Assembly (NCBI GenBank): GCA_018241725.1
Contig: JAFEDI010000126.1
Location: 59,603-123,602, forward strand
Source: Pseudomonadota bacterium
GTDB lineage: Bacteria > Pseudomonadota > Gammaproteobacteria > Burkholderiales > Rhodocyclaceae
DNA length: 64,000 nt
Direction: 5' to 3'
The notes below the pieces were generated by a model. The model made no database searches. It was not told the DNA's origin and worked only from the letters and a program-made list of their open reading frames with translations. Shown in pieces: positions 1 through 64,000 of this stretch. Made by a program: the position numbers and the translations under genes. Position 1 is the stretch's first letter. The number at the start of each line of letters is the position of its first letter.

Positions 1-110
1 AATCGGTCCGCCTTGGTTCTCGGGCTTCCAACCCCGATCGTCTCTGTTTCGACGACGCGGGAGTATCGACCGGGGGGCGGGGGGAGGTCAAGAAGGGTAG
101 GGATTGCTAA
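1..110. other. Leading edge without recognisable gene
   Basis: The first 110 bases lie downstream of the leftmost minus-strand gene. They hold a G-rich stretch but no long open frame and no clear terminator hairpin with a T-run. Nothing can be assigned here; a gene running in from the left cannot be excluded. Confidence 0.4.
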
Positions 111-686
111 TCAGTTTGATGCAGCCTCGAATTTGCCGGAATAGCGGAAAATTTGCCCAAACAACGGATGAGTGAGGCGGAAGTCCATGACGAAATGGCT
201 TTCATCCATCGCTTCCTCGACGATAGTGGTGTGGCCCAGCACCATCCATTCGGGGATCGGCAACAGGATCGGTCCCAGCTTCACGACGAACCGGACGCCG
301 CGATAATGCAGTCGGTTTCCTGTCACGTACGGGGCCATCTGTAGTCCGAGCACAGGATTGACGAATTCGATCACCTGGCCGTGGCCAGCCGATATCCAGA
401 AGCTGTCGAAATGGATCACCTTCCCGTCCGGGTAGGTGATTGTGCGCCGCCAATGCTGGCGCTCGCCTGCGACGCTCTTTTCAACCACCGTTGGCACCTG
501 CTGCCCACGGCGATTGACCAGCGCCCCGAATACCCTCAGCACACTCAGAAACGGCTGCATGAACCGAGGATACTCAATATCCATCCGGCCAGTGTCAGTC
601 GTCGTACCGAACCGGTAATGGGCCTGGAGGGCCGGCGGCAGCTTGTCCCAGTCGGAGCCGAGCGCCTGTTGCATCAAGCTTTTCAT
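111..686 (-). CDS. DUF4166 domain protein
   Basis: This 191-residue protein matches the DUF4166 pattern: a soluble domain rich in aromatic and beta-strand-like segments (DKLPPALQAHYRFG near the start, then FWISAGHGQVIEFVNPVLGL and HTTIVEEAMDESHFVMDFRL). The biochemical role of the family is unknown to me. The frame stays open upstream, but the ATG at 686 is chosen because it overlaps the stop of the preceding DUF2269 gene by an ATGA, the same junction used throughout this operon. In other genomes I recall DUF4166 being fused or adjacent to SDR and DoxX-like membrane domains, which fits this operon and suggests the four products act together, perhaps on a membrane lipid or cofactor. The function is inference; the family call is fairly secure. 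Confidence 0.75.
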   Translation of the reverse strand: MKSLMQQALGSDWDKLPPALQAHYRFGTTTDTGRMDIEYPRFMQPFLSVLRVFGALVNRRGQQVPTVVEKSVAGERQHWRRTITYPDGKVIHFDSFWISAGHGQVIEFVNPVLGLQMAPYVTGNRLHYRGVRFVVKLGPILLPIPEWMVLGHTTIVEEAMDESHFVMDFRLTHPLFGQIFRYSGKFEAASN

Positions 687-1162
687 GATCCAATTCCTGG
701 AATGTATTTGAAGACCATCAGCGCGACTACAGCGACCATTGCCGTAAAGGCGGGTACGCCAAGCCAGAACCACCAGCGTGCCATCCGCCAGTAAAGCGCC
801 GGTAAATCTGATCCTTCGGCTGCTGCATCGGCAGAGATTTTCTGCATGCGAATCTGCAGCCAGACCACGGGGAGCCAGCAAGCGCCAGCGAAGAAGAAGA
901 GGGAAAGGCTGGCCGCAATCCATGGTGTCGTCAGCGGCACATCGAGCAGATGAACCATCCACAGGCCGCTGATGGGCTGCAGGATGACGGTCGGCGTGGT
1001 GAAGATCCAGTCGGCCAATACGACATGGCGGTTGGTGACCGCGATATGGGCAAGGTTGCCGCTGCGGTCGGCCATCCACTTGTAGAACGCACTGCCAAGA
1101 CCGGTGCCGAAGAGAAGCACGAGGCTGAGAATATGAAGCGTTTTGAGAACGGTGAAGGTCAT
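683..1162 (-). CDS. DUF2269-like integral membrane protein
   Basis: A 159-residue inner-membrane protein with four predicted membrane segments: about residues 6-26, 50-70, 80-102 and 130-152. It begins MTFTVLKTLHILSLVLLFGT, typical of DUF2269, where early histidines and the GxGxxF segment are common; I recall the family being grouped with haem-copper-related or DoxX-like membrane proteins. Its start overlaps the SDR gene stop by ATGA (1159-1162) and its stop overlaps the DUF4166 start by ATGA (683-686), so translation of the three genes is probably coupled. The substrate is unknown. The length is normal for the family and no damage is seen. Confidence 0.72.
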   Translation of the reverse strand: MTFTVLKTLHILSLVLLFGTGLGSAFYKWMADRSGNLAHIAVTNRHVVLADWIFTTPTVILQPISGLWMVHLLDVPLTTPWIAASLSLFFFAGACWLPVVWLQIRMQKISADAAAEGSDLPALYWRMARWWFWLGVPAFTAMVAVVALMVFKYIPGIGS

Positions 1163-2025
1163 GACGCCCCCCTTGTGGGTACGCCTTCGGAGAAAAACAG
1201 GCTGGGCTTGGTGGTCAGGGGCGGGCGTCCCAAGAACTGCACCAGTGGTCGGAAATCAGCCCGGTAACCGGTCTTCAGCATGCGCAAATTCTCCGGCTGC
1301 AGCATCGGGTTGAAGTACCGTCCGACCTGGGCAATCGCCATCGCCACCCGGAATGGGATGGGAATAAGCCGGGCACGGGGCAACCCCAGCGCCTGGCGCA
1401 TCGTTTGCAGCCACTCGGCGAAAGTGATTATTTCTGTGCCTACAATGTCCAGCGTCTGCATCGTCTTGGGCGACGTGAGGCCTTGCATGACGGTGGCCAC
1501 TACGTCGCTGATATGGACGGGCTGCAGTTCTTGTTGCCCGTTATCGATGACCGGGATCCGCGGCAGCGCCGCCAGGCGCATGAACAGGTCTGCACTCTTG
1601 CCTCCGAGGCCGTAAATCAACGAAGGGCGCAGCACGAACCAGTCGAGATCGAGGCTGCGCAGGCAGTCGTCGGCAGCTCGCTTGCTCAGGTGGTAGGCAG
1701 AAAACGCCGCTTTGTCGGCTCCCAACGCCGAGATCTGCAACACCCGCCGGACTCCGGCCTGGGCGCAGGCGCGAAACAATGCCGACGGAGCGAGGGTGTG
1801 CAGGGGTTCAAAACGCTGGGAGCCGCTTTCCCCGATGATGCCAACGCTGTTGATAACGGCGTCGACGCCTTCGAGCTGTGGCAGCCAGTCCGCCGCCGAC
1901 AGCATCCGGCTGAAGTCGATTCCCTCGCTACGGCATACCGGCTTGATGCGGTGTCCGGCAGCGGTCAGTTCAGCGACGAGATTGTGGCCAATGAAGCCGC
2001 TCGCCCCGGTCAGCAGGATGTTCAT
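1159..2025 (-). CDS. SDR-family NAD(P)-dependent epimerase/reductase, NDUFA9-like
   Basis: This 288-residue atypical short-chain dehydrogenase/reductase starts with MNILLTGASGFIGHNLVAEL, whose TGxxGxxG dinucleotide-binding motif is at residues 6-12. The next blocks are GVDAVINSVGIIG (about 54-66) and YHLSKRAADD (about 109), the YxxxK catalytic tyrosine and lysine. The C-terminal substrate region is like the NDUFA9/NAD-dependent epimerase group (RPSLIYGLGGKSADLFMRL). It is probably a cytoplasmic oxidoreductase or epimerase. It sits second in the ATGA-linked operon with two membrane proteins and a DUF4166 protein, so its substrate may be membrane-associated. The substrate itself cannot be read from the sequence. 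Confidence 0.82.
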   Translation of the reverse strand: MNILLTGASGFIGHNLVAELTAAGHRIKPVCRSEGIDFSRMLSAADWLPQLEGVDAVINSVGIIGESGSQRFEPLHTLAPSALFRACAQAGVRRVLQISALGADKAAFSAYHLSKRAADDCLRSLDLDWFVLRPSLIYGLGGKSADLFMRLAALPRIPVIDNGQQELQPVHISDVVATVMQGLTSPKTMQTLDIVGTEIITFAEWLQTMRQALGLPRARLIPIPFRVAMAIAQVGRYFNPMLQPENLRMLKTGYRADFRPLVQFLGRPPLTTKPSLFFSEGVPTRGAS

Positions 2026-2366
2026 GATGCGCTCCCCGGCTGCCGCGGTACCGTAATGAACTGGCCCAGACGCTTGCCGATCGAGCGAAGGCCGATCAGC
2101 AACCCGACTAAGGCCGCCACCAAGGCTAGACGGAAGCTGTCTATCGGGTTGCTGAAGTGCGAGAACATATCGACCATCAGTACCAGCAGCAGCGGGGCGA
2201 TCATCAGCATCACCTTCGTGTAGCTCAACCAGAAGGAAGCAGCCTGCTCATCGGGGCAGACCCGGTTAAGGACATTCACGAGGGGACAGGACAGCACGTG
2301 GAGAACCGCGAGGCTCGCGGCTACGCAGATGAGAGATTCAGCAAACAGCAGAACGTAAGGATTCAT
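2022..2366 (-). CDS. Small membrane protein, first gene of the ATGA-linked operon
   Basis: This 114-residue protein is not recognised. It has three likely membrane segments: about residues 5-27, 50-68 and 80-95. A PDEQAASFW loop follows the first, and the C-terminal tail is basic (RSIGKRLGQF). It is the promoter-proximal gene of the operon, overlaps the SDR start by ATGA at 2022-2025, and is separated from the upstream AraC-type gene by 126 bp. Start ATG 2366 is the only one giving a complete first membrane segment. It may be a small scaffold or partner for the SDR/DUF2269 proteins; this is inference from position only. Confidence 0.65.
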   Translation of the reverse strand: MNPYVLLFAESLICVAASLAVLHVLSCPLVNVLNRVCPDEQAASFWLSYTKVMLMIAPLLLVLMVDMFSHFSNPIDSFRLALVAALVGLLIGLRSIGKRLGQFITVPRQPGSAS

Positions 2367-2425
2367 GAAAGGCTCCCGATTGGTTACTGGAGCCCCCAGT
2401 TTGGAGATCAGACCCCCTGAATTCT

Positions 2426-2480
2426 TCCGTTCTTATCGAAACGGAACATTTTTCGGCTCCGGAAAGATCATTCCGGAGCT
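2426..2480. promoter_or_regulatory. Two adjacent hairpins between AraC-type gene and operon
   Basis: Two inverted repeats sit next to each other: TTCCGTT/AACGGAA (2426-2432 with 2441-2447) and GCTCCGGAA/TTCCGGAGC (2457-2465 with 2472-2480, 6-nt loop). Both share the TTCCG core. They lie just after the stop of the membrane AraC gene and just before the ATGA-linked operon. The second could act as a terminator for the regulator (no T-run), or the pair could be operator sites. Only the symmetry is seen directly. Confidence 0.35.
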
Positions 2481-2492
2481 TCGGTCAGCCAA

Positions 2493-3524
2493 TCACGGCG
2501 ATCTGGATGGCCCGCTCTTGGCGTGGAGCTTGCGGAACTGACCGGGGGTCATGCCCTCGATCTCGCGGAAGGCCTCGTAGAAATTCGACTGCGAGGTAAA
2601 CCCCACGCTGAGTCCAACGGACAGGACAGAGGCGGACGGTTCATCGCACAACATGGCTTTGGCGGCTGCCACGCGCAGTTCACGCAAGTAGCGGGAGAAA
2701 CCCTTCCCCAGCCGGGCATTCATCAGCTCCGAAAGTTGGTGGGTGTTAAGTCCGAGACGTTCAGCCAGTCCGGGAAGGTTCAGGTCTGGATCCACATAGG
2801 TTCGGTCAGCGGTCATAAGGGTGTTCAGCTTCGATAGAGCCGCATCGCAATCCACATTGGTCAGCGTGGAACTGACATAGGCAGTCTGTACGGTTTCCTT
2901 GACCTCGACGGATAGTTCTGGCCTGAGGCCGAGCGTGGTTTGCACCAGGAAAAAGGCGGCACCGATCGAGGTCGCGTACAGACTGAAAAACAGTTTGCCG
3001 GGCAGCGACGCCTGGGCCAGCCCGAGCACCGAGACGCCGATAGCTATACCGAATACGCTGCCCAGCAGAATCATCTCCCGGTGGAAGTTCGCCCGCTCGC
3101 TGCGCAAGGCGTAGAGACTGCGCGCCAGCCACAGCAAGTAGCCGGCGCCAACGCTGAAAGCCAGCGGCAAGGCCAGATCGTCAGGCAGGAAGGGGGAAAT
3201 CCCGATTGGCAGCGCGTGACCGAGAAGCGCAGGCCTAATCAGAGGGGGCGCCTTGGGGTTCAGCAAGGGCTGGCTGAACAGGAAGAAAGATGGCGCCACG
3301 GCAAACAGGGTCATGCGGTACGGCAGCGTTGCCACCCATTCCTGATCGAGGTGCAGCCACACGAAGTGCGCGATCTGCAGATTGCTCAATGCCATCAGCA
3401 GGACAAGTCCCATCAAGCGCGACATCGGCTGGTCTTGGTATTGGTCGCCGCGGAAATGCGTCAGGGCAAGGCTGATTGCGCTGAATATCGAGAAGCCGGT
3501 GAGAAGAATGGCGAGAGAGGTCAC
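2493..3524 (-). CDS. AraC-family transcriptional regulator with membrane-embedded N-terminus
   Basis: In this 343-residue protein, residues 1-210 are strongly hydrophobic, with about seven predicted membrane helices. The C-terminal ~100 residues form an AraC/XylS double helix-turn-helix: LPGLAERLGLNTHQLSELMN is the first HTH, and SVLSVGLSVGFTSQSNFYEA followed by FREIEGMTPGQFRK is the second HTH plus signature. It is therefore a membrane-anchored regulator that could sense a membrane or extracellular signal and bind DNA from the membrane. It is transcribed toward the four-gene SDR/DUF4166 operon 126 bp downstream, which is its most likely target. The ATG at 3524 opens directly into the first membrane segment. 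Confidence 0.82.
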   Translation of the reverse strand: MTSLAILLTGFSIFSAISLALTHFRGDQYQDQPMSRLMGLVLLMALSNLQIAHFVWLHLDQEWVATLPYRMTLFAVAPSFFLFSQPLLNPKAPPLIRPALLGHALPIGISPFLPDDLALPLAFSVGAGYLLWLARSLYALRSERANFHREMILLGSVFGIAIGVSVLGLAQASLPGKLFFSLYATSIGAAFFLVQTTLGLRPELSVEVKETVQTAYVSSTLTNVDCDAALSKLNTLMTADRTYVDPDLNLPGLAERLGLNTHQLSELMNARLGKGFSRYLRELRVAAAKAMLCDEPSASVLSVGLSVGFTSQSNFYEAFREIEGMTPGQFRKLHAKSGPSRSP

Positions 3525-3693
3525 TGCGGGTGAAAAACGATATTGTTAAATGCAATAAATGGAAATGTATGCTGGCAATGCGAAATCAGCCTCTGTTTCC
3601 AGTATTTTCTTTCAAGCTGGACCTCGGTTAGTAAGAGTCTGCCGCGCTTGCGAGACATCTCTGCGATCGAGGGAAACGAGGCTGAGCACGGGT

Positions 3694-4131
3694 TCAGCGA
3701 AATGGTGTGTAGTCAATGGTGACCCCTCCTGATTTCGGCTCCGTGCGAATTAGATGCGCAAGATGGTGGTGCTGGATCTCGAGGTGCTCGTCATCCCTCC
3801 AAGTGACGCGAACCTCTGGGCCGCCGCCTTTCCCGGTCGGTGCTTGACCACGGTTTGCATCGGCGACAAAGAAACTTTGGGGCAGAGAATCCTTCTTGGA
3901 GGTGTCGGTGTCAGCGGGCACGATAGAAACATGGCTGTTGAAGCTGGTTGTGGCCCCACAATCTATTTGAAATACAACAGCTTTCAATTTCCCGCTGGGT
4001 GACGGGAACTGGTCGGTTATTGTTTCTGCGCACATATCCGTGCCAAGGCGCGCTAACAATGCAGCGCAGCCACCAAACATTACTAGGGGGGTACCGATAG
4101 CCCAAAGGAGTACTTTTTTCCAGGTGGTCAT
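3694..4131 (-). CDS. Membrane-anchored hypothetical protein
   Basis: A 145-residue protein with one N-terminal membrane segment (about residues 7-27, LLWAIGTPLVMFGGCAALLA). A predicted extracytoplasmic domain with two cysteines follows (CAETITDQFPSPSGKLKA and FQIDCGATTSF). The CxExxxxxxxSPxGKxxA start and CGAT motif resemble small envelope proteins grouped as DUF5412-like, though I am not certain. It has no close operon partner. The surrounding DNA looks visibly less GC-rich than the rest of the window, which may point to acquisition by transfer. The start at 4131 has only a weak ribosome binding site. Confidence 0.6.
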   Translation of the reverse strand: MTTWKKVLLWAIGTPLVMFGGCAALLARLGTDMCAETITDQFPSPSGKLKAVVFQIDCGATTSFNSHVSIVPADTDTSKKDSLPQSFFVADANRGQAPTGKGGGPEVRVTWRDDEHLEIQHHHLAHLIRTEPKSGGVTIDYTPFR

Positions 4132-4568
4132 GTGCTATTGCTAACAGTCTTTACACGAACGCCGGGGCTCGCATGACAGATGATCCCGGAGGCGCCCGGA
4201 TGGTTGTACTTTGCTCATGAAATTCAGATATTTCGAGTTTACGTTTGCAGCATGAGTGTTCAAGTGTGTCAGACAACTTAATGGGAGCGATGTCCGCTTG
4301 GCGTTAGAGTATCTGAGGGGCCGCGATTGGTCGTATTGCACCACTTCATCGTCATGACTGCCATGCTCCCATGTGCTGCCAAGCGCTTCAGTTGAGTACG
4401 TCACTCCGCGGGCTGCGGGCGGATGAGGGGCTGCCGAGATGGTCCATTTTGCTCGCCAGCATATGCATTTGACGTAATCTCATCGTAATATTCCGGCGCG
4501 CCGGCGATACCTGTCCGCCTCCCGGACCTGCCCGGCGCGATCTTCCCTATTTCACCCGGAGCCACGCC
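4132..4568. other. 437-bp intergenic stretch, apparently lower GC, no confident gene
   Basis: Between two genes pointing away from each other lies 437 bp containing only short open frames with unlikely codon use and no ribosome binding site. A small near-palindrome lies around 4262-4281. No tRNA, terminator or transposase remnant is seen. It most likely carries divergent promoters for the flanking genes. Confidence 0.45.
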
Positions 4569-5036
4569 ATGACGCAGAACCTCGTTTCCCTCGATCTGTC
4601 CGCCGAAGCCCTTGCCGCGCTGGATCAGGCACTCACCACCATCGAGCAGATCTTTTCGCCCTTCATCAGCCTGTCGGCCGACGAGGTGCGGGCGCTCAAC
4701 AAGATGGGCGACAAGTCGGAGCAGTTCTGTCGTCAGACGGCGCTGGTGCTGGAGCACAACCGGGAGATCCTGCCGCCGAGTTTTTCGGTGGCCGAGGTGC
4801 AGCGCGATTTCGCGGCCTTCGATGCGTTGCGGCCGCGCCTGATGCGGCTGCGGGAGGTGGTGGCGAAGGCGGAGGACACCGAGACGGCGCTGGGCAGCGA
4901 CATCCTCGTGGCCATGCTGGAAGGGTATGCGCTGATGAAGATGTACGGTAAGAGCGAGGGGCTCGAGACCCTGCGCAAGGCGATGCTGGTGCGCAACCCC
5001 GGCCGCAAGGCCAAGCCGGCTGAAGCCACGGCCTGA
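4569..5036 (+). CDS. Conserved-looking cytoplasmic hypothetical protein, all-alpha
   Basis: This 155-residue protein is not recognised. It has no signal peptide or membrane segment and looks entirely helical: an N-terminal DLSAEALAALDQALTTIEQI helix, a LSADEVRALNKMGDKSEQF segment, and a DFAAFDALRPRLMRLREVV helix. It ends in a basic tail (RNPGRKAKPAEATA). A CGGAG ribosome binding site precedes ATG 4569. Codon use is typical of the host, so it is probably a real gene. Nothing in the neighbourhood suggests a pathway; it is followed by the 21-bp repeat array and the histidine phosphatase gene. Confidence 0.6.
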   Translation: MTQNLVSLDLSAEALAALDQALTTIEQIFSPFISLSADEVRALNKMGDKSEQFCRQTALVLEHNREILPPSFSVAEVQRDFAAFDALRPRLMRLREVVAKAEDTETALGSDILVAMLEGYALMKMYGKSEGLETLRKAMLVRNPGRKAKPAEATA

Positions 5037-5123
5037 TTGCGGGCTGCCGCGCGGAGCTGCGGCGTGTTTCGGACTCGGTCGCCGATAGCTGGATGGCATT
5101 ATTCCGATGGTGGAAAGCAAGCA

Positions 5124-5324
5124 TCCGTTTTTCGGTGATCGAGTCCGAAGTTTCGGTGGCAATCACCGAATGTTCGGTGTTTCGATCCGAATATTCGGTG
5201 TCGCCGGTCGAAGTTTCGGACTCCGGGACCGAAGTTTCGGATTCGAAGTCCGAAGTTTCGAATCCGGAATCCGAAACTTCGATGGCCGAGTCCGAAACTT
5301 CGGGCTCCGCATCCGAAAAATGGA
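5124..5324. repeat. Array of 12-bp palindromes with exact 21-bp period
   Basis: Eight copies of a CCGAANNTTCGG-type palindrome start at 5145, 5166, 5187, 5208, 5229, 5250, 5271 and 5292, exactly 21 bp apart. Degenerate copies flank them at about 5124 and 5313. The central two bases vary (GT, TG, TA, AC), and a few copies lose one outer base of an arm. The 9 bp between palindromes differ freely, so selection or copying appears to act on the palindrome. Because 21 is a multiple of three, all frames stay open and a seven-residue peptide repeat (SExSDSx) appears in one frame. That frame runs into the downstream phosphatase gene. The array ends 141 bp before the phosphatase start chosen here. Confidence 0.85.
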
Positions 5325-5464
5325 AAGTGAATATCCACCCCGGCGCGCGAGGTGCCGGATGGCCCCCGGCCCCCTGTCCTTCGCGGCAAAAATCCCGGAA
5401 GATCGCGCCTCTTGAATCGCTCCGCCCCATCCCGGTGGCGGGGCTGCCATGGGGGCCGACTCAC

Positions 5465-6133
5465 ATGAAGATCCTTCGAACCGCTGCCGCCCGCATGGCG
5501 CTGCGCAGCCTGGCGCTGGCTTGCGGGCTGGCGGCTGCGCCGGCTTTTGCGGACATGAGCATCGTGATCCTGCGCCACGGGGAGAAGCCCGCCGACGGGC
5601 TGGGGCAGTTGACCTGCCAGGGGCTCAACCGCTCGCTGGCGCTGGCGCCGCTGCTGCTGTCGCGCTTCGGGGTGCCGGACGCGGTGTATGCGCCCAATCC
5701 GGGGGTGCTGAAGAAGGACAAGGGCGTGCCCTTCAACTACGTGCGCCCGCTGGCCACCATCGAGCCACTGGCGATCCGCGCCGGCAAGCCGGTGACCCTC
5801 GGCGGCGGCATGGAGGACATCAAGCCGCTGGTGCACCAGGTGCTCGCCCACCCGGCCGGCACCCACGTGATCGCCTGGGAGCACCACTGGGGCGAATCCC
5901 TGGCCCGCCTGTTCCTCAAGACCCTCGGTGCCGACCCCAAGGCGGTGCCCAAGTGGGCCGACGACGATTACGACAGCCTCTACGTGATCCGCGTGCAGCA
6001 GGCCGGCCACGATGCGCCGGTGGCCCGTTTCAGCGTCGAAAAGCAGGGCCTGGATGGCTTGCCCGAGGCCTGCGCGGTACTGGCGCCTTTGCCCGCAGCC
6101 GCAGCCTCCGTGGCACCGGCCGTCGTCGAATGA
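5465..6133 (+). CDS. Exported histidine phosphatase family protein
   Basis: This 222-residue protein has a Sec signal peptide (MKILRTAAARMALRSLALAC, cleavage near PAFA-DM). Directly after it comes the catalytic RHG motif in IVILRHGEKP (about residues 35-44), the mark of the histidine phosphatase (phosphoglycerate mutase-like) superfamily. A second histidine in WEHHWGE (about 140) is a candidate catalytic partner. It should be periplasmic. The frame is open back to 5093 through the repeat array, but the ATG at 5465 is preferred because it puts the signal peptide at the N-terminus. The natural substrate is unknown; phosphoesters or phosphoproteins are possible. The DUF4337 gene follows 48 bp downstream. 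Confidence 0.8.
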   Translation: MKILRTAAARMALRSLALACGLAAAPAFADMSIVILRHGEKPADGLGQLTCQGLNRSLALAPLLLSRFGVPDAVYAPNPGVLKKDKGVPFNYVRPLATIEPLAIRAGKPVTLGGGMEDIKPLVHQVLAHPAGTHVIAWEHHWGESLARLFLKTLGADPKAVPKWADDDYDSLYVIRVQQAGHDAPVARFSVEKQGLDGLPEACAVLAPLPAAAASVAPAVVE

Positions 6134-6181
6134 AGTCGGCGTGATCAGCCGCCTGTTTTAGCAGCAAGGAAAGACCGCAGC

Positions 6182-6712
6182 ATGAGCGAAGAAAAGAAGG
6201 AGCCGTGGCTCAACGGCATGTCCCTGGCCACCGTGGTGCTGGCCGTGTGCGCGACCCTGTCCACCTTCAAGGGCGGGTCGTTCTCGACCCAGGGGGTGGT
6301 CAACCAGGCGTTGGCGTCGGACCAGTGGGCCTTCTACCAGTCCAAGAGCACCAAGCAGCATCTGTTCGAGATGCAGGTGGAGCAGTTCCGCCTGCAGGCC
6401 ATGGCCCTGCCGCCGGACAACCCGGCGGTGCCCGCCTACCAGCAGAAGATCGCCGAATATCAGAAGGAGATCGAGCGCTACAAGCAGGAGAAGAAGGACA
6501 TCGAAGCCAAGGCCCGCAGCTTCGAGGCCCTGCGCGACGAAGCCAAGCTGCACGGCCGCCCCTTCGGCCTGGCGGTGATCTTCCTGCAGGTGGCCATCCT
6601 GCTGAATTCCGTGGCCGGCCTGGTCAAGGCCAAGCGCGTGTGGTGGACGGCGATCCCCATCGGGCTGGTGGGGGTGGCGCTGTTTGCGGATGGGTTCCTG
6701 GGGTTCTTGTAA
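6182..6712 (+). CDS. DUF4337 family membrane protein
   Basis: This 176-residue protein has the DUF4337 layout: an N-terminal membrane segment (WLNGMSLATVVLAVCATLST, about residues 9-28), and a soluble segment beginning with an AFYQSKSTKQH motif. A charged coiled coil follows (YQKEIERYKQEKKDIEAKAR, about 88-115), then two C-terminal membrane helices (about 128-146 and 153-175). The family is widespread in proteobacteria and its function is unknown. A GCAAGGAAAG ribosome binding site precedes the start. It may be co-transcribed with the phosphatase 48 bp upstream and converges on the minus-strand hydrolase gene. Confidence 0.8.
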   Translation: MSEEKKEPWLNGMSLATVVLAVCATLSTFKGGSFSTQGVVNQALASDQWAFYQSKSTKQHLFEMQVEQFRLQAMALPPDNPAVPAYQQKIAEYQKEIERYKQEKKDIEAKARSFEALRDEAKLHGRPFGLAVIFLQVAILLNSVAGLVKAKRVWWTAIPIGLVGVALFADGFLGFL

Positions 6713-6743
6713 GCGCCTTGCCGTCCCGCCGGAGGCACGTTCC

Positions 6744-7703
6744 CTAAAACTCGGCCGGCTGCAGGTAACGTACGAACCACGCCAGCGCGGCGCCAGCCGT
6801 GGCTTCGAAGTCCCGCGTATAGACGTCGAAATGGCCGGCGCCGGGGATGATGCGCAGGGATTTGGGTTCGAGCGCGTCGCGGTAGGTTTGCAGGGCGAGG
6901 TCGGTGGGGGTGATCGAGTCCTTTTCGGCGACCTGCATCAGCAAGGGCGTCGGGCTGATGCGTTCGATGTAGTCGGCGGGGTTGTAGGCCCGCGCGAACT
7001 CGACGGAGCGCAGGCTGATCTCCGGTTTTTCGGCGGGGGCGCGCCGGTAGGCGGCGGTGTACCAGGCGATGGCGTCCGGGCTGCGGTAGACGGCGCCGGA
7101 GTCGGAGTCGCCCATCAGCGGCAGCATGGCCGGCGCGGCGCCGGCGGCGCGCTGCTGGCGGTCGGTGGCGAAGCGTGCCAGCAGCGCGGTTTCGGCGTCT
7201 CCGGAGACGCGGCGCAGGGCGGCCTGGGTGCCGTGGGTGGTCGGCACCTGCACGGCCACGCATTTGACGCGGCGGTCCGTGGCGGCGACGACGAGGGCGT
7301 GCCCGCCGCTGTAGCTGCTGCCCCAGATGCCGAGGCGCTCGCCATCGACGCCATCCAGGCTGCCGGCGTGGGTGATGGCGTGGCGGAAGTCCTCCACCTG
7401 CTGCCACGGGTTGGCTTCGTGGCGCGGCAGGCCGTCGCTGGCGCCGAAGCCACGGTGGTCGTAGAGCAGCACCGCGAAGCCGGCGGCGGCGAACTTCTCG
7501 GCGTAGAGGTCGGTGAACATCTCCTTGGTCGTGCCGTAGCCGCCGCACATCACGATGGCTGGCCGGCGCTGCCCGCTGCCGGCGTCCCCGGCCGGGCGGT
7601 ACAGCCAGCCGCGCAGGGTGAGGCCGTCGGCGTCGAATCCGACGTCCTGGCGCTGGATGGGGCCCGGATGGGCGGCCGGGGCCGGAGTGGCTTGTGGGTT
7701 CAT
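6744..7703 (-). CDS. Alpha/beta hydrolase, S15/dienelactone hydrolase-like
   Basis: A 319-residue cytoplasmic alpha/beta hydrolase. The nucleophile elbow is GSSYSGG (residues 128-134, serine 130), the GxSYxG form seen in S15-type and DLH-like hydrolases. The acid is probably in VAEKDS and the catalytic histidine in GAGHFDVY near the end. The oxyanion region is MCGGYGTTKEM (about 52-62) and the YDHRGFGASDG block is standard. The frame extends to 7823, but ATG 7703 is chosen: it has an AGAGGAG site upstream and the extra residues are low-complexity. Its substrate is an ester, lactone or similar. The AraC-type gene lies upstream on the same strand and may control it. Confidence 0.82.
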   Translation of the reverse strand: MNPQATPAPAAHPGPIQRQDVGFDADGLTLRGWLYRPAGDAGSGQRRPAIVMCGGYGTTKEMFTDLYAEKFAAAGFAVLLYDHRGFGASDGLPRHEANPWQQVEDFRHAITHAGSLDGVDGERLGIWGSSYSGGHALVVAATDRRVKCVAVQVPTTHGTQAALRRVSGDAETALLARFATDRQQRAAGAAPAMLPLMGDSDSGAVYRSPDAIAWYTAAYRRAPAEKPEISLRSVEFARAYNPADYIERISPTPLLMQVAEKDSITPTDLALQTYRDALEPKSLRIIPGAGHFDVYTRDFEATAGAALAWFVRYLQPAEF

Positions 7704-7862
7704 GCGGGGGGGTCTCCTCTGGGCTTGCGCTTGATGCGCCGGGTGGGCGTGGGAGGGGAGCTTAGGAGGACGGGATACGGCCCGCTGCGCCGGCCTTGCC
7801 ATCTTCGGTGGCGAATCGGACAAGCGGGCGGGCGCGTTGCAGGGGCGGTGCGCGGAGGCGGA

Positions 7863-8642
7863 TCAGGCTTCGAAATAGCTGCTCGGCGCGGCGCCCATCA
7901 GGCGCCGGAACACCTGGGTGAAGGCCCCCGGCGTGGCATAGCCCAGGTCGGTGGCGACCGTTGTCACCGGCGTGCCGGTGGCCAGCCGCGGCAGGGCGAG
8001 CATGATGCGGACCTGTTGCCGCCAGGCGACGAAGCTGACGCCGAACTCCTTGTTGAACAGCCGGGCCAGGGTCCGGCTGGAGGTACCGGCGAAAGCGGCC
8101 CAGTCCTCCAGGCTGTCGTCCCGGGCCGGGTCGGCGATGAGCGCGTCGCAGACGCGGGCCAGCCGCCGGTCCCGGGCGGCGGCGAGACGGAAGTCGATGG
8201 CTGCGCAGGCCAGCGCGATCTCGCCGAGCAGCACGCCCAGGATGTGCGCGTCGTGGCTGTCCCCGGCGTAGCCGATGGGCAGTGCTGCCGCCCGCAGCAG
8301 CAGTTCCCGCAGGAAGGGCGACACGTGGATGACCTTGGGCTGGTCGGGAAAACCCGGCGGCAGCGCGTCGGGGCGTACGTAGAGGCTGCGCAGGCTCACC
8401 GGTCCGATGGCCTGCATGTCGTGATCGCGTCCCGCCGGCATCCACAGCGCGTGCTGCGGGGGCAGCAGCCACAGGGCACCGTCGGCCGAGATCTTCATCA
8501 GGCCGGCGCTTGCATAGATGAGTTGCCCCCGTTCATGGCGATGGGTCTCCACCGCGCAGCCGTCGGGGTAGTCCTTCGGCATCACTCCGAGGGGCATGGC
8601 GGAAGTCTCGTAGTCGATTCGGCGGGTGCTTTTGGCGGGCAT
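7863..8642 (-). CDS. AraC-family transcriptional regulator with cupin sensor
   Basis: A 259-residue soluble regulator. The N-terminal half is a cupin-like sensor (HRHERGQLIYASAGLMKI at about 33-50, LWMPAGRDHDM at about 66). The C-terminal half is an AraC double HTH: DWAAFAGTSSRTLARLFNKE first, and VTTVATDLGYATPGAFTQVF with the FRRLMGAAPSSYF signature second. It is likely a cytoplasmic activator or repressor responding to a small molecule. It sits between an APC permease gene upstream and the alpha/beta hydrolase downstream, all on the minus strand, so it may govern uptake and hydrolysis of one compound. The ligand is not inferable. Confidence 0.85.
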   Translation of the reverse strand: MPAKSTRRIDYETSAMPLGVMPKDYPDGCAVETHRHERGQLIYASAGLMKISADGALWLLPPQHALWMPAGRDHDMQAIGPVSLRSLYVRPDALPPGFPDQPKVIHVSPFLRELLLRAAALPIGYAGDSHDAHILGVLLGEIALACAAIDFRLAAARDRRLARVCDALIADPARDDSLEDWAAFAGTSSRTLARLFNKEFGVSFVAWRQQVRIMLALPRLATGTPVTTVATDLGYATPGAFTQVFRRLMGAAPSSYFEA

Positions 8643-8697
8643 GGGGCGGGGGTTTTAAAGCGCGAAGCGGGACGTTACGACAAGACGCGGCGGAGGA

Positions 8698-10080
8698 CTA
8701 GGCGGGTTGATTGACCCGCCGCAGCCGGCCCAGCAGCAGCGGCACGAAGCCGACGAGGATGCCGCCGATGCCCAACAGGTCGGTAACGGCGTCGAAGGTC
8801 GGGATGCTATAGACGGCGATGAAGACCATGAACAGCGCCGCCAGCAGCGGCCACAGCACGTAGGACACGGCATCCAGGGGGCCGGCCGTCAGCCTGGCGC
8901 GGTAATGCCAGGCGCAGGCGAAGCCGGCCAGGCTCATGTAGAAGCAGATCTGGAAGCCGATGGCGAGGATGGAGCTTTGCAGGATGCGGCTCACCGACGG
9001 CATGTAGGATGCGCTGAACAGCAGCAGCACGCCGAGCAGCCAGATCACCAGCGTGGCGACCCACGGGGTCTGCCATTCGGGGTGGATGTCGGCGTAGCGC
9101 GGGTGGAGCATGTCGTCGCGGGCCATCGCGAACATGCTGCGGCTGAACTGCAGGATCTGGGTCTCGATGGTGCCGATGGTGCTGAGGATGGTGGACAGCA
9201 CCGCCAGGTAGTTCCACGGCGGCGGGAACAGCTTGTTGGCGATGGCGTACAGCACGTTGGTGTTGGCGGTGGCGATCTCCTCGTCGGTGAGCACGATGAG
9301 CACCACGACCATCATGATGATGAAGAACAGGATCAGGTTCACCATCGCCCAGAAGGCGCCCTTGCCGGCCGGGTGGGCGCCATCGGTGGTGGCGTCGTGG
9401 CGGGTTTCCTCGCTGAGGTTGAGGGTCACGTCCCAGCCCCAGTAGAAGAAGATCGCGGTCAGTGCGCCGGTGGCGAACAGCTGCGGCGTGAAGGAGAAGG
9501 GCGAGAACCAGATCACCGACGGCACGTGGGCCGGTCGGCCGCCGTATTCGACGAAGGCGCCGACGATCAGCGCCAGCACTACGGCGGTCTCGGTGCCGGT
9601 GAGGAGCATCTGCGCGTAGCTGGAGTGCTTGATGCCGCGGGTCACCACGGCGGTGACGAGGGTCAGCCAGATCGCCGCGGTGAAGGTCACCCAGGCGGTG
9701 CTCTCGACCTTGCCGGGGGCCAGCAGTACCAGCGTCGAGGTGGCCGCCGGGACGGTGGCCGAGACCATGAAGAAGATCGACGCGACCAGCAGCCCCCAGC
9801 CGGCGAAGAAGCCCCACTTGCGCCCGAACACGTGGCCGACCCAGGCATAGGCGGCACCGGCGTCGGGGGTGATTTTGCACAGGTGGAAGAAGGCCAGCAT
9901 GATGCCGAACATGATCAGGCCGCAGTACAGGATGCTGCCCACCGACAGCACGCCGACCGCGGCGACGATGGTGGCGGTGGTGACGGCGACGCTGAAGGCC
10001 GGCGCGGTGCCGGCAATGCCCATCACCGCCGACTCGAAGGCGCCGAGGGCGTCCCTGGCCAGTTCGCGCCGGTTTTCCAT
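8698..10080 (-). CDS. APC-family amino acid/amine permease
   Basis: This 460-residue inner-membrane transporter has about 12 predicted helices. The N-terminal AVMGIAGTAPAFSVAVTTAT (residues 19-38) is the unwound first helix with the GxxGxAP motif typical of amino acid/polyamine/organocation permeases, and ITPDAGAAYAWVGHVFGRKWG (helix 2-3) is a signature region. It probably imports an amino acid or amine by cation symport. The HAD phosphatase gene ends 11 bp upstream of its start, so the two are co-transcribed. Substrate specificity cannot be read from the sequence. Confidence 0.85.
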   Translation of the reverse strand: MENRRELARDALGAFESAVMGIAGTAPAFSVAVTTATIVAAVGVLSVGSILYCGLIMFGIMLAFFHLCKITPDAGAAYAWVGHVFGRKWGFFAGWGLLVASIFFMVSATVPAATSTLVLLAPGKVESTAWVTFTAAIWLTLVTAVVTRGIKHSSYAQMLLTGTETAVVLALIVGAFVEYGGRPAHVPSVIWFSPFSFTPQLFATGALTAIFFYWGWDVTLNLSEETRHDATTDGAHPAGKGAFWAMVNLILFFIIMMVVVLIVLTDEEIATANTNVLYAIANKLFPPPWNYLAVLSTILSTIGTIETQILQFSRSMFAMARDDMLHPRYADIHPEWQTPWVATLVIWLLGVLLLFSASYMPSVSRILQSSILAIGFQICFYMSLAGFACAWHYRARLTAGPLDAVSYVLWPLLAALFMVFIAVYSIPTFDAVTDLLGIGGILVGFVPLLLGRLRRVNQPA

Positions 10081-10091
10081 GGCGGTCGGGC

Positions 10092-10865
10092 TCAGGCGGA
10101 GGCTGTCAGCAGCGCGACGGCGGCGGCGAAGTCGTCCGCGACGGCGGCCGGGCGGTGGCTGGGATGGTGCTCGTCGGCGGGGCGGAACTTGCCGGTGCGC
10201 ACCAGGATGCCGGGAATGCCGGCGGCGTGGGCGCCGCCGATGTCGTCGGCCAGATCGTCGCCGATCAGCACCGCGTCGGCCGGGGCTACGCCGAGTTCAT
10301 CGAGCACGCCGCGGAAGAAGGGCTCGGCCGGTTTGCCGACCACCTCGGCCTGGCGGCCGCTGCTGTATTCCAGGCCGCTGACGAAGGCGCCCATGTCGAG
10401 GGTGAGGCCGTCGCGGGCCATGAAGTAGCGGTTACGGGCCATCACGATGAAGGGCAGGCCTTGCATCAGCAGGCGGAAGACGGTGTTCAGCGCGTCGTAC
10501 TCGAAATGCGGGCCGGCATCGCCGAGCACTACTGAATCGGGATTGCTGTGGCTGGCGCCGATCTCATCGGCGATGTCCGGATGGACCAGGTAGTGGGGAT
10601 GCAGGCCGCGCTTTTCTACCAGCCGGCGGGTGGCCAGCACGGCGGTCTGGATTTCGTCGGCGTCGATGTCGAAGCCCATCTCTCGCAGGCTGGCGACGAT
10701 GCGCCCGCGCGGGCTGCGCGTGGTATTGGTGAGGAAGCGCAGCGGCAGGCCGCTGGCGCGCAGGGTCTGCAGGGCCTGCACGGCGCCGGGGATGGCCTGG
10801 TCGTCGATGTGCAGTACGCCAGCCAGGTCGATCAGCACGGCACGGGGGGCGGTGGGCAGGGGCAT
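10092..10865 (-). CDS. HAD-IIA phosphatase, LHPP/TIGR01458-like
   Basis: A 257-residue haloacid dehalogenase superfamily hydrolase of subclass IIA. Motif I is VLIDLAGVLHID (residues 10-21): the nucleophile Asp is kept, but the usual second Asp is Ala, as in LHPP-type enzymes, which have Ser there. Motif II is FLTNTTRSPRG (about 44-54), motif III includes VGKPAEPFF (about 171), and motif IV is LIGDDLADDIGGAHAAG (about 192-208). It is likely a cytoplasmic phosphatase acting on a small phosphate ester, or on phosphohistidine or phospholysine as reported for LHPP. It is coupled to the APC permease 11 bp downstream. Confidence 0.83.
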   Translation of the reverse strand: MPLPTAPRAVLIDLAGVLHIDDQAIPGAVQALQTLRASGLPLRFLTNTTRSPRGRIVASLREMGFDIDADEIQTAVLATRRLVEKRGLHPHYLVHPDIADEIGASHSNPDSVVLGDAGPHFEYDALNTVFRLLMQGLPFIVMARNRYFMARDGLTLDMGAFVSGLEYSSGRQAEVVGKPAEPFFRGVLDELGVAPADAVLIGDDLADDIGGAHAAGIPGILVRTGKFRPADEHHPSHRPAAVADDFAAAVALLTASA

Positions 10866-10906
10866 GGATGTCTCTCCGGTCGGTTGTGGTCAGCCGCGGG
10901 GGGCCT

Positions 10907-11326
10907 TCAGTGGAAGCCCAGGCCGAAGCGGGCGCGGCGTACCACCGGGCGGCCGGCGGCGTCGGGTTCGATGCGGTGGGTGGCGCCCGGCGGTAGTGGC
11001 GCGCCGGCCGGGGCGAGTTGCCGGTTGGCGATCAGCATCGACAGCCAGGCCTGGGCGTCGGCCCGGGCGGCGTCCGCGGCGGCGTCGCCGTCCAGCCAGT
11101 CGAGCTCGCCGGCCGCTGTCAGGCGGACCCGGCAGGGGAAGCGCACCGGGGCGTAGAGGGTGTGGCCGTGCCCGTCGTCGAGGGCCTGCAGGCGGGTGAC
11201 CTGCAGGTCATAGCTGCCGTCGGGCCGCTGCGCGTCGATGCCGGCCAGTTCCAGCCCGCGCCGGGCCAGGCCGGCATGCAGCAGGGCTTCGTCCGGGGGG
11301 GCTGCGGGGGCTTGCGGGTCGGTCAC
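10907..11326 (-). CDS. Hypothetical protein next to the metalloprotease gene
   Basis: This 139-residue protein is not recognised. It has no signal peptide or membrane segment. It contains LHAGLARRGLELAGIDAQRP, a strand-rich middle (VTRLQALDDGHGHTLYAPVR) and an alanine-rich helix (DAAADAARADAQAWLSMLIA), and ends in GLGFH. It starts 60 bp downstream of the thermolysin-like protease gene on the same strand. Because some M4 proteases are encoded with a small inhibitor, an inhibitor or partner role is a possible but untested reading. The HAD gene follows 41 bp downstream. Confidence 0.55.
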   Translation of the reverse strand: MTDPQAPAAPPDEALLHAGLARRGLELAGIDAQRPDGSYDLQVTRLQALDDGHGHTLYAPVRFPCRVRLTAAGELDWLDGDAAADAARADAQAWLSMLIANRQLAPAGAPLPPGATHRIEPDAAGRPVVRRARFGLGFH

Positions 11327-11386
11327 GGGGCTATCCGAAGTGTTGGTGGAGGCCGGCGGGGCCTGCGTTCCGCCGGAGCGGCTGGC

Positions 11387-12925
11387 TCAGTGCTGCGTGC
11401 AGCATGGGCCACAGTCTATGCGCAGGCGGCGCAGGACGAGGTCCTTGCCTTCCCGGCGCAGTTCGTGGGTGTGGGTCTCGTGGGTGTCGGGGGCGGTGGT
11501 CCGGGCGATCAGGCCGCGGGTCTGCCCGCCTTTCTCTTCCTGGGGCTTGAGGCGGCCCCGGCGTAGCAGATGTTCCAGGAAGGCCCGGGCGGCGTCGGTG
11601 GGCGCGGTGTCGGGGGACGAGCCCATGCCCTGCGCTCCACCGGCGACGGCCAGTTGGGCGGCCTGGGATGGTGCATAGACGTGCACCTCCTCGTCGCTGA
11701 GGCCATATTCAGCCACCGAGAGGCTTACGCGTGCCAGCTCGGCCGCCGGTTCGGCCATGCCGCGGGGGCTGGCGGTTTCGGTGGTGGCGGCGGCGGCGGG
11801 GGACAGAATGCCGTGGCGGACGAAGGCGCTCTTCAGGGCCTGGGCGTAGGGCAGGGCGGCGAACTGCTGTTTGGCGGCGAGGATCATCTGCGCCGCCACC
11901 TGGCTGTAGAAGGCCGGCACCACCGCCGCACTGCCGATGCCGGCGACGAGCAGCGTGGCGGCGTCGTGGCTGGCGCTGAGCAGGCCGTTCTCGTCCTGGC
12001 TGGCCTGGGCCTTGAACATGCCGGCCAGCCCTTCGAAGAAGGCGGCGGTGAACACGCGGGAGAAGGAGTGCGCTTCGGCGCTGAGCACCGACGCGGGCCC
12101 CGAGCTCGGCAGATGCTGGGGCGCGGTGTAGGAGAAGGAGTTGACCGCGTTGCGCAGGCAGTCGCTTTCGACGGCGTCCGGGTAGCTCTGCCGGATCGCC
12201 CAGCCGAGCTGCTCGGCCAGGCGCGACAGGGCGCTCGAACGGTACAGCACGCCCTGGGTCTCGGCGAGCACGCTGTGGCGCACCGACGGCAGTTGCAGGG
12301 CGGTGAGCAGGGCGCTCATGTCGCCGAAGGATTCATGGAAGGAAGCCACTTCCAGGCTGGCGGCGTCCCATAGCTGCGGCTTGATCGCATCGAGGAGGGC
12401 GTGCCCCAGTTCGTGGCAGACGACGTCCGGGCTCTCGCCGGAATAGACGGTGCGGCCCCGCGCGCTGCCGTGGAAGAAGCGCAGGCCGACCCGGTCGTAA
12501 TAGGCGTTGAGGTCCACCCCGTGGTCGAGATCCACCGGCAGGGTGGCGCCGACCTGCCACTGCACGCCGGGGATGAGGCCGCCCCAGAAGTCGGAACCGC
12601 GGCGCAGGGCGTCGGCACAGGCCCAGTAGCGGAACTCGGCGGTGGCGGGCATGTACACCCCGGCGGCGGGGGCGGTGGACGGGTGGGTGATCTTGGTGGG
12701 CAGGGGCGTGGCGGACAGCTGGGGGACGCTGCGCTGGACGAGCGTGCCGCCGTCGGCGGCGGCACTGGCCCCCGGGTCCTGCTCCCAGGCGTTGATGAGG
12801 CTGGCCGGTGGGGGCGGCGTCTTGTGCGGTTTGGGAGGCTTCGGTGCCTTGGGAGGCTTGGTGCTGCTCTTGGAGGGTTTCTTGCTGCCCGCGTCTGAAG
12901 AAGTCTTGGCCATGATCATCCCCAT
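11387..12925 (-). CDS. Thermolysin-like (gluzincin) metalloprotease without signal peptide
   Basis: A 512-residue protein with the zinc motif HELGH at residues 171-175 and a downstream FHESFGD (E198) that matches the third zinc ligand of M4/M36-type gluzincins. Residues 8-40 are a lysine/proline-rich, probably disordered tail (KPPKAPKPPKPHK), and no Sec signal or membrane segment is present. The C-terminal half is helical, as in thermolysin, with a conserved-looking SFSYTAPQHLPSSG segment. Thermolysin relatives are usually secreted with a propeptide, so a protease of this kind starting with a basic disordered tail is unusual. It is either cytoplasmic or exported by a non-Sec route. Two closely spaced in-frame ATGs exist (12925 and 12913); the first is used. 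Confidence 0.68.
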   Translation of the reverse strand: MGMIMAKTSSDAGSKKPSKSSTKPPKAPKPPKPHKTPPPPASLINAWEQDPGASAAADGGTLVQRSVPQLSATPLPTKITHPSTAPAAGVYMPATAEFRYWACADALRRGSDFWGGLIPGVQWQVGATLPVDLDHGVDLNAYYDRVGLRFFHGSARGRTVYSGESPDVVCHELGHALLDAIKPQLWDAASLEVASFHESFGDMSALLTALQLPSVRHSVLAETQGVLYRSSALSRLAEQLGWAIRQSYPDAVESDCLRNAVNSFSYTAPQHLPSSGPASVLSAEAHSFSRVFTAAFFEGLAGMFKAQASQDENGLLSASHDAATLLVAGIGSAAVVPAFYSQVAAQMILAAKQQFAALPYAQALKSAFVRHGILSPAAAATTETASPRGMAEPAAELARVSLSVAEYGLSDEEVHVYAPSQAAQLAVAGGAQGMGSSPDTAPTDAARAFLEHLLRRGRLKPQEEKGGQTRGLIARTTAPDTHETHTHELRREGKDLVLRRLRIDCGPCCTQH

Positions 12926-13085
12926 TCCAGGTGTGAGCCCGGCGGTGGGGCCGCGGCGCGGCGCTGTCCGTCCAGGCCGGATTGTTTGGCCCGCTTGCTT
13001 GGCTCCGGCGGGCTAAGGCCAGTCTAGCCCACAATGGGTTAATGTAAATGTGCTTGCGCGGAGGATGCCTCCCGCATGGGAGAGG

Positions 13086-16000
13086 TCATGTTCCGCGGTT
13101 GGCGAGGGACTGGAGCAGCGTCGCAAACAGTTGCTCGGGGGCGAAGGGCTTGGCGATGAAGTCGTTCATGCCGGCGGCCAGGCAGCGCTGGCGGTCGTCG
13201 GCAAAGGCGTTGGCGGTCATGGCAATGATCGGGGTATGGGCGTGGCCGGGCAGACGGCGGATCTGGCGGCTGGCATCGAGGCCGTCGAGGTGCGGCATCT
13301 GCATGTCCATGAGGATCACGTCGTAGGGGTGGGAGCGGGCCCGGGATACGGCCTCTAGGCCGTCCACGGCGATATCCACGGCCAGTGCCACGTCCTCGAG
13401 GAAGAGCTTGGCGACCTCGCGGTTGGTGGGTTCGTCCTCAACCAGGAGCACACGGCTGCCGGCGAAGCGTAGGCGCAGGGTGTTTTCGGCGTCGGTGAGG
13501 TCCGCTGTCGGGCTCGCAGCACCGGCAGTGTGTGCCGCGTGCTTGAGGCGGGCGGTGAACCAGAAGGTGCTGCCTTCGCCGGGGGTGCTCTGGGCGCCGG
13601 CTTCGCCGTGCATCAGTTCGGCCAGCTTGCGGGTGATGGCGAGGCCGAGGCCGGTGCCGCCATATTGGCGGGTGGTGGAGTTGTCGGCCTGTTCGAAAGC
13701 CGAGAACAGGCGGGCCAGCGCATCGGGGGCGATGCCGATTCCGGTGTCCTGGACGGTGAAGCGCACCCAGGTGCTGTCGCCGTCGTCTGCGGTGATCTCG
13801 CAGCTCAGCCGGATGTGTCCGGCTTCGGTGAACTTCACCGCATTGGCGAGGTAGTTGAGCAGGGCCTGCTGCAGGCGGGTGCTGTCGCCGCACAGCAGTG
13901 GTGCCGGATCGGGCGAGAGGGTGATGCTCAGCTGCAGGTGCTTGCCGTGCACCCGCTCCTGGACCATCGCGGCGGCACGCTGCAGCAGGGCGTGCAGGTC
14001 GATGGGGTCGTCGGCGAGTTCCAGCTTGTCGGCTTCGATCTTCGACAGGTCGAGCACCGCGTTGATGATCTCCAGCAGGTGCTGGCTGGCGTCCTCGATC
14101 TTGGTCAGGCGGCCTTCCTGTTGCTCGTCCACGCCGTCCCGGCGCAGCAGGTGCACCATGCCGTTGATGGCATTGAGCGGTGTGCGGATCTCGTGGGACA
14201 TGTTGGCGATGAAGGAGCTCTTGGCCTGGTTGGCGGCGATGGCGGCCTCCCGTTGGGCACGGGTGCGCAGGGCCCGGATGCCGAAGCTGAGGTTGGCGGC
14301 CAGTTCTTCGAGCAGTGCGATCTCGTCCCGGGCAAAGACGTTGGGTTCCGCCGCATAGATGGTCAGCGCGCCGAACACCGTGCCGTCGTGGCGGAGCGGC
14401 AGGGCGATCGACGAGCGGTAGCCCCGCTGGCTGGCGGCCTTGCGCCAGGGGGCGAGGCCCGGACAGCTGGCCACGTCCTGGTTGATCTGTGTCTGGCCGG
14501 ACCAGATGGCGCTGCCGGTCGGGCCGCGGCCGATGTCCAGGTTGCTGTCCCAGCTGATCCGCACATTGTCCAGATAGCCCTCTTCATGGCCCGAGCGGGC
14601 GACGGGCCGGACCGACTTCTGCGGGTCGTTGTCCGCGTAGCCGACCCAGGCCATCACGTAGCCGCCGGATTCGACCACCAGGCGGCAGATGTGGTTGAGC
14701 AGCTGGCTCTCGTCATCGCCACGGACCAGGGCCAGATTGCATTCGCTGAGCAGGCGCAGGGCGCGGTTCAGGCGGCGTTGTTCTTCGCTGGCTTTCTTGC
14801 GGGCGGAGATGTCGGTATGGATGCCGATCATGCGCAGTGGCTTGCCGGTGGCATCCCATTGCACGATCTTGCCGACGGACTCGAGCCAGATCCAGTCGCC
14901 GGAGCGGGTACGACGACGGTATTCCATGCTCTCCGGGCCGCCACCCTGCAGGCAGGCGGCGAACTTGCGCTTCAGGGCCTCCACATCTTCGGGGTGGATG
15001 TTGGCGAACCAGTTGGAGAGGTTGGTTTCGAAGTCGCCGTCGGCGTGGCCGATGATGCTGGCGTAATTGGGGCTGAGGTCTACCCGACCGCTGGGCAGAT
15101 CCAGGTCGAACCAGCCCTGGTTGGAGACGCCGAGGGCCAGGCGCAGGCGCTCCTCACTTTCGTGCAAGGCCTTCTGGGCTTCGGTCCTGTCGGTGATGTC
15201 CTCGTAGATGCCCAGTACCCCGATGATGTCGCCATCGGAGCCCGTGAGCGGTACCTTGGAGGAGCGCAGGTAGATCTGGTGGCCGTCCGGTGTGGTCTGC
15301 GGCTCTTCGTAGCCGAGCTTGGCCACGCCCGATTCGATGACGGCGCGGTCGTCGGCCCGGTAGATGTCGGCTTCGGGTGCCCAGGTGAGGGCGTAGTCGT
15401 CCTTGCCGATCAGTTCCGACGGGGCCGACTTGCCGGCATCCCGCGCGAAGACCGGGTTGCAGCCGAGGTAGCGCAGGTCCCGGTCTTTCCAGAAGACGCG
15501 CATCGGCACCGTATCGATGATGGTCTGCAGCAATCGACCGGATTTCTCCAGGGCATCCTTTGCTTCGCTGAGGGCGATCCGGGCCTGGCGGTGTTCGGTC
15601 AGTTCGCGCAGCAGGCGCAGGGTGTTGCTGGACAGGGTGGCGTAGATCGACAGGATGATGTCGACCAGCGTGCGGGTGGCCCCGCTCATCTGTCGTGCGG
15701 CATGCTGTTTGGCGGCTTCCAGCGGCATGCCGTCCTGAATGGCGCGTACGGTGTAGGCCATTGCCCGGTCGGTTTCGAGGATATGGGAGGCCAGCCAGCG
15801 GGTCAGGAACCCAAGGGCTTCTTCGGCGACTTCCGTCTGCGGGCGGGTGTGCAGGCTGTTGCGGGTTTGCTGGACGTAGCGGACGAAGGAGGCGTGGTTG
15901 TTCCGGTGAGCGATCTCGTGGGCATCGCCCTCCATGAACGTGTTCCAGATCCGTTCTTCGGTTTCGAAGTGATAGACGGTATAGGCAACCAGTTCGTCGA

Positions 16001-16151
16001 ACAGCGGCGTCAGGTTCAGCTCGTCCGCATCCTGCGTGAGCTGGCCGGCCAACCGGTTGAGCAGATGCACCAGCTTGCGGTGTTGCTCATCGATGGGGGG
16101 CAGGCCCGTGTTGAAGTTATCGTCCCACGGAAAAATGTCGATGGTATTCAT
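13086..16151 (-). CDS. Hemerythrin-PAS-PAS-GAF hybrid sensor histidine kinase
   Basis: This 1021-residue cytoplasmic hybrid kinase has no membrane segment. Residues about 10-135 are a bacteriohemerythrin domain with a full di-iron ligand set: H24, H61 and E65 (HxxxE), H82 and H86 (HxxxH), H123 and D128 (HxxxxD). A helical linker follows, then two PAS domains (about 213-330 and 335-455, each ending in an ED/HTDI motif) and a GAF domain (about 480-630). HisKA has phospho-acceptor H653 (SHEIRTPLNA); the HATPase has NAVKF, DTGIGI and GGTGLGLAI boxes. The C-terminal receiver has phospho-acceptor D949 (LMDMQMP). It most likely senses O2, NO or redox state. No output gene adjoins it; an unrecognised gene is divergent. 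Confidence 0.9.
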   Translation of the reverse strand: MNTIDIFPWDDNFNTGLPPIDEQHRKLVHLLNRLAGQLTQDADELNLTPLFDELVAYTVYHFETEERIWNTFMEGDAHEIAHRNNHASFVRYVQQTRNSLHTRPQTEVAEEALGFLTRWLASHILETDRAMAYTVRAIQDGMPLEAAKQHAARQMSGATRTLVDIILSIYATLSSNTLRLLRELTEHRQARIALSEAKDALEKSGRLLQTIIDTVPMRVFWKDRDLRYLGCNPVFARDAGKSAPSELIGKDDYALTWAPEADIYRADDRAVIESGVAKLGYEEPQTTPDGHQIYLRSSKVPLTGSDGDIIGVLGIYEDITDRTEAQKALHESEERLRLALGVSNQGWFDLDLPSGRVDLSPNYASIIGHADGDFETNLSNWFANIHPEDVEALKRKFAACLQGGGPESMEYRRRTRSGDWIWLESVGKIVQWDATGKPLRMIGIHTDISARKKASEEQRRLNRALRLLSECNLALVRGDDESQLLNHICRLVVESGGYVMAWVGYADNDPQKSVRPVARSGHEEGYLDNVRISWDSNLDIGRGPTGSAIWSGQTQINQDVASCPGLAPWRKAASQRGYRSSIALPLRHDGTVFGALTIYAAEPNVFARDEIALLEELAANLSFGIRALRTRAQREAAIAANQAKSSFIANMSHEIRTPLNAINGMVHLLRRDGVDEQQEGRLTKIEDASQHLLEIINAVLDLSKIEADKLELADDPIDLHALLQRAAAMVQERVHGKHLQLSITLSPDPAPLLCGDSTRLQQALLNYLANAVKFTEAGHIRLSCEITADDGDSTWVRFTVQDTGIGIAPDALARLFSAFEQADNSTTRQYGGTGLGLAITRKLAELMHGEAGAQSTPGEGSTFWFTARLKHAAHTAGAASPTADLTDAENTLRLRFAGSRVLLVEDEPTNREVAKLFLEDVALAVDIAVDGLEAVSRARSHPYDVILMDMQMPHLDGLDASRQIRRLPGHAHTPIIAMTANAFADDRQRCLAAGMNDFIAKPFAPEQLFATLLQSLANRGT

Positions 16152-16328
16152 GGCGGGGCTGCGACGGCGGCGTGCAGGGGATTATTGCCCGAATTGGGGG
16201 AGCGTGCGGGGCAAATCGTGTGAGCGTCCGGACCTTTTTCGCATCTTCGTTGCCGCGGCGGGGGCTGTGCGTTGCGGATGGGTGGGGAGGCCGGGTACAG
16301 TCGCCCGGTCGTCGTCGGGTGGTGATCC

Positions 16329-17105
16329 ATGAACAAACTGATAGCGGAACTGCAGAGGCTTTTTTTCTATCCCGGTCTGTCGCCGGACGAAGAGGCCTTG
16401 CTGAGCGGTGTGGCGCAGGTCTTCGATCCGCTGGGGCCGGACGGGCTGCTGCGGGCGATGGTGCTGGGGGTGAGCGGTGCGGACGCCTGGGACTGCGTGG
16501 CGGCCCTGTGGCAGGCGGTGCAGGATGATCTGCAACTGCCGGCGCCGGTGATGGCGGTAACGGGAGCCGATGGTTTCCAGCTGTGGTTCCCGCTGGCCGA
16601 TCCGGTACCGCAGGCGAAGGCGGGCAGCTTCCTGGCCGGGTTGTGCCGGCGTTATCTGGCGGAGGTGCCGACGGCGCGGTTGACGCCGTGTCCGGGAACG
16701 ACGGTACATGTGGTGCCGGGCATCAACGCCGCCAGCGGCAAGTGGTCGGCTTTCATCGATCCGTCGATGGGGCGGGTGCTGGCCCATGAGCCGTGGCTGG
16801 ACATCGCGCCGAATCCGGAGCGCCAGGCTGACTTGCTGGGTAATTTCCTGCGCATCGACCGGATGGCCTTCGAGCGGGCCCTGGTGCAGCTGGCGCCGCC
16901 GCCTGTCGTGGCTGCGCCGTCGGTGGTGGCTGAGGTACAGGCGGGGCTGCCGGTGCTGCCGACGATGGGCGGCACCGAAAGGCTCGGCGTCGAAGGCCAC
17001 TTCGGTGATCCGCAGAGCTTCCTGTTGGCGGTGATGAACGACCCGACGGCCAGCGCGGCCCACCGCATCGATGCGGCGAAGGCGCTGCTGCCCTACTGGA
17101 AATAG
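16329..17105 (+). CDS. Unrecognised protein with terminase-like C-terminal motif
   Basis: A 258-residue protein I do not recognise as a known family. The central part (about 75-180: VTGADGFQLWFPLADPVPQA, then RLTPCPGTTVHVVPGIN) is reminiscent of the C-terminal half of archaeo-eukaryotic-primase-like folds, but the catalytic DxD is not obvious. The last ~30 residues (SFLLAVMNDPTASAAHRIDA followed by AKALLPYWK) resemble the FLxxVMNDP-AAKxxLPY motif I associate with phage terminase small-subunit-like proteins. It has no signal peptide. It is divergent from the hemerythrin kinase and followed by a strong hairpin. The C-terminal likeness is moderate evidence; function is unknown. Confidence 0.6.
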   Translation: MNKLIAELQRLFFYPGLSPDEEALLSGVAQVFDPLGPDGLLRAMVLGVSGADAWDCVAALWQAVQDDLQLPAPVMAVTGADGFQLWFPLADPVPQAKAGSFLAGLCRRYLAEVPTARLTPCPGTTVHVVPGINAASGKWSAFIDPSMGRVLAHEPWLDIAPNPERQADLLGNFLRIDRMAFERALVQLAPPPVVAAPSVVAEVQAGLPVLPTMGGTERLGVEGHFGDPQSFLLAVMNDPTASAAHRIDAAKALLPYWK

Positions 17106-17121
17106 GGCGCCATTCATGCAA

Positions 17122-17149
17122 AACGGGCCGTCCCGAGGGGCGGCCCGTT
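17122..17149. terminator. Bidirectional hairpin terminator
   Basis: A GC-rich stem AACGGGCCG/CGGCCCGTT (17122-17130 with 17141-17149) can be extended by CCC/GGG with one bulge. It lies between the convergent ends of the unrecognised gene (17105) and gatB (17178). The T-run is short on both strands, so efficiency is uncertain. Confidence 0.7.
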
Positions 17150-17177
17150 GCGTTTCTTGCAGGCTGGCGACTGAGGT

Positions 17178-18638
17178 TCAGCCGAGCTTCTTCTTGAGCA
17201 GTTCGTTCACCTGGGCCGGGTTGGCCTTGCCCTTGGAGGCTTTCATGCACTGGCCGACCAGTGCGTTGAAGGCCTTTTCCTTGCCGGAACGGAATTCCTC
17301 GACGGACTTCTGGTTGGCGGCCAGCACTTCATCGATGATCGCCTCGATGGCGCCCGTGTCGGTGACCTGCTTGAGGCCCTGGGCTTCGATGATGGCGTCG
17401 GCGGAGTCGCCTTCCTTGTTCCACAGCGCCTCGAAGACTTTCTTGGCGATGGCATTGGAAATGGTGTTGTCGGCAATGCGCTGGACCAAGCCGGCCAGTT
17501 GCACTGCGCTGACGGGGCTGGCGGTGATGTCCAGCTCGGCCTTGTTGAGGCGGCCGGCAAGCTCGCCCATGACCCAGTTGGCGCAGGTCTTGGCGTTGGC
17601 GGCGCCGGCAGCGGCGACGGTGTCGAGGTAGAACTGCGCGACTTCGCGGCTGGCGGTGAGGGTGGTGGCGTCGTAGGCGGACAGGCCGTATTCACCCTGG
17701 AAGCGGGCCGACAGGGCCTCCGGCAGTTCGGGCAGCTCGCCCTTCACGCGCTCGATCCACTCGCTGGAGATCACCAGCGGCAGCAGGTCGGGGTCGGGGA
17801 AGTAGCGGTAGTCGTGGGCGTCTTCCTTGCTGCGCATGGCGCGGGTTTCGCCAGTATCCGCGTCGAACAGCACGGTGGCCTGCTGGACCTTGCCGCCGTC
17901 TTCGATGAGATCGATCTGCCACTGGATCTCGTAGTCGATGGCCTGCTGCAGGAAGCGGAAGCTGTTGAGGTTCTTGATCTCGCGGCGGGTGCCGAACTCG
18001 GCCTGGCCGCGGGGGCGCACGGAGACGTTGGCGTCGCAGCGGAAGGAGCCTTCCTGCATGTTGCCGTCGCAGATGTCGATCCAGCGCACCAGCGCGTGCA
18101 GGGCTTTGGCGTAGGCGACGGCTTCGGCCGACGAACGCATGTCGGGCTCGGAGACGATCTCGAGCAGCGGCGTGCCGGCGCGGTTGAGGTCGATGCCGGT
18201 CATGCCGTGGAAGTCTTCGTGCAGGCTCTTGCCGGCGTCTTCCTCCAGGTGGGCGCGGGTCAGGTTGACGACCTTCTCGTAGGCGCCGCCCTTGCCATCC
18301 GGCACCTGCAGGGTGATCTGGCCGCCCTGGACCACCGGCAGCTCGTACTGGCTGATCTGGTAGCCCTTGGGGAGATCCGGGTAGAAGTAGTTCTTGCGGG
18401 CGAAGACGCTCTTCGGCGCGACGGTGGCGCCGATGGCCAGGCCGAAGCGGATGGCCCGCTCGACGGCGCCCTTGTTGAGCACCGGCAGCACGCCGGGCAG
18501 CGCGATGTCCACCGCACAGGCCTGTGCATTGGGTTCGGCTCCGAAGGCGGTGCTGGCGCCGGAGAAGATCTTGGACTGCGTGTTGAGCTGGGTGTGGATT
18601 TCCAGCCCGATGACGACTTCCCAGTCGGTTCTGCTCAT
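17178..18638 (-). CDS. gatB: Aspartyl/glutamyl-tRNA amidotransferase subunit B
   Basis: A 486-residue GatB, full length. It opens with [20 protein letters not shown], the GatB signature, and has the zinc/AdT core region with [15 protein letters not shown] and [10 protein letters not shown] blocks. A C-terminal YqeY-like tail domain ends in NELLKKKLG. Subunit B binds misacylated Glu-tRNA(Gln)/Asp-tRNA(Asn), phosphorylates the acyl group and receives ammonia from GatA. It is the last gene of the gatC-gatA-lipoprotein-gatB operon, 26 bp after the intervening lipoprotein gene. The hairpin at 17122-17149 probably ends this transcript. Confidence 0.97.
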
Positions 18639-18664
18639 GTTTGCTCTCTAGATTTCTTGGTCGT

Positions 18665-19183
18665 TCAGTCGCACTTGCCGGTGTTCTTGTCGATCAGCAG
18701 CGGCCACACGTAGTCATGGGCGCTGGACGGGGAACACATGGAGTGGCAGCTGGCGAAGGCGACGGTGATCTGTTCGCCCTGTTCCCACAGCCGCACGCGG
18801 CAGTCGCGGGGGCCTTCCAGTTCGACGGACGGTAGGGCCTGGGTTTGATGGAAATTGGCCAGATCGTAACGGCAGGTGCCGCGCTTGGGCATCGTCAGCT
18901 CGACGCTTAGGGCCCGCACCTTGGAGTTGAGCACGTCTACGGTGGCCTTGCCGGAGTTGCCGGTTTCATCACGGAAGCGGCATTCGGTGGCAACCGTGAA
19001 GGTGCGCAGCGGCATCGGCTTGAGGCGGCCCGACGGGGCTGCCAGAACCTCGGACGGCTGCTGTTCGGCCGCCGGGGCTGACGGCGCCGTCGAGGGGCGC
19101 GGTGCGACCACGCTACAGCCGGCCAGCACGGCCACGGCCAGGCCGGCGGCGATACGGGCGGTGGAGGCGCGTAGGGCGGTCAT
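18665..19183 (-). CDS. Putative lipoprotein encoded between gatA and gatB
   Basis: A 172-residue protein starting MTALRASTARIAAGLAVAVL with lipobox LAGC (Cys at about 23), so probably lipid-anchored. A proline/alanine-rich linker follows (PSTAPSAPAAEQQPSE), then a globular domain with six cysteines, including ATECRFRDETGNSG, GTCRYDL, GPRDCRVRLWEQGEQ and FASCHSMCSPSS. The even number of cysteines suggests disulfides in the periplasm. I do not recognise the family. It sits 11 bp after gatA and 26 bp before gatB, in the same orientation, so it is co-transcribed with translation-factor genes although its product should be in the envelope. The longer reading frame covering it overlaps gatA and is a shadow. 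Confidence 0.75.
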   Translation of the reverse strand: MTALRASTARIAAGLAVAVLAGCSVVAPRPSTAPSAPAAEQQPSEVLAAPSGRLKPMPLRTFTVATECRFRDETGNSGKATVDVLNSKVRALSVELTMPKRGTCRYDLANFHQTQALPSVELEGPRDCRVRLWEQGEQITVAFASCHSMCSPSSAHDYVWPLLIDKNTGKCD

Positions 19184-19194
19184 GCTGCGTGCCT

Positions 19195-20649
19195 TCACAG
19201 GCTGGCAGGCACCCGGGTGTGCCAGTCGGTGTGCTGCTGGTACTGGTGGGCAGTGTTCAGCAGGCGGGCCTCGCCGAAGTAGTTGCCGATCAGCTGCAGG
19301 CCCACCGGCAGGCCGCCGACGCCGAATCCGGCCGGGTGCGACAGGCCGGGCAGGCCAGCGAGGTTCACCGCGATGGTGTAGATGTCCGACAGGTACATCT
19401 GGACCGGGTCGTCGCTCTTCTCGCCGATACCGAAGGCCACCGTCGGGCTCACCGGGCCGGCGATCACGTCGCACTGCTGGAAGGCGGCGGCGAAGTCGTT
19501 GGCGATCAGGCGGCGCAGCTTCTGGGCCTTGATGTAGTAGGCGTCGTAGTAGCCGTGGGACAGCACGTAGGTGCCGACCAGGATGCGCCGCTTTACCTCG
19601 CCGCCGAAGCCTTCGGCGCGGCTCTTGCAGTACATGTCGTTGAGGTCGCCGTAGTCGGCGGCGCGGTGGCCGTAGCGCACGCCGTCGAAGCGGGACAGGT
19701 TGGAGCTGGCCTCGGCCGGGGCGATCACGTAGTAGGCGGGGATCGCCAGGCGGGCGTTGGGCAGGCTCACCTCGACGGTGGTGGCACCGAGCTTGCGGTA
19801 TTCGGCGATGGCGGCGTCGACGGCGGCACGCACGTCGTCCGACATGCCTTCGGCGAAGAATTCCTTCGGCAGGCCGATGCGCAGGCCGGCGAGGGGTTTG
19901 GCCAGGTCGCGGCCGAAGTCTTCGGCGCCCTGTTCGAGGCTGGTGGAGTCGCGCGGGTCGTGGCCGGCCATGGAGGACAGCAGCACGGCGCAGTCCTCGG
20001 CGCTGTAGCCGAAGGCGCCGCCCTGATCCAGCGACGAGGCGTAGGCGATCATGCCGTAGCGGGACACGCGGCCGTAGGTCGGCTTGATGCCGGTGATGCC
20101 GCACAGGGAGGCCGGCTGGCGGATCGAGCCGCCGGTGTCGGTGCCGGTGGCGATCGGCACCATGCGCGCCGCGACTGCCGCGGCAGAGCCGCCGGACGAG
20201 CCGCCGGGCACCTTGTCGGTGTTCCAGGGGTTGCGGGTCGGGCCGAAGTGGGAGTTCTCGTTGGAGGAGCCCATCGCGAACTCGTCCATGTTGGTCTTGC
20301 CGACCATCACCGCGCCGGCGGCCTTCAGCAGGCTGACCACGTGGGCGTTGTAGGGGCTGACGAAGTTGGACAGCATCTTCGAGCCGCAGGTGGTGAGCAC
20401 CCCTTCGGTACAGAAGACGTCCTTGTGGGCCAGTGGGATGCCGGTCAGCGGGCCGGCGCTGCCGGCGGCCAGGCGTTCGTCGGCGGCCTTGGCGGCAGCC
20501 AGCGCGCCGTCCCGGTCGATGGTGACGAAGGCGTTGATGCGGGCGTTGCCGGCTTCGATGCGGGAGAGGCTCTCGGTGGCGAGTTCTACGGCGGAGACCT
20601 TCTTGTCGCGGAGGGCCGCGGCGATGTCCTTGAGGCTGGATTCGATCAT
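19195..20649 (-). CDS. gatA: Aspartyl/glutamyl-tRNA amidotransferase subunit A
   Basis: This 484-residue GatA is full length. The amidase-signature Ser-cisSer-Lys triad is present: the Lys in [11 protein letters not shown] (about 75-85) and the Gly/Ser-rich [13 protein letters not shown] block (about 150-163), followed by [13 protein letters not shown] (about 170-182). It hydrolyses glutamine to supply ammonia for amidation of Glu-tRNA(Gln) or Asp-tRNA(Asn). It lies 75 bp after gatC and 11 bp before the lipoprotein gene in the gat operon. Nothing in the sequence is unusual. Confidence 0.97.
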
Positions 20650-20724
20650 GGTGCGTGGGGCTGCGGTTTGAGCGGTGCTGGGGCGCCGGCCGGGCCGGCG
20701 GCGGTCAGAGTCCGGTGGCGGGCC

Positions 20725-22166
<1,442 letters not shown>

Positions 22167-22277
22167 GCGTCGGCGACGATCGGGGCGCCCGCGGTGAACG
22201 CTTCGTTCATCCGCGTGCGCCGGCGACCCGGGCCGGTCCCGGGCGCGGTCGTTGCATGATCGCAAGCGAACTGCCCC

Positions 22278-23186
22278 ATGGTCGGTCATTCGCCTCCTCC
22301 TTTCTTCAAACGCGGGCCTGCGCCGCTGGCCAAGCTCGTGTTCTTCGTGCTCGTCTCGCTGGGGCTGCTGGTCAGCGACCTCAACCTGCGTTACCTGGAC
22401 GCCTTCCGTCGGGGGCTGTCGGTGCTGGCCTATCCGATGCAGATGGCGGCGGCCACTCCGGCGGATTTCGTGCGCAATGCGTCGGACTACTTCGCGTCGC
22501 TGGTGCGCCTGCAGATCGAGAACAAGGAGCTCAAGCGCCAGCAGTTGCAGGGCGCCGAGCGTCTGTTGCGCCTGGATCAGATCGAGCAGGAGAACCGCCA
22601 CCTGCGTGAGTTGCTGGAGGTGCGTGCACGCCAGAAGGTCAATACGGTCGTCGCCGAGATCATGTACACCGCCAAGGACCCGTTCTCCCGCAAGGTGATC
22701 CTCGACAAGGGTACCCAGGCCGGCATCGAGGCCGGGCAGGCGGTGGTGGACAACGTCGGCGTGGTGGGCCAGATCACCCGTGTCTTCCCGATGCAGTCTG
22801 AACTGACGCTGCTCACCGACAAGGATCAGGCGATTCCGGTGATGATTGTCCGTAGCGGTTTGCGGGCGGTGCTGTTCGGTTCGGGCAACGGTCTGATGGA
22901 ATTGCGCTACCTGGCGGCCAATGCCGACGTGCAACCCGGCGACAAGGTGGTGACCTCGGGTCTCGACGGCGTCTTCCAGTCGGGGCTGCCGGTGGCGACG
23001 GTAGCGCGCGTGGAGCGCGACCAGGCCCAGGCCTTTGCGCGTATTCCATGCCTCCCGGCAGCGGGCGTCGAGCAGTTCAGCCACGTGCTGGTGCTCGGCC
23101 AGCGGCCCAACGTGCTGCCGCGGCCGCCCGAGCCGGAAGTCATCAACAAGGGCAAGGGGCGCAAGTCCCGCGCGGTGAAGGACTAG
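22278..23186 (+). CDS. mreC: Rod-shape-determining protein MreC
   Basis: A 302-residue bitopic protein. A short cytoplasmic tail (PPPFFKRGPAPLAK) is followed by one membrane helix (about 21-38), a periplasmic coiled coil (about 70-110, IENKELKRQQLQGAERLLRL), and the double beta-barrel MreC domain with KVILDKGTQAGIEAGQAVVD and TLLTDKDQAIPVMI. The C-terminal tail is basic (NKGKGRKSRAVKD). MreC links MreB to PBP2/RodA. It lies 111 bp after mreB and three bases before mreD. Confidence 0.95.
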   Translation: MVGHSPPPFFKRGPAPLAKLVFFVLVSLGLLVSDLNLRYLDAFRRGLSVLAYPMQMAAATPADFVRNASDYFASLVRLQIENKELKRQQLQGAERLLRLDQIEQENRHLRELLEVRARQKVNTVVAEIMYTAKDPFSRKVILDKGTQAGIEAGQAVVDNVGVVGQITRVFPMQSELTLLTDKDQAIPVMIVRSGLRAVLFGSGNGLMELRYLAANADVQPGDKVVTSGLDGVFQSGLPVATVARVERDQAQAFARIPCLPAAGVEQFSHVLVLGQRPNVLPRPPEPEVINKGKGRKSRAVKD

Positions 23187-23189
23187 GCG

Positions 23190-23711
23190 ATGCAACCGAC
23201 CAACCGTTCGAGCCGGATCCTGCTGCCGGTGAAAATGTGGTTCGTCTATACGACACTCTTCTTCGCGCTGTTCCTCAACTACATTCCCACCGGCCATCTG
23301 CCCGCGGTGCCGGACTTCGTGGCCCTGGTGCTGGCTTTCTGGTGCGTCCGCGAGCCGCTCAAGATCGGCATCGGGGCGGGTTTCGTGTTTGGCCTGCTGA
23401 CCGACATCGGCGTCGGCGCGGCGTTGGGCCAGCATGCCTTCGCCTACGTGCTGCTGGCCTATGCGGCCAATGAGCTGGCCCGTCGGGTGATGTGGTTCAC
23501 GCCGGTGGAGCAGGCCTTGCACGTGTTGCCGCTACTGTTCCTGACCCAGGTCGTGATGGTCATTGTGCGCCTGCTGGCGGGCGCCGAGTTCCCGGGCTGG
23601 TGGATGTTCTTCGGCAGCTTCGTTGGCGCGGCGCTGTGGATCCCGCTGCATTACGTGCTGCTGCTGCCCCAGTACCGGCCGGTCGAGCGGGACGAGAACC
23701 GGCCGATCTAG
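23190..23711 (+). CDS. mreD: Rod-shape-determining protein MreD
   Basis: This 173-residue integral membrane protein has about five helices and the MreD pattern: LPDFVALVLAFWCVREPLKI-type second/third helices, then GAGFVFGLLTDIGVGAALGQ with the GLxxD motif. It is part of the elongasome and of normal length. It starts three bases after the mreC stop and ends 15 bases before mrdA, so it is within a tightly packed operon. Confidence 0.93.
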   Translation: MQPTNRSSRILLPVKMWFVYTTLFFALFLNYIPTGHLPAVPDFVALVLAFWCVREPLKIGIGAGFVFGLLTDIGVGAALGQHAFAYVLLAYAANELARRVMWFTPVEQALHVLPLLFLTQVVMVIVRLLAGAEFPGWWMFFGSFVGAALWIPLHYVLLLPQYRPVERDENRPI

Positions 23712-23726
23712 CGCCGGCGGCATGTC

Positions 23727-25631
23727 ATGAGCGGTATTCGTACTCCCGAGCAGGAACTGGCCCGTTTCCGCAGCCGTCTGGCGGTGGCCGGCGTCGTGGC
23801 GGTCGTATGCTTTGCGTTGCTGGCGGTGCGCTTCTTCTACCTGCAGGTGATCCGCTACGACTACTACTCCACGCGGGCCGAAGACAATCGGATTTCCCTG
23901 GTGCCGGTGGTGCCGAACCGCGGGTTGATCCTCGATCGCAATGGCACGGTGCTGGCCCGCAACTACTCGGCCTACACACTGGAGATCACGCCGTCCAAGG
24001 TGGCGGACCTGGATGCGACCATCGAGGCGCTCTCCAAGCTGGTGGACATCCAGCCGAAGGACCGCCGGCGTCTCAAGAAGCTGATGGACGAAAGCAAGAG
24101 CTTCGAGTCGCTGCCGATCCGCAACCGCCTGTCGGACGAGGAGGTAGCCCGCTTCATCGCCCAGCGCTACCGTTTCCCGGGCGTCGAGCTGAAGGCCCGT
24201 CTGTTCCGCGATTATCCGATGGGTAGCCTGGGTGCCCACCTGGTCGGCTACATCGGCCGCATCAACGATCGCGATCTGGAACGCATCGAGGAGAACGATG
24301 ATTCGGCCAACTACCGTGGCACCGACCACATGGGCAAGGCCGGCCTGGAGAAGAGCTACGAGCGGGAGTTGCATGGCACGACCGGCTTCGAGGAGGTCGA
24401 GGTGGATTCCGGTGGGCGCGCAGTGCGGGGCTTGCGGCGGACCAATGCGACGCCGGGCAACAACCTGATCCTGACCGTTGACCTGAAGCTGCAGGAGGTG
24501 GTCGAGAAGGCCTTCGGCAACCGGCGCGGAGCCCTGGTTGCCATCGAGCCGGGTACCGGCGGCATCCTGGCGCTGGTGTCGGTGCCGACTTTTGACCCCA
24601 ACCTGTTTGTGGATGGCATCGGGGCTCAGGACTGGGATGAGCTGAACAACTCGCCCGATCATCCGCTGGTCAACCGGGCGCTCAATGGCGCCTATCCGCC
24701 GGGCTCGACTTTCAAGCCTTTCCTTGCATTGGCGGCGTTGATGAGCGGCAAGCGCACGCCGGGCCAGGCAATCGCCGATCCGGGGTTCTACGATTTCGGT
24801 GGCCACCATTTCCGCGACGACAAGCCGGGTGGTCACGGCATGGTGGACATGTACCGCTCCATCGTACAGTCCTGCGACACCTACTATTACCGCCTGGCCA
24901 ACGACATGGGCATCGACCTGATCGCGTCGATCATGGGTCAGTTCGGTTTCGGTAGCCGCACCGGCATCGACATCGAAGGCGAGAGCACTGGCGTGCTGCC
25001 GTCGCCGGAATGGAAGCGCAAGCGCTTCAAGCGGCCGGAGCAGCAGAAGTGGTTCGGTGGCGAGACGATCTCCATCGGCATCGGCCAGGGCTACAACGCC
25101 TACACGCCGCTACAACTGGCCCATGCCACCGCCACGTTGGCGGCGGGTGGCGTGATGTACAAGCCGCACCTGGTCAAGTACATCGAAAGCGCGAAGGATG
25201 GTTCCCGCCGCGCCATCGAGCCGGAGCCGGTCAAGACCATCCCGATCAAACCGGAGCATCTGGAGACGATCCGGCGGGCGATGGTGGGCGTGAACAAGGA
25301 GGGGACCGGTGCGCGGGCCTTCGCCGGCGCCCCTTATCTGGCCGCGGGCAAGACCGGCACGGCCCAGGTGTTTTCGCTGAAGGGCGGCAAGTATTCGGCG
25401 AAGATCAATGAGCGCCTGCGGGACCATGCGCTGTTCATTGCCTTTGCACCGGCTGACAAACCGACCATCGCACTGGCGGTGCTGGTGGAGAACGGCGGCT
25501 TTGGAGCCCAGTCGGCGGCCCCGATCGCCCGTGCGGTAATGGATTACTACCTGCTTGGCAAGCTGCCGGCCGGAATGGCGGCGGAGGATCCTGCGGCGGA
25601 AGGTTCGACGGGGGATAGCGGCGGTGACTGA
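23727..25631 (+). CDS. mrdA: Penicillin-binding protein 2, peptidoglycan transpeptidase
   Basis: A 634-residue class B PBP2 with an N-terminal membrane anchor (about 18-42). A pedestal domain contains the LILDRNGTVLARNYSAYTLE block. The transpeptidase domain carries SxxK in GSTFKP, SxD/N in QSCDTYYY and KTG in GKTGTAQVF. It cross-links peptidoglycan during elongation, together with RodA. Its stop overlaps the GTG start of rodA by 8 bp (25624-25631), implying coupled translation of the two enzymes that work as a complex. A Gly/Ser-rich tail ends the protein. Confidence 0.96.
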   Translation: MSGIRTPEQELARFRSRLAVAGVVAVVCFALLAVRFFYLQVIRYDYYSTRAEDNRISLVPVVPNRGLILDRNGTVLARNYSAYTLEITPSKVADLDATIEALSKLVDIQPKDRRRLKKLMDESKSFESLPIRNRLSDEEVARFIAQRYRFPGVELKARLFRDYPMGSLGAHLVGYIGRINDRDLERIEENDDSANYRGTDHMGKAGLEKSYERELHGTTGFEEVEVDSGGRAVRGLRRTNATPGNNLILTVDLKLQEVVEKAFGNRRGALVAIEPGTGGILALVSVPTFDPNLFVDGIGAQDWDELNNSPDHPLVNRALNGAYPPGSTFKPFLALAALMSGKRTPGQAIADPGFYDFGGHHFRDDKPGGHGMVDMYRSIVQSCDTYYYRLANDMGIDLIASIMGQFGFGSRTGIDIEGESTGVLPSPEWKRKRFKRPEQQKWFGGETISIGIGQGYNAYTPLQLAHATATLAAGGVMYKPHLVKYIESAKDGSRRAIEPEPVKTIPIKPEHLETIRRAMVGVNKEGTGARAFAGAPYLAAGKTGTAQVFSLKGGKYSAKINERLRDHALFIAFAPADKPTIALAVLVENGGFGAQSAAPIARAVMDYYLLGKLPAGMAAEDPAAEGSTGDSGGD

Positions 25632-26766
25632 TTTCCGCTTCAGCTTCCGTAAGTGGCTGGCGGGAATTCTCTCGCCGCTGGATGGGCCGCTGGCCCTGAT
25701 CGTGCTGGCGATCCTGAGCTTTTCCACGGTGGTTATGGTCAGCGCGTCGCCGGATCGCCTGGATACCCTCGCGATGAATATCGGGGTGGCATTCGTGGTG
25801 ATGTGGATTGCCGCACGTATTCCGCCCCAGCGCTTGATGAGCGTGGCCTTGCCGCTGTACGTGCTGGGCGTGCTGCTGCTGATCGGGGTGGCCTTGTTCG
25901 GTGATGTGTCGAAGGGAGCGCGGCGCTGGCTGAACATCGGCGTGGCGCGCATCCAGCCGTCCGAGCTGATGAAGATCGCGATGCCGCTGATGCTGGCCTG
26001 GTATTTTCAGAGTCGGGAAGGCATGTTGCGGGTGCGGGATTTCTTCGTGGCTGCGGCGCTGCTGCTGGTGCCGGTGGGTTTGATCGCCAAGCAGCCCGAC
26101 CTGGGCACTGCGATCCTGGTGGCGGCGGCAGGCTTCTACGTGCTGTTCTTTGCTGGCCTGACCTGGCGTCTGATCCTGCCAGTGGCGCTGGTTGGCATCG
26201 TCGGTGTCGGGGCGATTGTCGCGATGGGCGATACCATCTGTCAGCCGGATGTGGTGTGGCCGGGCCTGCGGGATTATCAGAAACACCGGGTGTGCACGCT
26301 GCTCGATCCGACTTCCGACCCGCTCGGCAAGGGCTTCCACATCATCCAGTCCACCATTGCCATTGGTTCGGGCGGCGTGACGGGCAAGGGGTGGGGCAAG
26401 GGCACCCAGACACACCTGGATTTTCTGCCTGAACGTCATACGGACTTCATCTTCGCGGTGCTCACCGAGGAATTTGGACTTGCCGGCGCCCTGCTTCTTG
26501 CGGTACTTTATATCCTGTTGATCTTTCGCGGCCTCTTTATTGCCGCGGGTGCCCCGACCCTGTTCTCGCGCCTGCTTGCCGGCGCCCTGACGCTGATCTT
26601 CTTCACTTATGCGTTTGTGAACATGGGCATGGTGAGCGGAATCCTTCCCGTTGTTGGAGTTCCGCTACCCTTCGTCAGTTACGGCGGCACTGCACTCGTT
26701 ACCCTTTGTCTTGGCGTTGGCATGCTCATGAGCATACAGCGTCATCGGCGTCGGGTAGGCACCTGA
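25624..26766 (+). CDS. rodA: Peptidoglycan glycosyltransferase RodA (SEDS)
   Basis: A 380-residue SEDS-family polymerase with about ten membrane helices. It contains FGDVSKGARRWLNIGVARIQ-PSELMK (about 95-118), KQPDLGTAILVAAAGFYVLF, the GKGWGKGTQTHLDFLPERHT extracellular loop with the family's conserved Asp/Glu region, and PLPFVSYGGTAL near the C-terminus. It polymerises lipid II glycan strands as partner of PBP2. The longer ATG frame from 25555 overlaps mrdA by 77 bp. The GTG at 25624 is preferred, because it gives the usual N-terminus and an 8-bp overlap with mrdA. Confidence 0.95.
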   Translation: MTDFRFSFRKWLAGILSPLDGPLALIVLAILSFSTVVMVSASPDRLDTLAMNIGVAFVVMWIAARIPPQRLMSVALPLYVLGVLLLIGVALFGDVSKGARRWLNIGVARIQPSELMKIAMPLMLAWYFQSREGMLRVRDFFVAAALLLVPVGLIAKQPDLGTAILVAAAGFYVLFFAGLTWRLILPVALVGIVGVGAIVAMGDTICQPDVVWPGLRDYQKHRVCTLLDPTSDPLGKGFHIIQSTIAIGSGGVTGKGWGKGTQTHLDFLPERHTDFIFAVLTEEFGLAGALLLAVLYILLIFRGLFIAAGAPTLFSRLLAGALTLIFFTYAFVNMGMVSGILPVVGVPLPFVSYGGTALVTLCLGVGMLMSIQRHRRRVGT

Positions 26767-26809
26767 ACCCGCGCGCGCCGAAGCGCGTGCCCGAACAGGA
26801 AGAGCGTCC

Positions 26810-27901
26810 ATGCCCCCTGTAGCGATGTTACGTCGCGCCTGCCTTGCGCTGGCGCCCTTTGGTAGCGCTCTGCTCCTAACCGGCTGTGCCGGTCTCCCGC
26901 AACAAGGTCCGGTGGCCGAGGCCCCGGCTGCCGGGGTGCTGCATGCCCAGACCCTGCAGACAGGCCTCAGGCCGGCTCAAGTGTCGTCCTTCACGAGTGG
27001 CCGCTTGCGTTATGGAGCAGGCGAGGATGCGTCGGCCCAGTCCGACGAAAGCGGAGAGCTGATCGCCCCGGTGTATGAAGGGGGCGACTACGCGCTCGCC
27101 CGTGGCGCCGTGCTGGGGAACAATGCGGGAGCCTTCCGCGAGAGGGGGACGGCCAGCTGGTACGGCAAGGCCCTGCAGGGGCGCCGTACGTCCAGTGGTG
27201 ATCCCTATGACATGTACGCGCTGACCGGCGCCCATCCGACCCTGCCGATCCCCAGCTATGTGCGGGTGACCAATCTGGCCAACGGGCGTTCGGCGATCGT
27301 CCGCATCAATGATCGTGGCCCGGTTCATCCAGGGCGGATCATCGATCTCTCCTATGCCGCCGCGTATAAGCTCGGCTTTGCCGACCAAGGGCACGCTAGT
27401 GTAGAACTTTCCTTGGTCTTGCCCGAAGGGGTGGCGATGGTCCAGCCCCGTCGACCTGTGCCGCCGCTGGCACGCCGGAAGGCGGCTGTGCCGGCTGTCG
27501 TGCATGTGTCCCGTCCCCAGCAGGCCGCTGCGCCGACCAGTGTGGCGGCGGTTGTTCCAGCTCCCGCTGCGCCGAGGGTTGCGGCTGAGCCCGTGGTGGT
27601 GGCGACGGCGGTGCCGCAGCTTGCACAGAGTCCGGGTTATTCCAGCGTGCCGCGCCCGGAGCGTGAGGGGGTGTTCCTGCAGTTGGGGGCGTTTGCCTCG
27701 TCCGTCAATGCCGAGAACTTCAAGGGCTTCGTCGAGCATGAGCTCAAATCGCTCAAGGAGTCCGTGTCGGTGCTGGCTTCCGAGGGTAAGTACCGGCTTC
27801 AGCTGGGACCATTCGCGTCTGCGCTGGAAGCGCGGGAGATGGCCGACCGCATTGCCACAACTTTGAAGTTGAAGCCGGTCGTCAAGGGGCGGACTGATTA
27901 A
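26810..27901 (+). CDS. rlpA: Septal ring lytic transglycosylase RlpA, lipoprotein with SPOR domain
   Basis: This 363-residue outer-membrane lipoprotein has signal residues 1-25 with a LLTGC lipobox. The DPBB catalytic domain lies at about 100-200 (GTASWYGKALQGRRTSSGDP; RINDRGPVHPGRIIDLSYAA). A Pro/Ala-rich linker follows, with a C-terminal SPOR domain (about 285-355, GVFLQLGAFASSVNAENF and YRLQLGPFASALEAREMADR) that binds denuded glycan at the septum. RlpA cleaves naked glycan strands. It follows rodA by 43 bp and is the last gene of the rod-shape operon. A hairpin follows 30 bp downstream. Confidence 0.93.
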   Translation: MPPVAMLRRACLALAPFGSALLLTGCAGLPQQGPVAEAPAAGVLHAQTLQTGLRPAQVSSFTSGRLRYGAGEDASAQSDESGELIAPVYEGGDYALARGAVLGNNAGAFRERGTASWYGKALQGRRTSSGDPYDMYALTGAHPTLPIPSYVRVTNLANGRSAIVRINDRGPVHPGRIIDLSYAAAYKLGFADQGHASVELSLVLPEGVAMVQPRRPVPPLARRKAAVPAVVHVSRPQQAAAPTSVAAVVPAPAAPRVAAEPVVVATAVPQLAQSPGYSSVPRPEREGVFLQLGAFASSVNAENFKGFVEHELKSLKESVSVLASEGKYRLQLGPFASALEAREMADRIATTLKLKPVVKGRTD

Positions 27902-27930
27902 GTGTCAGCCAGTGTTCCTTCGCTGAGTGA

Positions 27931-27952
27931 CACCCTTCACATGCGAAGGGTG
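27931..27952 (+). terminator. Hairpin after rlpA
   Basis: An 8-bp stem CACCCTTC/GAAGGGTG (27931-27938 with 27945-27952, loop ACATGC) lies 30 bases after the rlpA stop. It is followed by ACTTTGCC, so there is only a weak T-run. It is a plausible end of the mre-rlpA transcript. Confidence 0.55.
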
Positions 27953-28292
27953 ACTTTGCCGGCTTCGTGTTCCGGGTGTTGCGCCTAAGCTTCAGGGCTA
28001 CGGGTCGAGTCAGTTGTTCCCTATGACTCTTCTAATTCGATGGCCCGTGCTTTCCGGACGCATGGAACTATGGCCCAACTACTTCATTACCTCCCTGCAT
28101 TACCCTGTGCCGCTGGCAACCTGAGTTCCAGCAATTCGCCGGGTGGCGGCGAGACATGCCTGGAGTTTGATCTGGAGAATATTCCGGACGAAATCGATTT
28201 GCTCGCGGTGCTTTGGGGGCACATCCGCAGCTATCATCTTCGGTTTCATCCGAGCCGCTTGCCGGGGCATTGAATTGCGTGAGCCTCCAAAT

Positions 28293-28320
28293 GAAATGGG
28301 CCGCTGATGCGGCCCATTTC
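28293..28320. terminator. 12-bp perfect hairpin, convergent terminator
   Basis: GAAATGGGCCGC (28293-28304) and GCGGCCCATTTC (28309-28320) form a perfect 12-bp stem with a TGAT loop, starting 13 bases after the stop of the minus-strand secreted-protein gene. There is no long T-run. It probably terminates the cyclase/FecR/secreted-protein transcript. Confidence 0.7.
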
Positions 28321-28332
28321 GTTGCGGGAAGA

Positions 28333-28752
28333 TCAGTACGGAGGGGTGCAGCCGGCGGGGTACCAGACCCTGATGGCAACTCCGCCGACCCAGACGATGT
28401 ACGAGCCTTGGCAGGGCGTACCGTCCTTGGCTTTGGGGCTGTCGGAGCCACCTTGGGCGTTGCCGCTTTCACATTCCGGCAGCGCGACCTTCTTGGCCTT
28501 GGCCGCATCAGTTGCCAGCTTGGACATCACGCAGGCCTTGGCAGGCTTGCCCTTGGCGTCGAGCGGGATGACTTCCCCGTTCTTGCCGAAAACCACGGCG
28601 CCGGTGATGTCGGCAGGGGCCAGCGCGCCCTTGGTGAATTGCCCCAGGTTGCCAGCGGCAAACGCAGGTGCTTGGATCAGCGCACAGCCCACCAGGCCAG
28701 CGGCGATCAGCGTGAGTTGCCGGAAGGTGCGTTGAGTCGGAAACAGCCTCAT
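28333..28752 (-). CDS. Small secreted protein with four cysteines
   Basis: A 139-residue protein with a Sec signal peptide (hydrophobic LTLIAAGLVGCALIQA, cleavage near AFA-AG). The mature ~105 residues have exactly four cysteines (KACVM, LPECES, TPCQG and AGCTPPY), suggesting two disulfides. A VVFGKNGEVIPLDAKGKPAK segment and a C-terminal VWVGGVAIRVWYPAG are also seen. The family is not recognised. It is encoded 53 bp downstream of the FecR-TPR-barrel gene on the same strand, so it may be co-expressed and be a partner or export cargo of that outer-membrane protein. That role is inference. Confidence 0.65.
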   Translation of the reverse strand: MRLFPTQRTFRQLTLIAAGLVGCALIQAPAFAAGNLGQFTKGALAPADITGAVVFGKNGEVIPLDAKGKPAKACVMSKLATDAAKAKKVALPECESGNAQGGSDSPKAKDGTPCQGSYIVWVGGVAIRVWYPAGCTPPY

Positions 28753-28805
28753 TCTTTTGGTTCTCCAGATGGTTTATACGATGGACGAGCGGCAAGCTAC
28801 CGTGT

Positions 28806-31800
28806 TCAGAAACGCAGGTTGCCCTGCAGCAGCGCGGTACGCTGGGGGTAGAACAGGGGGACCCGAGGGTCGCCGTTCAGGTCGGTATTCTGAAAGCGGA
28901 ATTGACGATCGAATACATTGTATATGCCGAGAGACAGGGTTAGGCGATTGCTCGCCATGGGCACCGAGAAACGAAGGTTGGTGACCGAGAATTTCGATTG
29001 GGCGCGGGTTTCGCTCCCCGCACTGGACAGCAGTGCGGCATGCTGATCGACAGTCCAGTGCTCGAGCAGGGTGTCGGTGGGACCGGTCTTGAACCACAAC
29101 CGGGCTGGAATCAGATTGGTACGGACCTTGTAGGGATTGAAGCTGTCTCGCAGGGCAGTGTTGTCCGGGGCCTTGATTTCTTCATGGCGCCATTCGAGGC
29201 TGAACGCAACCTTCTGGCCAAGAGGCAGGGTGAGATGCGCACGATGAAGTTGCTCTTTCCAGGCCTCGAGGTCATTGGAACTGCTGAAGAAGTTCGGTAT
29301 CGGTACGCCCATGTGGCGGGCGGAGACTTCCAGACCGGTGTTGATTCCATTGCCGAAGCGTTGTTCGACACCGGCGGCAGCGCGTCGCCAACGAGTGCCG
29401 TTGGGGTCGTCGAAGACTTGGTTGAAGCCGGCAAACTGCGTGGGGGCGAGGCTTTCCCGATCGTACTTCGAGCCGGAAACGCCTTGGAAGAACGCACTGC
29501 GCAAGGTGGTGCCGTTGTTCAAGCGAGCGACGATCCCCAGCTTGCCGTTGATGCGTTCGCTCTTGGTGTTGTTGAGTTCGTCCAGGCGGACATACTCGGC
29601 GCCGCCATGTAGGGTGACGGCCGGGGTCAGCCTCCACTGGCCGTAGCTGAACACGGTGTCTCGGTCGCTCCGGAGTTGCACGGTCGGGAGCGTATAGGCG
29701 CCCAGGAGCATGTTGGGGGCTGTGCTGGGGGCGAAAGACAGATTAGCGTCGAGGGCTCCGGCTAGGCGGAAGGCGGTGGCGCCGGTGGCGATGCTCCCCC
29801 ATTCCCGTTGCAGCGAATACAGGGCTGACATGGCTTTGCTGCGTTGTCCCAGCTTTGCATCGAAGTTATTGTCGAGCCCGCTACTCTGGAAGAGATCCTC
29901 TACGCGCTCCCGGATGCGCTGGGTATTGGCTTCTGCGATGAATTCTTCACCGTTGCCGAAGGCACGGCGGAGGGCAACGCGGTACAGGTCGTTGATGATG
30001 CGATGGTCTGTATTGATCGGGCCATCGAACAAGGACTTGTCGAGATCGCCTCCGTTGCGCTCGCTGTGACGGATCTCTCCCAGGATCATGGTATCGGACG
30101 TCAGTGCAACCTGACCATTAACGCGGACACCACTGAGATGGGTGTCGGCCATGCGTTCGTCGAGGCCGCGGCCGCGGTAGTCAAAAGCGCCGACGGAGAT
30201 CTGCCCGCGCTCCCAGGAATGGGAGGCTACCAGGCTGCCGGACTGGGTTTCGCGGGTTCCTGTCGCCAGCGTGGCGGCAAAGCGGTCCGGCTTGCGGTCG
30301 AAGAAGGAGGTGGCTTCTTCCGGGGACGCGGCACGCGGTCCGTCGAGAGTGGGCAGCGGCGGCATCACGAACTGGGGCGGCAGGGGCCACTGGCCGATAG
30401 GCTGACGCAACTGGGCCTGTAGCAGTTCGCCCAGACGGGCCGTCTCGAAGCGTGGTGTTTCCGCATAGGCGTCAGCCAACAGGCGATGAGCCGATGCGCT
30501 CTGCACGTCGTCGTCGAGCGCGTTGATCGCCGTCGCCTGGGCCGCGGCGGCAAAGCCAACCTGCTGGTAGGCTGCGCCGAGACTGGCTGTGCGTGCGGCC
30601 CGATCCTGGTCGAGCAGCTCGCTGGAACGCAAGATGCTGCGGTTGTCGTTGCGGACCAGGGCCTCTTCGCCGTTGCGGATGGCGGCCAGGGGCTCGCGCT
30701 CCAGCAGCTTCAGAAAGGCGTCGAAGTACCAGGGCGTCGGCGAAGCCGGATCGAGGCGACGGGCCAGATCGAACTGGGCACCGGCTACCTTGTTGCGTGC
30801 TTCCTCCAGATAGGCGCGCCCCAGGTAGCTGCGAAGCTCGGCATTGCTGGGGTCGAGGAGGGCGGCGATTTCGACCTCACGGCGCCCGCCTTCGGTGTCG
30901 CCGAGGCGCATGAGTGCCAGTCCGAGCCCGAAATGGGTCAAAGGATCGCTGTCGTCAGTCTCGAGTGCTGCCAGGAATTCGTCGCGGGCGGCGTCAGTCT
31001 CGCTGCGCAGCAGGCGAGCGAAGGCGGCCAGCGCACGGGCCCGCTGGGTGTCGGGATCCAGGGACAGGACACGGCGGGCAGCTTCTCCACCGGCGGCAGC
31101 ATTGCCGAGATTCAGTTCGAGTTCGGCACGCCGCGCCCATGCCACAGGGTCGTTGGGGGCCAGCAGGGTGGCATGCTCCGCCACGGCACGGGCTTCCGGC
31201 AGGTGGCGGGTGGCTTGCAGGACGTAGCTCAAGGCCAGTTGGGCGGCAACGGACGTTTCGTCGAGGGCAAGCGCTTGCCGGGCTGCTGCTTCTGCCTCGG
31301 CATTCTCGTTGCGGGCTACATGCACGATGGCCGAGGTTGCCGCCAGCGACGGGTGGTTTTGCCGGGTGTGGGACGACAACAGGGCACTGGCTTCGTCGAC
31401 TCGGCCGAGGCCGAGGAGGATGCCGGCTTTGAGGGCTGCGACTGCGGGATCGGGGGTCGGTGTCTGTCCGAGGGCATCGAGGGCGGCCAGGAAATGGCCC
31501 CGATCGGCTTCGCGCTGGGCTGTTTCGAGTTTCTGTCGCAGCGCCTCGGGGTGGAGGGAAAGCTCCTTGCTGCCAAGGCGCGCGACCTGGGGGTAGTGAA
31601 TGGCCCAGGCGACCGCATCCAGGGGGCGTACTGTAATGCTGCCGGGCGCGCTGCCAGCGCGGGCTTCAATGGCCTCGCCAGGCCCCAGGACTTTCTCGCC
31701 TGCGGCATTGCCAGTACGGACGCGGCCTTCGGCGACCACGACCTGGGCGTCTTGCTCATGGCTGGCGACGGTGAACTCGGTGCCGTCCACCATCGCATTG

Positions 31801-32204
31801 ACGAACGGTGTGATCACGCCGAAGCGTTTGCTGAAGCGGCTGATGACGTGAACGATCCCGCGGCTGAGGCCCAATTCCCCACTATCAGCGGCTGGCGGTA
31901 GTGTCAGCGTGGTGTTCTGGTCCAGGCGGACCAGAACATTCTGGCTCAGCACCACTGCCGCGCGACCAGGGCCACGTACGGCAACCTGGTCGCCTGGACA
32001 CAGGGGCTGGCGGAGTGTTGCAGCCTGCCAGTTACCGCCTGTGTTGCTACGGACTTCGACTCGCCCTTCGACGGCGGTCAGGGTACCGGCTTTCGGTTCG
32101 CAGGTAGCTCCCGCTTCGAGCGCCACGACGGCGCACGCGATAGCTAGGCCAAACTGGTGTGGGCGTAGCAAAAAAGTGCCCTGGGCTGGGAGGGTAGGCT
32201 CCAT
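28806..32204 (-). CDS. FecR domain-TPR-outer membrane beta-barrel protein
   Basis: A 1132-residue envelope protein. A hydrophobic signal at about 15-33 is followed by a FecR domain (about 70-185, with LCPGDQVAVRGPGRAAVVLS and FGVITPFVNAMVDGTEFTVA). A long array of tetratricopeptide-like helices covers about 215-590 (for example GLALMRLGDTEGGRREVEIA). From about 630 to the end, alternating beta-strand patterns typical of an outer-membrane barrel appear, closing in RTALLQGNLRF with a terminal Phe. FecR domains usually sit in a regulator or periplasmic sensor; here one is joined to TPRs and a barrel. It follows the CHASE2 cyclase gene on the same strand with a 165-bp gap. It may sense or bind an extracellular or wall polymer; the ligand is unknown. 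Confidence 0.8.
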   Translation of the reverse strand: MEPTLPAQGTFLLRPHQFGLAIACAVVALEAGATCEPKAGTLTAVEGRVEVRSNTGGNWQAATLRQPLCPGDQVAVRGPGRAAVVLSQNVLVRLDQNTTLTLPPAADSGELGLSRGIVHVISRFSKRFGVITPFVNAMVDGTEFTVASHEQDAQVVVAEGRVRTGNAAGEKVLGPGEAIEARAGSAPGSITVRPLDAVAWAIHYPQVARLGSKELSLHPEALRQKLETAQREADRGHFLAALDALGQTPTPDPAVAALKAGILLGLGRVDEASALLSSHTRQNHPSLAATSAIVHVARNENAEAEAAARQALALDETSVAAQLALSYVLQATRHLPEARAVAEHATLLAPNDPVAWARRAELELNLGNAAAGGEAARRVLSLDPDTQRARALAAFARLLRSETDAARDEFLAALETDDSDPLTHFGLGLALMRLGDTEGGRREVEIAALLDPSNAELRSYLGRAYLEEARNKVAGAQFDLARRLDPASPTPWYFDAFLKLLEREPLAAIRNGEEALVRNDNRSILRSSELLDQDRAARTASLGAAYQQVGFAAAAQATAINALDDDVQSASAHRLLADAYAETPRFETARLGELLQAQLRQPIGQWPLPPQFVMPPLPTLDGPRAASPEEATSFFDRKPDRFAATLATGTRETQSGSLVASHSWERGQISVGAFDYRGRGLDERMADTHLSGVRVNGQVALTSDTMILGEIRHSERNGGDLDKSLFDGPINTDHRIINDLYRVALRRAFGNGEEFIAEANTQRIRERVEDLFQSSGLDNNFDAKLGQRSKAMSALYSLQREWGSIATGATAFRLAGALDANLSFAPSTAPNMLLGAYTLPTVQLRSDRDTVFSYGQWRLTPAVTLHGGAEYVRLDELNNTKSERINGKLGIVARLNNGTTLRSAFFQGVSGSKYDRESLAPTQFAGFNQVFDDPNGTRWRRAAAGVEQRFGNGINTGLEVSARHMGVPIPNFFSSSNDLEAWKEQLHRAHLTLPLGQKVAFSLEWRHEEIKAPDNTALRDSFNPYKVRTNLIPARLWFKTGPTDTLLEHWTVDQHAALLSSAGSETRAQSKFSVTNLRFSVPMASNRLTLSLGIYNVFDRQFRFQNTDLNGDPRVPLFYPQRTALLQGNLRF

Positions 32205-32207
32205 TAC

Positions 32208-32339
32208 AACTGTACCGAATCGAATTTATGAAGCATTTGACTAGATGTTTCAGACGCAATACTAACTGTAAATCGCCGCGAAATGCGCATTTGATCGGTC
32301 TTTAAGTCATTGTCTTGTTGAGAAAAAATGCTAACTGTA
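32208..32339. repeat. Three direct AACTGTA repeats upstream of the FecR-barrel gene
   Basis: The heptamer AACTGTA occurs at 32208-32214, 32264-32270 and 32333-32339. Two of the copies are embedded in a 13-bp repeat (AATACTAACTGTA at 32258-32270 and AATGCTAACTGTA at 32327-32339) with one mismatch. All are in one orientation in the AT-rich gap between the CHASE2 cyclase stop and the barrel gene start. They could bind a regulator; the protein is unknown. Confidence 0.4.
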
Positions 32340-32369
32340 TCGATCTGTTACAGGGCTTTCGATGTCGGC

Positions 32370-34364
32370 CTATTTGCTGGTCATGACGATATGCCCGTCG
32401 CTGTCAGGAACTGGTGAGCCAGCCAGGCGGTCATGACAGCGCTGCAGGTAGAAGCGAGCCGGACCATCGTTCGGCAACTGCTCCAGCAGACGTTGCAGGT
32501 GGGGAACTGCGGCCTCCGGTGCGTCGCTGAGGTAAGCATTGCGCGCCGTTTCGAAGGCATTTCCCAAGTCCGGAGAGAGTGGTGCGGAAAGGATTTCATG
32601 GAGTTCCAGCGGCGCTCGCTTGCCGATCAGGGCGAAAGCCCCGAGGGCTCGGGCATAACCTTGTTCCGCGCCGTCACGGCCGTGGGATACGACGGCCGCA
32701 GATGCCAGGATGCGCGTCCCGAGTGGTTTGTTGCCGCCCTGGATGCGGCTGGAAGTATTGACGATGTCGCCGACCACTCGCAATTCCCGATGCTGATCGC
32801 TTCCGACTTCGCCGAGAAAAACCGGGCCATAGTGGAGGCCGAAGCGTGTTTTCAGCGTGCCTGGAGCCTTGTCCTCGTTCATGCGCAGATGCAGGGCCAG
32901 CGCAGCGGCCCGGGCCCGGCTGCAGGCGTCCGCGGCGGAGTCGTCGGCCAGCCAGAGGCACATGGCGGAGTCGCCGACAATGTCCATGACATGCCCGCCA
33001 TGGGCTTCGACGAGCGGGATGAATATCGCGAAATAGCTGTTCAGCATGTTGCGGGTAGCTTCCGGGCTAAGCCCCTCGGACAGGCTGGTATAGGATTCGA
33101 TATCGCTGCACAGGCAGACCCCGTGGGCCGTGCGCCCACCATCGTGGCCCTGCAGCAGCGCTGCGAGCTTGGCATTGCCCTGGTGGCTGAGCCCCCGGTC
33201 GAGGGCCCTGACGAGCTGGCGTTCCCGTTGCCGGGCGGCGCGCATCTGCAGGGTGATGCCCCCGGCCGAGGCAATCAGCGGGGCAATGACGACGGGCAGG
33301 ATCACGGGCAGCCATAGATACGCCCAGGTGAAGCAGGCCCAGGCGACGACGAGCCAAGCAAGGGCAAGGCCCAACGTGATCGCCAGGGCTCGCCGAGTGC
33401 CGGCAAAGCGCCATGGTAGTGCGAGCAGCAGTCCCCAGATGAGTACTCCAGCGGCCGTGGCCCCTGTGGGAGGGCGCTCCAGGCTGGAGTCTTCGAGCAG
33501 ATTGCCCAGCGCGGTGGCGCACAGTTCGACGCCGCTGATGTCGAGGCCGTCCGGTGTGCTGTAAGGTGTTCGGAACATGTCGGCCTGGCGCGACTGGTTG
33601 AACTCGGAAAAGCCGATCAGTACCGCCTTGCCACGGAATGCCGCGTCCCCGGCAGATGGGTCGGTGAGCAGTTCCAGGGCGGTGGAATAGGGGATCGTAC
33701 GAATGCTGCCGATCGGGCCATAGAGGTTGAGAATGCGGCGCTGCGCATTCGCCGACCGGGCGTCGTGATGACCCATGCGCCGAGCCATCAGGAATGGGAG
33801 GGAAGGTCGGTCGCCGACGCTGGGGACGGCACTCCAGAATTCGATGACGCCGTCCGGCGTTTTCGGCATGATGAAGGGGCCGTTGGCCCAGGCGGCATCG
33901 CGCAGCAGGGGCTGGGCCTGGGTAATGTGGTCCATGCTGGCCAGGATTTCACCGCGGGGGCCGGTGACGGACTCGCGGCTGACGCCTTCAATGAGCGTTA
34001 CGTTGCCCGCTTTGCGCAAGGCCGCGGCTAAGGCCTGATCGTCGGCGGGTTCGCGTTCCCTCTCGAAGAGCACATCGAAACCGATGGCTTTGGCGCCCCG
34101 CTCGGCCAGGCCGTTGACGAGGCGCGCATGTAAGATGCGGGGCCAGCGTTCGGGACGGGGGGACTGACCGAGGTCCCGGGCTGAGCGGGAATCGAGGGTT
34201 ATAATCGCAACGGATTCAGGCGCCGGGCGAGGACCACGGAGCGCATAAAGCAAATCGAGGCCTGCGCCGTTCTCAAGTTCCTGGGCTGGAGAGAAAAAAA
34301 CCACTGCCAGTACGAGCAGTGTGGTCAGAAGAAGTCCGGCGAGAGGCTTGTCGGGGAACGGCAC
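32370..34364 (-). CDS. CHASE2-sensor class III nucleotide cyclase
   Basis: This 664-residue membrane protein has an N-terminal helix (about 8-25), a periplasmic CHASE2 domain (about 30-300; IITLDSRSARDLG, KAIGFDVLFERERE and GKAVLIGFSEF are typical), and three helices (about 300-372). The C-terminal class III cyclase domain (about 410-600) has metal-binding D421 and D465 and transition-state N536 and R540 (VGDIVNTSSRIQ). At the positions that normally select ATP (Lys, and Asp or Thr) it has D461 and R529, a charge-swapped pair. A TPR-like C-terminal tail follows. It probably makes a cyclic nucleotide in response to a periplasmic signal. A Crp-type regulator is divergent 43 bp away. Confidence 0.87.
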   Translation of the reverse strand: MPFPDKPLAGLLLTTLLVLAVVFFSPAQELENGAGLDLLYALRGPRPAPESVAIITLDSRSARDLGQSPRPERWPRILHARLVNGLAERGAKAIGFDVLFEREREPADDQALAAALRKAGNVTLIEGVSRESVTGPRGEILASMDHITQAQPLLRDAAWANGPFIMPKTPDGVIEFWSAVPSVGDRPSLPFLMARRMGHHDARSANAQRRILNLYGPIGSIRTIPYSTALELLTDPSAGDAAFRGKAVLIGFSEFNQSRQADMFRTPYSTPDGLDISGVELCATALGNLLEDSSLERPPTGATAAGVLIWGLLLALPWRFAGTRRALAITLGLALAWLVVAWACFTWAYLWLPVILPVVIAPLIASAGGITLQMRAARQRERQLVRALDRGLSHQGNAKLAALLQGHDGGRTAHGVCLCSDIESYTSLSEGLSPEATRNMLNSYFAIFIPLVEAHGGHVMDIVGDSAMCLWLADDSAADACSRARAAALALHLRMNEDKAPGTLKTRFGLHYGPVFLGEVGSDQHRELRVVGDIVNTSSRIQGGNKPLGTRILASAAVVSHGRDGAEQGYARALGAFALIGKRAPLELHEILSAPLSPDLGNAFETARNAYLSDAPEAAVPHLQRLLEQLPNDGPARFYLQRCHDRLAGSPVPDSDGHIVMTSK

Positions 34365-34407
34365 GGGACAGGGGTCAGAACTGTTCGGTCATGGGGGAAA
34401 GTCGGTG

Positions 34408-35055
34408 ATGTATCTTGAGCGGGTGGATCTGTTTGCAGGCCTGAATGACATACAGGTCAAGACGCTGAAGGAGCGTTCGCGCATACGCAGCTTTGCAGCC
34501 AACACCATCGTGGTCAACGAGGGGGATGAAGGCAGCAGTCTGTTTGTTGTGCAAAGCGGGTCCCTCAAGGCCTTTCTCACGGATAACAATGGGCGGGAGG
34601 TCACCCTTTCCCTCCTCGATCCGGGGGATTACTTTGGTGAGCTCGCCCTGCTGGACGATTCGCCACGTTCCGCATCCGTCATCGCGGTGACTCGCAGTGA
34701 AGTATTGCAGATTCCGCGCACGGCCTTCCTGAGTCTGATCGAGTCTGATCCGACCTGCATGCAGATGGTGGTACGTAACCTGGTGGCACGGATCCGCCTG
34801 CTCACTGACAATGTCCGGGCACTTGCGCTCGTCGATGTGTTCGGGCGGATCGCCCGGCTCTTCGAGACGATGGCCGTCGAGCGGGATGGCATGATGCTGA
34901 TCGACCGCCGCCTGACCCAGCAGGACCTCGCCAATATGGTGGGCGCCTCGCGGGAGATGGTGAATCGTATTCTCCGCGATCTGGTTGCCGGTGGTTACAT
35001 CGAGATCGAGCAGCAACGCATTATCCTGTGCAAGAAACTGCCCCAGAGCTGGTAA
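34408..35055 (+). CDS. Crp/Fnr-family transcriptional regulator
   Basis: A 215-residue regulator. The N-terminal cyclic-nucleotide-binding fold (about 5-115) has a phosphate-binding cassette FGELALLDDSPRSAS with E78, R87 and S88, matching CRP/PKA-type residues that hold the cyclic phosphate. A long dimer helix follows (about 115-140). The C-terminal winged HTH has RRLTQQDLANMVGASREMVN. No Fnr-like cysteines are seen. ATG 34408 is chosen over an in-frame upstream start because a GGGGGAAAG site precedes it and the longer frame overlaps the cyclase start. It is divergent from the CHASE2 cyclase, which suggests it reads that enzyme's product; this is inference. Confidence 0.87.
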   Translation: MYLERVDLFAGLNDIQVKTLKERSRIRSFAANTIVVNEGDEGSSLFVVQSGSLKAFLTDNNGREVTLSLLDPGDYFGELALLDDSPRSASVIAVTRSEVLQIPRTAFLSLIESDPTCMQMVVRNLVARIRLLTDNVRALALVDVFGRIARLFETMAVERDGMMLIDRRLTQQDLANMVGASREMVNRILRDLVAGGYIEIEQQRIILCKKLPQSW

Positions 35056-35153
35056 GGTAATGTGGATGTGCTCTGGTGAGAGTAAAACCCTTCTCTTTGC
35101 AAGGAAATTTAACACGCCTGGGCTACACTGGAAGCGTCGAGGGGAGGAATATC

Positions 35154-35369
35154 ATGAGCTTCATCGATTCGCCCATCAGTCGTTGCGAAGCCGTCCATGA
35201 GATGGTTTTGACTGACCAGACCCAGCTTCAGTGTGCCTTGGAGCATGGTTGTCCGCCGGGCCGTGAGTGCCCGCTCGATACTTGTTTCGCCGAGATTTCC
35301 GGTGTGACGGAAGCCGCCACGCTGGAGGAGCTCGCCGCTGTCGGCGCAGCCCATCGCCGCAAGCCCTGA
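35154..35369 (+). CDS. Small cysteine-rich protein
   Basis: A 71-residue protein with five cysteines at 11, 27, 33, 39 and 44 (CALEHGCPPGRECPLDTCF), spaced C-x5-C-x5-C-x4-C in the core. It could bind a metal or Fe-S cluster. A strong GAGGGGAGGA ribosome binding site sits just before ATG 35154, which supports that start over one 78 bp upstream. It has no signal peptide. It lies 98 bp after the Crp/Fnr gene and 7 bp before another small gene. I do not recognise the family. Confidence 0.6.
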   Translation: MSFIDSPISRCEAVHEMVLTDQTQLQCALEHGCPPGRECPLDTCFAEISGVTEAATLEELAAVGAAHRRKP

Positions 35370-35376
35370 CTGCGCG

Positions 35377-35577
35377 ATGGCCAATCGGACTCTCGGTACG
35401 CGTCAGAAGCTGGTGTTCCGTAATCCGGACGGTGTTCGGAAGGGTGGGCCGCGGAATCCCCTTGTCGTTCCGGCCTTGCTGCGCAAGGCGGGCCCCCATG
35501 AACAATCGGGTGGGGCCAAACAACAGGAGGCCAAGCGCTCTCTGCTCAAGCAGTTGCTGGGGCAGGACAAGTCGTAG
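35377..35577 (+). CDS. Small basic hypothetical protein
   Basis: This 66-residue protein is rich in Lys and Arg (MANRTLGTRQKLVFRNPDGV, then KQQEAKRSLLKQLLGQDKS). It starts seven bases after the stop of the cysteine-rich gene, so it is probably translated by coupling; its own ribosome binding site is weak. It has no signal peptide or membrane segment. Function is unknown, and it could bind nucleic acid given its charge. Confidence is limited by its size. Confidence 0.45.
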   Translation: MANRTLGTRQKLVFRNPDGVRKGGPRNPLVVPALLRKAGPHEQSGGAKQQEAKRSLLKQLLGQDKS

Positions 35578-35611
35578 GGGCGAGTGAGTTCGCCCGCACG
35601 AGCCTTTTTGC

Positions 35612-36481
35612 TTACTTCAGGTTCAGCTTCTCGAGCAGTCCATCGAGCTGGTCCAGACTGCCGAACTCGATCGTCACTGCGCCAACCCCTTTCTTGTTGG
35701 CCTTGATCTTCACCGTTGCGCCGATGCGGTCGGCGATGTCTTCCTGCAGGCGCAGGATGTCCCGGTCTGGTGGCGGGGGTGGCAGCTTGTTGTGGGGATT
35801 GAGTGCTTGATTCACCAGGCGCTCGACGTCGCGTACCGACAGGCCCTTGGCGGCAATCAGGTTGGCCAGGCCGATCTGCGTAGCGCCATCGAGGGGCAGC
35901 AGCGCCCGGGCATGGCCCATGTCGATATCGCCGGCCATCAGCAGTTCCTGCACAGGCGGGGCCAGTTGCAGCAGGCGCAGCAGGTTGGAGGCGGCTGGGC
36001 GGGAGCGCCCTACGGCGTCGGCGGCTTGCTGGTGGGTCATGCCGAACTCGTCGATGAGGCGCTGGATGCCGGCGGCCTCTTCGAGGGGGTTGAGGTCTTC
36101 CCGCTGTATGTTCTCGATGAGGGACATCGCCAGCGCGGCTTCGTCCGGAATATCCCGCACCAGGCAGGGCACGGCGGACAGGCCGGCGATCTGAGCGGCG
36201 CGCCAGCGCCGTTCGCCGGCGATGATCTCGTAGCGCTTGGCGTCGAAGGCGCCACCGATCTGGCGTACCAGGATGGGCTGCATGACCCCCTGAGACTTGA
36301 TGGAGGCGGCCAGCTCTTCCAGGGAGCCCGGGTCCATGCGCGTGCGCGGCTGGTACTTGCCGGGCTGCAGTTCGGAGGCGGGGAGGATCTGCAGTTCGCC
36401 CTCGGCCTTTTCCGGCTCGGCATTGCCGCCGAGGAGCGCGTCGAGACCGCGGCCGAGGCCTTTGAGTTTCGGAGATGCCAT
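35612..36481 (-). CDS. parB: Chromosome-partitioning protein ParB
   Basis: A 289-residue ParB. The N-terminal KLKGLGRGLDALLGG is the standard opening, and the ParB/Srx CTPase region contains LQPGKYQPRTRMDPGSLEEL and GERRWRAAQIAGL (box II). The ENIQREDLNPLEEA motif follows, then an HTH (MTHQQAADAVGRSRPAASNL) and a C-terminal dimerisation domain. It binds parS and, with ParA, segregates the origin region. The ATG at 36481 is 9 bp after the parA stop (36490). A longer overlapping frame upstream is a parA shadow. Confidence 0.96.
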   Translation of the reverse strand: MASPKLKGLGRGLDALLGGNAEPEKAEGELQILPASELQPGKYQPRTRMDPGSLEELAASIKSQGVMQPILVRQIGGAFDAKRYEIIAGERRWRAAQIAGLSAVPCLVRDIPDEAALAMSLIENIQREDLNPLEEAAGIQRLIDEFGMTHQQAADAVGRSRPAASNLLRLLQLAPPVQELLMAGDIDMGHARALLPLDGATQIGLANLIAAKGLSVRDVERLVNQALNPHNKLPPPPPDRDILRLQEDIADRIGATVKIKANKKGVGAVTIEFGSLDQLDGLLEKLNLK

Positions 36482-36489
36482 GGTGTCGG

Positions 36490-37260
36490 TTAGAGGGTTT
36501 TGACCCGCTGGATCAGTTCTTTGGCGAAGGCCAGGTAGGCCTGGGCGCCCTTGGCGCTGCGGTCGAACACCACGCCGGGCACGCCATGGCTGGGGGCCTC
36601 GGCGAGGCGCACGTTGCGCGGTACGACGGCCTTGAAGACCTTGTCGCCGAAGTGCGATTCGAGTTGGGCGGAGACCTGCTGCTGCAGCGTGACGCGGGGG
36701 TCGAACATGACGCGCAGAAGACCGATGATGCCCAGTTCGCGGTTCAGGTTGGCATGAACCTTCTTGATCGAGTTGACCAGGTCGGACAGGCCTTCCAGCG
36801 CGTAGTACTCGCACTGCATCGGGATGATGACGCCGTGGGCGGCGCACAGGCCGTTGAGGGTCAGCAGCGACAGGGACGGCGGGCAGTCCACGAGGATGAA
36901 GTCGTATTCCTGGGCGTGCAGCGCAAGCGCGTCGCGCATGCGGTTCTCGCGCCGCTCGAGGCCGACCAGCTCGACTTCGGCGCCAGCCAGATCGCGGTTG
37001 GCGGGGATCACGTCGTACTTGCCGGCTTCCGAGCGCACGCGGGCCTCGGCGACGGTGCAAAGGCCTACCAGCAGGTGATAGACCGACTTGCCGAGGGTGC
37101 GCTTGTCGATGCCGCTACCCATTGTCGCGTTGCCCTGGGGGTCCAGGTCGATCAGCAGTACGCGCTGCTTGGCGGCCGCCAGGCCGGCGGCGAGGTTGAC
37201 GCAGGTGGTCGTCTTGCCGACCCCACCCTTTTGGTTGGCGATGCAGAAAATGCGGGCCAT
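36490..37260 (-). CDS. parA: Chromosome-partitioning ATPase ParA
   Basis: A 256-residue Walker-type ATPase with deviant Walker A KGGVGKTTTCVNLA at the N-terminus (ARIFCIANQKGGVGKTT), then LLIDLDPQGNATMGSGI and FILVDCPPSLSLL (Walker B). It drives segregation of ParB-bound origins. ATG 37260 is used; a TTG six bases upstream also opens the frame. The rsmG stop is at 37263-37265, so the two genes are nearly contiguous, part of the mnmG-rsmG-parA-parB cluster that lies near the replication origin in many bacteria. No dnaA or oriC is in the window. Confidence 0.96.
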   Translation of the reverse strand: MARIFCIANQKGGVGKTTTCVNLAAGLAAAKQRVLLIDLDPQGNATMGSGIDKRTLGKSVYHLLVGLCTVAEARVRSEAGKYDVIPANRDLAGAEVELVGLERRENRMRDALALHAQEYDFILVDCPPSLSLLTLNGLCAAHGVIIPMQCEYYALEGLSDLVNSIKKVHANLNRELGIIGLLRVMFDPRVTLQQQVSAQLESHFGDKVFKAVVPRNVRLAEAPSHGVPGVVFDRSAKGAQAYLAFAKELIQRVKTL

Positions 37261-37262
37261 GC

Positions 37263-37895
37263 TCAAGTCCGTTTCACAATGATGAGATGGCGTTCGGCGT
37301 CGAGGCCGGGCACCTGGAGTTTCGCGCTGCGTTCCATGGCGAAGCCTTCCGGAATGCGGGCGATTTCGTCTTCAGGGTATACGCCCTTCATGGCGAGGAT
37401 GCGTGTCTGCGGTCCGGCCAGGTGGGCGGTGAGGTTCACGAAGTCGGCCAGATCGGCGAAGGCGCGCGAAATGATGCCGTCGGGGGCATCCGGCGCATAG
37501 GCCGGTTGCCAGTTTTCGATGCGGGCGTGGTGGGCGCGGAAGTTGTTGAGCTTGAGCTCGATCCGCGCCTGGTTCTGGAAGGTGCTCTTCTTTTGCACCG
37601 TCTCGACCGAATCCACCTGCAGGTCGGGCCGGCAGATGGCCAGCACGACACCGGGCAGGCCGCCGCCGGAGCCGACGTCTACCAGTCGGGAAATGCCATC
37701 CAGCTGCGGCAGCACCGACAGGGAGTCGAGCAGGTGGTGGGTGACGACCTGGGCCTCGTCGCGGATTGCGGTGAGGTTGTAAACCTTGTTCCACTTGATC
37801 AGCAGCTGGCCGAAGGCGAGCAGCTTTTGCGGGGCGTCGGCGGGCAGGTCGAGGCCCAGGGCGGCGATGCCCTGTTCGAGGGTGCGGCTGCTCAT
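37263..37895 (-). CDS. rsmG: 16S rRNA (guanine527-N7)-methyltransferase RsmG
   Basis: This 210-residue class I methyltransferase has the SAM-binding loop [16 protein letters not shown] (about 69-84) and the [13 protein letters not shown] block before it. It methylates G527 of 16S rRNA. Its start overlaps the mnmG stop by ATGA (37892-37895), so the two are translationally coupled. The long overlapping frame extending to 39074 is mnmG read in another phase and is not a gene. Confidence 0.95.
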
Positions 37896-39796
37896 GCTGA
37901 TTTCTGCTCCCGTCCGCGGGCCAGTTCGCCGCGTTTCAGCCACACCAGCAGCAGGCTGATGGCCGCCGGCGTGATGCCCTGGATGCGGCTGGCCTGGCCG
38001 ATGGTTTCCGGCTTGTGCTGGTTGAGGCGGCCCTGCACTTCCTTCGACAGGCCACGCACGCTGGAATAGTCCAGATCGGGCGGCAGGCGGGTGGCTTCGG
38101 CGTCGGCCTGGCGGGCTACTTCGTCGAGCTGGCGGTCGATGTAGCCTTGGTACTTGGCGGCGATTTCCAGCTGTTCGACGACCTGCGGGTCGGTTTCCGG
38201 CGCTTCCGGGGCGCCGGGCAGCGTCATCAGCGCCGCGTAGCTGACGCCGGGGCGGCGCAGCAGGTCGAAGAAGGAATATTCGCGCTCGATGGACTTGCCA
38301 AGCACGGCTTCGGCGGCTTCCGCCGGCACCTTGGCGGGCGTTGCCCAGGTGGCGCGCAGGCGTGCCGTCTCGCGTTCGATGGCTTCGCGCTTGGCGCAGA
38401 AGGCGGCCCAGCGTTCGTCGTCCACCAGCCCCAGCTTGCGGCCGGTCTCGGTGAGGCGCAGGTCGGCGTTGTCCTCGCGCAGGCTCAGGCGGTATTCGGC
38501 GCGGGATGTGAACATCCGGTAGGGCTCGGAGACGCCGCGGGTGATCAGGTCGTCCACCAGCACGCCCAGGTAGGCCTCGTCGCGGCGCGGGCACCAGGCC
38601 TCCTGGCCCTTCACCTGCAGGGCGGCGTTGATGCCGGCCAGCAGGCCCTGGGCGGCGGCTTCTTCGTAGCCGGTGGTGCCGTTGATCTGGCCGGCGAAGA
38701 ACAGCCCGCCGATGGACTTGGTTTCCAGGCTGGACTTGAGGTTGCGTGGGTCGAAGTAGTCGTACTCGATGGCGTAGCCGGGGCGCAGGATGTGGCAGTT
38801 CTCGAGGCCCTTGATGGAACGCACGATGTCCAGCTGCACGTCGAAGGGCAGGCTGGTGGAGATCCCGTTGGGGTAGATCTCGTGGGTGTCGAGGCCTTCC
38901 GGCTCGAGGAAGACGTGGTGGCTGTCCTTGTCCGCAAAGCGGTGGATCTTGTCCTCGATGCTCGGGCAGTAGCGCGGGCCGACCCCTTCGATCACGCCGG
39001 AGTACATCGGCGAGCGGTCGAGGTTGGCGCGGATGATGTCGTGGGTGCGGCTGTTGGTGTTGGTGATCCAGCACGGCAGCTGGCGCGGGTGCTGGCTGGC
39101 CTTGCCGAGGAAGCTGAACACTGGCACTGGATTGTCACCGGGCTGCACCTCCATCACCGAGAAGTCGATGCTGCGCGCGTCGAGGCGCGGCGGCGTGCCG
39201 GTCTTGAGGCGGCCCTGGGGCAGCGCGAGTTCCTTCAGGCGCTGGCCGAGGCTGATCGCCGGTGGGTCACCAGCGCGACCGGCGGAGTAGTTCTGCAGGC
39301 CGACGTGGATCAGGCCGTTGAGGAAGGTGCCGGCGGTTAGCACCACGGCGGGAGCCTCGAAGCGCAAGCCGATCTGGGTGACCACGCCGGTGACCCGGTC
39401 GCCGACCACGGTGAGGTCGTCCACGGCCTGCTGGAAAAGCCACAGGTTGGGCTGGTTTTCCAGGCGCTTGCGGATGGCCGCCTTGTACAGTACCCGGTCG
39501 GCCTGGGCGCGGGTGGCGCGCACGGCCGGGCCCTTGCTGGCGTTGAGGATGCGGAACTGGATGCCGCCTTCGTCGGTGGCCGCCGCCATGGCGCCGCCGA
39601 GGGCGTCCACTTCCTTGACCAGATGGCCCTTGCCGATCCCGCCGATGGACGGGTTGCAGCTCATCTGGCCGAGGGTCTCGATGTTGTGGGTGAGCAGCAG
39701 CGTGGCGCACCCGGCCCGCGCGGCTGCCAGAGCGGCCTCGGTGCCGGCATGGCCGCCGCCGACCACGATGACGTCGAAACGGGTGGGATGAAGCAT
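37892..39796 (-). CDS. mnmG: tRNA uridine-5-carboxymethylaminomethyl modification enzyme MnmG
   Basis: A 634-residue FAD-dependent enzyme. It opens with [20 protein letters not shown], the Rossmann FAD site (GGGHAG). Other GidA signatures are [20 protein letters not shown], a conserved TGTPPRLD and a C-terminal [11 protein letters not shown] helix. It modifies wobble uridine 34 in certain tRNAs with MnmE. ATG 39796 is preferred over the open frame further upstream because it gives the family N-terminus. It heads the rsmG/parA/parB cluster. Confidence 0.97.
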
Positions 39797-40156
39797 GGGG
39801 AAACCGGGAATGGTGAAACGGGGGAGCCGCATGATACGACCTTGCGTCGCAAAAATACAGCCTCAGTACCTTGTGAAAGCCCGAAAAACAAAGGATTTAC
39901 AACGGTTTACAGGAAGTCTTGAAGCCCTTTGGACGCCCTTTCGCGTATCTCCAGTGAGGTATTGCTAGGTGGATTGTGTCCTGTTTCACAGTTGGTCGAT
40001 ATTTGTCCGGGGAGTCTAAAGTTTGCGCCCCATCATCCGTAGAACGATGCAATATATGGGTGTCAGGAAGCCTTTTTCGCTTTGGGTTTCCACCCTTCTG
40101 CCCCATGAGTCTTGCTGTCCCGATACCCCGGATTTTCCCTGCCGGGAGGAGAAAAA
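39797..40156. other. 360-bp divergent intergenic region, mnmG / chemotaxis operon
   Basis: This region separates mnmG (minus) from the chemotaxis operon (plus) and should carry both promoters. It contains a sigma-28-like site (40017-40043), a TGTTTCAC half of a parS-like sequence at 39982-39989, and a GGGAGGAG ribosome binding site for the response regulator. No RNA gene or repeat is seen. Confidence 0.5.
40017..40043 (+). promoter_or_regulatory. Possible sigma-28 (FliA) promoter for the chemotaxis operon
   Basis: TAAAGTTT (40017-40024) is an exact match to the FliA -35 consensus, and after an 11-base spacer TCCGTAGA (40036-40043) matches 4 of 8 bases of the GCCGATAA -10. It is 114 bp before the response-regulator start. 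The -10 match is imperfect, so this is a candidate. Confidence 0.4.
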
Positions 40157-40522
40157 ATGAAAACAATCATGTTGGTCGATGATTCGGCCACCGTCCTGCT
40201 GTCCATCTCCGGAATCCTCTCCAAGGCAGGTTTCCAGGTTGTCACCGCCAACAGCGCCGAAGACGGCCAGAAGAAGCTGGCGGCGGGGACCAAGCCTGAT
40301 CTGTTGATCACCGATCTCAACATGCCCGGGATGAATGGCATCGAGTTCATCAAGCTTGTCCGTCAGAAGCCTGAACTGCGCTTCATGCCGATCCTGTTCC
40401 TGACTACCGAATCCCAGCAGAGCAAACGTGCGGAGGCCAAGGCCGCAGGAGCGTCGGGCTGGATCGTCAAACCGGCGACGGCTGACACGCTGCTCAATAC
40501 GATCAAGCTCGTCCTGCGTTGA
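40157..40522 (+). CDS. CheY-like single-domain response regulator
   Basis: A 121-residue receiver domain. The acidic pair is VDDSATV (D8, D9), the phospho-acceptor is in [13 protein letters not shown] (D55 region), and the conserved Thr and Lys are in FLTTES and WIVKPAT. It has no output domain, so it is CheY-like. It is the first gene of the chemotaxis operon, with a GGGAGGAG site upstream. Its stop lies six bases before the MCP-like gene start. It is the likely target of CheA and of the CheZ-like motif in the next product. I leave the symbol empty because the motor or other output is unknown. Confidence 0.9.
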
Positions 40523-40527
40523 AGCCC

Positions 40528-41814
40528 ATGTCGGACATCGGCGATAAATCCCGGCGCCGGCGCCTGCTGTTGTCCTTGCTGACGGCGGTGGGCGTGTTCG
40601 TCGTCGTGTATTTCGGCAACGATGCCTACCACAGGCTCCTGCTCGACGAGTTGGGGCTGAGTCAGTCTCTTGTGGATGCGATCGGCGCTATCGCGGCGGT
40701 GCTCCTCAGCTTCGAGGCGCTCAGCATGCTGTCGATCATGCGTTACCGGGATGCGTTGTATGGCGCGGAACGTGCGCTTGGCAAGACCAAGGATGAGCTT
40801 GAGCACAAGAGCGAAGTGGCGACCGAGGTGAGCCGCTCGTTGGACCAAGTGCCTCATCTCAATGGCATTCTCGTCGGGCAGCTCAATGCCGTCACCGACC
40901 AGACCGAGGTGGCGGCATTGGGCATGGTTGAGCGTCTGCAGGCAGTGGATGCCGTCGTGCAGGATCTCGATCAGGTCGTGCAGGCCTTCTCGCAGGAATC
41001 CAGCCAGATCGTCGAGGCTGCCAACACGCGGGCGGTTGGCAACCAGCAAACCCTCGCCGCATTGCAGGACTACATCCATCGTCGCCTCGAAAACGTCGGC
41101 GAAGAGCAGGAACATGTGATGGCGGCGCTGGAGGAGGCCAAGTCCCTCGCTCAATTCGTCAATTTGGTCCGTGATATTTCCGGCCAGACCAATCTGCTGG
41201 CCCTCAATGCGGCCATCGAGGCGGCCCGGGCCGGCGAAGCCGGGCGTGGTTTCGCGGTGGTGGCGGACGAGGTGCGCAAGCTGGCCGGGCAGACCGATCA
41301 GGCCGTGCTGAAGATCAGCGAAGGCATCGAACGGGTCGTGCATACCATCCAGTCCAAATTCAGCGCCCAACTGGACCAGAGCATTTCGAATGCCGAAGAA
41401 GATGCGCTGCGCACGGTGGCCGATCAATTCCATGAGGTCAGCGCCAGCTATACGCAACTGCTCGATCACGAGAACCGGATTCTCGGTGTGTTCCGCGAAT
41501 CGAGCCATCGGCTCGCCGAGATGTTCATGGAAACCATGGCCAGCGTTCAGTTTCAGGATGTCACCCGCCAGCAGGTCGGCCACGTGATCGAGGCGCTGGA
41601 GCGTCTCGACGAGCACGTCTTGAAACTGTCCGCCTGCCTGAACGGCACCGCCGCCATCAGCGACATTCCGGCGATGACCGAACAGATCGACCGCCTCTTC
41701 GAGAGCTATGTGATGGAGCGGGAGCGTGAGGAGCATGCCCGGCGCAGCGGCATCTCTCTGTCTCGTTCTGCGTCGGCCTCGGCAGGTGATGGACCTGCCG
41801 TCGAACTGTTTTAA
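40528..41814 (+). CDS. MCP-like signalling protein with CheZ-type DxxxQ phosphatase motif
   Basis: A 428-residue protein with two short N-terminal membrane segments (about 16-32 and 52-72) and no sizeable periplasmic domain. A helical cytoplasmic region follows, with the MCP hairpin tip ([20 protein letters not shown], about residues 212-231, then [15 protein letters not shown]). After the tip comes a helix ending [14 protein letters not shown] (D344, Q348). This matches the CheZ active-site helix FQDLTGQ, whose Asp and Gln (D143 and Q147 in E. coli) hydrolyse CheY-P. The tail ends GPAVELF. ATG 40528 is used; a TTG nine bases earlier overlaps the regulator stop. It may both couple to CheA and dephosphorylate the upstream receiver. 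The CheZ activity is inference. Confidence 0.75.
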
Positions 41815-41829
41815 CCGTCAGAGGGCAGC

Positions 41830-42123
41830 ATGAGTGTCATTCGTCAGGCTTTTGCCGAGGATTTCACGATCTATCGCGTCGCCGAGCTGAAACCAGGCCT
41901 GCTTGGCCTGCTGGGCGGGGCCGAGCGCATCGAGCTGGACCTGTCCGGCGTTGAGCGCATGGATTCGGCCGGCTGCCAACTGCTGATGCTGGTCAAGCGG
42001 GAAGCCAGTGCCGCCGGCAAGACGCTGGCGATCGTCGCCCATAGTCCGGCGGTGCAATCCCTGATCGAGTTCTACAACCTTGCGGCCTGGTTTGGCGACC
42101 CGCTGGTCGTACCCGCAGAATAA
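41830..42123 (+). CDS. STAS-domain protein (anti-sigma-factor antagonist-like)
   Basis: A 97-residue single STAS domain. The phosphorylatable-serine segment is LSGVERMDSAGCQLLMLVK, with DSAG as in SpoIIAA-like proteins. It is cytoplasmic. It sits between the MCP-like protein and CheA (15 and 14 bp gaps), and STAS proteins beside CheA occur in alternative (non-flagellar) chemosensory clusters. Its partner, a serine kinase or other regulator, is not encoded nearby. It has a GAGGG ribosome binding site. Confidence 0.85.
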   Translation: MSVIRQAFAEDFTIYRVAELKPGLLGLLGGAERIELDLSGVERMDSAGCQLLMLVKREASAAGKTLAIVAHSPAVQSLIEFYNLAAWFGDPLVVPAE

Positions 42124-42137
42124 CTTCAGCGCTCACC

Positions 42138-44315
42138 ATGGACGAACTCAAGCAAGTTTTTCTGCAGGAAAGTGGGGAGCAGCTGGATGCGCTCGAATCC
42201 CTGCTGCTCGAACTGGAAGCCCATCCCGACGACGAGATCACCCTCAACGGAATTTTTCGAGCGGCCCATACCATCAAGGGTGCGGCCGGAATGGTCGAGG
42301 CTGCTGCCGTAGAGTCCTTCGCCCATGTAGTCGAGAACGTGCTCGACCGCCTGCGTAACCACGAGATTGCCGTCACCACGGATCTGGCCGCGCTGATGCT
42401 GGCGTGTACCGACCACTTGCGCGTGCTGGTCGCCAGCGAGGCCGGCATGGATCAGGTGAGCGCCGCCGACATCGAGGCCCAGACGGCCAGCCTGCTGGCG
42501 CGTCTGCGGGCCTTTGGGCCGGGGGGGGAGGTGCAAGCGACACCCAAGGCTGAGGAGCCCGGCGTGCAGCGCATTCCCTCTCCGCAGACCAGCCACAACT
42601 GCTGGCACATTTCGGTGCGGTTCGGCTCCGACGTGCTGCGTCAGGGCATGGACCCGGAGAATTTCCTGCGCTTCCTTGAGACGGTTGGCAACATCCGTCA
42701 CATGGAAACTCTAGCCGACAGAATGCCGGCCGCCGCCGAGATGGACCCGGAGCTGTGCTACCTGGGCTTCGAGATAGCGCTGGAGTCCGCCGCCGACAAG
42801 CAGACCATCGAGGATGTCTTTGCCTTTGTGCGCGACGAGTGCCAGTTGTCCATCCTGCCGCCAAACAGCAAGGTGAACGATTACGTCGAGCTGATCGAGA
42901 GCCTGCCGGAAGACACCCTGCGCCTGGGGGAGATCCTGGTGCGCATCGGGGCTCTGACCGCCGACGAGCTGAGCGAGGGCTTGCGTGCCCAAGCCATGGA
43001 CGACGGCGAGGCGCCGGCGGCCGAACGCCATGACAAGCCGATTGGCGAGATTCTGGTTGCCCAGCAGGTCGTGCAGCCTGAGGTCGTTGCCGCTGCGGTG
43101 GCCAAGCAGACCCAGGTCAGCGAGAAGAAAGCCCAGGATGCCAAGCTGATCCGCGTGCCGGCCGACAAGCTCGACCACCTGATCAACCTTGTCGGCGAGC
43201 TGGTGATCGCTGGGGCGGCGACCAGCCTGCTGGCCCACAAGCGCAGCGATGGCGAGCTGATCGAGTCTTCGTCGTTGCTTACGAGACTGGTGGAGGAGAT
43301 CCGCGATGCGTCGTTGCAGCTGCGCACCGTGCAGATCGGCGAAACCTTCAACCGCTTCCACCGCCTCGTGCGCGACGCCTGCAAGGATCTGGGCAAGGAC
43401 GTGGAACTGCTGATTTCCGGTGGCGAGACCGAGCTCGACAAGTCCATCGTCGAGAAGATCGGCGATCCGTTGATGCATCTGGTGCGCAACTCCCTTGACC
43501 ACGGTATCGAGGCACCGGCGGTGCGCGAGGCTGCCGGCAAGAACCCGCGCGGCACACTGCTCCTCAACGCTTATCACGATGCGGGCAATATCGTCATCGA
43601 AGTGGCCGACGATGGTGCGGGCCTCAACCGCGACAAGATCCTGGCCAAGGCTGTCGAACGGGGGCTGGTGGAGCCGGATGCCCACCTGTCGGATCGGGAG
43701 GTCTACGACCTGATCTTTGCCCCTGGTCTATCTACCGCCGACCAGGTGACCAACCTGTCCGGGCGTGGCGTCGGCATGGACGTGGTGCGCCGTAACCTGC
43801 TGGCCTTGCGCGGCACCATCAACGTCAGCAGCCAGCCGGGCCAGGGTACGCGTCTGACCCTGCGCTTGCCGTTGACGCTGGCGATCATCGACGGTTTCCT
43901 GGTGGTATCGGCCAACCGTTCCTACGTGATTCCCCTCGATGCGGTGGTGGAGTGCGTCGAGCGGCCCGAGGCAGAGCATGAGCGCAACTATTTCAACCTG
44001 CGTGGCCAGGTTTTGCCATCGGTGTGCCTGCGGGAGAGCTTCGGCTTGCCCGGCGAGCGCCCGGCCCGGGAGAGCGTGGTGGTGGTCCAGTACGCCGGCC
44101 AGCGCGCCGGTATCGTGGTGGACCGCCTGGCCGGCGAACTACAGGCCGTCATCAAGCCTCTTGGCGCGATCTTCCGTCACCTGCAGGGCATCGGTGGGTC
44201 GACCATCCTCGGCAGCGGTGAGGTGGCCCTGATCCTCGATATTTCCGCCCTCATCAAGATTTCGGGGCAGGCCGAGCAGCGCCTGCTGGCCCGCCCCGAG
44301 CAACGTAGTGCCTGA
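42138..44315 (+). CDS. cheA: Chemotaxis histidine kinase CheA
   Basis: A 725-residue CheA. The P1 Hpt domain has the phospho-acceptor H44 (RAAHTIKGAAGM). A second soluble domain (about 155-250, CWHISVRFGSDVLRQ) resembles a P2-like or ACT-like module. Then come two LGEILVxxGxxxxxxLSEG-type helix pairs (LRLGEILVRIGALTADELSE; KPIGEILVAQQVVQPEVVAA) reminiscent of MshEN domains, unusual inside a CheA. P3 dimerisation, the P4 ATPase (N box HLVRNSLDHGIE; DDGAGLN; GRGVGMDVV) and the P5 CheW-like domain complete it. It phosphorylates the CheY-like receiver and CheB. Confidence 0.94.
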   Translation: MDELKQVFLQESGEQLDALESLLLELEAHPDDEITLNGIFRAAHTIKGAAGMVEAAAVESFAHVVENVLDRLRNHEIAVTTDLAALMLACTDHLRVLVASEAGMDQVSAADIEAQTASLLARLRAFGPGGEVQATPKAEEPGVQRIPSPQTSHNCWHISVRFGSDVLRQGMDPENFLRFLETVGNIRHMETLADRMPAAAEMDPELCYLGFEIALESAADKQTIEDVFAFVRDECQLSILPPNSKVNDYVELIESLPEDTLRLGEILVRIGALTADELSEGLRAQAMDDGEAPAAERHDKPIGEILVAQQVVQPEVVAAAVAKQTQVSEKKAQDAKLIRVPADKLDHLINLVGELVIAGAATSLLAHKRSDGELIESSSLLTRLVEEIRDASLQLRTVQIGETFNRFHRLVRDACKDLGKDVELLISGGETELDKSIVEKIGDPLMHLVRNSLDHGIEAPAVREAAGKNPRGTLLLNAYHDAGNIVIEVADDGAGLNRDKILAKAVERGLVEPDAHLSDREVYDLIFAPGLSTADQVTNLSGRGVGMDVVRRNLLALRGTINVSSQPGQGTRLTLRLPLTLAIIDGFLVVSANRSYVIPLDAVVECVERPEAEHERNYFNLRGQVLPSVCLRESFGLPGERPARESVVVVQYAGQRAGIVVDRLAGELQAVIKPLGAIFRHLQGIGGSTILGSGEVALILDISALIKISGQAEQRLLARPEQRSA

Positions 44316-44342
44316 CCTTGCTGTCCTACCCGGAGATTCATC

Positions 44343-47075
44343 ATGTTCAATAACCTAAAAATAGGTGTTCGTCTGGGGATCGGCTTTGCCGTCGTCCTGT
44401 TGATGCTGGTGGCGATTTCGATCGTGTCGATCACGCGTATCAACGAACTCAATGACGGGATCGACGATCTGGCAGAAGGTCGCTTGCCCAAGATCGTGCT
44501 GGCCGACGAACTGAAGTACAACCTGCAGCTCGTTGGTCGTTCCGTCCGGAACATGATCCTCACGACGGACAAGAGCCTTGAAAAGCAGAACCTCGAGGCC
44601 ATCGTCAAACTGCGTCAACGCAACGGCGAGATCATCGAACAGCTCACGCCCTTGGTTAGCAGCGAAAAGGGCAAGGCATTGTTGGCCAAGGTGGCGGAGA
44701 TGCGTGCCCGCTACAATCCGATAACGGATCGAACACTGCAGCTTGCGGATACTTCGTCGCCCCAGTACAACCAGGAAAAGGCTGTTCAGATGTTGTTCGG
44801 CGAGTATAAGGATGCCGCGGAAGCCTATATCAGCGCCTTGTCCGATTTCGGTGGTTTCCAGATCGAGGCTGCCAAGAAGTCTGGCCAGCACGCGGTGGAT
44901 CTGGCTCAGTCGTCACGGACATTGGTGATCACGCTTGCGCTGATTGCGGTCCTGCTGGCAGTAGGTGTTGCGCTGTGGCTGACCCGAAGCATTACCCGCC
45001 CGGTTGGCCAAGTGGTGGATGCCGCCAAGAAGATGGCTGTCGGCGATTTCAACTTCACGCTGAAGAGCGATGCAAAGGATGAGGTCGGTCAGGTGGTTCA
45101 GGCGGTCGGGGCAATCCAGCAATCCGTTCAGGCCATGGCTTCCGACGCTTCGATGCTGTCCAAGGCCGCGGTGGAAGGCCGTCTGGCTACTCGTGCGGAT
45201 GCGAGCCAGCACCAGGGTGATTTCCGCAAGATCGTGGAAGGCGTCAACAACACCCTCGACGCGGTGATCGGGCCGCTGAACGTAGCCGCCAACTACGTGG
45301 ATCGCATTTCCAAGGGCGACATCCCGCCGAAGATCACTGACAACTACAACGGCGACTTCAACACCATCAAGAACAACTTGAACACCTGCATCGAGGCGGT
45401 GAACAAGCTGGTGGCCGATGCGGGCGTGCTGTCCAAGGCCGCGGTGGAAGGCCGTCTGGCTACTCGTGCGGATGCGAGCCAGCACCAGGGTGATTTCCGC
45501 AAGATCGTGGAAGGCGTCAACAACACCCTCGATGCGGTGATCGGGCCGCTGAATGTGGCAGCCAACTACGTGGATCGCATTTCCAAAGGCGACATCCCGG
45601 CGAAGATCACCGACAGCTATAACGGCGACTTCAACACCATCAAGAACAACCTGAACACCTGCATTGAGGCGGTGAACAAGCTGGTGGCCGATGCGGGCGT
45701 GTTGTCCAAGGCCGCGGTGGAGGGCCGTCTGGCCACCCGTGCGGATGCGAGCCAGCACCAGGGTGATTTCCGCAGGATCGTGGAAGGCGTCAACAATACC
45801 CTTGACGCGGTGATCGGGCCGCTGAACGTGGCCGCCAACTACGTGGATCGCATCTCCAAGGGCGACATCCCGCCGAAAATCACCGACAGCTACAACGGCG
45901 ACTTCAACACCATCAAGAACAACCTGAACACCTGCATCGAGGCGGTGAACAAGCTGGTGGCCGACGCCAACACGCTATCTGCGGCTGCGATTGCCGGACG
46001 CCTGGAAACCCGTGCGGAAGCCGGTCAGCACCAGGGTGATTTCCGCAAGATCGTGGATGGCGTGAATGGCACGCTGGATGCCATCGTCGGGCCGATCAAC
46101 GAAGTGCGCCGCATCATGAGCGCGATCGAGCAGGGCGATCTGACCCAGAATATTTCGAATGACTACCAGGGTGATTTCAAGGCGCTCAAGGAGGCAGTGA
46201 ACAACACCGTCAGCAAGCTCTCCGACACCATCACGCAGGTGCGTACTGCCGCCGATGCGCTGACCAACGCGTCCGGCCAGGTCTCGGCAACTGCCCAGTC
46301 CCTGTCCCAGTCGTCGTCCGAACAGGCTGCCAGCGTGGAGGAGTCGTCCGCGTCCGTCGAGCAGATGTCGGCCTCGATCAAGCAGAACGCCGATAACGCC
46401 AAGGTCACCGACAACCTGGCCTCGAAGACCGCGGTGGAAGCCACCGAGGGTGGCGATGCAGTGAAGAACACCGTCGATGCGATGAAGAAGATCGCCCAGA
46501 AGATCGGCATCATCGACGACATCGCCTACCAGACCAACCTGCTGGCCCTCAACGCTGCCATCGAGGCGGCGCGTGCCGGTGAGCACGGCAAGGGTTTCGC
46601 CGTCGTGGCAGCGGAGGTGCGCAAGCTGGCCGAGCGTTCGCAGGTCGCGGCGCAGGAAATCGGTGGGCTGGCGGGTGATTCCGTCGGCCTGGCCGAGCGT
46701 GCCGGTCAACTGCTTGATGAGATCGTGCCGTCTATCCGTAAGACGTCCGATCTGGTGCAGGAGATCGCCTCCGCGTCCCAGGAGCAATCGTCCGGTGTCG
46801 CCCAGATCAACAACGCGATGAACCAGCTCAACCAGGCTACGCAGCAGAATGCGTCGGCGTCCGAAGAACTGGCCGCCACTGCGGAAGAACTGGGCGGCCA
46901 GGCCGAGCAACTGCAGCAGCTGATGCAGTTCTTCACGATCGATGAGCGCAATATGGGCCGGATTCTGGCAGCGGCACCGTCGGCAGCTTTGGGGCGTGCC
47001 ACCGTCAGCAAGGCCCGGACGCCGGCCAAGGTAGCGGGCTTCGCGTTCAACGAAGGCGACTTCGAGAAGTTCTGA
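44343..47075 (+). CDS. Methyl-accepting chemotaxis protein with tandem HAMP repeats
   Basis: A 910-residue receptor. Membrane helix 1 (about 9-30) and helix 2 (about 195-217) flank a ~165-residue periplasmic four-helix-bundle-like sensor. A canonical HAMP follows, then three nearly identical 91-residue HAMP-type units (from about 272; each with [15 protein letters not shown] and [11 protein letters not shown]), a fourth diverged unit ([29 protein letters not shown]) and the signalling hairpin ([20 protein letters not shown]). The tail DFEKF is NWETF-like (aromatic-E-x-F) and may bind CheR or CheB. The poly-HAMP stretch propagates and may integrate signals. The ligand is unknown. Confidence 0.92.
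45156..45974 (+). repeat. Three 273-bp tandem repeats encoding HAMP units
   Basis: Copies begin at 45156, 45429 and 45702 (CTGTCCAAGG or TTGTCCAAGG start), exactly 273 bp each (91 codons). They differ by a small number of mostly synonymous-looking substitutions, for example CCGCCGAAG versus CCGGCGAAG at the ISKGDIP segment. The next 273-bp unit downstream is strongly diverged. This points to recent tandem duplication or gene conversion within a poly-HAMP receptor. Confidence 0.93.
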
Positions 47076-47095
47076 GCGGCGAAAGGAGCTAGAGC

Positions 47096-47677
47096 ATGAG
47101 CACGCTGCCCACGCCGGCGGGGGCATCTGCCGTTGCCGGGGCAAAGGCCCCGGTGGTGGTCGAGACCAGCCCGGCCCAGTATCTGACCTTCCTGCTCGGC
47201 GGCGAGATGTTCGCCGTCGGCATCCTCAACATCAAGGAGATCATCGAATACGGTACGGTTACCGAGATCCCGATGGTGCCGCCCTTCATCCGCGGGGTCA
47301 TCAATCTGCGCGGCGCGGTGGTGCCGGTGATCGACCTGGCCAGCCGCTTCGGCGGCAAGCGCTCCGAGGTGTCGCGACGGACCTGCATCGTCATCATCGA
47401 ACTGACCGAGAACGATGAGCGCCAGGACGTTGGCGTGGTGGTCGACGCGGTATCCGAGGTACTGGAGATCCCGGCCTCGGAGATCGAGCCGCCGCCGTCC
47501 TTCGGAGCCAAGATCCGCGCCGACTTCATCAAGGGGATGGGCAAGGTGAATGGCAAGTTCGTCATCATCCTGGAGGTTGAGAAAGTCCTCTCGGTCGATG
47601 AGATCGCCACGCTGGCCCGTGTCACTTCGGATGGTGGCGCGGCCGACCTGGTGGGGGGAAGTACGCCGTCGGCTTGA
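47096..47677 (+). CDS. cheW: Chemotaxis coupling protein CheW
   Basis: This 193-residue CheW has a disordered N-terminal tail of about 20 residues, then the two beta-barrel SH3-like subdomains (FLLGGEMFAVGILNIKEII; VPPFIRGVINLRGAVVPVID; GKVNGKFVIILEVEKVLSVD). It links receptors to CheA. An AAGGAG ribosome binding site precedes the ATG at 47096. It is 20 bp after the receptor gene and 19 bp before the first cheD. Nothing odd is seen. Confidence 0.94.
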   Translation: MSTLPTPAGASAVAGAKAPVVVETSPAQYLTFLLGGEMFAVGILNIKEIIEYGTVTEIPMVPPFIRGVINLRGAVVPVIDLASRFGGKRSEVSRRTCIVIIELTENDERQDVGVVVDAVSEVLEIPASEIEPPPSFGAKIRADFIKGMGKVNGKFVIILEVEKVLSVDEIATLARVTSDGGAADLVGGSTPSA

Positions 47678-47696
47678 GCGCTGCGGGGTGAGGACG

Positions 47697-48287
47697 ATGG
47701 ATTACGCCAGCCTACCGGCGCGGGAGATCGAGCGCCTGGCGCGCAATGTGGCGCCCGGTGCCTGGGCGGTAGAGCGGGAGCGGCCGCTGGCGACTCTGTT
47801 GGGGTCCTGCGTGGCGGTCTGCCTGTTCGATCCGCAAACGCGTATCGGCGGCATCAACCACTTCATGTTGCCCAACCTGCAGCGTAGCGCCCATGGCGAG
47901 GTGGATGCGCTGCTGGCGGGGGACTATGCGATGGAAGCCCTGCTCAACGCGCTGCTGGCCCAGGGGGCCCGCAAGGCACGCCTGCAGGCCAAGGCTTTCG
48001 GCGGTGGTACCATCATCGAAACCTCTGGTCAGTCCTTGGCCATCGGTCAGCGCAACGCGCGCTTTGCGCGGGACTGGCTGAAGCGGGAAGGCATTCCGCT
48101 GCTGGCATCGGATTTTCTCGGCCCTTGGTCGCGCAAGCTGCTGTTCCTGCCAAGTAACGGGGATGCCTGGTGCAAGCGCATCGTCACGTCCCACGCGACC
48201 GCCGAGGTGATCGCTCGGGAAGAACAGGCTTATGCAGCCACATTGAACAAGCCCGCCGAGCCGGATAACAACGTCGAACTGTTTTGA
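47697..48287 (+). CDS. cheD: CheD-type receptor deamidase, first copy
   Basis: A 196-residue CheD. It has ATLLGSCVAVCLFDPQTRIG with catalytic-type C38, GGINHFMLPN with H55, and the AKAFGGGTIIE Gly-rich segment; these match the Thr-Cys-His deamidase site. The protein continues beyond the usual ~160 residues to a tail ending PDNNVELF, the same VELF as the MCP-like protein at the operon start. CheD deamidates receptor glutamines and can bind CheC. It lies 8 bp before the cheR ATG. Two longer in-frame starts upstream lie inside cheW and are rejected. Confidence 0.88.
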   Translation: MDYASLPAREIERLARNVAPGAWAVERERPLATLLGSCVAVCLFDPQTRIGGINHFMLPNLQRSAHGEVDALLAGDYAMEALLNALLAQGARKARLQAKAFGGGTIIETSGQSLAIGQRNARFARDWLKREGIPLLASDFLGPWSRKLLFLPSNGDAWCKRIVTSHATAEVIAREEQAYAATLNKPAEPDNNVELF

Positions 48288-48295
48288 GGATCACC

Positions 48296-49135
48296 ATGGA
48301 GCGGGTTCGCACCCCTGTCGGGAGCCCCATGGGTTCCGTCATCACCAACGAGGAATTTGCGCTGTTTCAGCGGCTGATCTACAAGATCGCCGGCATCAGC
48401 CTTTCCGATGCGAAGAAGGTGCTGCTGGTCGGCCGCTTGTCCAAGCGCCTGAAGCACCACAACTTCGACACCTTTTCCCAGTATTACCGGCTGCTCAGCT
48501 CCGGCCAGCATCCGGAGGAACTGCAGGTCATGGTGGATCTGCTGACCACCAACGAAACCTATTTCTTCCGCGAGCCGGGCCATTTCGCCTTCCTGAAGAA
48601 CGACGTGATCCGCGCCCGTCGTCCCGCCGGGACCTTTCGCGTATGGAGCGCCGCCTGCTCCACCGGTGAGGAGGTGTACACGCTGGCGATGCTGCTGGCC
48701 GATTCGCTGCCGCAGTCCCCGTGGGAGGTGGTCGGCTCGGACATCAGCACCCAGGTGCTGGCCAAGGCCGCCGCTGCGCATTATCCGCTCGACCGGAACG
48801 AAGGCATCCCGCCCGAGTTCCTGACGCGCTACTGCCTGAAAGGCGTGCGTAGCCAGAGTGGGACCTTTCTGATCACTCCCGAGCTCAAACGTCGCACCCA
48901 CTTCCGGCAGGTCAACCTGACCCTGCCGGTGCCGGCCGACATCGGCGAGTTCGATGTGATCTTCCTGCGTAACGTGATGATTTATTTCGACATGGACACC
49001 AAGCGTAAAGTCGTTGCCAACCTGTTGCCGCGCCTCAAGTCGGGGGGCTATCTGTTCATCGGCCATTCCGAGACGCTCAACGGCATCCAGCAGGGGCTGG
49101 ACCTGGTGAAGGCGACGATCTATCGCAAGCCATGA
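48296..49135 (+). CDS. cheR: Receptor methyltransferase CheR
   Basis: A 279-residue CheR with an N-terminal helical domain (TNEEFALFQRLIYKIAGISL) and a SAM-dependent methyltransferase domain. The latter has the FRVWSAACSTGEEVYTLAML motif (about 110-130), the SDISTQVLAKA segment and FDVIFLRNVMIYFD. It methylates receptor glutamates. ATG 48296 is taken; a TTG at 48284 also opens the frame. Its stop overlaps the second cheD start by ATGA. It carries no TPR extension. Confidence 0.93.
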   Translation: MERVRTPVGSPMGSVITNEEFALFQRLIYKIAGISLSDAKKVLLVGRLSKRLKHHNFDTFSQYYRLLSSGQHPEELQVMVDLLTTNETYFFREPGHFAFLKNDVIRARRPAGTFRVWSAACSTGEEVYTLAMLLADSLPQSPWEVVGSDISTQVLAKAAAAHYPLDRNEGIPPEFLTRYCLKGVRSQSGTFLITPELKRRTHFRQVNLTLPVPADIGEFDVIFLRNVMIYFDMDTKRKVVANLLPRLKSGGYLFIGHSETLNGIQQGLDLVKATIYRKP

Positions 49136-49635
49136 TCGAGTGCGGTGACGATATCCGGGAGGTCTTCCTGCAGCCCGGTGGATTCTTCTTCGGTGGTGGC
49201 CGCACGCGTATCTCGACGCTGCTCGGTTCCTGCGTGTCCATCACCCTGTGGCATCCGCTGCGCCTGATCGGCGGCATGTGCCATTACATGCTGCCGAGTC
49301 GTGGGAGGACCGACGGGAAAGCGCTGGATGGGCGCTACGCGGACGAGGCGCTGGCTCTCTTCGACCACGAAGTGATGAAGGCGGGCAGTCGGCAGGTGGA
49401 TTACCAAGTGAAGGTCTTCGGCGGCGGCAACATGTTGAACCACGATGCCGCTCGACCTGCGGTCATGGACATCGCCCGTCGCAATGTGGACGCGGCGGAT
49501 ACGCTGCTGGTAAAGCATGGCTATCGCCCGAACGTCACCCATTGCGGGGGGACGGGGCACCGCAAGCTAATCTTCGACTTGTGGACCGGTCATGTGTGGC
49601 TGGCCCATCGTCCCATCGACGAGGTGAGCCCATGA
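49132..49635 (+). CDS. cheD: CheD-type receptor deamidase, second copy
   Basis: A 167-residue CheD paralogue with [20 protein letters not shown] (C34), [10 protein letters not shown] (H51) and [10 protein letters not shown]. The N-terminal [13 protein letters not shown] segment differs from the first copy. It overlaps cheR (ATGA) upstream and cheB (ATGA 49632-49635) downstream, so cheR-cheD-cheB are coupled. It lacks the VELF tail. Two CheDs in one operon suggests each acts on a different receptor or partner. Confidence 0.9.
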
Positions 49636-50732
49636 GATCCCGCCCGATTCGCGTGATGATCGTCGACGATTCGGCGATCGTGCGCCAGGTTGCCAGCGAG
49701 GCGATCAATGCCCAGCCCGACATGACCGTGCTGGCCACCGCGGTCGACCCCCTGTTCGCCATCGACAAGATGCGCAAGGAATGGCCCGACGTGGTCGTCC
49801 TCGACATCGAGATGCCGCGCATGGACGGCCTGACCTTTCTGCGCAAGCTGATGGCCGAGCGGCCGACGCCGGTGGTGATCTGCTCGACGCTGGTGGAGAG
49901 CGGTGCCAAGGCCAGTTTCGAGGCGCTCTCGGCCGGAGCGGTTGGCTTGGTGACCAAGCCCAAGGTCGGCCTCAAGCAGTTTCTGCAGGACGAGAGCGAC
50001 AGCCTGGTGGCTGCCGTCCGTGCGGCGGCAGGTGCCCGCCTGCATCCGGCCAAAGCCAAGGCCAGGATCACGCCGGCGGCGGAGGTGGTGCCACGCCCGA
50101 AGCTGACCCTCGGCGACTTGCCGCGTGGGCCGCGTCTGGCGTCCGGCGGTGACCGGACGCGCATTGTGGCCATCGGCACGTCCACCGGCGGAACGTTGGC
50201 GCTGGAGGCCGTGCTGACAGCGCTGCCCGAAGAGGTGCCGGGTATCGTGGTGGTGCAGCATATGCCGGCCGGTTTCACCGAGATGTTCGCCCGCCGCCTC
50301 AACGGCTTGTGCCGCATCCAGGTGCGCGAGGCACGCCATGGCGACCGCATCGAATCCGGGCTGGCGCTGATCGCACCGGGTGGGCGCCACCTGCAGGTGG
50401 CGCGGGATGGCAATGGCTATTTCGTCGGCGTCATGGATGGCCCGTTGATCAATCGGCACAAACCGTCCGTGGATGTGCTTTTCCGTTCGGTGGCTCGGGT
50501 CGCCGGCGGTAACGCGTTGGGGATCATCATGACCGGCATGGGCGATGACGGTGCCCTCGGTCTGAAGGAGATGCGGGATGCGGGGGCGGCGACGATCGCC
50601 GAGGCCGAAGAAACCTGTGTCGTTTTCGGCATGCCGAAAGAAGCCATCCTGCGTGGTGCCGCGGGGAGCGTGCTGCCTCTGCATGACATCCCGGGCGGGC
50701 TGTTGGCCTGGAGCCATGGGAAAGCGGGTTGA
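49632..50732 (+). CDS. cheB: Chemotaxis methylesterase/glutaminase CheB
   Basis: This 366-residue CheB has an N-terminal receiver with [12 protein letters not shown] and phospho-acceptor D58 ([12 protein letters not shown]), a linker at about 125-170, and a C-terminal methylesterase domain. The catalytic elements are Ser in AIGTSTGGT, His in VVQHMPAGF and Asp in MTGMGDDG. It removes methyl groups from receptors when phosphorylated by CheA. ATG 49632 overlaps the cheD stop. A longer reading frame upstream is a shadow. This is the last clear gene of the chemotaxis operon. Confidence 0.95.
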
Positions 50733-50873
50733 GTCAGGCCAGATGCACAAATCTGTGGCAATGCTTCATGTTAATGTCAGCGTCCTGATCTCGTTTGTCC
50801 GGTGCCGTCCGCGCTGTTTGGCTGCCGCGCCGGGCCGGCTTTAACCCGCGACCGTAGAGGGTCCTGTTTCATC

Positions 50874-54797
<3,924 letters not shown>

Positions 54798-54993
54798 GCA
54801 TGCCGCTGAAAACCGCGCCCTGCCAGTGGATGGATTGTTTCGAGGCCAGCTTTGCCATGGTGGACGGCTGGCGTCGCAACCGTGGCCCTGACCAACGCGC
54901 AGTCACCGCCACGGCCACGCGAATTCCGGTAATACCGTAATGATCGCGGAGAGGCCGATCTCGATGACATCCGCGAGGCGTTGAGAGAAAGCC

Positions 54994-55845
54994 TCAGCGG
55001 CGGCCGGCCATCGCTCGCAGGCGGGAAACCCGTTCCTCGGTGGCCGGGTGGGTGCTGAACAGGCCGGCCAGGCCACGGCCCGACAGGGGGTTCATGATCA
55101 TCATCTGGCCGGTTTCCGGGTGGGCCTCGGCGGTCGGCATCGGGATGCCGCGGGCGAAGGCGTCGATCTTCATCAGCGCGTCGGCCAGCGCGTGCGGGTC
55201 GCTAGCGATTTGGGCACCGCCCCGATCGGCCTCGAACTCACGGGCGCGGGAGATCGCCATCTGGATCACGCTGGCGGCCAGCGGGGCGAGCAGGGCCACC
55301 GCGATGGAGGCGATCGGGTTGGCCGGGCGGCCTTCAGAGTCACGGCCGCTGAAGAACATCGCGAAGTTGGCCAGCGCCGAGATCGCGCCGGCCATCGTCG
55401 CCGAGATCGTCGAGATCAGGATGTCCCGGTGCTTCACGTGGGCCAGTTCGTGGGCCATCACGCCGCGCAGTTCGCGCTGGCTGAGCATCTGCAGGATGCC
55501 GGTGGTGGCCGCCACGGCGGCGTTCTCGGGGTTGCGGCCGGTGGCGAAGGCGTTCGGCTGGTCCTCGTGGATGATGTAGACGCGCGGCATCGGCAGCTGG
55601 GCGCGGCCGGCCAGTTCGCGGACCATGTTGTAGAGGTAGGGAGAGCTGGTTTCGTCCACTTCCTGTGCGTTGTACATGCGCAGGACCATCTTGTCGGAGA
55701 ACCAGTAGGAGAACAGGTTCATAGCGCCGCCGAAGACCAGCGCGAGCACCATCCCCGACTTGCCGCCGATGAGGCCGCCGATCACGCCGAACAGCGCGAT
55801 GATGGCTGCCATCAGGATGGATGTCTTGAGCCAGTTGCCGAGCAT
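54994..55845 (-). CDS. htpX: Membrane-bound zinc metalloprotease HtpX
   Basis: A 283-residue M48 protease with two N-terminal helices (about 8-27 and 31-49), the HExxH motif [10 protein letters not shown] (H132, E133, H136) and a third-ligand glutamate in [11 protein letters not shown]. Two further hydrophobic segments (about 145-165 and 180-200) follow. It degrades damaged inner-membrane proteins, a role that fits its sigma-32 promoter. The start ATG is 55845, with an AAAGGACG site upstream. Nothing is missing from the active site. Confidence 0.95.
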
Positions 55846-55888
55846 TGGGTGTAACCGTCCTTTCGGGATTGATTGGGAAACACCGGTT

Positions 55889-55916
55889 AGATGGGGGATG
55901 CCCCCAAAAATTCAAG
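55889..55916 (-). promoter_or_regulatory. Sigma-32 heat-shock promoter of htpX
   Basis: On the minus strand CTTGAA (55911-55916) and CCCCATCT (55889-55896) are separated by 14 bases, a near-perfect match to the RpoH consensus CTTGAA-N13-15-CCCCATNT. The -10 box lies 43 bp before the htpX ATG, giving a leader of roughly 35-40 nt. HtpX is a known heat-shock gene in other proteobacteria, so context agrees. Confidence 0.8.
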
Positions 55917-55963
55917 ATTTTTTAGATGCTTGCGCGAACGTGGCAGCCAGCCGGCATGAGGCG

Positions 55964-55993
55964 CGAAAAAAAGCCCGCGGGCGGCGCGGGCTT
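55964..55993 (-). terminator. Rho-independent terminator of def-fmt
   Basis: On the minus strand a 9-bp stem AAGCCCGCG/CGCGGGCTT (55985-55993 with 55971-55979, loop GGCGG) is followed by seven T residues (complement of 55966-55972). It begins 25 bases after the fmt stop and lies before the htpX promoter on the same strand. Confidence 0.85.
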
Positions 55994-56017
55994 GGGGTAG
56001 CACTCGGGAGTGCTGGA

Positions 56018-56938
56018 TCAGTCGAAGCGGCTGCCCACGGCGATGGCGGTGCCGCGCACGAAGTCGGCGGCCGCCAGACGCTTGCCCCCGGGCTTTTGCA
56101 GTTCGGTGATGCACAGCGCACCTTCGCCGCAGGCGACGATCACGCCGGCCCCTTCGGCCATCAGCACCTCGCCGGGGGCGCCGCTGGCGTCGATGGCACG
56201 GGCGCGCCACAGCTTGATCGGTGTGCCCTGATAGGTGCCCAGCGCGCCGGGGAAGGGGTTGAAGGCGCGGATGGCGCGTTCGATCTCGGTGGCCGGGCGG
56301 GTCCAGTCCACAGTGGCCTCGGCCTTGCCGATCTTGGCCGCGTAGGTGACGCCGTCGGCCGGTTGCGGCGTGGCCGTCAGGCCATCGGGCAGGGCCCGCA
56401 GGGCATCGACGATCAGCTCGGCGCCGAGAGCAGCCAGGCGGTCGTGCAGGCTGCCCGTGGTGTCGTCGGACTCGATGGCCGTGCTGCGCTTGAGTAGCAT
56501 CGGGCCGGTGTCGAGGCCGGCATCCATCTGCATGATGGTGATGCCGGTTTCCGCGTCGCCGGCTTCGATGGCCCGGTGGATCGGTGCGGCGCCGCGCCAG
56601 CGCGGCAGTAGCGAGGCATGGATGTTGAGGCAGCCGTAGCGTGGCAGGTCGAGCACCGCCTGGGGCAGGATGATGCCGTAGGCGGCTACCACCAGCACGT
56701 CGACGCCGGCTTCGGCCAGCGGTGCCTGCTGTTCCGGCGTGCGCAGCTTTTCCGGCTGATGCACCGGGATGCCGGCGTCGACGGCGACCTGTTTGACCGG
56801 GCTGGGTTGCAGCTGCATGCCACGCCCTGCGGGGCGGTCCGGCTGGGTCAGGACCAGCGGTACTTCGAAACCGGCAGCGAGGATGGCTTGCAGTGCGGCA
56901 GCGGCGAATTCGGGGGTTCCGGCGAAGGCGACTTTCAT
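56018..56938 (-). CDS. fmt: Methionyl-tRNA formyltransferase
   Basis: This 306-residue enzyme opens with [20 protein letters not shown]. The [20 protein letters not shown] motif is the formyl-transfer signature (with the catalytic NIHxSLLP segment), and DTGPMLL and the C-terminal OB-fold-like domain are present. It formylates initiator Met-tRNA. Its ATG (56938-56936) overlaps the def stop by one base (TGATG), so translation is coupled. The longer upstream frame is rejected. Confidence 0.95.
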
Positions 56939-57441
56939 CAGGCGGTGATCCGGGCTTTTTTGGCCAGCTTGCCCTTGATGCGGGTCTGCTTGAGCTGGGA
57001 CAGGTATTCGACGAAGACCTTGCCTTCCAGGTGGTCCAGCTCGTGCTGGATGCACACCGCGAGAAGGCCATCGGCCTCCATCTCGAAGGTCTCGCCCTTC
57101 TGGTTGAGGGCACGTACCTTGACCCGTTCGGCACGGACGACCTTGTCGTAGATGCCGGGCACCGACAGGCAGCCTTCCTCGCCGAGGTGCTCGCCGGAGC
57201 GTTCGAGGATCTCCGGGTTGATCAGCGCCAGCAGCTCGGACTTGTCTTCTGAGACGTCGATGACGACGACCCGCTTATGGACGTCCACCTGGGTGGCGGC
57301 CAGACCGATGCCGGGGGCCTCATACATGGTTTCCGCCATGTTGGCGATCAGCCGGCGGATTTCGTCGTTCACTTCGCGTACCGGGGTGGCACGGGTATGC
57401 AGACGAGGATCGGGATAACGGAGAATGGGTAGCAGGGCCAT
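56938..57441 (-). CDS. def: Peptide deformylase
   Basis: A 167-residue metalloenzyme with the three family motifs: [17 protein letters not shown] and QHELDHLEG (HExxH). It removes the N-formyl group from nascent proteins. It begins [20 protein letters not shown], the usual opening. It is the first gene of the def-fmt operon and divergent from the LysM-protein gene; the 143 bp between the two start codons (57442-57584) should carry promoters for both. Confidence 0.96.
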
Positions 57442-57584
57442 AAATATTGCCGGATGAAGACTTTACGTGCAGAATTTTGAGCCAAATCTACGATGCTCGC
57501 ATCTTGCAAGGCGGGTATCGGCTCCGCAACACAGGCAGCCCTTTGCCGGGTGGTGCCTGTTCGCCGAAAGCGAGTGCTCTTCCG

Positions 57585-58682
57585 ATGATCCGCATTATAT
57601 CCGCCCTCCTGATCGGCGTCGCAGCCCTGGTGCCCGCGGCTGCCGGTGCAGCAAGTCCCATCCGCCTGGCCGACGACGCGCCGGACAGCCACGTCGTGGT
57701 GCCCGGCGATACCCTGTGGGGCATCTCCGGCAAGTTCCTCAAGGAGCCCTGGCGCTGGCCCGAGGTGTGGCGCCTGAACCGGGAACAGATCCGCAACCCG
57801 CATCTCATCTATCCGGGGCAGGTCATCGTCCTCGACCGCAGTGGTCCGACCCTCAAATTTGGCAAGCGTGTCGGCGGTCCCATTGATCGCCCGCTGTACG
57901 AAAAGCGTTTTCCGCAAGTCTATTCCCAACCGGAGCAGGCTGCGATCCAGAGTATTCCACTCCGTGCCATCGCCCCCTTCCTGACCGAGCCAGTGGTGGT
58001 GTCCGACAAGGACGACGCGACCGCCGGCGTGTTGGTTGCCACCCAGGAAGGACGCGTTTTCACCGGGGCCGGCGATACGATCTTCGCTACACGCATCACA
58101 CCGGATGTCAAGACCTGGAATGTGTACCGCAAGGCCAAGCCCTTGAAGGATCCGGTCAGTGGAGAGATCCTCGGCTATGAGGCCGCTCATCTCGGGGTGG
58201 CGCGGGTAAGCGCTGACCCGGACGAGGGCCCGCAAGAGCCCGCTGAAGGCAAGTCGGAGGTCACGGTGCCGACCAGCCTATTGGTGTTGAGTGCCAAGCA
58301 GGAAATCGGCAAGGGCGACCGTCTACTGCCGGCGGGGCGCCCCGAGTTGCCCAGCTATGTGCCTCATGCTCCGGATGAGGATGTGCGCGGACATGTGGTG
58401 TCCATTTATAACGGCGTGACTGAAACTGGCCGCTATAACGTGGTGTCGATCAGCCTCGGCAAGCGCGATGGCATGGAGGTCGGCCATGTGCTGGCGCTGC
58501 ACCGCAATCGCGGAGAAGCCGTTTACCGGGAGGATAACGTAGGACCTGCCCAGCGGTTCCGCCTGCCGGAGCAGCGCTATGGGCTGGTCTTCGTGTTCCG
58601 AGTCTTCGACCGGCTGTCCTATGCGCTGGTGATGGACAGCAAGGGGCCGGTCGCCGTTGCCGACAGCGCCCGCAAGCCCTGA
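57585..58682 (+). CDS. Exported LysM peptidoglycan-binding protein
   Basis: A 365-residue protein with a Sec signal peptide (about 1-22, IISALLIGVAALVPAAAGAA) and an N-terminal LysM domain (about 35-85, VVVPGDTLWGISGKFLKEPW and NPHLIYPGQVIVLDR). A ~270-residue C-terminal region of mixed fold is conserved in this family in betaproteobacteria. It is a periplasmic peptidoglycan binder. It lies in the widespread def/fmt-LysM-dprA-smg-topoisomerase neighbourhood. ATG 57585 is chosen because it puts the signal peptide at the N-terminus. Confidence 0.85.
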   Translation: MIRIISALLIGVAALVPAAAGAASPIRLADDAPDSHVVVPGDTLWGISGKFLKEPWRWPEVWRLNREQIRNPHLIYPGQVIVLDRSGPTLKFGKRVGGPIDRPLYEKRFPQVYSQPEQAAIQSIPLRAIAPFLTEPVVVSDKDDATAGVLVATQEGRVFTGAGDTIFATRITPDVKTWNVYRKAKPLKDPVSGEILGYEAAHLGVARVSADPDEGPQEPAEGKSEVTVPTSLLVLSAKQEIGKGDRLLPAGRPELPSYVPHAPDEDVRGHVVSIYNGVTETGRYNVVSISLGKRDGMEVGHVLALHRNRGEAVYREDNVGPAQRFRLPEQRYGLVFVFRVFDRLSYALVMDSKGPVAVADSARKP

Positions 58683-58695
58683 GTGTCGAAGCATC

Positions 58696-59784
58696 TTGCC
58701 GGCCGCCCATTCCCTCTCCGGCTGGCTGCGTCTGACTCTCACGCCGGGCCTGGGCCCGGCGAGCCAGCGCCAGCTGCTGGCGGCCTTCGGGCTACCTGAG
58801 GCCATTTATTCCGCTACGCCGGCGGCGCTGGCGGCCGTTGTCGGTGAGCCCACGAGCCGCCTGCTGCTTGAGCACGATGCCAGCAGGGCGGTGGATACCG
58901 CGCTGGCCTGGCTGGCCGAGTCCGGCAATACCGTACTGACCCTTGGTGACGCTGCCTATCCGGCAGCATTGCTGGAAATTCCCGACCCACCGGTGCTGCT
59001 CTACGTCAAGGGCGAAGCCGGTCTTCTGAGTTGCCCGTCCATTGCGGTGGTCGGCGCCCGCAATGCCACACCCCAGGGAGAGGCCAACGCGGAAGCTTTT
59101 TCCGCGGCATTGTCTGGCACTGGACTGTGTATCGTCAGTGGCCTGGCGTTGGGCATTGACGCGGCTGCCCATCGGGGTGGCCTGGCGGGAGACGGACGTA
59201 CGGTGGCAGTGATCGGCACTGGCGCCGATCGCATCTATCCGGCCCGCAATGCGGCGCTCGCCCGGCGAATTGCCGAGGCGGGAGCCATCGTCAGCGAGTT
59301 TCCCCTCGGCAGCGGCCCGTTGGCCCACCACTTTCCGCGCCGTAACAGGTTGATTGCGGGTCTGTCCCGTGGCGTGCTGGTGGTCGAGGCAGCGGTGAAG
59401 AGCGGTTCGCTGATCACTGCACGCTTGGCCGGTGACTGCGGCCGGGAAGTCTTTGCGATTCCTGGCTCCATCCACTCGCCACTGTCCCGAGGTTGCCATC
59501 GCCTGATCCGCGACGGCGCCAAGCTCGTCGAATCTGCCAATGACATACTTGAGGAGCTGCGCCTGCCTGAGCGGGAAGTGGCGCCGCAGCAAGCCTCCAG
59601 CCTGGTCGAGGGCGGCGGAGACGAAGGCCACGTGCTCACGGCGCTGGGGCATGACCCGGTGGATATCGAGACTCTTGTGCACCGCACCAGCTTGACGCCG
59701 GAGGCACTCTACGCCATTCTGCTTACGCTGGAACTCGACGGACGGGTTTCCCGCCTGCCCGGAGGGCGCCTCCAGCGCCTCTGA
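58696..59784 (+). CDS. dprA: DNA-processing protein DprA
   Basis: This 362-residue DprA has an N-terminal SAM-like domain (about 1-70), a Rossmann core (VVGARNATPQG, SGLALGIDAAAHRGGL, RNRLIAGLSRGVLVVEAAVK, CGREVFAIPG) and a C-terminal winged-helix DML1-like domain. It loads RecA on incoming single-stranded DNA during transformation. No in-frame ATG fits. TTG 58696 is used, after the LysM gene stop; TTG 58657 inside that gene is the alternative. The start is therefore uncertain. Confidence 0.9.
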   Translation: MPAAHSLSGWLRLTLTPGLGPASQRQLLAAFGLPEAIYSATPAALAAVVGEPTSRLLLEHDASRAVDTALAWLAESGNTVLTLGDAAYPAALLEIPDPPVLLYVKGEAGLLSCPSIAVVGARNATPQGEANAEAFSAALSGTGLCIVSGLALGIDAAAHRGGLAGDGRTVAVIGTGADRIYPARNAALARRIAEAGAIVSEFPLGSGPLAHHFPRRNRLIAGLSRGVLVVEAAVKSGSLITARLAGDCGREVFAIPGSIHSPLSRGCHRLIRDGAKLVESANDILEELRLPEREVAPQQASSLVEGGGDEGHVLTALGHDPVDIETLVHRTSLTPEALYAILLTLELDGRVSRLPGGRLQRL

Positions 59785-59813
59785 AAAACCACCGGCCTCA
59801 GGCCCTACGCGCC

Positions 59814-60290
59814 ATGTTCGATATCCTCGTGTACCTCTTCGAGAACTACGTCCACGCCGACGCATGCCCCGAACCCGCGCAGCTGGCCCGAAAGCTGACG
59901 GCCGCCGGTTTCGAGGAAGAAGAAATCACCGACGCCCTGGAATGGTTGTCGGGCCTGCGCCAGCTGTCTGATGGCGAGCGTCCGGCCCAGTGTGCCCGTG
60001 CCGGTTCCCTGCGCATCTACGCCGACGACGAGCTGGTTCGTCTGGGCGTGGAGTGTCGCGGCTTCCTGCTCTTCCTCGAGAATGCCGGCATTCTCGACGC
60101 GGAGTGCAGGGAAGTGATCATCGAGCGAGCCCTGGCTCTCGATGATCCGGAAATCGAGCTGGAGAACCTCAAGGTCATCGTGCTGATGGTGTTGTGGCAG
60201 CAGGATCGCCCGATCAATGGCCTGATCCTCGACGAGCTGCTCAATGAAGGGCTCGAGGACGAAGAGCCGGCTGCATTCCCGGTGCATTGA
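59814..60290 (+). CDS. smg: Smg family protein (DUF494)
   Basis: A 158-residue acidic protein, beginning MFDILVYLFENYVHADACPE and containing LVRLGVECRGFLLFLENAGI and the ILDELLNEGLEDEEP end, all typical of the Smg/DUF494 family. The molecular role is unknown. It is encoded between dprA and the topoisomerase gene, as in many beta- and gammaproteobacteria (smf-smg-topA order). It is probably cytoplasmic and is fully intact. Confidence 0.92.
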   Translation: MFDILVYLFENYVHADACPEPAQLARKLTAAGFEEEEITDALEWLSGLRQLSDGERPAQCARAGSLRIYADDELVRLGVECRGFLLFLENAGILDAECREVIIERALALDDPEIELENLKVIVLMVLWQQDRPINGLILDELLNEGLEDEEPAAFPVH

Positions 60291-60440
60291 GCGGCCCGGC
60301 TTGCACGCCCGGCGCAGGCTTCCGTATGATGCGCCGCTCCTCCAACAACCTGAATCAGGCGCCATGTTGCGCACTACAGGCATGAGCCGGCCGGCCGCCC
60401 CCTGGGCGAGGACCGGAGTGCGCAGCACGAAGGTACTCCA

Positions 60441-62963
60441 ATGAGCAAGCAGCTGATCATCGCGGAAAAGCCCTCGGTCGCGGCGGACATCGCCCGCGCC
60501 CTGGGTGGTTTCACCAAGGAAAAGGACTATTTCGAGTCGGAGCACTACGTGCTCTCCTCGGCGGTCGGCCATCTGCTCGAACTCACGGTACCCGCCGAAT
60601 TCGAAGTCAAGCGCGGCAAGTGGTCTTTCGCTCACCTGCCGGTCATCCCGCCCCATTTCGCCCTCAATCCGATCGAGAAGACCGAGGACCGCCTCAAGCT
60701 GCTGACCCGTCTGATCAAGCGCAAGGACGTCACAGGCCTGATCAATGCCTGTGATGCGGGCCGCGAAGGGGAGCTGATCTTCAGCTTCATTGTGCAGCAC
60801 TCGGGCTCGGCCAAGCCGGTGCAGCGTCTGTGGCTGCAGTCGATGACCGCCGGCGCGATCCGCGACGGTTTCGCCCAGCTGCGGGCCGCTGCCGACGTGG
60901 AAGGTCTGCGTGAAGCGGCTGTGTGCCGTGCCGAGAGCGACTGGCTGATCGGCATCAACGGCACCCGCGCGATGACCGCCTTCAACTCCAAGACAGGCGG
61001 CTTCCACCTGACCACGGTCGGGCGCGTACAGACCCCGACGCTAGCCATTGTCGTGGAGCGCGAGGAGAAGATCCGCGCCTTCAGGCCTACCGACTACTGG
61101 GAGTTGGAGGCCAGCTTCGGCTGCCAGGCCGGAGCCTACGCCGGCCGCTGGTTTGACGAGGGTTTCAAGAAGCCAGAGGAAAGCACGCCGCTCGCTGAGC
61201 ACGCCACGGCCTTCCGTCTGTGGGACAAGGCCCGCGCCGAAGCCATCAAGGCCAAGTGTGAGGGCAAGGTCGGCACCGTCGAGGAAGAGTCCAAGCCGAC
61301 TACCCAGCTGTCGCCGCTGCTGTTCGACCTTACCTCCCTGCAGCGCGAGGCCAACGGCCGTTTCGGCTTCTCGGCACGCACCACGTTGCAGCTGGCCCAG
61401 GCCCTGTACGAAAAGCACAAGGTCCTGACCTACCCGCGGACCGACGCCCGCGCATTGCCGGAAGACTACGTCGGCCAGGTCAAGGGCATCCTCGGAGGCC
61501 TGCCGGACGCCTACGCGCCGTTTGCCAACGAGATCGTCAAGCACGGCTGGGCCAAGCCCAACAAGCGCATCTTCAACAACGCCAAGATCTCCGACCACTT
61601 CGCGATCATCCCCACCGGTACGGCACCCAAGAGCCTGTCCGAGGCTGAGGCGAAGATCTACGATCTGGTGACCCGGCGCTTCCTGGCGGTGTTCTACCCG
61701 GCCGCCGAGTATCGTGTGACCACCCGCATCACCCGTGTCGAGGGCGAGGCCTTCAAGACCGAGGGCAAGATCCTCGTCAATCCGGGCTGGCTGGCCATCT
61801 ATGGCAAGTCCGCGGCGGTGGCGAGCGACGAGGAGGGCGGCACGCCGCAGCTGGTGGCCGTCGAACCCGGCGAGAAGGTCAGCACCGACGAGATTCTGGT
61901 CAAGGCCCTGGTCACCAAGCCGCCCGCACGCTTCAACGAAGCCACGCTGCTGTCGGCAATGGAAGGCGCCGGCAAGATGGTGGACGACGAGGAGTTGCGC
62001 GCCGCGATGGCCGGCCGTGGTCTCGGTACGCCGGCGACCCGCGCACAGATCATTGAAAACCTGATCGGCGAGACCTACATGCTGCGGGACGGCAAGGAGC
62101 TGATCCCGACTGCCAAGGCGTTCTCGCTGATTACGCTGCTGCGCGGCCTCGGTACCAACGAGCTGACCTCGCCGGAACTCACCGGCGAGTGGGAGCACAA
62201 GCTGGCGCAGATGGAGCGCGGGGCGCTGTCGCGAGCCGAGTTCATGGAGCACATCCAGGCCATGACCCGCGACATCGTCGAGCGCGCCAAGCGCTACGAG
62301 TCCGACACCGTGCCCGGCGACTTCGCCACGCTGCAGACGCCATGCCCCAAGTGTGGTGGCCAGGTGAAGGAGAACTACAAGAAGTTCTCCTGCCAGAGCT
62401 GCGACTGGAGTGCCTGGAAGATCGTCGCCGGCCGCCAGTTCGAGATCCCCGAGATTGAGGCCCTGCTGTCCACCGGCCGGGTCGGTCCGCTGCTGGGCTT
62501 CCGCAACAAGATGGGGCGTCTGTTCAACGCCGAGATTCGCCTCAACGACGACAAGCAACCGGAATTCGATTTCGGTCAGCCGAAGGAAGACGAAGCCGCC
62601 GAGGCGGTGGACTTCTCCGGCCAGGATTCTCTGGGCCTGTGCCCGAAATGCAGTGCCCAGGTGTATGAGCACGGCTTGTCCTACGTGTGCAGCAAATCGG
62701 TAGGGCCGGAGAAATCCTGCGATTTCCGTTCCGGCAAGATCATCCTGCAGCAGCCGATCGAGCGCGACCAGATGCAGAAGCTGCTCGACACCGGGCGCAC
62801 CGACCTGCTGCGCGGCTTCGTGTCGAGCCGCACCAAGCGCAAGTTCTCTGCTTTCCTGGTGCGCGGTGATGATGGCAAGGTCGGCTTCGAGTTCGAGAAG
62901 AAGGAACCCAAGGCTGCAGCCGCCAAGAAGCCGTCCGCCCGCAAGAAGGCCGAAGCCGAGTAA
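60441..62963 (+). CDS. topB: DNA topoisomerase III
   Basis: An 840-residue type IA topoisomerase. The N-terminal TOPRIM domain starts SKQLIIAEKPSVAADIARAL, with E9 and the DAGREGELIF Asp cluster. The catalytic tyrosine is Y331 in LTYPRTDARAL. The C-terminal half has a CPKCGGQVKENYKKF zinc-type module, a second CPKCSAQVYEH cysteine module and an Ala/Lys tail. It relaxes and decatenates DNA. The topB type is preferred to topA because of the opening and architecture, although this position is usually topA in E. coli-like genomes. An intrinsic terminator follows. Confidence 0.9.
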   Translation: MSKQLIIAEKPSVAADIARALGGFTKEKDYFESEHYVLSSAVGHLLELTVPAEFEVKRGKWSFAHLPVIPPHFALNPIEKTEDRLKLLTRLIKRKDVTGLINACDAGREGELIFSFIVQHSGSAKPVQRLWLQSMTAGAIRDGFAQLRAAADVEGLREAAVCRAESDWLIGINGTRAMTAFNSKTGGFHLTTVGRVQTPTLAIVVEREEKIRAFRPTDYWELEASFGCQAGAYAGRWFDEGFKKPEESTPLAEHATAFRLWDKARAEAIKAKCEGKVGTVEEESKPTTQLSPLLFDLTSLQREANGRFGFSARTTLQLAQALYEKHKVLTYPRTDARALPEDYVGQVKGILGGLPDAYAPFANEIVKHGWAKPNKRIFNNAKISDHFAIIPTGTAPKSLSEAEAKIYDLVTRRFLAVFYPAAEYRVTTRITRVEGEAFKTEGKILVNPGWLAIYGKSAAVASDEEGGTPQLVAVEPGEKVSTDEILVKALVTKPPARFNEATLLSAMEGAGKMVDDEELRAAMAGRGLGTPATRAQIIENLIGETYMLRDGKELIPTAKAFSLITLLRGLGTNELTSPELTGEWEHKLAQMERGALSRAEFMEHIQAMTRDIVERAKRYESDTVPGDFATLQTPCPKCGGQVKENYKKFSCQSCDWSAWKIVAGRQFEIPEIEALLSTGRVGPLLGFRNKMGRLFNAEIRLNDDKQPEFDFGQPKEDEAAEAVDFSGQDSLGLCPKCSAQVYEHGLSYVCSKSVGPEKSCDFRSGKIILQQPIERDQMQKLLDTGRTDLLRGFVSSRTKRKFSAFLVRGDDGKVGFEFEKKEPKAAAAKKPSARKKAEAE

Positions 62964-62980
62964 GCTCGAGCCTGCTCCAG

Positions 62981-63013
62981 AAAAATGCCCGCCAAAACAT
63001 GGCGGGCATTTTT
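62981..63013. terminator. Strong bidirectional intrinsic terminator
   Basis: AAAAATGCCCGCC (62981-62993) pairs with GGCGGGCATTTTT (63001-63013) around an AAAACAT loop and is followed by a T-run, 17 bases after the topB stop. On the opposite strand it would equally end the HDOD transcript. Confidence 0.9.
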
Positions 63014-63084
63014 TTCGTGCCGAGGGGACGAGGATTTCGAGTTTGCCGATGGCGCGTGCTCATCGGCCCCTTTAGGGGGCTTCG

Positions 63085-63942
63085 TTAGGCCAGCGCCGCG
63101 GCGACGATTTCGCGGAACTCGTCCAGGTCGTGGTCGGCCGTGCCGAGGAAGGTACGGGCATCTTCGAAGGCGCGTTGGTTCACGTTCTGGGCGGTGCCGC
63201 TGAGCTCGGCAATGATGCATTCGGCGAGCTGGGTGACGGCGATCAGTGCCAGCGCATGCGGTGGCAGTTCTTCTTCCGGAAGGATGTAGCGTTCCGGATT
63301 GTGGTGGTGCTGGATCGCCGACGCGATCTTTGGTGGCAGGCCCCAGTTGCGGGCCAGCAGCCACCCGACTACCGCGTGGTCGCTGTGAAAGTGCGCCCGC
63401 TCCAGCGCGATCAGATGATCCCCATGCTCGCCGGCGCGTGCATAAAGTTCGGCATAAGTGGAAAAGTGCTGCATCAGCACCGGCACGGCGGCGTTCTGGA
63501 ACAGTCCATAGGTGTAGGCATCCTCCGGCGGGATGCCCACATGCTTGCGTGCCAGCAGGCCGGCACACAGGGCCCGGGAGGCTGCCATGTCCCAGAAATG
63601 CTGCAGGAAGTCGGCCGGCAGGCCGTCGACCGAGCTGCGCAGTGCGGCGGCGACTATGATGTTCAGGACGTTGCTGGTGCCGAGGCGGTTGATGGCTTGT
63701 TGTACGCTCTTGACCTGCGCGGCAGAGCCGAACATCGGGGAGTTGGCGAGCTTGACCGCCATTGCCGACATGCCGACGTCGGACGAGATGATGCGGGCCA
63801 GGATCTTGAAATTCGGTTCATCCTTGCGGGCCTCCCGCAGTACCTCGGTGACCACGGCTGGGCAGGCGGGAATGCGGATTGCGGCCAGATCGGCCGCCAG
63901 TTGTTCGCTGCTGGGGAGTGAAGCTTGAGTGGCGCTTGTCAT
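63085..63942 (-). CDS. HDOD-domain signalling protein
   Basis: A 285-residue protein that is almost entirely one HDOD domain (IRIPACPAVVTEVLREARKD; IISSDVGMSAMAVKLANSPM; INRLGTSNVLNIIVAAALRS; QHHHNPERY). HDOD is a relative of HD hydrolases lacking most metal ligands and is found in signal-transduction proteins of c-di-GMP and chemotaxis networks. It has no receiver or EAL partner domain. It is convergent with topB across the terminator. The 58 bp upstream are very AT-rich and likely hold its promoter. The role is inferred only from the family. Confidence 0.87.
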   Translation of the reverse strand: MTSATQASLPSSEQLAADLAAIRIPACPAVVTEVLREARKDEPNFKILARIISSDVGMSAMAVKLANSPMFGSAAQVKSVQQAINRLGTSNVLNIIVAAALRSSVDGLPADFLQHFWDMAASRALCAGLLARKHVGIPPEDAYTYGLFQNAAVPVLMQHFSTYAELYARAGEHGDHLIALERAHFHSDHAVVGWLLARNWGLPPKIASAIQHHHNPERYILPEEELPPHALALIAVTQLAECIIAELSGTAQNVNQRAFEDARTFLGTADHDLDEFREIVAAALA

Positions 63943-64000
63943 GATCGGATACTGACTGCGGACTTGTTTGATAAATTTATTAAAAATTATAATTTTATTA

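Follow-up and report, generated by a model that had tools for sequence, protein, structure and literature searches.

The locus analysed here raises the question of whether a chemoreceptor can itself be the off-switch of the CheY encoded beside it. It lies within a 64,000-nucleotide stretch of DNA (the window) on contig C29 of genome G000 (5.93 Mb, 151 contigs), where a forward-strand open reading frame (40528..41814) encodes a sensorless MCP of 428 residues that is McpA-like by published description and in which the reading frame, Pfam and alignment together reveal a CheZ-type two-helix signature. The original prediction had placed an MCP-like protein with a CheZ-type FQDxTxQ motif here, numbering the key residues D344 and Q348, and the reading frame, the Pfam MCPsignal match and the position of the signalling tip all uphold it. 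We consider the most likely function, with good though not full confidence, to be that of a CheZ-type phosphatase built into an McpA-like receptor and acting on the adjacent CheY, and the comparisons described below suggest that receptor and CheY off-switch may be one molecule.

The 428-residue protein is a true MCP by Pfam PF00015, with MCPsignal matching residues 193-308 (E 2.9e-26, 92.8 bits against a cutoff of 34.6). Reading frame, Pfam and alignment agree on a signalling tip at residues 216-235 (41173..41232, +), whose residues are mostly invariant across 25 aligned family members. Hydropathy shows two membrane segments, both before residue 75, and together with the AF2 helices (H2-42 and H46-73) it delimits two predicted membrane helices and a short loop at residues ~10-73 (40555..40746, +). 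A ligand-binding sensor domain, which is usual but not required in MCPs, was not found in the protein by Pfam, and the suggestion that it is a 'self-contained adaptation' element is not borne out because it has no recognisable sensor domain. Behind the tip the motif reads QFQDVTRQQ (residues 341-349; 41548..41574, +), with D344 and Q348 the candidate catalytic residues by sequence, alignment and profile comparison; it is followed by a segment conserved in the alignment, YVMxxxRxxH (residues 394-403; 41707..41736, +), and by a C-terminal VELF tail (41800..41811, +) that the tail counts given below mark as a candidate docking peptide. On the other side of the tip is TEVAA (T126-A130; 40903..40917, +), which alignment and arm comparison show to mirror D344-Q348 across the tip. 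The closest named matches are from Proteobacteria MAGs SZAS-78 and SZAS-77, at 91 and 93% respectively; next come eight records of Zoogloea, at 68-81% across the C-terminal part, and these matches place the genome near that genus.

The gene sits within a chemotaxis operon in which all genes are on the forward strand. Directly upstream is the CheY-like receiver that had been noted beside the gene (40157..40522), the presumed substrate, in which domain scan and alignment identify TTESQQ and a tryptophan at E. coli position 106. Downstream, domain scans identify a STAS-domain protein (41830..42123), CheA (42138..44315), a large MCP (44343..47075), CheW (47096..47677), a first CheD with a VELF tail (47592..48287, its start being approximate and the scanned stretch overlapping CheW), CheR (48302..49135), a second CheD without that tail (49132..49635) and CheB (49632..50732). 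The presence of two CheD genes in one operon, with the VELF end shared with the receptor only on the first, is an observation in its own right. The large MCP has a 4HB sensor, one HAMP and four HAMP_2 stretches, some of them nearly identical, and its sequence ends in DFEKF, a tail that fits the CheR-tether pattern quoted in a passage of PMC7184735; among 79 homologous large-MCP stretches, 65 terminate in FE[RK]F. Elsewhere in the window, 32370-34364 (-) and 34321-35055 (+) run in opposite directions with overlapping ends, and presumably encode a protein resembling a CHASE2-type adenylate cyclase and a Crp-like regulator, respectively.

Chance occurrence of the motif was considered and is ruled out by shuffle frequencies and by conservation across loci. 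When the 193 residues behind the tip were shuffled 60,000 times, FQDxxxQ appeared in 0.16% and FQDxTxQ in 0.005% of the shuffles. A whole-protein similarity search over 100 relative genomes found matches at E 5e-71 or better in 29 genomes, the own one included, and 30 loci were taken from it, counting the window's own copy; 10 of the 22 other genomes of the genus, some of them incomplete, gave no match in this search. All 30 loci have QFQDxxRQQ and a terminal [VI]ELF, and the tip-to-motif distance is identical in 29 of them, the remaining one being 11 residues longer. Ten more distant matches (E about 1e-28 to 1e-81), were chosen regardless of whether they contain the motif; in each of them [FY]QDxxRQ follows the tip at 117-118 residues and the tail is [VI]ELF or IDLF, and TExAA is present in eight. 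Loss of D344 or Q348 among orthologues, proposed at the outset as a check, was thus seen in none of the 30 loci nor in the ten distant ones. This constancy occurs among proteins many of which are about 40% identical or less to the window protein. Outside residues 207-267 the invariant positions of the 25 aligned members are G79, T126, E127 and A129 in the N-terminal part, Q341, F342, Q343, D344, R347, Q348, Q349 and L360 in the motif region, and Y394, V395, M396, H403, E426, L427 and F428 in the C-terminal part; T126, E127 and A129 are the sole invariant residues between 80 and 206.

A further 80 named loci were found with the peptide patterns QFQD[VI][TV]RQ or the YVM stretch. Motif and tail are present in 80/80, 15 of which repeat members of the 30-locus set, a count that is partly so by construction and is no independent test because the search patterns included the motif. 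The receptor frame appears to be split in two in L053 and L095. Among 105 distinct motif-bearing receptors gathered with a distance filter, 97 share a single register. A profile of the C-terminal part found matches, many of them weak, in 60 of 398 phylum genomes, and in the plasmid collection there was one weak match, from Sphaerotilus.

How far the likeness to CheZ extends is shown in part by family profiles. Pfam CheZ (PF04344) matches residues 278-370 (41359..41637, +) with E 2.6e-4, so that the CheZ profile search originally proposed does recognise the expected stretch, but at 21.4 bits against a family cutoff of 30.7; the 428-residue protein is therefore not a CheZ family member by Pfam's rule. 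NCBIfam gives a weak match to protein phosphatase CheZ (E 0.0053), and the window protein fails the E 0.001 threshold of the whole-genome CheZ search. The Pfam match recurs at E up to 0.1 in 19 of the 25 family members, on which other coiled-coil families also score weakly. Searching the 100 relatives for the CheZ family returned true CheZ as well as a small CheZ-like protein from six genomes, plus 13 matches below the cutoff, all 13 of which fall in the receptor family and none in ordinary receptors; in 16 of the 29 orthologue-bearing genomes, the window's own among them, that search gave no CheZ match in the family member. Among ten related proteins scanned, CheZ was matched at E up to 1 only in the receptor of the C26 cluster (0.0014) and in one small CheZ-like protein. 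Comparison of a profile of 25 C-terminal parts with one of 22 CheZ sequences gave P 3.2e-4 and a probability of 39%, with QFQDVTRQQ aligned on DFQDLTGQV, whereas for 19 ordinary MCP arms the comparison with that CheZ profile gave P 0.073 and 0.8%; in Pfam scans of these 19 arms CheZ was absent among the 25 of 45 families listed.

The motif had been aligned with one CheZ helix, and that alignment stands, being conserved and recognised weakly but specifically by CheZ profiles. The likeness is nevertheless larger, because there is a TExAA signature on the opposite arm too, and we reject the view that the CheZ likeness is confined to a single helix. If residue 237 is taken as the turn of the receptor, T126 is the mirror position of Q348, and A130 that of D344; in 99 members with [VI]ELF-type tails, the mirrored T is present in 93, the E in 94, and the two A in 93 and 89, respectively. 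In the CheZ of the same genome the point halfway between TEQAA and DxxxQ is within NQLSPDE, which we infer to be the turn, and by alignment to 1kmi TxxAA and DxxxQ correspond to T62/A66 and D143/Q147 of E. coli CheZ, in which the E of TExAA is A. This mirrored relation of TxxAA to DxxxQ was derived in the present analysis, not from the literature; what is new here, at the level of sequence, is thus a second CheZ signature, TExAA, on the opposite arm and mirrored to DxxxQ as it is in CheZ.

Profile comparisons of the ascending arm and of both arms together are consistent with this. Against CheZ helix 1 the ascending arm selects TEQAA with P 0.002, ordinary ascending arms giving P 0.34, and in 500 column shuffles the top score, 19.6, came close to the real 20.2 without reaching it. 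Set against the complete CheZ profile, the ascending arm by itself aligns at a different place, with P 0.034. With the tip omitted, the two arms together gave P 1.6e-5 against CheZ for a cut (95-165 plus 305-375) that was chosen after the mirror was seen, while five other two-arm cuts gave P 5.1e-4 to 1e-3; reversed arms gave P 0.36 and 31 ordinary MCPs P 0.2. For the chosen cut 0/500 shuffles were as high (best 28.8 against 38.1). Arms rotated by 3-67 columns scored 17.8 to 43.5 against the real 38.1, a control that does not separate them, and the two-arm score is accordingly to be read as likeness of the stretches and not of their exact register because rotated arms score as high. Judged by conservation and profiles, the motif is real and the CheZ likeness extends beyond it. 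The residue preceding the catalytic Gln is Gly in a 30-locus set of CheZ and Arg or Ser in all 105 receptors.

Fit to the second signature varies among more distant proteins. Six S-type receptors with tails ITFF, LTFF or IDLF were examined for TExAA: in L121 it stands in register in the form TETAT, in L122 and L172 a TExA is displaced by 3-4 residues, in L171 a MESA is displaced by one, and L123 and L220 show no fit. Five other DxxxQ proteins were compared using a loose pattern (T..[AVSL][AS]), by which the two small CheZ-like proteins have TAEAA and TVDAA, the stand-alone proteins described below have TDLVA and TDAVA, and L235 has nothing similar; the midpoints in these other proteins fall in stretches containing G or P.

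Structure prediction adds little to these comparisons. The full-length model (pLDDT 78, pTM 0.37) has one long helical region at 108-371, and both it and the model of the C-terminal part (pLDDT 69, pTM 0.31) are of single chains and too weak for site placement. Foldseek with the low-pTM model listed MCPs first, with CheZ absent among the best 50 of 498 matches listed. A helix-wheel estimate, itself weak, has D344 and Q348 facing the polar side, as their CheZ counterparts do.

The tail is shared with one other class of protein. Among 2007 open reading frames of at least 200 codons in the 80 named loci, 103 end in [VI][ED][LF]F: 80 of the receptor family, 22 that are CheD-like by a rough pattern, and one other. 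Within these loci 18 of 24 CheD proteins have a tail of the [VI]ELF type, and CheD and the 428-residue receptor family likely have a partner in common, candidates being CheY and CheA. We consider VELF unlikely to be a CheR tether, because the variant with valine prevents interaction with any of the four P. aeruginosa CheR homologues, as described in passages of PMC7184735, and because CheD has the same tail.

The pairing with CheY is close. CheY lies directly upstream of the receptor gene in 74 of the 80 named loci and STAS directly downstream in 76. The six loci without an upstream CheY include two contig ends (L046 and L052) and L095, where the frame is split and the second piece was measured; at the other three loci (L045, L069 and L105) CheY is missing from this position. 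The adjacent CheY copies are 69-98% identical to that of the window, the receptors outside Zoogloea being mostly about 40% identical, and in all 74 positions 87-92 (E. coli numbering) read TTESQQ and position 106 is W. At 30 loci where CheY neighbours true CheZ, positions 87-91 of that CheY read TAEAK, position 92 is K in 29 and R in 1, and Y106 is found in 30/30, counted without requiring Y. We take position 92 to be within the CheZ contact region, and because it differs between the two kinds of CheY, partner specificity probably differs from that of CheZ/CheY pairs.

The W106 subtype of CheY was considered as an exclusive mark of partnership with the receptor and is rejected. We fetched 29 phylum loci by similarity to the window CheY with 1.5-kb flanks, a sample of best matches and therefore biased, and W106 is present in all 29; an adjacent FQDxxxQ protein with the tail is found within these flanks only in L241, L243 and L244, and in L240 such a protein follows CheY but is cut by the flank (L231). 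That this CheY subtype also occurs without an adjacent DxxxQ protein counts against a phosphatase acting on the adjacent CheY.

The wider genome bears on the claim that no separate cheZ, cheC or cheX lies nearby. None of the three was found among the nine other operon proteins scanned, but the genome has a true cheZ, at one place on another contig than the window's, in the C145 cluster of CheY, CheZ and CheA. Whole-genome searches found CheC at one place, on C4 and just over the cutoff, and CheX over the cutoff on C34 and C27 with weak places on C4 and C34; FliY was sought solely through its CheC domain. On C34 a CheX is followed by a CheY with TTEN and W106 (L272, G000:C34:60271-61104), another pair of phosphatase and CheY. 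There are four CheA clusters in all, and each of the three without cheZ (C29, C144 and C26) has a sensorless FQDxxxQ receptor beside its cheY. The receptor of C144 has 433 residues, FQDRVSQ and the tail ITFF, that of C26 has 415 residues, FQDLVSQ and the tail IDLF, and both adjoin CheY and CheA. A pattern search of 50 Pfam places in the genome recognised 43 receptor tips, of which only three have [FIL]xDxxxQ behind the tip, one per cheZ-less CheA cluster, while any DxxxQ is common there (17/43). Among the 149 receiver matches of the genome, the window CheY is closest to those of C144 (46%) and C26 (42%), followed by the CheZ-paired CheY of C145 (38%). In a related genome that is 98% complete (G028) there are two family members (E 5.6e-84 and 3.9e-75) and no CheZ match. 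A lone receptor on C144, at 250 kb (L228:8909-10135), has FEDIVSQ and the tail VDLF, and blastp against the operon proteins found no cheY neighbour in the 19 kb around it.

Related proteins occur in other builds. L230 encodes a 157-residue stand-alone protein with DxxxQ, YVMxSERxxH and the tail SIDLF directly beside a CheY, and L229 a similar one with CheY about 200 bases away; these stand-alone forms are without an MCP tip and have tails SIDLF or EVDLF, and the stand-alone form scanned shows no Pfam CheZ match at E up to 1 but a weak NCBIfam CheZ match (E 0.0078). Because a stand-alone form exists, we suggest that the module can do without the receptor part. The PAS protein encoded by L231 combines a degenerate tip with a PilZ domain. 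The small CheZ-like proteins, with AQEFQDLAGQ (L234:6702-7680 and L236:4589-5236; 189 and 215 residues), occur in 6 of 100 relatives, that of L234 directly behind a CheY. Proteins of about 580-600 residues with the tail IELF and YTMxxERxxH are found in L126, L130 and L237:9278-11008, the last adjoining CheB. A tree of the DxxxQ receptors, rough and with long branches, does not show a single origin for them, forcing at least 2 changes with 3 the most economical.

With these findings we can consider how the protein would work. We favour a membrane-anchored, sensorless chemoreceptor-like protein whose cytoplasmic helical hairpin may double as a CheZ-type phosphatase, since it has the MCP tip at the hairpin end, DxxxQ on the descending arm and TExAA mirrored on the ascending arm. 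In CheZ the catalytic Gln places the attacking water. In the receptor dimer, phosphorylated CheY would meet D344 and Q348 on the four-helix bundle, Q348 would position the water as its CheZ counterpart does, and the C-terminal tail would help to hold CheY or another partner. Through its tip the phosphatase would sit in the array of receptors and CheA, and CheY would be shut off at the same site at which it is activated, perhaps depending on the state of the bundle. The contact between receptor and CheY must differ from that of CheZ, because CheY has Q92 in place of K or R and the receptor has Arg in place of Gly.

That same difference at position 92 could instead mean that the site is catalytically silent, a CheZ-like docking site that binds phosphorylated CheY via helix and tail in order to sequester, localise or sense it, and the conservation and gene pairing fit this as well. 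We think it rather unlikely, since D and Q are both kept in 40/40 loci within CheZ-like FQDxT surroundings, and pure docking would presumably not need to keep both. A different substrate would also accommodate the motif, with the phosphatase acting mainly on another CheY, such as a flagellar (F6-type) one, and so linking two pathways. Passages of PMC9855816 describe Shewanella McpA (McpAso) as associating and clustering with CheA3 of an F6-type system, and PMC7184735 (Nat Commun) describes F7 McpA-like receptors as associating with the F6 array; association with another array, which needs no action on the adjacent CheY, likewise counts against our preferred reading. The flagellar-type CheY here has its own adjoining cheZ, however, and the gene pairing points to the adjacent CheY, so that we regard another CheY as an unlikely main target. 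We consider it very improbable that the protein is an ordinary receptor of the array, with helix and TExAA having a structural or adaptation role (as methylation or CheD sites, for example) and coiled-coil convergence accounting for the CheZ likeness, for although it is a true MCP, CheD has the same [VI]ELF tail, other coiled-coil families score weakly and TExAA resembles sequences that occur at receptor adaptation sites, ordinary MCP arms show no CheZ likeness and the tipless stand-alone form beside cheY keeps DxxxQ, YVMxSERxxH and the SIDLF or EVDLF tail.

If a CheZ-type phosphatase is indeed built into the receptor, signal termination would take place inside the array, and an origin for CheZ would be suggested. 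The exact candidate residues can be named: T126, D344, Q348 and the tail. A broader proposal is that McpA-like receptors are the missing CheZ of cheZ-less systems and that CheZ and these receptors share one ancestral hairpin, CheZ being the hairpin without the receptor tip or the receptor being the CheZ hairpin with a tip at the turn. A whole class of chemoreceptors would in that case be CheY phosphatases within the array; we offer this tentatively, as a possibility that the sequences raise and that we would not yet favour. If the published McpA-like receptors carry the motif, a receptor phosphatase would answer both the missing F7 cheZ and the conserved C-terminus.

Comparison with known phosphatases places the receptor closest to CheZ (PF04344; E. 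coli, 1kmi), with which it shares FQDxTxQ, the mirrored TxxAA on the opposite arm, a gene beside cheY and a C-terminal tail after a linker. It departs from CheZ in that the motif is embedded in a long receptor hairpin with an MCP tip and membrane anchor, that Arg replaces Gly before the catalytic Gln, that it scores below the Pfam cutoff and that its partner CheY is of another subtype; the receptor tail is [VI]ELF, whereas CheZ ends in its CheY-binding peptide, VD[DE]LLxSLGF in 30/30 cases, the own one included. CheC, CheX and FliY are CheY phosphatases of another fold with an ExxN motif, and have only that function in common with the receptor as we read it. In passages of PMC7750401 AXXFQ is described as conserved beside DXXXQ in CheZ, of which the window protein keeps FQ and has S for A. 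CheT of Sinorhizobium meliloti, as described in parts of the review PMC12654446, resembles the receptor in its DXXXQ and CheZ-like predicted fold and enhances dephosphorylation of one of two CheY, but by that description it is not a receptor and forms a complex with CheR.

We found no report in the openly licensed literature of a CheZ motif in an MCP or McpA-like receptor. The passages of PMC9864684 and PMC11253619 found by term mention no phosphatase motif in McpA, and those of PMC7534058 place McpA-like receptors as neighbours of F7 clusters and describe no experiments on VCA1088. The McpA likeness rests on published descriptions of the P. aeruginosa, V. cholerae and S. oneidensis receptors (PA0180/CttP, VCA1088 and SO_2117), not on their sequences. 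According to passages of PMC7184735 (2020), stage 1 and 2 F7 clusters have an Aer2-like and an McpA-like receptor, organisms with such systems have cheZ only in F6 systems, and the McpA-like receptors have no heptad class and strikingly conserved C-termini of unclear role. As described, these receptors have a membrane region like that of the window receptor and lack an aromatic at the second tail position (valine in P. aeruginosa), the tail here being [VI]ELF in 30/30. Their clusters are described as containing CheY, CheA, CheW, CheR, CheD, CheB and a second receptor ending in an aromatic pentapeptide, as here, although the second receptor in the window has a 4HB sensor and HAMP repeats and not PAS as in F7 systems. 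The gene content of the window cluster is thus similar to that of F7 clusters as described.
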